Virus record (IMG/VR): IMGVR_UViG_3300009431_000124
Location: 1 to 25,737 of that record
Source of the DNA: a virus
Strand: one strand, 5' to 3'
DNA length: 25,737 bases
Shown here: positions 1 to 25,737 of the stretch, one piece after another
How positions within the stretch are numbered: position 1 is the stretch's first letter
Layout: each line of letters begins with the position of its first letter
Notes under the pieces: model-generated
What the model was told of the DNA's origin: nothing
What the model saw: only the letters and a program-made list of their open reading frames with translations
The model's database searches: none
Translations under genes and position numbers: made by a program

Positions 1-341
1 GCCACGGAAATCATCGGCCGCCCCGCCCCGCTGTCTTCCGCCCCGCTCTCGGGCAGGACGGCGGTGGAGCGGATCCTCGGCAGCCAGATTTCCTGTCGCT
101 TGTCGTGCGCGAAGAAGAACGTTTCGGGCGCGTTCGCGGCGAAGGCCTCGAACTGGACGGCGTCGTTCAGGAAGATCACGGGCCCGTCGCATTCGACGAG
201 GTTCTCGAACCGGAACCGCGTGGGCCCCTTGCCGACGATGGTGAACCGCTGGCCCTCGTACCGCCGGAGGTACGCATCGACAGCGAGCGGCGCCAGGCCG
301 CTCGCCGCGCAGGCGACGGGTTGTCTCGTCCCTGTCGTCAC
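1..341 (-). CDS. Unknown protein, 3' part beyond window
   Basis: The frame starts at a GTG (341) overlapping the holin-like stop as GTGA and runs out of the left edge, giving at least 113 residues. It reads MTTGTRQPVACAASGLAPLA, then VDAYLRRYEGQRFTIVGKGP, RFENLVECDGPVIFLNDAVQ and FFAHDKRQEIWLPRIRSTAV. The composition and lack of interruption support real coding. I cannot name the family; it continues the same coupled run. Confidence 0.65.
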   Translation of the reverse strand, partial: MTTGTRQPVACAASGLAPLAVDAYLRRYEGQRFTIVGKGPTRFRFENLVECDGPVIFLNDAVQFEAFAANAPETFFFAHDKRQEIWLPRIRSTAVLPESGAEDSGAGRPMISV

Positions 342-559
342 TGTCCGATTCGTTTCTCTGCCTTGATCCGTCCGATGATCACGACGACGAACCCGACGAT
401 CTCGCCGACGCCGCCGACGATTCTGAGCACCGCATTCCCGGCCGCCTCCTGCTCTTCCGGCGTCACGGCGACGCCGAACACAAGCAGTCCCGACGCCACC
501 AGCGTGATCACCGCGCCCCAGAACGTCTTGCTCTCGAGCAGCCTCTTTGACCCGTTCAC
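338..559 (-). CDS. Holin-like two-span membrane protein
   Basis: 73 residues from the GTG at 559 (GTGA overlap). Two membrane segments are clear: FWGAVITLVASGLLVFGVAV (13-32) and VLRIVGGVGEIVGFVVVIIG (44-63), with a short acidic loop TPEEQEAAGN and a basic tail RIKAEKRIGQ. Size and topology fit a class II holin, which would make membrane holes timed for lysis. The N-terminal KRLLESKTFWGA resembles phage holins of this type. Confidence 0.7.
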   Translation of the reverse strand: MNGSKRLLESKTFWGAVITLVASGLLVFGVAVTPEEQEAAGNAVLRIVGGVGEIVGFVVVIIGRIKAEKRIGQ

Positions 560-765
560 TGTCCGTCTCCTTCCTCATCGGGCCTGTCGTGCTGCCCCGC
601 CGCGTGCAGGGCATCCGTGTCGGCCTCGTTTTCCGCTTTCGCCGCCGCCATCTGCTCCGGCGTCGGATCCACCCCCGCGTTCACAAAGTTCTCCACCAGT
701 TGCACCGCCGGCGCCGCGATCAGGTTCGCCAGCCACAGCGCCTGCAGGAGTTCGGTACCGCTCAT
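556..765 (-). CDS. Small acidic hypothetical protein
   Basis: 69 residues. The ATG at 765 overlaps the lipoprotein stop as ATGA, and its TGA overlaps the next GTG. The N-terminal half is hydrophobic (LLQALWLANLIAAPAVQLVE) and could associate with the membrane; the C-terminal half is acidic (AKAENEADTDALHAAGQHDR). Its place between a lipoprotein and a holin-like gene suggests a part in lysis, by context only. Confidence 0.6.
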   Translation of the reverse strand: MSGTELLQALWLANLIAAPAVQLVENFVNAGVDPTPEQMAAAKAENEADTDALHAAGQHDRPDEEGDGQ

Positions 766-1136
766 GGCACTTCTCCTTTCGCCTTCTGGGCGTCATACCA
801 CTGCTTGCCCTGCATTTGCTTGGTAACCAGCTCCAACAGGATCCGGTTCCATTCTCTCACGACGACCGCCGTCGGCTGCCCCAGCTCGATCGCCGCCTCC
901 CAGCGGGCGAGCATCTCCATGGCCGCGTCGGCGGCATCGTCGATCGTCTCGCCCTGGGACTTCGTGAAGGCGCCCATGGTGCGATACATCGTGATCGCCT
1001 TCGCCGCTGCGGAATAGGCCGTGCGGGCGGCCAGCAGGTCCTGCTTCGGCGTCGTCGGCCACCAGGAGGGCTTGACGGTGCAGCCGGCCGCGCTGGTCAG
1101 CAGCATCGCCGTCATCATCCATCGCACGAGTTTCAT
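762..1136 (-). CDS. Lipoprotein with lipobox
   Basis: 124 residues. The N-terminus MKLVRWMMTAMLLTSAAGCT is a classic lipoprotein signal: basic start, hydrophobic core and lipobox SAAG-C with Cys19 as the acylated residue. The mature part is helical (AYSAAAKAITMYRTMGAFTK, IDDAADAAMEMLARWEAAIE). Phage lipoproteins near lysis genes may be outer spanins or superinfection proteins; its size is larger than most o-spanins. AAGGAC lies upstream of the ATG. The stop overlaps the next ATG (ATGA). Confidence 0.75.
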   Translation of the reverse strand: MKLVRWMMTAMLLTSAAGCTVKPSWWPTTPKQDLLAARTAYSAAAKAITMYRTMGAFTKSQGETIDDAADAAMEMLARWEAAIELGQPTAVVVREWNRILLELVTKQMQGKQWYDAQKAKGEVP

Positions 1137-1172
1137 CTTTCCGCCTGTCCTTCTCCCCCTCCGGTGTCGTTG

Positions 1173-1376
1173 TCAGCCCTGGGCGACGGCCAGCACGATC
1201 TGCACCACGACCAGGACGATGCCCACGCCGATCGGGATGTACTTCACCGCCGCTTCGAGCGACGCCATCCGGTGGACCATGCTGTCTTTCACGTTGCCGT
1301 TGCCGTGGAGCGTCTTGTGCATCTCCTGCACCTGCCTGGCCATCTGTCTGCATTCCGGAAGCATCCCGTCACACAT
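1173..1376 (-). CDS. Small XhlA-like single-membrane-span protein
   Basis: 67 residues; GGGAG is upstream of the ATG at 1376. Residues 8-40 form an amphipathic helix (PECRQMARQVQEMHKTLHGN) and residues 46-65 a membrane segment (YIPIGVGIVLVVVQIVLAVA). This helix-plus-C-terminal-anchor layout is that of XhlA-type lysis accessory proteins, although the sequence match is not strong. It may assist holin function. Confidence 0.65.
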   Translation of the reverse strand: MCDGMLPECRQMARQVQEMHKTLHGNGNVKDSMVHRMASLEAAVKYIPIGVGIVLVVVQIVLAVAQG

Positions 1377-1389
1377 GGTTCATCTCCCG

Positions 1390-3168
1390 TTACGCCACCA
1401 GCAGGCCGGCGCCCTCCGGGCGTTTGATGTCGAGTTTCGCGTGTCCCGTTCCGCTGCCGTTGCGGGCCCGGACGCGGACGATCACTTCCTGGTATCCGCT
1501 GCCGCTGTTGACGTGGGTGGCGGCGAGCTTCTCCCAGGTGTCGGCGTCGGCCGTCATCGCATCGGCCGCCAGCGTCGTGTACCCCGTCCGCGTCGGCTCG
1601 TGCGGATACAGGTCGAACGGGTCGTCGTCGGGCTCGATCAGTTCCAGCGTGAACTCCGCGTCCATCGCCTGGGCCTTCTGTGCCCAGCAGGTCGCGTTGA
1701 CCCGTTCGCCGGGCCCCAGCAGGACCCGCTCGTCCCAGTACAGCGGACACGCGTTGTCCGTGAAGGTCCACTCGTCGGCCTCGCTCGGCCCGCCGGCCGG
1801 CGGCGTCGAGTCGGTCTTGATCGACCCGCACGTCATCCGCTTGTATCTCGCGTAGGTTCCGGTCGGATCGGTGAAGTTGTAGAACTTGAACCAGTCGGAC
1901 AGCCCGGAATCCTGCTCGTCCCCCGCGATTGGCGCGGAGATGAAATCGTTGTTGTTCGTATCCACGAACTCCACGTTCCGCGCGACGAAGCGGGCCGTGC
2001 CTCCGCTGAATCCCTGGTTATGGCCCCGAATCGTCAGGTTCCGCACGCCCCCGCCGGGGGTCGAGGTGCAGGAATACACACAGTAGGTCAGCCGCTCCAG
2101 CTCCAGGCCGTTCGATTGCAGAGGGATCTTGAACGGCCCGTAGTCGCCGTTGGAAATCCGCCCGTTGTAGACCATCCGCAGTTCGCCCTGGTAGTTGTAA
2201 TTCGGGCGATACGTCCCGTAGATCAACCCGCTCGGCGCGAGGATGTGGTTCTTCGGGTTGTATGACCAGTAGTAGTTTCCGCTGGCCGCACGATACGTCC
2301 CGGCAAACACGTTGCTCGTCCCCTGGAAGAACGCTCTCATCAACTCGTACCAGGGACCGTCCCCGACATTGTTCCGGCAGTGGCCGGGCGTGCTTTCGAT
2401 GCCGGTCTTGAAGTCGTGAACTGCCGCCCGGATGGTGCTGTTATGCAGATTGCCCTGCACCATGCTTGACCCGTTGCCCGGCCCCGTTCCGAAGATCTCG
2501 ATGTTCGACGTGAGGCACACCACGTCGCTGCCGGCCTCGTAGGTCTTGCTGACCGCCCCCGTGAGCGTGACGGTCTTTGCCTCGCTGTCGATGCTCTGCA
2601 CTACGCCTGTCTCGAAGTCGTACTTCGCCCGGCAGATCTCCACCGTGTCGCCGACCTCCAGCGCGTCGATGTTCTCCCGCAGGGCCAGGACGGCCGCCGA
2701 CTCGCAATCGCTGGTCAGCGCCGCGTGGCGATTCGCGTCGTCGCTCGATCCCTTCGCATCGCAGATCAGGATGTTGATGTCGCAATCGCTGGGTTCGTCC
2801 TGCACGGTGAACAGGTCGATGGTGTTGGCCGTCAGCTCGATCGTGAAACTGACGTTCGCCGGCAGGGCCGTCGTGAGATCGCCCGCCTCGAAATACGCAG
2901 CCCCGCCGCTGCCCGTGGACGACGTGATGGTCGCGCTCGTCTTGAGGCAATACGTTCCGGCGGAAGTCGACACAACGATCTTCGCCCCGGCGTTCAACGT
3001 GATCCCGGCGATGCCGTTGGCGAAGCCGCTCTGGTCGACGTCGAAGGTGACCGTATCGTTGGCGGCGATCACAACGTCGTCGCCATTGACCGGAACCACG
3101 CTGCCGGCCCACGTCGCCGTCGCCGACCAGTTGCCGCCGCCGGTCCCGTTGGAGGTGATCGTCGACAC
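1390..3168 (-). CDS. Adhesin-like beta-structured virion protein
   Basis: 592 residues from the GTG at 3168, with GGAG nine bases upstream (within the previous stop region). The N-terminus GTGGGNWSATATWAGSVVPV then NGDDVVIAANDTVTFDVD is the opening of a parallel beta-helix or G8-like surface protein. Repeated beta-strands follow (ITLNAGAKIVVST, YCLKTSATITSS). The middle is rich in Tyr, Asn and Gly (GTYRPNYNYQGELRMVYNGR), and the C-terminal 150 residues form a separate beta-sandwich-like domain (FTLELIEPDDDPFDLYPHEP). I infer a receptor-binding, fibre or head-attached adhesin. No signal peptide is present, which fits a virion protein. Confidence 0.75.
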   Translation of the reverse strand: MSTITSNGTGGGNWSATATWAGSVVPVNGDDVVIAANDTVTFDVDQSGFANGIAGITLNAGAKIVVSTSAGTYCLKTSATITSSTGSGGAAYFEAGDLTTALPANVSFTIELTANTIDLFTVQDEPSDCDINILICDAKGSSDDANRHAALTSDCESAAVLALRENIDALEVGDTVEICRAKYDFETGVVQSIDSEAKTVTLTGAVSKTYEAGSDVVCLTSNIEIFGTGPGNGSSMVQGNLHNSTIRAAVHDFKTGIESTPGHCRNNVGDGPWYELMRAFFQGTSNVFAGTYRAASGNYYWSYNPKNHILAPSGLIYGTYRPNYNYQGELRMVYNGRISNGDYGPFKIPLQSNGLELERLTYCVYSCTSTPGGGVRNLTIRGHNQGFSGGTARFVARNVEFVDTNNNDFISAPIAGDEQDSGLSDWFKFYNFTDPTGTYARYKRMTCGSIKTDSTPPAGGPSEADEWTFTDNACPLYWDERVLLGPGERVNATCWAQKAQAMDAEFTLELIEPDDDPFDLYPHEPTRTGYTTLAADAMTADADTWEKLAATHVNSGSGYQEVIVRVRARNGSGTGHAKLDIKRPEGAGLLVA

Positions 3169-3172
3169 GGAC

Positions 3173-3529
3173 TCAGCTCCTCTCTGTCAGGAGGATCAGC
3201 ATCGCGTTCGTGGTGCTGGCCGCGAACAGCTCGATCGTGCCCGCCTGCGTATCCGTCACCGGCAGGCTCATTCCGGCCGGGGGCCATTCCGGGCTCGTCG
3301 CCGACGCCGTCCCCGACAGCTCGTACCGGATCGCCTCGGTTTCGCCCTCTTCGCGAACGATCACGATCCGCACGATGTCGTCCGGCAGCGTGTCGCCGAT
3401 CAGCGTCGCCAGGTCCTTCGACGTGCTCGTGGGCGCGATGCGATGGATGCCCGCGGGGACGTAGTCGTTCTCCCCGACCATGTCCACCTGCTCGTGGACC
3501 TTGTCGTCCTTTGCAGTACTGCCCGCCAT
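3173..3529 (-). CDS. Hypothetical head or connector protein
   Basis: 118 residues; AAGGAG lies upstream of the ATG at 3529. The sequence MAGSTAKDDKVHEQVDMVGE is followed by a beta-rich region (IVRIVIVREEGETEAIRYEL, GTIELFAASTTNAMLILLTE). It lies between the decoration-like gene and the adhesin-like gene, so a structural or completion role is likely by position only. No family is recognised. Confidence 0.65.
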   Translation of the reverse strand: MAGSTAKDDKVHEQVDMVGENDYVPAGIHRIAPTSTSKDLATLIGDTLPDDIVRIVIVREEGETEAIRYELSGTASATSPEWPPAGMSLPVTDTQAGTIELFAASTTNAMLILLTERS

Positions 3530-3614
3530 CGTTCAGCTCCTTCGCTGGGTCCGCGCGCGGAGCGGGCGAGGGGGCGGCCTCCGTGCCGCCGCCCCCGCCC
3601 TGTCGCGCACCGGA

Positions 3615-3953
3615 TCAGCCGTTGACGTTCAGCAGCACGTTGGACGTCGTCACGGTGGCGGCCTTCGCGCCGACCGCCGTGCCGGCTTTCGTGTTGCCGC
3701 TCGCCGTGGTGGTCAGCTCGGCGTTGGTCGAGTCCCAGTAAAGCTGGTCGCCGTCGGACCACGTGTCGGTCGACTTGGCCGCCAGCGTGAACACGCCGCG
3801 GGTGTACGCCGCGCCGCTCGCCGCATTGGCGATGTCGACCGCCGCCACGCGGATCGTCACGCCGCAGACGATCACGCCGCCGCTGTCGACGTCCGAGCCC
3901 GTGCCGTTGGTCGTGGTGAGTTTCTCACCTTCCTGTACGAAGTTCGTTGCCAT
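3615..3953 (-). CDS. DUF2190 capsid-associated protein
   Basis: 112 residues; GGGAG precedes the ATG at 3953. The sequence has the DUF2190 pattern: ATNFVQEGEKLTTTNGTGSD, then DSGGVIVCGVTIRVAAVDIA, GVFTLAAKST and DGDQLYWDST. Members follow the capsid gene in many phages and are thought to decorate or stabilise the head, the place taken by gpD in lambda. It is beta-rich with no catalytic residues. The length is normal. Confidence 0.88.
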   Translation of the reverse strand: MATNFVQEGEKLTTTNGTGSDVDSGGVIVCGVTIRVAAVDIANAASGAAYTRGVFTLAAKSTDTWSDGDQLYWDSTNAELTTTASGNTKAGTAVGAKAATVTTSNVLLNVNG

Positions 3954-4017
3954 CGTTCAGTCTCCCTGCGGCCGGGGCTCCCGCCCCGGCCCGCGTCGTT
4001 TCCGTTATCGTTCGCCA

Positions 4018-4046
4018 GGTCCCTGGTCCCGGGTCCCTGGTCCCTG
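4018..4046. repeat. GGTCCCT heptamer array
   Basis: Four units between the decoration-like gene and the capsid stop codon, the only such array in the structural module. Confidence 0.8.
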
Positions 4047-4049
4047 CCG

Positions 4050-6560
4050 TCAGGCCCCGGAGTTGCGGTACAGGCCGCGGTAGTCGGCCGCCTTGGCCGC
4101 CACCACGTGCTTGACCTTGAACTTCCGGGTGTCGGTGTCGAAGCCGCCTTCCTGGCTCAGCTCCGGCCCGTTCATCCCTTCCAGGAAGCCCACGACGATC
4201 GTCGGGACCTGCAGCGGGTCGGCCGCCAGGTACCACTGCCCGGTGTCGTCCGCATCCAGCAGCGGGTGGCTGACGTGTTCCAGCCGGCCCTGCCAGATGT
4301 TCTTCTCGTGCCCGCGGCTGTCGGCGGGGTTGACCTCGCTGTTCAGCAGCGTCTGGGTCGTGCCCCAGAGGGCCTCGGGGGTGATGATCGTCGCCGGTCG
4401 GCTCAGGACGTACGCCGCGCTGCCGAGCCCCTGCTGGATCGCCATGGCGGCCCGGCCGGCGTTCAGCGTGGTGATCGTCGGCGCTCCGCCGCTGGCGGCG
4501 TCGTTGCCGTGGGTGGCCGCGTGGAACAGTGCGACGCTGTCGGCCAGTGCGGCGTTGGCCGTCAGGATCGCGAAGGCGACGATGTCCTCGGCCCGTCGCC
4601 CCGCGGCGCCCTGGGCGGCGATCAGGTCGTTGAAGGCCCCGAGATCGTCGTTGACGATCGTTTCCCACGTCAGGGCGAAGATCACGCCCTTCTTCGCCAG
4701 CGTCCAGGTCTCCTGGTTCTCGCTGAGCGTCCCGTAGGTGTACTCGCTGCCTTCGGTCACCGTCGCGAGGTTGGGCATCTCACTGAGGCTCAGGAGCTTC
4801 TGCTCCTTGAAGTCCGGCGCCGTGACGCGCTTGCAGAACTTCGGCCACTGCGGCGGGATCTCCGCGTATCGCGTGGCCATCTGTTTGCCCGACGCGGCGG
4901 CCAGCAGGTACGGGAAGTCCGACGTGCTGTGAACGCCGGCGGCCAGGGGCACGCGCGGGCAGTTGACGAACGCCCGCTCGGCGATCTGCGCCCGGCTCAG
5001 TCCGCTCACGTCGACGCCGCAGGCCCGCAGGTACATCTCCGCCATCTGGAACAGCGGCTTGCCGGCGAACTCCTTCGCTCGCCCGTGCGCCTCCCGCTCC
5101 TTGCCCAGCCGCAGGCCCAGTTGCGGATCCCGCTCGGTGTCGACCAGCCGCGCGCCCATGCGGATCGCGACGGCGTCGACTATCGCGGGCCCGAGGCTCT
5201 CGCGGTTGCGGTCCGCTCCGGCCTCGACGCTCTCGCCGCCGAGCGACACCGGCTTCTCCGCGGCCGCCAGCTTTTCCAGGGCCGCCCCGTTGACCGCCTC
5301 GGCCGTGTGGCCGCCGTCGGTCATCTTGGCCACCCAGTCCGCGTCGAACCCGCACCGTGCCGCCGTGTTGCGGATGTGCGCCACGCGCTTCCGCTCCTCG
5401 GCCACGGCCAGCCGGGCGATCGCCCCGTCGTCGGCCGCGTTGTCTTCGACAACCGGCTCCGGCTCGGGGGCGGGAGCAGGTGCCGCCGTCTTCGCGTCGG
5501 CGAGGGCGTCGAACATTGCCTTCTCGGCCTCGCTCAGCGCCGCGACCTGCTCCTGGGCTTCCTCGTCGGTCGAGTTCGGATCGAGCCCGAGCGACTCCAG
5601 GTACTGTCGTTGCATCTTGTTCATGAGTCTCGCTCCTTCGTGGATTCCTGCCGCGACTCCGTTCGCGGCGCCGAGTGATCGTTGTGACAGCGGCACCCGC
5701 CGAGCTTGTGCTCGCGCCGTCCCGCCGGTTCCGTTCTGCATCTCCGCCACGACCTCGTCGAGGGACCGGATCCCGTCGACCAGGCCGAGCTGTTGCGCGT
5801 GCACCCCCACGTGGACCCGCCCGTCGGCCAGTTTTTCGACCCGTTGCCGGTCCCATCCCCGCCCCCGGGCGACCGCGTCGACGAACGTCTCGGCGAGCTG
5901 GTCGACCGTCCGCTGAAATTCCTTGATCTGCGAGGACGTGACTTCCGCTCCCGCGACCCCGTCGCCCTTGTGTTCGCCGGCCTTGATGACGTGGACCTTG
6001 ATGCCGCGGTCCTCGGCCATCTTCGACAGGTCGTCGACGACCAGGTACACGCCAATGGATCCCACCATCGCGTCGACGTCGGCGTAGATCGCGTCGGCCT
6101 GGCTGGCCGCGCAGTACGCCCCGCTCGCGCCCAGGTCCGAGATGTAGGCCACGACGCGCTTCGACTGCCGCGCCTTGTAGATCGCGTCGGCCAGGTCGCT
6201 CACGCCCGCGACAGTCCCGCCCGGCGAGTCGATCCGCAGCAGGATGCTCTTGACCTTGCGGTCCTTCGTCGCCGCCTGGATCTGCGCGGCCATGTCCTGC
6301 ATCGTGGCCCCGCCGAAGATCATCTGCCAGATCGTGGGGTGTTTGGTCAGCACGCCGGCGATGTCGATCACCGCCACGCCGCGATTGACCGCGTACTTCT
6401 CCGGCGCCGAGTCCCGCCCGGCCGGCCCCAGTTTGGCCAGCAGGCCGTCCCCGAGCGAAATCTGCTGTTCCGTCGCTGCCGAGTGCAGGTTCGCCAGGGC
6501 CGTCCGTAGATGTGGCTCGGACGCCGCCCAGAACACGTCGCTGGCTTTGAGTTTCGGCAT
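4050..6560 (-). CDS. Prohead protease-scaffold-major capsid fusion protein
   Basis: 836 residues; the ATG at 6560 has GAGGAG upstream. Residues 60-280 are an S49/SppA-like protease (lambda gpC type): IDSPGGTVAG (110-119), nucleophile Ser146 in LGASGAYC, and probable general base Lys198 in AGEHKGDG. Residues about 313-430 are an acidic, Ala/Pro/Glu-rich helical scaffold-like section. Residues 540-836 are a Mu-gpT-like capsid domain (AAGRRAEDIVAFAILTANAA, LFHAATHGN, PLQVPTIVVGFLEGM). Fused protease-capsid proteins of this kind are known in some phages. Met313 (5624) has its own strong ribosome site, so a free scaffold-capsid of 524 residues is likely made in excess. A heptamer array follows the stop. 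Confidence 0.9.
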   Translation of the reverse strand: MPKLKASDVFWAASEPHLRTALANLHSAATEQQISLGDGLLAKLGPAGRDSAPEKYAVNRGVAVIDIAGVLTKHPTIWQMIFGGATMQDMAAQIQAATKDRKVKSILLRIDSPGGTVAGVSDLADAIYKARQSKRVVAYISDLGASGAYCAASQADAIYADVDAMVGSIGVYLVVDDLSKMAEDRGIKVHVIKAGEHKGDGVAGAEVTSSQIKEFQRTVDQLAETFVDAVARGRGWDRQRVEKLADGRVHVGVHAQQLGLVDGIRSLDEVVAEMQNGTGGTARAQARRVPLSQRSLGAANGVAAGIHEGARLMNKMQRQYLESLGLDPNSTDEEAQEQVAALSEAEKAMFDALADAKTAAPAPAPEPEPVVEDNAADDGAIARLAVAEERKRVAHIRNTAARCGFDADWVAKMTDGGHTAEAVNGAALEKLAAAEKPVSLGGESVEAGADRNRESLGPAIVDAVAIRMGARLVDTERDPQLGLRLGKEREAHGRAKEFAGKPLFQMAEMYLRACGVDVSGLSRAQIAERAFVNCPRVPLAAGVHSTSDFPYLLAAASGKQMATRYAEIPPQWPKFCKRVTAPDFKEQKLLSLSEMPNLATVTEGSEYTYGTLSENQETWTLAKKGVIFALTWETIVNDDLGAFNDLIAAQGAAGRRAEDIVAFAILTANAALADSVALFHAATHGNDAASGGAPTITTLNAGRAAMAIQQGLGSAAYVLSRPATIITPEALWGTTQTLLNSEVNPADSRGHEKNIWQGRLEHVSHPLLDADDTGQWYLAADPLQVPTIVVGFLEGMNGPELSQEGGFDTDTRKFKVKHVVAAKAADYRGLYRNSGA
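5633..5638 (-). promoter_or_regulatory. Internal ribosome binding site for scaffold-capsid product
   Basis: AAGGAG eight bases before the in-frame ATG at 5624 (MNKMQRQYLESLGLDPNSTD). It parallels the lambda C/Nu3 arrangement, in which the scaffold starts inside the protease gene, but here the inner product would also include the capsid protein. Confidence 0.75.
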
Positions 6561-6563
6561 CGG

Positions 6564-8159
6564 TCAGCTCTCCTCGTCCTCGTCGTCCCCGCCGGCAGGC
6601 ACGGCCACGGCCGCCTGCTCGCCCTTCATCCACTTGGGCGCCACGTGACGGCCCTCCGCGTATTCCTTCTCGTCCCCTCGCTGGTCCAGTGCCTCCCGCC
6701 AGTCCCCGCCAACGGTATTCTTGACTTCCCGCAGGTTGGTCACCCCGTCTTCCAGCGCCATCCGCGTCGCGGTCGCCTGGTTCTTGGGATCGACCCACGG
6801 CTTGGGCGGCCCCTGCCAGTCGTCGTCGAGGTACGCCATCATGAGGTCCGTCGACTCGAAGAACCCCGGCGCCTCGACCAGCCCCTGCAGGACGGCCCGC
6901 ACCTTGAACGCCTCGCGGATCGGCCGGCACCACAGGTTGACCATGAGGTTGTGCACGATCGGGTCGCACTGCCGGTCCACTTCCAGGGCCCCCTGCCGCT
7001 GGCTGGAAAAGTTGCCTTCGTGGAAGCTCCGCGTCAGGTGCGCCCCGTCGAGCCCCCCGCCGGCCGCGATCTCATCGGCGGTCCGCTTCATGTACGGGTC
7101 GTACTGCGAGCCGGGCCGCTGCGGGTTGAGGACCTCCAGGTACCGGCCGTGCCCCAGGTCCGGGTTCATCCCCGGCTCGACGATGATCTCCGCGTTGCCC
7201 TTCGCGTCGGTGCGGTCGTCGCCGCTCGGCGCTGCCCCGCCCCAGTTCCCGCCGCTGCCGCTGCCGCCGTACCACTGGTCGTACCGCACCTGCACGCCGA
7301 TGCAGGCCTCCATGCGTTTCGCGAACGCCTCGGCCATGCGGTATCCCCGGCGCTGGTAGATGTCCTCGAGGATGGCGTGCATCCACGTCGCCCCGTGCGT
7401 CGCCCGGACCCGGTCCTGGCGGAACACGTGCATCACGCGGGACGCGTCGATCCTCGTCGACCCGGCGTTGTACTGGTCGTACGGGTGATCGCCGCTGTAG
7501 ACCCAGTAGGCCACGGGCGCCCCGTCGGCGTCGATCTCGACGCCGCCGTATACGCGGTTGCCCGTGTCGCGGTTTTCGGTGATCGTCCAGTCGAGCTGCT
7601 CGGGCTCGAACATCTGCACGGCCAGGCCCACCGCGTTCGCCCGCTGCACCGTCACCAGCACGCCGAACGCCTCGCCGACGATGGCCAGCTCCTGCACCAC
7701 CAGGCCGTCCATCTCGGCCTTGCACTTCGTCCGCTCGACGTCGCACAGTCGCGGCCGCCTCGCCCAGTAGTCGTACAGCCGGTCGATCCGCCGGTTGAAC
7801 GTCCGGAACCGGTCGTCCTCTTTGCCCGTCTGCGGGTCCCGCGCCGCCGATCGCGGTGTGATCCCGATGCCCACCACGTGCCGCCGGTATCCATCGGCCA
7901 GGCTCTTCGCCGCCCAGTCGTCGCGGTAGGTCATTCGCGCCCGGGCGTTCAGCGTGGCGCTGTCGTCGACCAGGGCGTTGGGCCCCACCGTCGTCGACGT
8001 CCAGGCGTTGGTCAGCCGGTTCTTGCTCGCCGCGCTGTAGGTCGCGTTCCGGAAATTCTGCTGGATGAACTCCGCCCGCGCCCGCGCGGCGGCCCGCCGC
8101 AGTCCCCATCCGGGGAAGGCGGTCGTGATCGCTTTGTCGAGGAGTCGTCCCAGTCCCAT
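6564..8159 (-). CDS. Portal protein, lambda gpB family
   Basis: 531 residues. It forms the dodecameric ring at the capsid vertex through which DNA enters. The sequence starts MGLGRLLDKAITTAFPGWGL. Recognisable lambda B-type stretches are NATYSAASKNRLTNAW, TVGPNALVDDS, YRRHVVGIGITPRS, VFRQDRVRATHGATWMHAIL and LTRSFHEGNFSSQRQGAL. A run of Gly/Ser (about 300) breaks the middle and the C-terminal tail is acidic (DDEDEES). The length matches the family. It lies nine bases after gpW and just before the protease-capsid gene. Confidence 0.93.
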   Translation of the reverse strand: MGLGRLLDKAITTAFPGWGLRRAAARARAEFIQQNFRNATYSAASKNRLTNAWTSTTVGPNALVDDSATLNARARMTYRDDWAAKSLADGYRRHVVGIGITPRSAARDPQTGKEDDRFRTFNRRIDRLYDYWARRPRLCDVERTKCKAEMDGLVVQELAIVGEAFGVLVTVQRANAVGLAVQMFEPEQLDWTITENRDTGNRVYGGVEIDADGAPVAYWVYSGDHPYDQYNAGSTRIDASRVMHVFRQDRVRATHGATWMHAILEDIYQRRGYRMAEAFAKRMEACIGVQVRYDQWYGGSGSGGNWGGAAPSGDDRTDAKGNAEIIVEPGMNPDLGHGRYLEVLNPQRPGSQYDPYMKRTADEIAAGGGLDGAHLTRSFHEGNFSSQRQGALEVDRQCDPIVHNLMVNLWCRPIREAFKVRAVLQGLVEAPGFFESTDLMMAYLDDDWQGPPKPWVDPKNQATATRMALEDGVTNLREVKNTVGGDWREALDQRGDEKEYAEGRHVAPKWMKGEQAAVAVPAGGDDEDEES

Positions 8160-8168
8160 GTCGGCCAG

Positions 8169-8384
8169 CTAACTCGGCGTGGCGAACTTCGCCACCGTCG
8201 CACCGCCGCCTGCTTCGGCGGCGATCTTGTTCTCGTAGAATCCGATGGCGTCTTTCAGGTCGGTCAGGTTCAGCGCGGTCCAGACGCGTCCGCGAACCGT
8301 CACGGACTGCGCCTCGCCTTCGATGATGTTCTTGTAGGCCGTCTTCAGCGCGGCCAGGATCTCGGCGTCGGTGGGCGTACTCAC
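8169..8384 (-). CDS. gpW-like head-tail joining protein
   Basis: 71 residues from the GTG at 8384, with AGGAA upstream. The sequence has the gpW pattern: an N-terminal helix EILAALKTAYKNIIEGEAQS, two short strands VTVRGRVWTALN, and a second helix LTDLKDAIGFYENKIAAEAG. Lambda gpW is about 68 residues, stabilises DNA-filled heads and provides the site for tail attachment. The position directly before the portal gene matches lambda W-B. Confidence 0.85.
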   Translation of the reverse strand: MSTPTDAEILAALKTAYKNIIEGEAQSVTVRGRVWTALNLTDLKDAIGFYENKIAAEAGGGATVAKFATPS

Positions 8385-8514
8385 ATCGCGGTTCCTTCCG
8401 CAGCTCGTGGATGGCTCGCTGTCATCACGCCCCGATTCTCCCCGTCAACCGCGCAACGTACGTACCCCCTGCTTACCACGGCATGGTAAGAATTTTCATC
8501 GCCCCGTTTTCGAC
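8385..8514 (-). other. Short leader region before gpW with hairpin and micro-frame
   Basis: A perfect 7-bp inverted repeat CTTACCA/TGGTAAG (8472-8490, five-base loop) lies between the zinc-ribbon gene and gpW. Downstream, a 14-residue frame (ATG 8425 to TGA 8381) has its stop overlapping the gpW GTG as GTGA, so it could be a coupled leader peptide. Neither is proven; no promoter is evident. Confidence 0.35.
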
Positions 8515-8712
8515 CTAAACACAGACAGATTCACAAGATGTGCACAATTTGCACCGAACATACCGGATTCGCCCCACGGTTTTATAGGTGCTCCACTCGC
8601 CCACGACCCCGCAATTGCTGCATCGCTTGTTCGCCAGGATAATCGCGACCGCCGCCTTGTCGGGCACGCTGCCGTCGTCGGGAACCCGCTTCTTGAGGTC
8701 GTTCAGATCCAC
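8515..8712 (-). CDS. Small zinc-ribbon protein between terminase and gpW
   Basis: 65 residues from the GTG at 8712, overlapping the terminase stop by ten bases. The N-terminus is MDLNDLKKRVPDDGSVPD. Two Cys pairs, KRCSNCGVV and RCKLCTSCESVC, form a probable zinc ribbon. It takes a position that has no counterpart in the lambda order, between the GpA and gpW equivalents. The pattern is complete and the frame is tightly coupled, so I believe it is real, but its function is unknown. Confidence 0.65.
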   Translation of the reverse strand: MDLNDLKKRVPDDGSVPDKAAVAIILANKRCSNCGVVGEWSTYKTVGRIRYVRCKLCTSCESVCV

Positions 8713-10670
8713 GCTTCGCCGGGTCCTTTCTGCAGCCAGTTCTCATCGGTCTTCACCGGCGCCGGCGCCGGCGGCGGGTTGTGCGGGTCCGGGATCATCC
8801 TCACGTTGAGCAGTTCCCCGGCCACGCAGTTTCCGACCTCGCAGTCCCAGTAGTGGTTCGCCCGCCCCTGGCTCTTCGGCAGCCAGACCTTCTTCGGCCG
8901 CCGCGCCGATCGCCCGCCCCGCCCGCGCTTGCGATCGACGATCTTGTGTTCGCTGCAGAGCTGGCGGATGTACTCGTCCTGGACGTCGTCGGGCAGGTGC
9001 AGGTAGCCCGGCCCCGCCTCGTCCTGTTTCAGCCGCAGCGCCAGCCAGTCTTTCCAGTACTCCGTGTCCACCAGCAGCAGCGGGATGTCGTGGCTGTACC
9101 GCTTGCCCGTGCGTGGATCCTTCCGCCGCGGGCTGGCCGACACGATCGGCCCGCTCGTGCTTCGCCCCTTGGTCGGCCGCAGGTCGATGTCGCGCCACGC
9201 GTCGACCAGGCCGTACACGTACCCGGCCCGGTCGCCCGAGTCGATCATCGTCAGCCGGATCCCCATCACCCGCCGCTCGTCCGTGAATCGCGCCGTCAGC
9301 AGGTACCGGTGCAGTTCGGCCTCGCTGGCGATCTGCCTCGCGTCCAGCACGAAGCTCTCCAGCCCGAACGCCCACCCGCGGGCCGACACGTAGAAGCCCG
9401 TCCGCTGCACGTCGACGCACGCCGTGACGACCTGCACCCTTTCCGGCAGCCAGCCCGCGACCTGCCCCGTCCCCGGGTCGTACTTCGCCCGCTTGTACGT
9501 CCCGCGGTGTTTCCGGACGGACTCTTCCTCCGTGGACGCTTCCTTCTCTTCCCAGAACTCGCCCAGCTCGTTGTTGATGAAGTCCTGCAGCCGGCTCAGG
9601 CTGCCCGACTCCTTCGCCCGCAGCCAGGACCCCGCCAGTTGGCTGAGCGTCGTGAACGGCGAGTAGACCGCGTTGACGTGAAAGCCGGCGTGGTTCCCGC
9701 GCCGCTTCGCCTCGCCGGCGACACGCCCGTCCTTCTCAACCCGCTCCCCGTCCCGGGCCCACACCCCCAGGCGGACGGCCCTGTTCCGCTGGGCGTCGTT
9801 CCAGAGTTCCTTGCAGTGCAGGCACTCGTAGCGTGCGAGCTTGCGTCCTTCCACTTCGCTGGCCGCTGCGCTGTGCCCGTCCTTGTGATGCGGCCAGCGG
9901 ACCTGCGACCAGACCAGCGTCTGGTATTCTCCGCACGTCGGGCACGGCACCCAGAACCGCCGCTGGTCCGACTCTTCCCAGCTCTGGCAGATCAGGTCGT
10001 CCCGCGTCGTCGGGCTCGATACGCGGACGCTCTTGGCGCCGGTCGTGTTGCGGAACGTCCGCAGCCGCTTGTCGCCCAGGCTGATCGGGTCGGCGTCGCG
10101 GCCGACGTACGGCGGGAACTTCCCGACCTCGTCGTAGTCGACCTCGCGCAGGGCCCGGCGGCTCAGCGATGCCGCCGAGTTCGACCACCCGAAGTACAGG
10201 TTGCCCGTCCGGAAGTAGTAGCCCTCCTTGGTCAGGCTGGCGACGCCGTCGACGGCCGCCGCCAGCAGCGGCTCGCAGTTGCTCACGATCTCCCGCAGCG
10301 TCGTGCCCGCGACTTCCCGCGCGTCCGGTTCGGTCGGCATCACCAGCAGCCGCGGGCCGGGCCGCTGGACCATGTCCGCGCACAGCCCGCCGTACAGGAA
10401 CAGCGTCTTGCCGAGCTGCGTCCCGAACAGCACCGTCAGGGCCTCGTAGCTCGGATCGTCCCGCACGTCGAACATCCCCCGCATGTACGGCGTGATCGAC
10501 AGGTCCACCGGTCCGGGGATCGCCACGTCGCGGCCGGACAGTTCGATGTGCTTCTCGACGAACTCGGCCGTCCCCAGCAGCTCCGGCATCGCCCAGGCTT
10601 CCATTTCCTCGGGCAGCCAGTCGATGACCTCGACACCCTCGATCTCGATCGTGGCCAGGCCGCTCGTCAT
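8703..10670 (-). CDS. Terminase large subunit, lambda GpA family
   Basis: The packaging motor: ATP-driven translocation and cutting of phage DNA. It is 655 residues from the ATG at 10670, coupled to the small subunit. The Walker-A-like loop is FGTQLGKT (82-89), the Walker-B-like segment VDYDEVGKF (177-185), and SSPTTRDD (218-225) is a likely motif III. A zinc ribbon is formed by CPTCGEY (C243, C246) and YECLHCKELW (C283, C286), as in GpA homologues. The C-terminal nuclease part starts around VTACVDVQRTGFYVSARGW. The length is normal. A small zinc gene overlaps its end. Confidence 0.95.
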   Translation of the reverse strand: MTSGLATIEIEGVEVIDWLPEEMEAWAMPELLGTAEFVEKHIELSGRDVAIPGPVDLSITPYMRGMFDVRDDPSYEALTVLFGTQLGKTLFLYGGLCADMVQRPGPRLLVMPTEPDAREVAGTTLREIVSNCEPLLAAAVDGVASLTKEGYYFRTGNLYFGWSNSAASLSRRALREVDYDEVGKFPPYVGRDADPISLGDKRLRTFRNTTGAKSVRVSSPTTRDDLICQSWEESDQRRFWVPCPTCGEYQTLVWSQVRWPHHKDGHSAAASEVEGRKLARYECLHCKELWNDAQRNRAVRLGVWARDGERVEKDGRVAGEAKRRGNHAGFHVNAVYSPFTTLSQLAGSWLRAKESGSLSRLQDFINNELGEFWEEKEASTEEESVRKHRGTYKRAKYDPGTGQVAGWLPERVQVVTACVDVQRTGFYVSARGWAFGLESFVLDARQIASEAELHRYLLTARFTDERRVMGIRLTMIDSGDRAGYVYGLVDAWRDIDLRPTKGRSTSGPIVSASPRRKDPRTGKRYSHDIPLLLVDTEYWKDWLALRLKQDEAGPGYLHLPDDVQDEYIRQLCSEHKIVDRKRGRGGRSARRPKKVWLPKSQGRANHYWDCEVGNCVAGELLNVRMIPDPHNPPPAPAPVKTDENWLQKGPGEAWI

Positions 10671-11422
10671 TTCCCGTCCTCCGGCACGATCACCGCCGCC
10701 TGTTCCGGCGTCAGTTGCAGGGCCACCTGCCCGCCGGCCAGCCGCTCGAGCATCGTGTGCACGTCCGCGTCGATCGCCGCCGCCTGCCCCTTGTCCAGCC
10801 CGTACTGGGGCAGTTTTCGCACCATCCCCAGCAGCATGCTCTTGAGCACCTGGCAGCGTGCGATCCACCCGGCCACAACGGCGTTCCGGGGCAGCAGTTC
10901 CCCCTTCATCTCCGCCAGCTCAATCTCGGCCCGTTCCGCCTGGGCCAGCTCCCGCCGCTGTCGCCCGCGGTTGGCCTCTTCCCGTGCCCGGCGAACGTCC
11001 GCCGTCAGTTCGCGCATCCGCCACTGAACCACGGCCGCCAGGTCGTAGCTCCCGTCGGCGTTTCGCGGGCAGCCCTTCTTCTCCCAGGCCCCCACCGTCG
11101 GCCGGGTCGTCGCGAGTACCCCGATCGCCACGTTCTGCGGCACCCGGTGGATGTCCAGGCTCCCGCCCCGGATCCACCGCCCCACAGCCGCCAGGTCGTA
11201 CGTGAGGTCCTCGTTGCGGGGGCACCCCTTCTTCGCCCACTTCGTCACCGCCGGCCCCGAGACCCCGAAGATCCGCCCCACCTGCACCCCCGTCAGGGCG
11301 CGAACATCCATCTCACGGCGCTTCCGCCCGGGCTTTGCCTTCTCCCGGGCCTTCTTCGCCCTCTTCCGGACCGTCTTCGCCCGGCTGCCGCCCGTCGCCT
11401 TGCCCTTCTTCACCTTCGCCAT
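10667..11422 (-). CDS. Terminase small subunit, Nu1-like, tandem HTH
   Basis: 251 residues. It recognises phage DNA and loads the large terminase for packaging. A Lys-rich N-terminus (MAKVKKGKATGG) is followed by two copies of a winged-HTH unit: residues 43-82 (VGRIFGVSGPAVTKWAKKG, YDLAAVGRW) and 96-134 (GVLATTRPTVGAWEKKG, YDLAAVVQW), both with KKGCPRN. Residues 138-190 form a helical region, with a C-terminal tail ending PEDGK. Lambda Nu1 has one such unit, so the duplication is notable. The start lacks an obvious ribosome site. The stop overlaps the large-subunit ATG (ATGA), which supports the pair. Confidence 0.8.
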   Translation of the reverse strand: MAKVKKGKATGGSRAKTVRKRAKKAREKAKPGRKRREMDVRALTGVQVGRIFGVSGPAVTKWAKKGCPRNEDLTYDLAAVGRWIRGGSLDIHRVPQNVAIGVLATTRPTVGAWEKKGCPRNADGSYDLAAVVQWRMRELTADVRRAREEANRGRQRRELAQAERAEIELAEMKGELLPRNAVVAGWIARCQVLKSMLLGMVRKLPQYGLDKGQAAAIDADVHTMLERLAGGQVALQLTPEQAAVIVPEDGK

Positions 11423-11758
11423 CCGTGACCCGCGTCGCTCTAACCAACCCTAAGTAAAGCCATTTCAAAAACTTACAAAAACACTGCCTGTGCGGGCCTC
11501 TCAATGACCCGCATGGGCACCCCCTACGGAGGACCCAAGCGATTCAGACCACAAACCGCCATTCTATCGAGGGTTACAGACAGACCACTGGCCACCGACT
11601 GCGCCAGCCACTGGACTGGCCGCATGCGTGAACACGCCAACTCATACCTCAACAGACCTTTACGCCGCACGCCGGCGGCGTCGCTCACTTCCATGGCAAC
11701 CATAACCGTAGTTGCAGACATCGCTTACTGCCCTTGATCGAGGAATCCGCCGGACGGA
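11423..11758 (-). promoter_or_regulatory. AT-richer intergenic region ahead of the packaging module
   Basis: About 336 bases separate the HTH gene from the small terminase. The half nearest the terminase is conspicuously less GC-rich than its surroundings: on the minus strand TTTTTGTAAGTTTTTGAAAT, then GGCTTTACTTAGG. A -35/-10 assignment TTTTTG-17-TTTACT is possible but weak. A 6-bp stem lies at 11744-11760 over the HTH gene stop. A minus-strand frame of 65 residues (11524-11721, MSATTVMVAMEV...) is open but lacks a ribosome site; I rate it unlikely. The best use of the region is as a late promoter or control region. Confidence 0.45.
11491..11513 (-). terminator. Possible terminator or attenuator hairpin
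   Basis: TGCGGGTC and GGCCCGCA pair over eight positions (one G-U) around a 7-base loop. TTTTT follows after a nine-base gap, further than in a classical terminator, so attenuation or structure only is also possible. Confidence 0.3.
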
Positions 11759-12031
11759 TTACCCCCCCCTCGCCTTCACAGCTCGGTACACCGGCACGCG
11801 CTGCTGGTGCCCGGCCAGGTTGGCCCGGTAGCCTCGGCCGGACACGACATCACCAGCGGCGATCGCACGACGAACCCGCTCCCGCGCTATCGGGACCGTC
11901 CACCCGAACCTCTCGCACAGTTCCTTCACAGTCATTCCTGCGTCGCCGTCATCGGGCGACGGAGCCGCCGACAGCACCTTCACCAGCGGATCGCCGCTGG
12001 TGCCCTTGGCTCTTGCTGATTTCCTGCCCAT
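11759..12031 (-). CDS. Small winged-helix-like protein
   Basis: 90 residues; the ATG at 12031 has AAAGGAG nine bases upstream. The N-terminus is basic and probably flexible (MGRKSARAKGTSGDP). Residues about 33-75 have an HTH pattern, MTVKELCERFGWTVPIARER then RRAIAAGDVVSGRGYRANLA. It is the last gene before the packaging module, with an intergenic region of more than 300 bases after it, so a regulatory role for late genes is a reasonable guess. The start is well supported. Confidence 0.6.
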   Translation of the reverse strand: MGRKSARAKGTSGDPLVKVLSAAPSPDDGDAGMTVKELCERFGWTVPIARERVRRAIAAGDVVSGRGYRANLAGHQQRVPVYRAVKARGG

Positions 12032-12061
12032 CGTCTCGTGCTCCTTTCGATGTCACTTATG

Positions 12062-13244
12062 TCACGTCACATGGGCCGGATCCCGCTCCGTGAGGATCTC
12101 GTCCCGTACGTCCCTGCCGACCAGCTCGGCCTCTTCGGGGCTGTCGAGCCGCCAGGCGATGGGGCCGAACATGCCGTGCTTGTGGCTGACCAGGGCGCCC
12201 ACCTGCTGGGGCACGGCGTGGCGGCCCTGGGTGTGGTCCAGTTCGGTCGTCCCGGTGAGGCATCCGTTGATGATGTACTTGAAGCTCGGCCCGGCGAACG
12301 GCACGTGCCAGTGGGCGCCGAGGCCGTAGTCGAAGCCCTCGGTCACGGGCAGGTCCCGCCGCAGCTGCTCCATGATCTTCTCGAGCCGCCGCAGGGCTTC
12401 CCGCCCGAGTTCCCGCGCGATCCCGTAGTACGGGATGCCCATCCAGGCCTTGATGTGGTCGCCGTGGGCGCAGAGGAACTTCCATCCGGCCAGGTCGATC
12501 ACGTGCTTCTTGCTGGGGTAGATGTTGACCCGCACGTTCTCGTGCCTGGCCAGCACGGCTGCGGCGTACTCGTAGGCGACCCAGTCGAAGCTGTTGAGCG
12601 TGCCGCCCTTGAACTGGTATTTCCGCGTCAGCCGCGAGTGGTTCGACCCGCCGATCCCGTGCAGGATCACGTGGGCGAACTGGTTCGACAGTCCGGAGGC
12701 CAGCTGTGCGATCAGCCGCCCGGCCAGCACGGCCTGCACGGGGGGGGGGCACTTCGTTGGTCCGCAGCAGCTCCTCGTGGATGTCGCCGGAGATCATGTC
12801 GCCCAGCAGCACGACGTGGCACGTCTCGATCCGGTAGCCGTGCCGCTGGACCTTCGCGTACCGCCGCGGGCAGTCCGTGTAGATCCTCGTGCGGCTCTCG
12901 CCGATGGCGAAGTTGTACCGCCCCCAGTCCTGCGTTTCGCGGGCGTCGACCTTCTCGCCGGTCTGCAGGTCGCTGAACAGGGCGATCATGTCGACGGCGG
13001 ACTTGGCCTTCGCCGCCGCGGGCGGCTTCCACTTCGCCGGCGGCCGCAGGGCCCGGCAGGTGTCGCGCAACAAATCCCGGACCTCCAGTGCCCTCCCGAG
13101 AATGCCCTTGGTCTTCCGCAGCTCCCGGCTCAGCAGGTTGTTCTCCGCCCTAGCCGCCTCGTAGCGGGCCTCGAAGTCCCGCTCCTCCGCCGTCAGTTCG
13201 AGGGCCTCGGCCATCTCATCTTGCGTCTTCTTCTTCTTGCTCAT
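12062..13244 (-). pseudogene. Calcineurin-like metallophosphoesterase, frameshifted at C10 run
   Basis: Begins at the ATG 13244 (MSKKKKTQDEMAEALELT), overlapping the HD gene stop. Residues 10-60 look coiled-coil. The metallophosphoesterase motifs are SDLQTG (Asp92, with Gln in place of His), LLGDMISGDIH (Asp149), and after the break GGSNHSR and LCAHGDHIKAW. The two halves lie in different frames that meet at ten C on the minus strand (12740-12749). Nine C would restore a continuous 393-residue protein (NEVPPP then VQAVLAG). Either an assembly or sequencing error or a real inactivating slip is possible. If intact it would act on nucleic acid or phosphoester substrates. Confidence 0.8.
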
Positions 13245-13819
13245 GCCGTGCTCCGGACCGGCGCTGTCGGCAGGGCGATGAGCCGTTCGAGGTATCGCTG
13301 CTCGGCCTGGGCCGGGCCCCAGAACCGCAGCGCGATCCGGTCGCTGGCTTCTTCGGGCAGCTGCCAGCCCAGCCCGCCGCTGGCCATGAGGGCCTTCGCT
13401 TCGGTCGCCAGGAGGACCGCGTCGGCCCGCCGGATGTCCGCCTGGGCCTGTTCCGGGAGAATCGCCGGCAGCCCCAGCGCCACGCGGACCGCCGTTCGGA
13501 TATTCGCCCCGATCGCCCGGGCCTCGGGCAGTGCGGCCTTCAGCGGGCTCGTCAGGTCGCCCATGTAGGCCTCCTCGGCGTCGTGCAGCAGTCCGTAGAG
13601 CTGCACGGTGCAGTGATGGCCTTCCGCCGCCAGCAGGTTCGCCACGTGGATGCAGTGTTCCGCGACGGAGTAGAACCGCCTGCACTGCCCGTTGAACCGG
13701 CACTGCATGGCCAGCCCGTGGGCGATGTCCATCGGCACGATCGCCCGCGTATCCGGGGCCCGCAGGTCGAAGGCCCTCCCGCTGTACGTCTCCATCCAGG
13801 TGTAGTCGCAGTCGGTCAT
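13241..13819 (-). CDS. HD-domain phosphohydrolase (YfbR-like nucleotidase)
   Basis: 192 residues; the ATG at 13819 has GGAGG seven bases upstream. Metal ligands of the HD fold are visible: His55 in YSVAEHCIHVA, His79-Asp80 in LYGLLHDAEEAYMGDLTSPL, and the conserved Asp88. This is the layout of phage YfbR-like 5'-nucleotidases and related dNMP phosphohydrolases, so it probably dephosphorylates nucleotides in the cytoplasm during phage DNA synthesis. The length is normal for the family. It sits between the DUF6378-like gene and the metallophosphoesterase, which its stop overlaps (ATGA). Confidence 0.85.
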   Translation of the reverse strand: MTDCDYTWMETYSGRAFDLRAPDTRAIVPMDIAHGLAMQCRFNGQCRRFYSVAEHCIHVANLLAAEGHHCTVQLYGLLHDAEEAYMGDLTSPLKAALPEARAIGANIRTAVRVALGLPAILPEQAQADIRRADAVLLATEAKALMASGGLGWQLPEEASDRIALRFWGPAQAEQRYLERLIALPTAPVRSTA

Positions 13820-13827
13820 GGCTGCCT

Positions 13828-13859
13828 CCGTCTTCGCCTGCGGCTTCGTCGCGGCAGGC
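13828..13859. repeat. Dispersed 32-bp repeat, copy A
   Basis: CCGTCTTCGCCTGCGGCTTC followed by GTCGCGGCAGGC, 28 of 32 positions identical to copy B at 16679-16710. It lies at the 3' end of the DUF6378-like gene and just before the HD gene start. Confidence 0.65.
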
Positions 13860-14135
13860 CTTTCGTTCGTGGATCATCTCGAGCGTGCCGAAGTAGCCCG
13901 CCCCGTCGACCAGGTTATCCCGCTTGTGGCGATTGACTTCGCGGGAGATCTTCACGCCGACCATGCAGAGGGCGACGTCCTCGGCGGACACTTCCTCGCC
14001 GTCGCGCAGCTTCGGCAGAAGGATGCCCGTCCAGATCTTCGCGGTCTTGGCGAAGTCGTCGGCGGGGTGTCCGTAGTCGCTGTTTCGCACCCCGCGGATC
14101 AGCCCTTCGGCCTCGCTCAGCACGCTCTGTTTCAT
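13829..14135 (-). CDS. DUF6378-like phage protein with missing stop codon
   Basis: The ATG at 14135 overlaps the previous TGA. The first about 85 residues are well conserved-looking: GVRNSDYGHPADDFAKTAKI, AEDVALCMVGVKISREVNRH, DNLVDGAGYFGTLEMI. This matches the DUF6378 pattern (R..YG.P, K.aR, D..GY), a MazG-like small phage family of unknown role. The expected stop near 13820 is absent. The frame runs through the following HD gene and beyond because a dispersed 32-bp repeat (13828-13859) encodes the residues after KA. The end given here marks only the last plausible coding residues; the true C-terminus is lost or altered. Confidence 0.65.
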
Positions 14136-14569
14136 ATCGCGACCCTTTCGCCCTCGTCGAACAGCGGCTCTCCTCGCCGTGCCCGCGCCATTCGCTTGCT
14201 CATCCGCTCGTCGTGGTCGTCGGCGGCCCTGACCATCTGCCAGGGCCGGTCGTGCAGGTCGTGGGTGCGCATGAGGCCCGTCAGGTCGCCCCGCCGCGCG
14301 CCGGATGCCTCCTCGTCCGGGAGCTGCTCGTCGGTCAGTCCCCAGGCGTCTTTGAGCGCCTGCCGCGCGCCGATCCGACGCGGCCTGGCCCGCCCTTCGT
14401 GGTATTTCCGCAGCGTCCACTTGCTGAGCCCGCAGTCGGCCGCCATGGCGGCGTAGTCGACGATCCGTCGCGTGGGGTCGACGCCGTTCCGGCGGTAGTG
14501 CCAGCAGACGGCCAGGAACGACTCCGGCCACCGCATCGCCCGGTCGACATGGATGTCCCGCCTACGCAT
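14132..14569 (-). CDS. HTH-containing phage protein
   Basis: 145 residues from the ATG at 14569, which overlaps the upstream TAG (ATGCGTAG). It starts MRRRDIHVDRAMRWPESFLA. Residues about 34-70 (RIVDYAAMAADCGLSKWTLR followed by KYHEGRARPRR) look like a helix-turn-helix. The C-terminal part is charged and helical (DDHDERMSKRMARARRGEPL). It may be a DNA-binding regulator or replication accessory protein; I cannot name it. Its TGA overlaps the next ATG. Confidence 0.6.
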   Translation of the reverse strand: MRRRDIHVDRAMRWPESFLAVCWHYRRNGVDPTRRIVDYAAMAADCGLSKWTLRKYHEGRARPRRIGARQALKDAWGLTDEQLPDEEASGARRGDLTGLMRTHDLHDRPWQMVRAADDHDERMSKRMARARRGEPLFDEGERVAI

Positions 14570-14801
14570 CGACGCCCTCCTTGCGGGCCCTGCCCCACGC
14601 AACCCACCCGTGGACACAGAGCGCCATGAACACCGCGTCCCGGGCGCTCAGCGCGTACAGCCCGGCCGACACGTGGACGATTCCCGACAGGACGTTCGAC
14701 GCGAACCACACCCCGAAGCACGCCCGTCGCCGCTGATTGTTCAACACCGCCCCGGCGACCGCCGCGATCGTAATGACCCCGCCAAGCACTTCCACGATCA
14801 T
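14562..14801 (-). CDS. Small integral membrane protein
   Basis: 79 residues starting MIVEVLGGVITIAAVAGAVL. The ATG at 14801 overlaps the previous TGA as ATGA. There are two or three membrane segments, about residues 4-20, 30-50 and 55-70 (FGVWFASNVLSGIVHVSAGL, AVFMALCVHGWVAW), with a basic loop NNQRRR. The pattern resembles small phage or PnuC-like membrane proteins, but it is too short to be a transporter. Its stop codon lies five bases before the end of the next gene's ATG, so the two overlap. Confidence 0.65.
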   Translation of the reverse strand: MIVEVLGGVITIAAVAGAVLNNQRRRACFGVWFASNVLSGIVHVSAGLYALSARDAVFMALCVHGWVAWGRARKEGVDA

Positions 14802-16144
14802 TCGCCCGCCCCCTTCCTGCCTTCCGCCATGACCTTGACGGCCCTGGCGAGTTGATCGTTGAGCCAGCTCGTCAGGACGGCCTCGGGCTTTTTGACCGCT
14901 TTTCGCTTGCCGTGCTCGGCGGCGCGGAGCTGGTCCCGGAGGCTCCGGGCCTTTCCGATGGCCGCTTCGCAGAAGGCGAGCTTCGCCCCCTCGTCGAGCC
15001 CGACCGCGTCGGCCCGCTGCCAGATCCTCGCGTAGACGGGCAGGTTCTCCTTGAACAGCCTCACGGCGTTGGGCTCGCTGTAGCCGAACCCCAGCGCCCG
15101 GCACAGGACGGTCGCGAAGTCCAGGCCGCCGGCGTCTTCGCGAATCGACGCCCAGCAGCACGGATACTCCTCGTCCTTTTCGACCCGCCCCCAGACGACC
15201 GGGTCGGCAACGACCTCGCAGATCGCGCCGCCCCCCTCGCCCCCCCCGCCATCCGGAGGGACCGGGGGAGAATCGGCGCCCTGGGGCCCGTCATCTCCCT
15301 CCGGTTCCCTTCCGGCCTGGGGGCGGAGCGGATCGTCGCCGGCCGGCGGTGTCCCGTCGCCGCCGGGCGTTTCGGTTGCCCCTTCGTTCGAGTCACAGTT
15401 ACCGTTCCTGTCCGCCGTTGGTGTTTCTGTAGCGGTTCCGCTTCCGCCGTCCGCAAGGACGGCGGGTTCCCCGTTAAGGTTAGCCGTAGCGGGAACCGTA
15501 TCCGATTCTCCGCCGCCCCCCCCCGGCCGGGGTCCGTCGCGACTCCCCGGCGTGTATTGGGGTCGCGTCGGCTTGCGATCAGGCTCGTCGGGGGTCTCCG
15601 GTTTTGCCGCCGGGTCGGATGCTTGGGTGTCGGTCTCGCTGTGGGGCCTGCCGGCCTCTGAGAGGGCCTGTGCGGCAAGCTCCAGGCGGAAGGCGGTCTC
15701 GTAGTCCTCTCGGACGACGCGACCGATCTCGGGGCGTCTGAGCACGCGTAGTGCCCACGACACCTCGGCGGGTGTGACACCGATGGTCTCGGCTATTGTT
15801 TTCGGGGCGGCCGGTCGCCCCCTGTGATCGACGAGATACCCTCGCATGAAGGTCCGGTCGCCCGCGTAGCCGCACAGCAGCAGGTACATGCCGTACAGCG
15901 ACGCGCCGCCTGCCCTCAGCACCGCGCGTTTCTTTGCTTCGATGTCTCCTCTGTGAATCCCGACGGACGGCCGGGAGTTAATATAGACCTTGAAGTAGAG
16001 CAAGGGGGTCTTGTCCCCCTGTCGGTATTTGACGTCGGGCTCGAGCTGGTCCCAGTCGGCGATGCGATAGACGTACCGCGTCCTCGCGGGTCCGCTCGTC
16101 TCAGACGTCCGTGTCGTGCTGGTCACTGATTCTCTCGCCGTCAT
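14798..16144 (-). CDS. Replication-like HTH protein with long disordered linker
   Basis: 448 residues from the ATG at 16144, which lies in the 51-bp repeat (no strong ribosome site, so a later start is possible). Residues 22-165 form an N-terminal domain: YVYRIADWDQLEPDVKY, LLYFKVYINSRPSVGIHRGD, and an HTH PKTIAETIGVTPAEVSWALR (114-133). Residues about 168-307 are Pro/Gly/Thr/Asp-rich and surely disordered. Residues 308-448 form a helical C-terminal domain (FATVLCRALGFGYSEPNAV, VLTSWLNDQLARAVKVM). The architecture resembles phage replication initiators or organisers, which is inference. The stop overlaps the next ATG (ATGA). Confidence 0.65.
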   Translation of the reverse strand: MTARESVTSTTRTSETSGPARTRYVYRIADWDQLEPDVKYRQGDKTPLLYFKVYINSRPSVGIHRGDIEAKKRAVLRAGGASLYGMYLLLCGYAGDRTFMRGYLVDHRGRPAAPKTIAETIGVTPAEVSWALRVLRRPEIGRVVREDYETAFRLELAAQALSEAGRPHSETDTQASDPAAKPETPDEPDRKPTRPQYTPGSRDGPRPGGGGGESDTVPATANLNGEPAVLADGGSGTATETPTADRNGNCDSNEGATETPGGDGTPPAGDDPLRPQAGREPEGDDGPQGADSPPVPPDGGGGEGGGAICEVVADPVVWGRVEKDEEYPCCWASIREDAGGLDFATVLCRALGFGYSEPNAVRLFKENLPVYARIWQRADAVGLDEGAKLAFCEAAIGKARSLRDQLRAAEHGKRKAVKKPEAVLTSWLNDQLARAVKVMAEGRKGAGE

Positions 16145-16191
16145 CCCTGACGGGTTCGATTTCCGATTTCCGATTTCCGATTGAACGGCGG
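16141..16191. repeat. 51-bp ATTTCCG element, copy 1
   Basis: Same order as copy 2, with three tandem ATTTCCG units. The minus-strand end GTCAGGGATGA supplies the start codon used here for the replication-like gene. Confidence 0.85.
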
Positions 16192-16206
16192 AGTCCCTCT
16201 GATTCG

Positions 16207-16491
16207 TTACGCGTGCTTCGTCGTCCACTCGGTTGCGTCGATCTTCCGCATCGTGTCGCACGTGCTCGGGATGACGAAGGCCTCGAAGCGGCATCCAAGC
16301 CCTTCGGCCGGCTGGCGGTGGAGGGCCTTCGCGAAGCTCGGGTTCGAGATCCCCAGCGGGACGGCTTCGCCGCCGTAGACAGCATTGAGGTCGTCGACAT
16401 ACCGCCCGTACGATCGCCCGCACCCGCAGGCGCGCGGCCAACTCCGCAGCGCCACGATGTCGCAGCACTCCCCGCAGAAGATCAATTTCAT
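16207..16491 (-). CDS. Small zinc-ribbon-like protein
   Basis: 94 residues; the ATG at 16491 has AAGGAG eight bases upstream. The N-terminus MKLIFCGECCDIV and PRACGCGRSYGRY place Cys6, Cys9, Cys10, Cys22 and Cys24 as a likely zinc ribbon. The rest is a compact beta-rich region (AVYGGEAVPLGISN, CRFEAFVIPS). Proteins of this type in phages often bind nucleic acid or protein, but I cannot assign a role. It is sandwiched between two copies of the 51-bp ATTTCCG element. Confidence 0.65.
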   Translation of the reverse strand: MKLIFCGECCDIVALRSWPRACGCGRSYGRYVDDLNAVYGGEAVPLGISNPSFAKALHRQPAEGLGCRFEAFVIPSTCDTMRKIDATEWTTKHA

Positions 16492-16510
16492 TCGGCGTTC
16501 TCCTTGCTAC

Positions 16511-16561
16511 TCATCCCTGACGGGTTCGATTTCCGATTTCCGATTTTCCATTGAACGGCGG
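16511..16561. repeat. 51-bp ATTTCCG element, copy 2
   Basis: TCATCCCTGACGGGTTCGAT then tandem ATTTCCG and TTGAACGGCGG. It is nearly identical to 16141-16191 (two differences). On the minus strand it ends GGGATGA and creates an eight-residue frame (MSSKENAE) whose TGA overlaps the ATG of the 16491 gene. Confidence 0.85.
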
Positions 16562-16578
16562 GGGTCAGCCGGCGGCAC

Positions 16579-16668
16579 TCACAGGGCTATCTTCAACTTC
16601 ATACCGCAGATGTCGCACCGTCCCCCTGGTCCCAAGTCCCTGGTCCCTTGGTCCCTGCCGTCCATCAT
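16579..16668 (-). CDS. Candidate 29-residue CxxC microprotein split by a repeat
   Basis: ATG-ATG at 16668/16665 overlaps the Gp37/Gp68 stop as ATGA. The frame reads MMDG, then a heptamer array (RDQGTRDLGPGG), then RCDICGMKLKIAL and TGA. The RCDICGMKL knuckle looks like a zinc-binding motif. I infer that a tiny zinc protein existed and the repeat expanded into its 5' part without closing the frame. It may not be expressed. Confidence 0.35.
   Translation of the reverse strand: MMDGRDQGTRDLGPGGRCDICGMKLKIAL
16621..16657. repeat. GGTCCCT heptamer array
   Basis: Five or so units (CTGGTCCCAAGTCCCTGGTC region) immediately after the Gp37/Gp68 stop codon. Confidence 0.8.
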
Positions 16669-17825
16669 TCGCTCTCTCCCGTCTTCACCTTCGGATTCGT
16701 CGCGGCAAGCCCTGGTCCCAAGTCCCTGGTCCCTGGTCCCTGCCGTATCGGCATTTCATCGTGCAGTCGTCCGTCCAGGAGGCGTCCGGCGCGTTTCTTG
16801 CCGACCAGGAAAGAACACCGGCCGGGTTCCCATTCGTGATAGGTCTCGTCCGCCCACAGGCGACGGCGCACGTTCTCGGGTATGGCGTCGCGAACCTCGG
16901 TCGTCACGTGTTCCTGTGGCAGCCACTCGCCCCATTGCTTGAAGAAGAACGCCGCGCCGGCGGCGGCGCACTGGTTGCGGAGGACGCGGGGCCAGTCGGG
17001 GTGCATGGGCCGTGCGTTCGCCCGCGGCCGGGCCGTCTCGCCCCCGCAGATTACCCAGTCGAGGCCTGGGACGGCCGGCACAAGAACAGCACAACCCTTC
17101 GGGGTGGGCCGCGGTCTTCTTAGAGCATCTTGCACGCAGGTATACTTCTCGCCGTTCGGGCCGTGATGGGTGGGCCCGGCGATGTGCCGTAGGTTGACCT
17201 CCCCGAGCATGGGTTCGACGCTCACGTAGCGGACGGCGGCGGGGCATTCCAGCAGGGGCGGGATCCGCTCGTCGGCGCGGGCCTGGTTCTCGGCCGTCAC
17301 GCCGAGCCAGACGTTCGGCAGCGGCCAGGGCAGTTCCTCCAGCCAGCCGGTGTATCCGTACTCGACGACGGCCGCCCCGCGGTTGTCCGCACGTTCGCCC
17401 TGGTCGTCCTCGTCGAAGTACTCCTTCATCCGCCCGGGTCGTTTCGTGAGGACCTGGTACGTGTGGTGCGGCGTGAGGGCCATGACGGCGAACATGCGGT
17501 CGATCTGCTCGAACGGGATGGCCGGGTGGAACAGGTCCGTCCGGGATCCGACGAATACGCGGCGGGGCTTGGTCCAGTGAAGGGGCTTCTGCAGGACGTC
17601 GTCGCCCTGGTAGACGGGGCCGCGGAGAAAGTACGGCGCGGCTTTATCCCATAGGTTTCCGCCTAGGCCGTTCTTCTCCTCCGCCGTCAGACACCGGCAA
17701 CGCTTGCGGAATCGGGTGTCCTCCTCGCGGGCGGCGTAGCAGTTCTCGCAGGCCTCGCTGACTCGCGTGCAGCCGATGTACGGGTTCCACGTCGCATCCG
17801 TCCATTCGATTTTCGATTGGCTCAC
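16665..17825 (-). CDS. Phage Gp37/Gp68 family three-Cys-motif protein (DUF5131)
   Basis: 386 residues from the GTG at 17825 (GTGA overlap with the upstream stop). The N-terminus reads SKIEWTDATWNPYIGCTRVS, giving Cys19, Cys26 and Cys29 (C-x6-C-x2-C-Y), the three-Cys motif of this family. Other family stretches are VFVGSRTDLFHPAIP, TYQVLTKRPGRM, NVWLGVTAENQ, VEPMLGEV and WVICGGETARP. The three cysteines recall radical SAM enzymes, but the reaction is not known to me. The usual partner TcmP is not in this window. The last about 25 residues (QGPGTRDLGPGLAATNPKV and on) are encoded by a heptamer array plus a second dispersed repeat, so the native C-terminus appears replaced. Confidence 0.9.
   Translation of the reverse strand: MSQSKIEWTDATWNPYIGCTRVSEACENCYAAREEDTRFRKRCRCLTAEEKNGLGGNLWDKAAPYFLRGPVYQGDDVLQKPLHWTKPRRVFVGSRTDLFHPAIPFEQIDRMFAVMALTPHHTYQVLTKRPGRMKEYFDEDDQGERADNRGAAVVEYGYTGWLEELPWPLPNVWLGVTAENQARADERIPPLLECPAAVRYVSVEPMLGEVNLRHIAGPTHHGPNGEKYTCVQDALRRPRPTPKGCAVLVPAVPGLDWVICGGETARPRANARPMHPDWPRVLRNQCAAAGAAFFFKQWGEWLPQEHVTTEVRDAIPENVRRRLWADETYHEWEPGRCSFLVGKKRAGRLLDGRLHDEMPIRQGPGTRDLGPGLAATNPKVKTGESE
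16679..16710. repeat. Dispersed 32-bp repeat, copy B
   Basis: CCGTCTTCACCTTCGGATTC followed by GTCGCGGCAAGC. It matches 28 of 32 positions of copy A at 13828-13859, and each lies at the 3' end of a gene. Confidence 0.65.
16711..16742. repeat. GGTCCCT heptamer array in Gp37/Gp68 gene 3' end
   Basis: Four units in tandem, translated as QGPGTRDLGPG. It adjoins the TTCGTCGCGGC repeat copy at 16679-16710. Confidence 0.8.
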
Positions 17826-18022
17826 GCGACACACTCCATTTCCGGTTCCTCGGCCGGGCTCCATACCAGGCAGACGCCGAGACGTTTCGCGTGAGCCTCG
17901 GCCTTCTCGATGCACTTCTCGCGGGTTCGGTAGACCCGGGAATACGTGGTCCATCCGGCCCCCAGACCGATTTCCGCTTGCCATCCCTTGGCGCAGGGGA
18001 TCAGGTCGGCGTTGGCGTTCAT
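17822..18022 (-). CDS. Small hypothetical protein
   Basis: 66 residues from the ATG at 18022, which overlaps the previous TGA as ATGA. Its stop overlaps the GTG of the Gp37/Gp68-type gene as GTGA. The sequence (KGWQAEIGLGAGWTTYSRVY, then CIEKAEAHAKRLGVCLVW) has a beta-then-helix pattern seen in many small phage proteins of unknown role. Three Cys are present in no clear metal motif. It is the middle gene of a four-gene coupled run from the ParB-like gene to the Gp37/Gp68 gene. Confidence 0.65.
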   Translation of the reverse strand: MNANADLIPCAKGWQAEIGLGAGWTTYSRVYRTREKCIEKAEAHAKRLGVCLVWSPAEEPEMECVA

Positions 18023-18192
18023 GTTTTCACCTTTCTCGTACACCGCAGGGGCGTGACCATCTGCCAGCCGTCCTCGAACTCGACGCGGACGTTGTGGGGC
18101 CCCTTGCCCCGCCAGGTGTTCAGGATACGGCATCGCTGCCCCTTCCTCTCGGGCAGCAGCCTGCCGACGAAGATGCGGTCGAACTCGCTCAT
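18019..18192 (-). CDS. Small hypothetical protein coupled to ParB-like gene
   Basis: 57 residues starting MSEFDRIFVGRLLPERKGQR. The ATG at 18192 overlaps the ParB-like stop as ATGA, and its own TGA overlaps the next ATG in the same way. The sequence is beta-rich and basic (RCRILNTWRGKGPHNVRVEF, GWQMVTPLRCTRKV), consistent with a small barrel fold that might bind nucleic acid. The family is not recognised. Its coupling suggests it is made in step with the ParB-like protein. Confidence 0.65.
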   Translation of the reverse strand: MSEFDRIFVGRLLPERKGQRCRILNTWRGKGPHNVRVEFEDGWQMVTPLRCTRKVKT

Positions 18193-19877
18193 TCTCCCTT
18201 GCCGCCTTCCGCCGCCTTCTCGAGCTGCTTGATCCGCTTGCGGACGGAGCTGCGGCGCCAGTCGCCCTTGAGGTCCCCGTCGTCGGCCTGGCGGAGGATG
18301 TCGAGGTCCTCGCAGGCCTTGACGGCCGCGGTGGCCTCGGGCCGCTTGGCCGTGCGGATGGCCGCCAGCAGCACCGCCGCGGGCGAGAAGTCGTCCTCGC
18401 TCGGGCGGACGGGCCAGTTGTCGACGACGGCCAGGCCCAGCCGTTTCGCCAGCGCCTCGAGCACGGCGAGGCCCTCCATGAAATCGCCCGGCAGCGGCAC
18501 GTTCCTGACCTCGTCGCGCCACCCCAGATAGTCCGGCCGGGCGTAGGGCAGTTGCACGGCGGCCGCGAACTCCGCGGCCAGCCCCTCCGGCATGGCGACC
18601 GTCTCCACGTGTCCGAGCCCGCCGGCGAGCGCCGGCGGCCCGGGGACCTTCACGTGCTCGTTCGGCAGGTAGATCTCCCCGGCGCCGCCGACGCCCGCCA
18701 GCGAATAGGCGGCGACGACGAGCACCGCCAGGGCGTCATCCGGAAGGGCCGACAGCGCCGGCACGCCCGTGCGGATCTCGTCCTCGATCTTCTCGCCGTA
18801 TTCATACAGCGCCACGGCGTAGCGTTCCTCGGGGGTGTCGGGGAACGGGCGGTGCTTCTTCCCGCCCGGCGCCGGGGCCGCCTCGCCCTTCTCCTTGGCC
18901 TTGGCCTTCTTCTTCGCCGCCCGCTCGGCGTCGCGTTTGGGCTTGACGGGGTCCTTCTGCCAGGCGTTGAACTTCTTCTCGAAGCAGCCGGTGTTGGTGC
19001 AGTTGCCCTTCTTCGACGTGCCCTTGATCGTGAAGCCGTCGGCGTCGAAGAGGGCAGGCTCGGTGTTGGTATTGTCCGGGCAGCCCGTGCACGCCCGCTT
19101 GCCGGCGTACTTCTCGTCCTTGGGCCAGGTGCAGCCGACGCCCGCGAGGTTCTGCAGCTCGCAGGAGATCCCCTGCCGCAGGGCCCGAAGCGGCTCGACG
19201 TACTCGCCCGGCTCGGTGGCCTGCTGGTCGAGGAACTTCGGCGCCGAGTCCTGGTAGCCCGCCCCCAGCGCCCGGGCCGCACGGTCCCGCTGGTCCTTGG
19301 GGTCGCCGAGGCGTGCGATCGCCCGGGCGTGCTTGATCGGCAGCCGCCCGCAGGCGACGACGGCCCGGACCTTCGGGTCCAGCCTCAGCAGGTCGAGGCG
19401 TCCGCGGATGAACTCGGCCGAGCGGTCGACTCGCGAGGCGACCGTGTCGACGCCCTGTCCGGCGTCGATCAGGGCCTGGAAGGCCACGGCCTCGTCGATC
19501 GGCGTGAGGTCCTCGCGCTGGAGGTTCTCGATCGCCTGCATCTCGGCGATGTCGACGTCGCCCAGGTCCCGCCAGATGCGCGCGAGAATCATCTCGTGGC
19601 CGAGCTTCCGCGTGGCCTCGAGCCGCCGGTGGCCGAAGATCAGCACGAATGCCCCGCTCCTGCTCCGCTGGCAGACGCCGATGGGGTTCATGAGTCCCTG
19701 GCGGCTGATCGAGTCGGCCAGTTCATCGAGCTTGCCCGGGTCCATGGCGGCGCGGTGATTGTCAATCTCCCGTGCGATCGCATCGACCGGGACCATCGCC
19801 TGGGCGGGCTGCTGGGCCGCCGCCTTCTCGGGCGGGTCCGCCGAAGCCTTCATTTCCTTCTCTTCCACTGTCGTCAT
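18189..19877 (-). CDS. ParB/Spo0J-like nuclease-domain protein
   Basis: 562 residues; the ATG at 19877 has AAGGAG eight bases upstream. Residues about 26-125 are a ParB/sulfiredoxin-fold domain with the signature GHRRLEA (82-88) and ENLQREDL (117-124). An HTH-like region follows (127-185). Residues 249-298 carry C249, C263, C266, C293 and C298 (RACTGCPDNT, NCTNTGCF), a zinc-binding module, then a Lys/Ala-rich linker (about 308-345) and a helical C-terminal domain. ParB proteins bind DNA and CTP or nick DNA. In phages such proteins may serve partition or DNA modification, and no ParA is seen here. The stop overlaps the next ATG (ATGA). Confidence 0.85.
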   Translation of the reverse strand: MTTVEEKEMKASADPPEKAAAQQPAQAMVPVDAIAREIDNHRAAMDPGKLDELADSISRQGLMNPIGVCQRSRSGAFVLIFGHRRLEATRKLGHEMILARIWRDLGDVDIAEMQAIENLQREDLTPIDEAVAFQALIDAGQGVDTVASRVDRSAEFIRGRLDLLRLDPKVRAVVACGRLPIKHARAIARLGDPKDQRDRAARALGAGYQDSAPKFLDQQATEPGEYVEPLRALRQGISCELQNLAGVGCTWPKDEKYAGKRACTGCPDNTNTEPALFDADGFTIKGTSKKGNCTNTGCFEKKFNAWQKDPVKPKRDAERAAKKKAKAKEKGEAAPAPGGKKHRPFPDTPEERYAVALYEYGEKIEDEIRTGVPALSALPDDALAVLVVAAYSLAGVGGAGEIYLPNEHVKVPGPPALAGGLGHVETVAMPEGLAAEFAAAVQLPYARPDYLGWRDEVRNVPLPGDFMEGLAVLEALAKRLGLAVVDNWPVRPSEDDFSPAAVLLAAIRTAKRPEATAAVKACEDLDILRQADDGDLKGDWRRSSVRKRIKQLEKAAEGGKGE

Positions 19878-19890
19878 GTGCGCGACTCCT

Positions 19891-19927
19891 TCCCAGGTCC
19901 CGGGTCCCTTGGTCCCTCAGTCCCTGT
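19891..19927. repeat. GGTCCCT heptamer array
   Basis: About five 7-base units between the 59-residue gene and the ParB-like gene. It ends next to the AAGGAG ribosome site of the latter. Confidence 0.8.
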
Positions 19928-19932
19928 CGTTG

Positions 19933-20112
19933 TCAGATTCCGATCGCGGCTCGTGCCCGCGGGCGGATCCGCCGGTACCACGGCCGCCGGCCGGCGGCGA
20001 GTCGCCGGTGCAGCCTCTTGATGGCGGCCTTGTCGTTGGCGATCACGCCGCGCAGCAGGCAGTTCTCCGTCTCGAGCCTCGTGATGGTCCGGTTGAGTTC
20101 CGTTCTGCTCAT
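19933..20112 (-). CDS. Small basic protein, coiled-coil N-terminus
   Basis: 59 residues from the ATG at 20112, beginning MSRTELNRTITRLETENCLL and ending RARAAIGI. The first 35 residues have hydrophobic spacing typical of a short coiled coil (L6, I10, L13, C18/L19, V23); the rest is Arg-rich. It is flanked on both sides by heptamer arrays, which is odd for such a small gene. No normal Shine-Dalgarno is present; only repeat-derived AGGGAC precedes the ATG. It lies just upstream of the ParB-like gene. I do not recognise it. Confidence 0.5.
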   Translation of the reverse strand: MSRTELNRTITRLETENCLLRGVIANDKAAIKRLHRRLAAGRRPWYRRIRPRARAAIGI

Positions 20113-20161
20113 GTCCCTGGTCCCAAGTCCCTGGTCCCAAGTCCCTGGTCCCTTGGTCCCT
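20113..20161. repeat. GGTCCCT heptamer array
   Basis: About 49 bases of CTGGTCCC/AAGTCCC units. It fills the gap between the stop at 20160 and the ATG at 20112, so the AGGGAC on the coding strand directly abuts the next start codon. Confidence 0.85.
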
Positions 20162-20645
20162 ATCCGTTGACGAACCTTCCTTCATCTTCGGCGGCCAGCA
20201 GTGCCGCCCGTCCTTCGTCGGTGATCTCGTAGACGTCCGCGGGCGAGCCGCTGGAGGTTTTCCGCCTGCCGGCGACGCGGATGAGCGTGCCGTGGCGGAC
20301 GTCCTTGGGCGTCTTCATCCGGTGGATGGGCCCGCAGGCGGACTTTTCCGGCAGTTCGATCCGGCCGCAGATCTCTTCGCGGAGGCTCGGCCCGTGGTCG
20401 GCCAGGTCGCGGAGGATCTCCCGTGCCCGCCCGCGGGCCCTGCCGGCGGCCCGCCCGGCGGCGGCGCGGCTGGTCTCGCTGGCGTCTGTGGCGGGCAGTT
20501 CATCGGGCAGGGGCGAGGCGGATTTCCGATTGGCAGTTTTCGATTGCCGATTGGGCGCGGGCGGCGGCTTGTACGATTCGTACGATTCCCGCCCGTCGCC
20601 GCTGCTGCTCGTGCGGAACAGTCGTGTCTGTTTCTGCCCGGCCAT
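20160..20645 (-). CDS. Winged-helix DNA-binding protein with repeat-encoded segment
   Basis: 161 residues from the ATG at 20645. The frame is open upstream, but this ATG starts the compact product and is preceded by AGGGACC from a single heptamer unit. Residues about 74-150 have a winged-helix layout: helices REILRDLADHG and LREEICGRI, then a wing RVAGRRKTSSGSPADVYEIT and a final helix DEGRAALLA. It may regulate transcription. Residues 30-43 (PNRQSKTANRKSAS) are encoded by an ATTTCCG-type repeat (20521-20555) embedded in frame, and a heptamer array begins at the stop. The N-terminal 60 residues are otherwise low-complexity. Confidence 0.6.
   Translation of the reverse strand: MAGQKQTRLFRTSSSGDGRESYESYKPPPAPNRQSKTANRKSASPLPDELPATDASETSRAAAGRAAGRARGRAREILRDLADHGPSLREEICGRIELPEKSACGPIHRMKTPKDVRHGTLIRVAGRRKTSSGSPADVYEITDEGRAALLAAEDEGRFVNG
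20521..20555. repeat. ATTTCCG-type repeat inside winged-helix gene
   Basis: GATTTCCGATTGGCAGTTTT followed by CGATTGCCGATTGGG. It is related to the two 51-bp elements at 16141 and 16511 and is translated in frame. Confidence 0.6.
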
Positions 20646-20662
20646 CCCGGTCCCTGCTTCCG

Positions 20663-21064
20663 TCACCCTTCGATCTCGGTGACGCCTCTGGCGACGTGTT
20701 CGTTCCAGTCGGCGAGCGTGACGGGCCGCTTGTGCGTGAAGTCCAGCAGGGGCTCGTCGTCGACGAGGTTGTGCAGTTCGAGTACGGGTCCGATGTCGAT
20801 CACTTCGCCGTACTCGTCGGTGATCTCGTAGCTGTCCGTAACGCCGTCGAAGCGGACCCGGAAGTCCGGCAGCAGCCGCAGGTGCTCGCACCGCAGGCCC
20901 TTGCCGAAGTGCAGCACGCGCCCGGGCGTCGTGTCGGGCGCGAGGATGCCGATGTGGACGGCGGGATCCGCCGCCTCGTCGGCCTTCTTCTCGTCCGGGG
21001 TCTTCTTCTCCGCCGGGGTTGTCTTCTCCGCCGGGGGTTTCTTCTCATCCGTCTTCTTCGCCAT
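20663..21064 (-). CDS. Hypothetical protein with Lys/Pro-rich N-terminal repeats
   Basis: 133 residues; the ATG at 21064 has AAAGGA upstream. Residues 1-33 are low-complexity charged repeats (EKKPPAEKTTPAEKKTPDEKK), probably a flexible tail. Residues 35-133 look folded and beta-rich: VHIGILAPDTTPGRVLHFG, then RVRFDGVTDSYEITDEYGE, and end VTLADWNEHVARGVTEIEG. There is no catalytic motif that I recognise. It sits between the zinc-motif gene and the winged-helix gene, all on one strand with short gaps. Confidence 0.6.
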   Translation of the reverse strand: MAKKTDEKKPPAEKTTPAEKKTPDEKKADEAADPAVHIGILAPDTTPGRVLHFGKGLRCEHLRLLPDFRVRFDGVTDSYEITDEYGEVIDIGPVLELHNLVDDEPLLDFTHKRPVTLADWNEHVARGVTEIEG

Positions 21065-21125
21065 CGTCGATCCTTTCGTATCTGATCTGCCCGCTCTCGG
21101 TTCCTGGTTGTCGGCTGCCGTGCCG

Positions 21126-21956
21126 CTACCCGGCCGGCGTCGCGATCGGCGGCAGCGTGATCGCCACGGTCGGCTCGCCGTCGCGGACGAGCAGTCCCGC
21201 CGTGCCGCCGTTGCCGATCAGCAGGATGCCGTCGGGCCGGCGGATCGTCGAGACGCCGAGCCTCGCGAGCTGGGCGGCGTCGACGGTCCCGCAGCAGCTC
21301 TCCACGACGACATCGCCGCCGTCGTCGGGCGTCCCGGCCGGCGGCGCCGCCTCGCTCTCCGGCGCCCGGGGCGACGGGGCCGCCGGCGAAGGCGCCTTGG
21401 CGTTCTTGCCCGTCCGGGGCGGGGTCGCCCGCCGTTCGGCGAGCTGCCGTTTCTCGTCGTTGGCGCTCTTGAGCCAGCCGTAGTGCGTCCCGCACAGCCC
21501 GCGTCCCTGCGGCTTTCGATCGCAGCCGGGGATGTTGCACGTCTTCTCTGTCTTCTGCGTCATGGTGCGCTCCTTCTCGCTGTCATCCGGTTCGTCGTTC
21601 CGTTCATCCGCTGTCGGTTCGGCCTCGCCGCAGGCGGGCGGTTCTGCCAACGCCGCCAGGACGGCCATCACATCGGGGTCTTCGAGGTCGGCCAGGCCGG
21701 CGTCGATCTTCGCGGCCAGGTGCTGATGCCGCCCGCACAGCCCGCGTGGCGAGACGCCGGGTTTCTCGCACCCGTCGACCTCGCAGCGGGCGTAGGGCGT
21801 CTTGCCGGTTCCCCGGGCGGGGGCCGCATGCGCCTCGAACGCCGCGACCTTCCGCGGGTTCTTGGAATCCCGCCAGGCGTAGTGCCGATCGCGGAGTCCC
21901 CGCGTGGTCGCGACCCCTTCGCAGCCCGGCATGTTGCATGTTTTCGTTCCGCCCAT
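21126..21956 (-). CDS. Triple CxxxxC...GLCxxH zinc-motif protein with internal start
   Basis: 276 residues with three copies of one zinc-binding pattern. Copy 1 is C7, C12, [R22], H25; copy 2 is C58, C63, C74, H77; copy 3 is C140, C145, C155, H158. Copies 2 and 3 have the full C-C-GLC-H set, but copy 1 reads GLRDRH, so its third Cys is Arg. Copies 1 and 3 begin alike (KTCNMPGC and KTCNIPGC). Met132 lies just before copy 3 and has AAGGAG six bases upstream, so a 145-residue product could also be made. The C-terminal 75 residues (from about 200) form an unrelated beta-rich domain (STIRRPDGILLIGNGG). Small proteins with this motif occur in phages; the role here is unknown, possibly nucleic-acid binding. 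Confidence 0.65.
   Translation of the reverse strand: MGGTKTCNMPGCEGVATTRGLRDRHYAWRDSKNPRKVAAFEAHAAPARGTGKTPYARCEVDGCEKPGVSPRGLCGRHQHLAAKIDAGLADLEDPDVMAVLAALAEPPACGEAEPTADERNDEPDDSEKERTMTQKTEKTCNIPGCDRKPQGRGLCGTHYGWLKSANDEKRQLAERRATPPRTGKNAKAPSPAAPSPRAPESEAAPPAGTPDDGGDVVVESCCGTVDAAQLARLGVSTIRRPDGILLIGNGGTAGLLVRDGEPTVAITLPPIATPAG
21570..21575 (-). promoter_or_regulatory. Internal ribosome binding site AAGGAG
   Basis: Strong Shine-Dalgarno sequence six bases before an in-frame ATG (21563) inside the triple zinc-motif gene. It suggests a separate shorter product or the former start of a gene now fused to its upstream neighbour. Confidence 0.55.
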
Positions 21957-21975
21957 CCGTGGGCCCGGCGTCCTT

Positions 21976-22010
21976 CCCCTGGTCCCGAGTCCCTGGTCCC
22001 AGGTCCCTTG
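21976..22010. repeat. GGTCCCT heptamer array
   Basis: About four units with linker variation (CTGGTCCCGAGTCCCTGGTCC region). It lies in the short gap between the stop at 22014 and the start at 21956. Confidence 0.8.
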
Positions 22011-22013
22011 CCG

Positions 22014-22319
22014 TCACCGCGTGGCGGCCTTGATTCTCTCGTAGCGTGCCTCGCCGACGTGCACCGTCCGCGTTCGCTTGTGGATCACGATCGGCTTGCC
22101 CTGCTGCCGCAGTTCGCCGAGGACCTCCATGAGGCTGTCGAGGTCGATCTTCGTCCCGCCGGCCCTGTGGACCTTGAGTCCGTAGTGTGCGGCCAGCACG
22201 GGCCACAGCAGCGAGAAGGTGCCCTGCCCCATGTCGATGGCGTCGGCGGCGGTTCCGACCCTGGCCAGCAGCGGCCATCGCTGTGCAACCTTCTTCGCCT
22301 TGTCCGGTGTCGCGATCAT
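22014..22319 (-). CDS. Hypothetical small DNA-binding-like protein
   Basis: 101 residues; the ATG at 22319 has GGAGG seven bases upstream. The sequence begins MIATPDKAKKVAQRWPLLAR and has a central segment SLLWPVLAAHYGLKVHRAGGTKIDLDSLMEVL resembling a compact helical fold. The second half has a beta-like stretch KPIVIHKRTRTVHVGE. It could be a small HTH or DNA-binding protein, but I cannot name the family. A heptamer array follows its stop. Confidence 0.6.
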   Translation of the reverse strand: MIATPDKAKKVAQRWPLLARVGTAADAIDMGQGTFSLLWPVLAAHYGLKVHRAGGTKIDLDSLMEVLGELRQQGKPIVIHKRTRTVHVGEARYERIKAATR

Positions 22320-22376
22320 GTTGCGGCCTCCGGCCGCGGTCTCTCGGTAGTCGGTAGTCAGTCGTCTGTTGCCGTT

Positions 22377-22445
22377 TCCCGGTCCCTGGTCCCTGGTCTC
22401 TGGTCCCTGGTCTCTCGTCCCTGGTCCCTTAGTCCCGAATCCCTA
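22377..22445. repeat. Long GGTCCCT heptamer array
   Basis: The longest array in the window, about 69 bases with some nine 7-base units, including variants GGTCTCT and CGTCCCT. It lies between the 22443 stop and the start of the next gene and overlaps the stop codon. Confidence 0.85.
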
Positions 22446-22799
22446 GTTCTCCGCGTGCATCCCGTCGATGGTCCTTCGCCAGGTGACGTAGTTGAGGCGG
22501 CGAAGGTCGCGGAGCCTCACGAGCAGTTCGACGTCGCCCGTGAGGCCCTTGACGTTCGGCCGGTCCAGCAGCGGCGCCAGGTCGAGGTCTCGCGCGTCGG
22601 TGGGCGGCAGGTGCCCTCGTCCGGTCATCCGCCAGGCCATGCGGAGGCACTTGCCGAACCGCCGCAGTGCCCGGGCGAATCGGCCGAGGCGGTTGACTCG
22701 CCGGATGCCCCGTCCGAGCCATCCGAGCCGTCGCGCCCCGTCGGCGGCGTGGGGGTGCGTCTCCGCCGCGTCCCACTGCATGTCCGTCAGTGCTTCCAT
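22443..22799 (-). CDS. Hypothetical protein, Arg-rich helical
   Basis: 118 residues from the ATG at 22799, preferred because GGAGG (22806-22810) lies six bases upstream. An alternative ATG at 22829 adds ten residues but lacks a good site. Residues 25-55 are strongly basic and helical (RGIRRVNRLGRFARALRRFG), while the C-terminal half is Leu/Arg-rich (DVELLVRLRDLRRLNYV). No known motif is visible. The TAG stop runs directly into a long heptamer array, part of which may have replaced the original 3' end. Confidence 0.6.
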   Translation of the reverse strand: MEALTDMQWDAAETHPHAADGARRLGWLGRGIRRVNRLGRFARALRRFGKCLRMAWRMTGRGHLPPTDARDLDLAPLLDRPNVKGLTGDVELLVRLRDLRRLNYVTWRRTIDGMHAEN

Positions 22800-22832
22800 G
22801 GTCGGCCTCCGGCTGAGGTTATTCATCATCCG

Positions 22833-22967
22833 TTACCGGTCGATCTCAAAGGCGGGCCGGTTCAGGCGCCTGACCCGTTGCGCCGCCTGTTGCTCCGCAG
22901 CGGCCCGGCTGTCCAGGCCGAGCATGCGGCAGGCGGGGCGGGGTCGGCGCCGGTGCTTTCGCACCAT
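22833..22967 (-). CDS. Very small basic protein
   Basis: 44 residues from the ATG at 22967, starting MVRKHRRRPRPACRML and ending FEIDR. The frame stops with TAA seven bases before the next ATG-ATG. Eleven or so Arg and Lys residues give a strongly basic N-terminus, which could bind nucleic acid; this is inference from composition only. A GGGGAG lies close before the ATG, closer than ideal. The gene is the first of the small-gene series after the tmRNA. I do not recognise it. Confidence 0.45.
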   Translation of the reverse strand: MVRKHRRRPRPACRMLGLDSRAAAEQQAAQRVRRLNRPAFEIDR

Positions 22968-23292
22968 GGCTCCCCGGCCCTGGCCCCGCGTCCGCTACCT
23001 GTATCCAGGGTGGAACCTTGGACTTCACGGACTCGCGGGGCGGTGCTGGCGATGCTTCGTTCTCGGGCGTCCGACGCGCCAGGCGGTCTCTATGCCGCCT
23101 GGCCCTGTCGTCGCCGACGCGGCCGCTGCTGTAGGCCTCATGCGTGCCTCAGTTCCGACCAGTCGCCACGAGCATCCCAGCCCGGCTGTCGACGACAGGC
23201 CCGGTAGGCCGAAGCCACTTTCCACGGCCCGGCAGCCATCCCCGGGTCGAGGCGAGCCCGTCGCCGACATCTGCAGATCTTCACTTTTCAAC
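22968..23292 (-). other. Gene-poor stretch downstream of tmRNA
   Basis: About 325 bases without a convincing gene. A minus-strand frame of up to 88 residues (23025-23291, TTG start, or ATG 21 bases in) is open but has no ribosome site and biased, low-information composition. The clearest element is a perfect 9-bp hairpin, GCCAGGCGG/CCGCCTGGC with an 8-base loop, at 23078-23103. It lacks a T run, so it is not a classical terminator. The tmRNA 3' end abuts this region, so processing or termination signals may be here. Confidence 0.4.
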
Positions 23293-23620
23293 TGGAGCCG
23301 GCGGGAATCGAACCCGCGTGCCGAGATGGTTCGCGGCCCGGCTCACGTGCGTCCTGCTGTTTCGGCCGTAGCAGGTTGCCGTCCATCGGGGGCCCGAACT
23401 GGATTCGGGCTTCGCATCCACCAGCCGGTTTGCTCGAACCGGCAAAGCCGCCGATGTGGGGGCGAGTCGCCTATCGGCGTCGGCGGTCGCCCTGCGGCCG
23501 TCTAGGCCGCCTGTCGCATGGGAGCGGCAGTTCAGTCGTGGCAGGATTTCTATCGCGGCCCACTGCCATCCGCGGCACGTGCCTGAGCCGTTCCGCATCC
23601 GGTCGATGCCGATCGGCCCC
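23293..23620 (-). ncRNA. ssrA: tmRNA (transfer-messenger RNA)
   Basis: Rescues ribosomes stalled on broken mRNA by acting as tRNA-Ala and then as a short message. The 5' end reads GGGGCCGATCGGCATCGAC, and GGGGCCG pairs with the 3' CGGCTCC to form the acceptor stem. The 3' part has the T arm CGGG-TTCGATT-CCCG and the upstream tmRNA-like CACGTGAGCC. A pseudoknot (about 23541-23580: CGCGG/CCGCG nested with TGGCAG/CTGCCA) precedes by ten bases a short reading frame, 23502-23528, GCC through TAG, giving the tag AAPMRQAA. Further perfect hairpins at 23424-23443 and 23392-23410 fit later stems. CCA is not encoded. It is 328 bases, a normal size. Frame choice for the tag is inferred. Confidence 0.9.
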
Positions 23621-23884
23621 GTGTATTCAGTTTTCAATGAGATCCCGGGGCTGCCGGTTCGCCCCGGGCCGCGTCATTCTCTCGCCGGCCGTTGTTGCTG
23701 GACGACGGGGCCGCTTTCTCGCCTGGTCGCGCGGGAGCCCTGCCGGCTCAGGTCCGGGGACGGCCGGGCGACCGTCACGTGTCGGTCGCCTGGCGGTATC
23801 CGCCGTTGCAGGTCACCGTCCCTACCCATTACCTTTCCTGTTACTCACGGCCCATCTGGTGGTATTCAGTTGTCAGGTACGTCA
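23621..23884 (-). other. Structured spacer between tRNA-Met and tmRNA
   Basis: No protein-coding frame is convincing here. The DNA holds a perfect 8-bp hairpin with CACGTG in its loop (23767-23790) and a 7-bp CCCGGGG/CCCCGGG hairpin (23644-23668) just upstream of the tmRNA. It also holds two copies of AACTGAATAC on the minus strand, one after the tRNA and one abutting the tmRNA 5' end. It could be part of a tRNA-tmRNA precursor or an unrecognised structured RNA. I see no known RNA family in it. Confidence 0.4.
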
Positions 23885-23957
23885 TAGCGGCGGAGGGATT
23901 CGAACCCTCGACCTCCGGGTTATGGGCCCGGTGAGATAGCCACTTCTCCACGCCGCG
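23885..23957 (-). tRNA. tRNA-Met(CAU), initiator type
   Basis: A full cloverleaf of 73 bases. The acceptor stem pairs positions 2-7 (GCGGCG/CGCCGC) with a C1 x U72 mismatch. The D stem is GAGA/TCTC giving A11:U24, the anticodon stem is CCGGG/CCCGG with loop CCCATAA, the variable loop is AGGTC, and the T arm is GAGGG-TTCGAAT-CCCTC. An unpaired 1:72, a purine 11:pyrimidine 24 and three consecutive G:C pairs at 29-31/39-41 are the identity marks of bacterial initiator tRNA. Position 33 is C rather than the near-universal U. The 3' CCA is not encoded. It lies between the lysozyme-like gene and the tmRNA, on the same strand. Confidence 0.9.
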
Positions 23958-23995
23958 GTATGCGGGCCCCGAGCATCGCCCGGACGTCGGTGGGG

Positions 23996-24568
23996 TCAGA
24001 CGCCCTGGTCCCTGGTCCCGGGTCCCTGGTCCCTCGCGGCCCGCAGGGCCGCGCTCACCTTCCGCCAGTACTCGAGCGTCCCGGCCTCCAGGTGTCCGTC
24101 GGGTCCGCCGTTGTGCATTCGTGCCCGCTGCTGGTCTGTGGCGGCGCCGTATCGTCGCCAGTAGGCTTTGATGACGGTTTCGCAGTGGGGGCGGCTCCAG
24201 ACCAGGCTCAGGTAGTCCCACCGAACCCCGGCGGTCTGGCAGCCGTCCGTCCAGTACGCCATCCCGATCTGGTACGGGCCTCGTGAGGCCCCGCCGTCCC
24301 CCACCGCGTGATCGTTCCCGCCGGATTCGACCTGGCGGATCGCGTCGAGCAGTTTTCGATGCGGCCCTTCTGCGCCCGGTCGGGCAGTCGCAGCCGCCCC
24401 CGCGGCTGCCCTTGTGTGCCTCGCTGCGGGCGGGGAGGGCGGCGCCGCCTGCAGGTCGTCGGCCTGGACGCACCCGGCGCTGATTTTGTTCCTGTTCACT
24501 GCCCCCTGGCCCCAGGTCCCTGGTCCCCGGTCCCTGCGATCGTGGGCGTATCCGGCGGCCACGATCAC
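23996..24568 (-). CDS. Lysozyme / transglycosylase-like cell-wall hydrolase
   Basis: Likely cleaves peptidoglycan at lysis or entry. From the GTG at 24568 it is 190 residues. The enzymatic part (about 73-175) has IRQVESGGND with Glu81 as probable catalytic acid, then SRGPYQIGMAYW, and near the end RMHNGGPDG, the layout of lysozyme-like/SLT folds; Cys110 and Cys129 could pair. The start is uncertain. The frame upstream of this GTG encodes a convincing signal-anchor (FILAWLIGW running into TSVIVAAGYA) but contains no ATG, GTG or TTG nearby. An ATG at 24590 that overlaps the preceding stop is in another frame, so a frameshift or non-standard start is possible. Heptamer arrays are translated near both ends (DRGPGTWGQG; the last nine residues DQGPGTRDQ before GV). 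Confidence 0.7.
   Translation of the reverse strand: MIVAAGYAHDRRDRGPGTWGQGAVNRNKISAGCVQADDLQAAPPSPPAARHTRAAAGAAATARPGAEGPHRKLLDAIRQVESGGNDHAVGDGGASRGPYQIGMAYWTDGCQTAGVRWDYLSLVWSRPHCETVIKAYWRRYGAATDQQRARMHNGGPDGHLEAGTLEYWRKVSAALRAARDQGPGTRDQGV
24004..24034. repeat. GGTCCCT heptamer array at 3' end of lysozyme-like gene
   Basis: About four 7-base units in the usual orientation. The array encodes the C-terminal residues of the lysozyme-like protein, and its stop codon follows at once. Confidence 0.75.
24501..24537. repeat. GGTCCCT heptamer array inside lysozyme-like gene
   Basis: Imperfect tandem CTGGTCCC units on the plus strand. They are translated on the minus strand as GPGTWGQG between the membrane segment and the catalytic domain. 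Confidence 0.7.
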
Positions 24569-24582
24569 GCTCGTCCATCCGA

Positions 24583-24894
24583 TCAGCCATGCGAGGATGA
24601 AGGCCCGGCCGAGTTTCTCGGTGCCGGCGGCGCCAGTTCCTCGCGAAGCACTGCTTTCAGAAAATCGCGGCCGCAGGCCTGCAGGAGCCTTCCGCCGTCG
24701 TCGATCGCGGCGGCGGCGATCTCCGCCAGGTCGCAGTCCCTCGTGTCGGGGTGCAGTGCCCGCAGCCCCGCCAGCAGCATCGCCGCCCGCCGGCGGAAGG
24801 CCTGCATCTTCCGCGGTCCCCGCGTCCTCGCCACGCCGAACGCCGTGGCGGCGTCTTTGGTCGAGAGCGTCGTCGCCGTCGCCCTTGCCGTCAT
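24583..24894 (-). CDS. Hypothetical basic/helical phage protein
   Basis: 103 residues. The ATG at 24894 has a perfect AGGAGG (24903-24908) eight bases upstream, which fixes the start. The protein is Ala- and Arg-rich with predicted helices (AFRRRAAMLLAGLRAL, LAEIAAAAIDDGGRLLQA) and no signal peptide or recognisable motif. It is the first gene after the terminator and CGCTACA block, so that block probably controls it. Its stop lies within the ATG-bearing sequence ATGGCTGA at the start of the next region, next to the lysozyme-like gene, so it may be co-expressed with the lysis function. I do not recognise the family. Confidence 0.6.
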   Translation of the reverse strand: MTARATATTLSTKDAATAFGVARTRGPRKMQAFRRRAAMLLAGLRALHPDTRDCDLAEIAAAAIDDGGRLLQACGRDFLKAVLREELAPPAPRNSAGPSSSHG

Positions 24895-24907
24895 GGGGAA
24901 AGCCTCC

Positions 24908-25006
24908 TGTAGCGCCCCTGCCCCCGGGGGCGCTACAAATTCGCGAAGATTTTTCCGTCGTCCGTTTCGCCTTCGGGGGCGCTACAACGCCTTCGGGGGC
25001 GCTACA
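24908..25006. repeat. CGCTACA repeat block with a perfect palindrome
   Basis: GGGGCGCTACA occurs three times on the plus strand (ending at 24937, 24986 and 25006). An inverted copy at 24908-24918 forms a perfect 11-bp hairpin with 24927-24937 (8-base loop). Two copies are identical over CGCCTTCGGGGGCGCTACA and spaced 20 bases apart. The block lies between the terminator and the Shine-Dalgarno sequence of the 24894 gene; the AGGAGG abuts the palindrome. Its position fits an operator or a leader hairpin that could mask the ribosome site. A palindrome TTCGCGAA also lies inside it at 24940-24947. No clear -35/-10 pair is visible. Confidence 0.65.
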
Positions 25007-25014
25007 GGTCGTCG

Positions 25015-25042
25015 AAAAAAAGCCCGACGGGTTCCGTCCGGC
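25015..25042 (-). terminator. Rho-independent terminator
   Basis: On the minus strand GCCGGACGG and CCGTCGGGC pair over nine positions with one G-G mismatch and a three-base loop. A run of seven T follows immediately. It lies about 45 bases after the stop at 25087 and before the repeat block that precedes the 24894 gene. It would therefore end the right-hand unit and isolate the next one. Confidence 0.7.
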
Positions 25043-25086
25043 CGGGGGGGCGACAGTTTCGCGATGGTCGGCTTCCATGCTCGGCC

Positions 25087-25449
25087 CTACCATGGATCTC
25101 GATGATTCACGCCAGAGGAAATCGAACCGGCCGGGGCGCCAGCGCGGGGGGGGACGCCGGCGGCGCCCGGCCGATCCGTGTAGGGTCCGGCGGGCTCGCC
25201 CACCGAACCGGTGAGAACCCGACCACCGTCTTCGGCGGGGTCCTCGCGGAGCCCGGCACGGGGGGGAGCCGGGCGACCTCGTTTCGCGTCGGCCGCCTCG
25301 GCCGGCGTCGAACTCGTAAACACTTCCGGGTACTCGAAGCACTCGCAGCGTCCCGGCTCGGCCGCGTCGCGGCCGTCGCAGACATCCTGGAGGAACTGCT
25401 CGCAGTCGTTGCAGTGCGGGTCCATGTTGGCCAGGACGGGCTGTCTCAT
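25087..25449 (-). CDS. Small cysteine-containing protein, paralogue of upstream gene
   Basis: 120 residues from the ATG at 25449, chosen because it overlaps the upstream TGA as ATGA; the frame is open further upstream but without a good site. The N-terminal 45 residues carry PHCNDCEQF, DVCDG and GRCECFEY, matching the HCNDC/GRCE pattern of the gene upstream and suggesting a shared zinc-binding fold. The remainder is rich in Pro, Ala, Gly and Arg and looks disordered. A terminator (25015-25042) follows its stop, so this gene probably ends a transcription unit. The function is unknown. The C-terminal half is less certain than the N-terminal half, because several frames are open here. Confidence 0.55.
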   Translation of the reverse strand: MRQPVLANMDPHCNDCEQFLQDVCDGRDAAEPGRCECFEYPEVFTSSTPAEAADAKRGRPAPPRAGLREDPAEDGGRVLTGSVGEPAGPYTDRPGAAGVPPRAGAPAGSISSGVNHRDPW

Positions 25450-25737
25450 GCGACCGCCGCCTCCTGTCCCGCCTCGATCGCCGCCAGTTCGGCCAGCAGG
25501 TCGTCCCGTTCGCATCGGCCGGTTTCGGCGTCCGTGAAGCACGGGTGGACCGCGTCAGGATCCCGCGTGGGCATGCCCGGGCATCCGCCGGACATGCCGA
25601 CGAACCGCCGGCAGTCGTTGCAGTGGGCGTTTCGATCGGCCGCTGCGACGCCGAACAGGACGCCGCGTCGCCGGGGCAGTTTCGCCCTTCCTTCGTCCAC
25701 GAACCGGCCGAAGCGTTCGCGTCTCAGCTTGTCCTCG
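25446..25737 (-). CDS. Small cysteine-containing protein, 5' end beyond window
   Basis: The open frame enters from the right edge and ends at 25446. An in-frame GTG at 25700 would give 84 residues but has no Shine-Dalgarno sequence, and the frame stays open upstream (EDKLRRERFGRFV), so I treat the gene as truncated by the window. It carries AHCNDCRRF followed by further Cys (GGCPGMP, HPCF, GRCERD), which looks like a small metal-binding site. The HCNDC core and the trailing GRCE segment recur in the next gene, so the two look like paralogues. Its TGA overlaps the ATG of that gene (ATGA), implying translational coupling. I do not recognise the family and assign no function. Confidence 0.6.
   Translation of the reverse strand, partial: EDKLRRERFGRFVDEGRAKLPRRRGVLFGVAAADRNAHCNDCRRFVGMSGGCPGMPTRDPDAVHPCFTDAETGRCERDDLLAELAAIEAGQEAAVA

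Follow-up and report, generated by a model that had tools for sequence, protein, structure and literature searches.

Virus record IMGVR_UViG_3300009431_000124 of IMG/VR, all 25,737 bases of which make up the window analysed here, carries near one end what an earlier note took to be a phage-linked tmRNA with an unusual tag ending in QAA. This raises two questions, namely whether the phage possesses an intact tmRNA gene of its own and whether the ending of the tag gives tagged proteins a different fate. With regard to the first, positions 23620 to 23293 on the minus strand, which begin GGGGCCGAUCGGCAUCGACCGG and terminate CACGCGGGUUCGAUUCCCGCCGGCUCCA, were confirmed to be a real and complete tmRNA (ssrA) among phage genes, which had been read correctly and is ordinary of its kind. 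With regard to the second, we favour, with a probability of about 85%, the reading that the locus specifies a standard one-piece phage tmRNA of a Planctomycetota-like type, that it would act in ribosome rescue together with host factors, and that its QAA ending is no special device.

The Rfam covariance model of tmRNA (RF00023) matched the window at 23620-23290 with 45.0 bits (E 1.7e-16), covering model positions 1-374, that is, the full length of the model in order. This score, which includes a 21.5-bit composition correction, is 2 bits lower than the gathering score (the curated cut-off) of 47 bits, which is a search convention and not a biological feature. As tRNAs score up to 42 bits with the same model, 45.0 bits alone is not decisive for a tmRNA, and it is the anatomy of the RNA that decides. 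The model for permuted (two-piece) tmRNAs matched only around the T arm, with 20 bits; the RNA is a one-piece and not a permuted tmRNA, having its 5' and 3' halves in the standard order within one transcript. The two finder checks that had been proposed for this locus gave divided results: the Rfam search agreed with the earlier note on both the ends and the tag frame, while ARAGORN, with default as well as relaxed thresholds, did not report a tmRNA at 23620-23293, and such of its relaxed-threshold calls as were listed lay elsewhere in the window and were spurious. The phage tmRNA added here, apparently from a phage of Planctomycetota or their relatives, is one that was missed by ARAGORN and falls just below the Rfam cut-off, and censuses of phage tmRNAs that rely on ARAGORN will count too few of these GC-rich cases. 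A BLAST comparison with phage records gave no match to the locus, no close relative in which the locus has diverged came to light, and no promoter or terminator fitting the consensus was seen at the tmRNA. A scan for the 5'-end pattern of the tmRNA yielded one further contig, in which RF00023 sees no tmRNA.

The mature ends of the RNA, as read from the sequence, are GGGG...CUCCA, the gene being without an encoded CCA (all elements described here and below lie on the minus strand). The 5' strand of the acceptor stem (GGGGCCG, 23614-23620) forms 7/7 pairs with its 3' strand (CGGCUCC, 23294-23300), which is followed by the discriminator A at 23293, and G3 pairs with U70, the wobble that serves as the alanine identity pair for alanyl-tRNA synthetase (AlaRS). 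The adjacent T arm (GCGGG UUCGAUU CCCGC, 23301-23317), also placed here by the Rfam alignment, has 5/5 T-stem pairs. The 5' side of P2 (CGGCU + CACGUGC, 23575-23590) is complementary to its 3' side (GCACGUG + AGCCG, 23339-23350), in agreement with the Rfam pairing. PK1 (23539-23574, stems of 5 + 6 bp) lies upstream of the resume codon, and further elements towards the 3' end are the H5 hairpin (GCGGCC UAGAC GGCCGC, 23494-23510), PK2 (23449-23492, stems of 6 + 7 bp), the possible pseudoknot PK3 (23424-23448, 4 + 7 bp), an unnumbered pseudoknot (23392-23420, 4 + 7 bp), and PK4 (23353-23381, 4 + 6 bp). A search for H-type pseudoknots found six non-overlapping ones with 66 bp in total, as compared with 20.2 bp (sd 9.7) in dinucleotide shuffles, of which 0/400 attained 66 bp. 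The sixth prediction overlaps the tag and H5 and was not accepted as real, which leaves five outside the tag region. The acceptor ends, T arm, and pseudoknots that had been described by eye are upheld by the Rfam match, the fully paired acceptor stem, and pseudoknots well in excess of those in shuffles. The locus combines the features that define membership in the tmRNAs, i.e., an acceptor stem with G3-U70 and a T arm, a resume codon 3' of PK1, a stop codon in H5, and downstream pseudoknots. Judged from these features, the RNA retains intact every element required for charging with alanine, for entry, and for decoding of the tag.

The tag frame follows from the Rfam alignment. The region upstream of the resume codon (CGACUGAACU, 23529-23538) carries, like other tmRNAs, an A at -4, and the AAuUGC of the model is aligned to AACUGC, which places the resume codon, GCC, at 23528-23526 and yields AAPMRQAA as the tag. 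Read from 23528 to 23502, the frame is GCC GCT CCC ATG CGA CAG GCG GCC TAG, in which the tag codons, GCC to GCC, occupy 23505-23528 and the UAG stop codon 23502-23504; the last two tag codons form the 5' side of H5, and the stop codon lies within its loop. This is exactly the frame given in the earlier note (23502-23528), and not another one with an LAA-type ending. The same note held the tag to be unusually short; with eight encoded residues, as against mostly nine in the Planctomycetota tmRNAs that it most resembles, the predicted length is unremarkable.

The supposed link to a phage was borne out by the genes that surround the locus, which in the window include a GpA-type terminase, a lambda-type portal, an S49 protease with capsid protein, a ParB-like protein, and DUF5131. 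Another IMG/VR contig, of 35,252 bp, whose tmRNA locus is 100% identical over 431 bases and which shows 99.97% identity across the 17.5 kb that were compared, extends into genes for minor tail protein Z and the tail tube. One may nevertheless ask whether the locus is a host ssrA, situated in host DNA that flanks a prophage or picked up recently, rather than an established phage gene. The tmRNA lies 2.1 kb from a contig end at which both contigs stop, its tRNA-like domain is of the bacterial type, and a tRNA adjoins it, all of which would suit a host origin. However, no integrase was found among the open reading frames scanned in the window and the 35-kb copy, and the contig-wide repeats GGGACCAGGGAC (22 matches in the window as compared with 0.44 expected, all on the same strand) stand on either side of the tmRNA. 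Moreover, the matches listed from 392 Planctomycetota genomes are confined to the tRNA-like domain and the P2 region next to it, bar one weak 50-base match. A host gene is unlikely on this evidence, and the tmRNA is treated below as the phage's own.

The kinship of this phage tmRNA points to the Planctomycetota. Over the 66 positions of the tRNA-like domain, Planctomycetota tmRNAs have a median of 54 identical (best 60) and other sets have medians of 47-50, a contrast that is somewhat inflated by the partial selection of the Planctomycetota set for similarity to the query; Phycisphaerae tmRNAs selected by Rfam score alone also have 55-56 of 66 identical. Phycisphaerales tmRNAs have the ends GGGGCCGAUCGG...CCGGCUCCA in common with the phage tmRNA, and two of them (L055 and L086) share its resume site, AACUGCC. 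The order of acceptor, P2, PK1, tag, H5, and pseudoknots is the same as in bacterial one-piece tmRNAs of the Planctomycetota type, although there is no clear sequence similarity to them beyond the tRNA-like domain. The readable Phycisphaerae tags (ANSQLRMAA, ANDGYRLAA, ANRSYSLAA, ANNNYAMAA, plus longer forms) mostly have nine residues and an LAA or MAA end, in contrast to the eight residues and QAA end of the phage tag, whose fourth-last Arg is nevertheless seen again among them. The terminase had distant matches in 11 of 199 Planctomycetota genomes, the best about 30% identical, and a terminase search in genome contigs gave no match. Among viral contigs, the ParB-like protein and terminase led to nothing beyond the near-identical contig and a 47% terminase relative located on a contig of 6.8 kb. 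The phage is apparently one of Planctomycetota or their relatives, a placement that is tentative with terminase matches so distant.

In trans-translation, tmRNA is charged by AlaRS and delivered with SmpB, the ribosome switches templates, the tag is added, and the tagged product is degraded by ClpXP. No SmpB gene was found in the window or the 35-kb copy, and SmpB from the host would bind the phage tmRNA, which the alanyl-tRNA synthetase of the host would charge. During infection, the RNA would then free ribosomes held up on mRNAs that are broken or lack a stop codon, adding Ala-AAPMRQAA to the stalled peptides, and host ClpXP would degrade these via the terminal Ala-Ala. The most likely role is put as an auxiliary form of trans-translation that draws on SmpB, AlaRS, and ClpXP of the host, and the most likely gain for the phage is that ribosomes are kept available during infection. 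A tmRNA is present in 402 of 18,146 phage genomes, about 2% (PMC9004378), and complete ssrA genes, as found here, are known in Mycobacterium phages of the Bxz1 group and Bacillus phage G (PMC4131195), and in the Methylophilales phage Melnitz, whose tmRNA is a two-piece one, in contrast to the one-piece RNA of the present phage (PMC9004378). The phage tmRNA with a QAA tag is a further example added to those already known.

The view that a QAA ending is unusual did not hold up. Viral contigs and genomes, one per species, were scanned for the tmRNA 5' end followed at the proper distance by CAR GCN GCN stop. Among viral contigs, the pattern found 26 stretches, 22 of which have a tRNA-like domain with G3-U70; one is the second contig of the same phage, leaving 21 others. 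The genome scan gave at least 115 matches, and among those listed 90 have a tRNA-like domain and 89 also G3-U70. Two of these, the Phycisphaerales matches L055 and L086, are out of frame (their real tag is ANRSYSLAA), so that at least about 88 bacterial QAA tmRNAs are left among the matches listed. Some of the 25 of 115 listed genome matches that have no visible tRNA-like domain are chance matches in protein genes, and others are true tmRNAs that were missed by the simple domain check or cut by the sequence stretch examined. The bacterial QAA tmRNAs occur in Clostridia, Domibacillus, Acidobacteriota, Deltaproteobacteria, and Chloroflexi, with tags such as TDNNRYQLQAA (Faecalibacterium), GKQQTQLQAA (Domibacillus), NNNDYTLQAA (Agathobaculum), ANVQYAQAA (bacterium HR10), ANDYPLAQAA (a deltaproteobacterial MAG), and AGNKPLAQAA (SAR202). 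LAA is still commoner than QAA (the LAA version of the viral scan gave at least 120 matches, 47 with a tRNA-like domain among those listed), and QAA is a frequent minority type. The commonness of QAA-ending tags corrects the notion of a near-universal LAA or VAA.

The other viral-contig QAA tmRNAs (among L005-L027) are like the present one in their complete tRNA-like domain, G3-U70, and QAA end, but come from different phages and differ in the body of the tag, e.g., ANNNAHFDVAQAA or ADYALPQAA. Four of these contigs (L007, L013, L018, and L026) have similar tmRNAs with the tag ANNNAHFDVAQAA, and two (L009 and L014) have ANNNNYFEVAQAA; in the phage group with these tags, tag variation could be studied.

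The predicted tag AAPMRQAA belongs with the widespread QAA type of Ala-Ala tags and not with the LAA tags: of the ClpX degron features, it has the C-terminal Ala-Ala and lacks the Leu or hydrophobic antepenultimate residue, having Gln instead. The suggestion that this Gln might alter degradation, with tagged proteins redirected from host ClpXP or degraded at a changed rate and the fate of stalled peptides thereby altered, finds some footing in the readable tags of Phycisphaerae and other Planctomycetota, which end in LAA or MAA and not in QAA; if the host is in the Planctomycetota, the tags of phage and host would differ at one ClpX contact. Nevertheless, the terminal Ala-Ala, which AAPMRQAA keeps, is the most important ClpX element of the ssrA tag according to a structural study of ClpXP with ssrA, and mutation of the antepenultimate Leu causes only a modest rise in KM (PMC7652416). 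From this one would predict that Gln is tolerated and that the tag remains a ClpXP degron; the many bacteria with QAA in their own tmRNA lead to the same expectation. As redirection moreover depends on the tag of a host that is only tentatively placed, we regard it as distinctly improbable, and retention of the ClpXP degron as the expected behaviour of the phage tag.

A tRNA-Met(CAU) with initiator-type features (23885-23957, minus strand like the tmRNA) lies 264 bases upstream of the latter. It was found by ARAGORN and scores 59.2 bits with RF00005, with a 1:72 mismatch; by eye it has C1-U72, which is non-standard in the Rfam alignment, three G-C pairs (GGG/CCC) adjoining the anticodon loop, and A11-U24. 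A phage with an initiator tRNA adjoining its tmRNA may merit attention. It could be imagined that a phage tag unlike that of the host changes the degradation rate or protease choice during infection, together with the phage's own initiator-type tRNA, but we hold this to be very improbable; that the tag alters degradation in comparison with a host tag ending in LAA or MAA is a possibility that nothing here favours. Least probable of all is that the locus has no function, being either what remains of a tmRNA in decay or a tRNA-like piece that integration into ssrA left behind, as the score under the Rfam cut-off and the failure of ARAGORN might suggest, given that both ends are present, G3-U70 is intact, the pseudoknots lie far above shuffles, and the tmRNA shows no difference between two contigs that are slightly different in other places.

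Some minor features of the surrounding DNA may also be recorded. Downstream of the tmRNA, at a distance of about 250 bases, is a match to the DUF3800-VIII RNA (RF03075; 22980-23044, minus strand) with 40.5 bits against a cut-off of 40.2; no DUF3800 gene was seen among the open reading frames scanned. A tandem CGATTTC heptamer (3.7 perfect copies, 16157-16182) is located inside a 51-base stretch (16141-16191) that is repeated at 16511-16561. The heptamer GGGACCA forms short tandem arrays (GGGACCAGGGAC) that are dispersed and apparently mostly intergenic, at 4018-4046, 16636-16742, 19897-20161, 21977-22008, 22377-22429, 24003-24034, and 24504-24536.

Follow-up and report, generated by a model that had tools for sequence, protein, structure and literature searches.

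Genomic context of the tRNA

The DNA analysed here (the window) is the whole of virus record IMGVR_UViG_3300009431_000124, a stretch of 25,737 bases with a G+C content of 68%. Matches to PHROG families identified head genes for the large terminase subunit, the portal, a protease/major head protein and head decoration, and the large terminase subunit shows that the window comes from a tailed phage (Table 1). The tRNA that is the subject of this study lies 38 bases from the end (position 23996) of a lysozyme-like frame located upstream of it, in which the Destabilase match reaches 25.2 bits, below the cut-off of 26.2.

Table 1. Genes and structured RNAs located in the window
Feature	Positions	Strand	Evidence
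Head maturation protease / major head protein	4050..6560	-	phrog_4523, E 5.5e-106
Portal protein	6564..8159	-	phrog_21, E 1.7e-78
Large terminase subunit	8703..10868	-	phrog_15, E 9.7e-140
DUF3800-VIII RNA motif	22980..23044	-	RF03075, 40.5 bits, gathering 40.2
tmRNA (ssrA-like)	23290..23620	-	RF00023; G3:U70 acceptor, A73
Candidate tmRNA tag frame	23502..23528	-	GCC GCT CCC ATG CGA CAG GCG GCC TAG
Initiator-type tRNA-Met(CAU), C33	23885..23957	-	ARAGORN, Rfam RF00005, cloverleaf fold, direct parse
Anticodon loop CCCATAA	23919..23925	-	sequence reading; C33 is loop base 2
Lysozyme-like frame, start not settled	23996..24640	-	weak Pfam PF05497 Destabilase

The initial annotation had placed the tRNA next to a tmRNA in a phage, and this is borne out both by the terminase, portal and capsid genes and by an RF00023 match on the tRNA's own strand, 264 bases further downstream (45.0 bits against a gathering score of 47, E 2.9e-16, model positions 1-374 of 374). 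The acceptor of this RNA, GGGGCCG/CGGCUCC, contains the G3:U70 pair of alanine identity, A73 is present, and the candidate tag frame, with an inferred resume codon, would be translated as AAPMRQAA before a stop codon. With these features the tmRNA looks functional. It was not detected at 23290-23620 when ARAGORN was run on the window, and phage tmRNAs that escape the program in this way may be under-counted. Among the viral loci carrying C33 described below, a tmRNA was called by ARAGORN at 1 of 107, compared with 5 of the 119 U33 viral loci among the matches listed. A search of 11 sources of other C33 loci gave no tmRNA above gathering, which says little because the sources include L347, which stops short of the tmRNA, and because the window's own tmRNA is itself below gathering. 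The third structured RNA of the cluster, downstream of the tmRNA, is the DUF3800-VIII motif; no DUF3800 protein was found among the window frames scanned with Pfam.

The window also contains short arrays of the heptamer GGTCCCT/GGGACCA, at positions 4005-4066, 16608-16755, 20099-20174, 21961-22036, 22361-22450, 23994-24041 and 24488-24549. They were absent from all loci compared, of which 382 are viral, 22 come from planctomycetes and 105 from other genomes. A direct repeat of 51 bases (96%), with the heptamer CGATTTC inside, is found at 16141-16191 and 16511-16561.

Structure of the tRNA-Met

ARAGORN reported a tRNA-Met(cat) with exactly the boundaries of Table 1, and an Rfam search of the whole window matched RF00005 at the tRNA (59.2 bits, E 1.2e-10). 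When the gene was parsed directly, the acceptor CGCGGCG/CGCCGCU was seen to combine a C1.U72 mismatch with six Watson-Crick pairs, including G2:C71, C3:G70 and G4:C69. The D stem, GAGA/UCUC, holds A11:U24, the anticodon stem, CCGGG/CCCGG, has three consecutive G:C pairs (GGG/CCC), the T arm reads GAGGG-UUCGAAU-CCCUC, and the gene ends at discriminator A73 with no encoded CCA. The cloverleaf is the minimum-energy fold, at -31 kcal/mol. In bacterial initiators, the acceptor pairs G2:C71 and C3:G70 and the pair A11:U24 serve formylation, and all three are found here together with the non-Watson-Crick 1:72 position, the GGG/CCC stem and a CAU anticodon; the earlier assignment as initiator-type, made from the 1:72 mismatch, A11:U24 and the GGG/CCC stem, therefore stands. 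The last two of these have been described as features of bacterial initiators (PMC4611024).

The loop CCCAUAA corresponds to C32 C33 C34 A35 U36 A37 A38, so that the direct parse agrees with the C33 noted previously and the tRNA departs from the general consensus of U33. The initial annotation had considered that a sequencing error at this base would undo the observation. A separately assembled contig, IMGVR_UViG_3300009314_000048 (35,252 bases), covers the whole window with an identical tRNA and shows 2 mismatches over a stretch of 20,868 bases and 5 over one of 5,200 bases, the two aligned stretches overlapping by about 330 bases. Since this near-identical contig has the same base, C33 is real and a sequencing error is ruled out. 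The full cloverleaf likewise rules out a pseudogene as far as the sequence can tell. In its sequence the tRNA is intact and has the marks that recruit formylation and P-site binding, and the gene is best read as encoding a putative functional initiator whose anticodon loop is altered.

C33 initiators across viruses

We scanned IMG/VR for a pattern made of the initiator anticodon arm, the variable loop and the T loop, with base 33 specified. C33 initiator-type tRNAs were found on 107 contigs, in a complete scan, and U33 ones on at least 119 stretches, while the same pattern with A or G at 33 was found on none. By DNA similarity, the C33 loci form 83 clusters when 300 bases are shared, or 90 when 1,000 bases are shared, and the tRNAs themselves are diverse, with 89 distinct sequences among the 105 parsed, of which 100 have well-folded bodies (parsing lost 8 rows near contig ends: 2 viral C33, 3 viral U33 and 3 genome C33). 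When either C or U was permitted at 33, C33 was present in 8 of the 80 viral rows listed, out of at least 120 stretches, a fraction that may be biased by host DNA at contig ends among the U33 rows.

Cultured phages with C33 include D3, FBPa47, Donnerlittchen, PfAn1 (which has an elongator-like D stem) and Rctr197k. The copies read in CcrSC, TinyTim, Elanor, RHph_Y65, PHB04, RiverRider, phi-ST2, 44RR, Goe17, LR756501, NTR1, Alone3, Lak-B1, DSS3_MAL1, pEa_SNUABM_44, pMLP1, MT837581, Y6 and MD-2021a have U33. The resulting 5 of 24 cultured-phage records is not a rate, since the records were picked by similarity to C33 queries. With 107 contigs and several cultured phages, neither a phage-borne initiator tRNA nor C33 within it is the oddity of this particular phage that had been supposed. 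Our searches of the open-licence literature turned up no description of phage initiators with C33.

Common descent of the C33 viral contigs with the window was rejected, the proteins that they have in common being few and distant, and for this reason C33 is not the mark of a single phage lineage. Nine DNA clusters mix C33 and U33. Their tRNAs looked orthologous only between L006/L061/L068 (C33) and L315 (U33); the other mixed clusters were rejected as sister pairs because their common DNA lies elsewhere than the tRNA. In 68 of the 107 loci the C33 tRNA is the sole tRNA, and codon compensation therefore cannot explain the initiator there.

C33 in cellular genomes

The same C33 pattern was found in at least 119 stretches of cellular genomes, including genomes of Weissella, Leuconostoc, Fructobacillus, Erysipelotrichaceae, Phycisphaerae, Patescibacteria and DPANN archaea. 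The loci from Weissella, Leuconostoc and Fructobacillus include L113, L116, L124, L142, L154, L167 and L184, among others. Elongator-type tRNA-Met with C33 was also seen, in the Erysipelotrichaceae/Solobacterium genome loci L170 and L201.

In twelve planctomycete genomes chosen for having C33 and searched whole, the C33 tRNA was the sole initiator-pattern match. Searches of a class or phylum were centred on three genomes also selected for C33 (G006, G165 and G166). Among 150 genomes of the Phycisphaerae, the class of G006, 124 had a match and six had C33 only; all six are adjacent in the kin-ordered list, and two of them (G001 and G004) were already known before the search. Apart from the centre genomes, no C33 was found among the matches listed for Actinomycetes, nor in 147 genomes of Bacteroidota, for which the search covered C33 only and gives no U33 denominator. 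In cells C33 is thus rare and clade-bound (one Phycisphaerae group and relatives of Weissella/Leuconostoc), and within such clades it can belong to the chromosome itself. The comparison of viral initiators (8/80, among the matches listed) with cellular ones (5/229) gave a Fisher p of 0.006, a rough value obtained after dropping the centre G006 and an extra copy in G157 and taking Actinomycetes as 0/106. We read C33 as a recurrent, phage-enriched change and not as a defect. The enrichment is an estimate, since some viral U33 rows may be host sequence and only a few cellular groups were sampled.

In eukaryotic initiators C33 is described as the rule (PMC9023262). The view of U33 as almost invariant, taken in the initial annotation, holds for elongator tRNAs, whereas initiators tolerate C33, in some bacteria as well as in eukaryotes; the present set shows that initiators of bacterial type can depart from U33, a base that had seemed untouchable in them.

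Changes at other loop positions and in elongators

Changes in viral initiator-type tRNAs concentrate in the anticodon loop: against the 107 contigs with U33C, a base other than A38 was found in at least 120 IMG/VR stretches and one other than A37 in 31 (30 parsed, 29 well folded), compared with 6 for U55C. Among the matches listed, 113 of the 120 position-38 variants fold well and the variants fall into 78-86 DNA clusters, with the loops TTCATAC (47), CTCATAT (33), TTCATAT (15), CTCATAC (9) and TTCATAG (7), and two with C33. The position-38 set holds non-initiators as well, the 1:72 mismatch being present in 81 of 113 and the mismatch together with A11:U24 in 45 of 113 among the matches listed. 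In cells, a base other than A38 was found in 1 of 150 Phycisphaerae genomes and in 0 of 116 Actinomycetes genomes. C33 and a changed position 38 occur together more rarely than expected (2/113 versus 8/80 among the matches listed, Fisher p 0.018), as though a single change sufficed or a second could not be borne.

Outside tRNA-Met, C33 is present in 16 of 439 distinct phage tRNA sequences, compared with 1 of 214 in cells. Because phage elongators are also richer in C33, part of the C33 effect is general to phage tRNAs.

Phage C33 in hosts with U33

Pseudomonas phage D3 (AF165214) and its relatives on P. aeruginosa have C33 in their tRNA-Met, while the 5' half of P. aeruginosa tRNA-fMet is printed as ...GGGCTC, which gives U33 (PMC11380944). 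A second case is the Phycisphaerae genome G157, which has a U33 initiator at one place and a C33 copy at another. Terminase, portal and DUF5131 genes lie no further than about 30 kb from the latter, which therefore belongs to a prophage whose host has U33. The initial annotation had proposed a comparison with the initiators of likely hosts; made here for the general case, it shows that in both D3 and the G157 prophage the loop differs from that of the host tRNA. Beside the C33 tRNA of this prophage, at L353 12825-12900 on the minus strand, there is an initiator-bodied tRNA to which ARAGORN assigns the anticodon TTC.

Possible origins of the altered loop

It has long been asked why phages carry tRNAs. 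An initiator on its own is unable to make up for differences in codon usage, which makes initiators with altered loops a clean case for other explanations, foremost among them the protection of initiation against host tRNA-cutting defences. U33 shapes the U-turn required in A-site decoding, and initiator tRNAs bind the P site directly. C33 would be tolerable in an initiator because entry at the P site bypasses the A-site decoding check, where U33 matters. The reading that we tentatively favour is that the window gene is a working phage initiator in which C33 is tolerated and the loop is probably retained for its resistance to host nucleases directed at tRNA-fMet. The phage gene would supply its own working initiator tRNA, and phages would retain copies whose loop is changed at 33, or else at 37 or 38. 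Host nucleases that cut the anticodon loop of tRNA-fMet, such as VapC-like toxins and similar enzymes, would fail to recognise or cleave the phage copy, and initiation would continue once the host tRNA-fMet pool had been destroyed. The nearby tmRNA, by rescuing ribosomes that have stalled, would contribute to the same economy of translation late in infection. It is possible, and we hold this wider claim with more reserve, that many unrelated phages have altered their own initiator at C33, 37 or 38 as alternative escapes from a widespread tRNA-fMet-cutting defence.

The anticodon loop of the free bacterial initiator is described as already unusual at U33 (PMC4611024), the known tRNA-fMet VapCs of several bacteria are reported to cut between the anticodon loop and the stem (PMC8522696, PMC7180214), and anticodon-loop mutations in other phage tRNAs are reported to match changes known to confer VapC insensitivity (van den Berg et al. 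2023, PMC10264068). As expected of a nuclease-evading tRNA, the gene is phage-borne, lying in a virus record with terminase, portal and capsid genes. Against escape as a general explanation, about nine in ten viral initiators have the ordinary loop at 33 among the matches listed, and so do several cultured phages. Shigella phages are reported generally to avoid encoding tRNA-fMet (PMC10264068), and no fMet was found in Shigella phage Sf14 (PMC12482277). Given bacteria whose single initiator carries C33, no reason peculiar to phages is required for it, and the excess of C33 in phage elongators fits relaxed constraint too. With C33, 37 and 38 variants available beside ordinary copies, including D3 with its U33 host, escape by loop change is directly testable.

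The strongest general rival, which we regard as rather unlikely, is that the changes at 33, 37 and 38 simply persist under weak selection on redundant phage tRNAs, initiators being tolerant of C33. C33 in phage elongators speaks for it, the substitution is a transition with no purine found at 33, and the orthologous tRNAs with C33 and U33 show back-and-forth change. However, the same transition is 18 times rarer at U55, an imperfect comparison since U55 may be under stronger folding constraint, and C33 is commoner in viral initiators (8/80, among the matches listed) than in phage elongators (p 0.02). The bodies of the variants at 33 and 38 are nearly all well folded, and the changes in the loop seem to stand in for one another instead of piling up as decay would.

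Inheritance from the host seems less probable still. A phage infecting a C33 bacterium, for example of the Phycisphaerae clade, could have acquired the host initiator: the chromosomal C33 initiators of this clade resemble the window tRNA in C1.U72, in the T loop TTCGAAT and in lacking an encoded CCA, and the twelve planctomycete genomes picked for C33 showed no second match to the initiator pattern. Yet the window tRNA is only 81% identical to those planctomycete tRNAs, about as close as to tRNAs of unrelated phages (82% for D3) or to a chromosomal copy with U33 (80%). In Phycisphaerae the closest terminases identified share 26-36% identity with that of the window, a terminase search gave 0 of 199 planctomycetes at E 1e-60, and the window repeats are absent from the planctomycete loci compared. 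The planctomycete host suggested by the C1.U72 and missing CCA is therefore unsupported by terminases or repeats, and inheritance leaves D3 and the G157 prophage unexplained. It is very improbable that C33 tunes translation by weakening use in elongation or shifting start-codon choice in favour of phage messages: the eukaryotic C33 and the unusual free loop are compatible with it, but nothing we found supports it directly.

Likeness to known tRNAs

The window tRNA has in common with bacterial tRNA-fMet the CAU anticodon, the 1:72 mismatch, A11:U24, the three G:C stem pairs and A37 A38, and differs from it in having C33 instead of U33, C1.U72 instead of C1.A72, no encoded CCA and a phage location. 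Under our preferred reading of nuclease escape, it may be regarded as the initiator variant of a loop-escape idea proposed earlier for other phage tRNAs (van den Berg et al. 2023, PMC10264068). The anticodon-loop change and the proposed benefit are the same; however, the published cases are elongators of mycobacteriophages and enterobacterial phages, whereas ours is an initiator with only putative resistance. Eukaryotic tRNA-iMet likewise has C33 in place of U33 (PMC9023262) and carries A54 and A58, in contrast to the bacterial T loop of the window tRNA, and common ancestry is not implied. The D3 tRNA-Met comes close in its initiator body, C33 and C1.U72. No tmRNA was found in the 3-kb stretch of D3 examined, unlike in the window, and the D3 tRNA encodes CCA, is one of four tRNAs and is 82% identical to that of the window.
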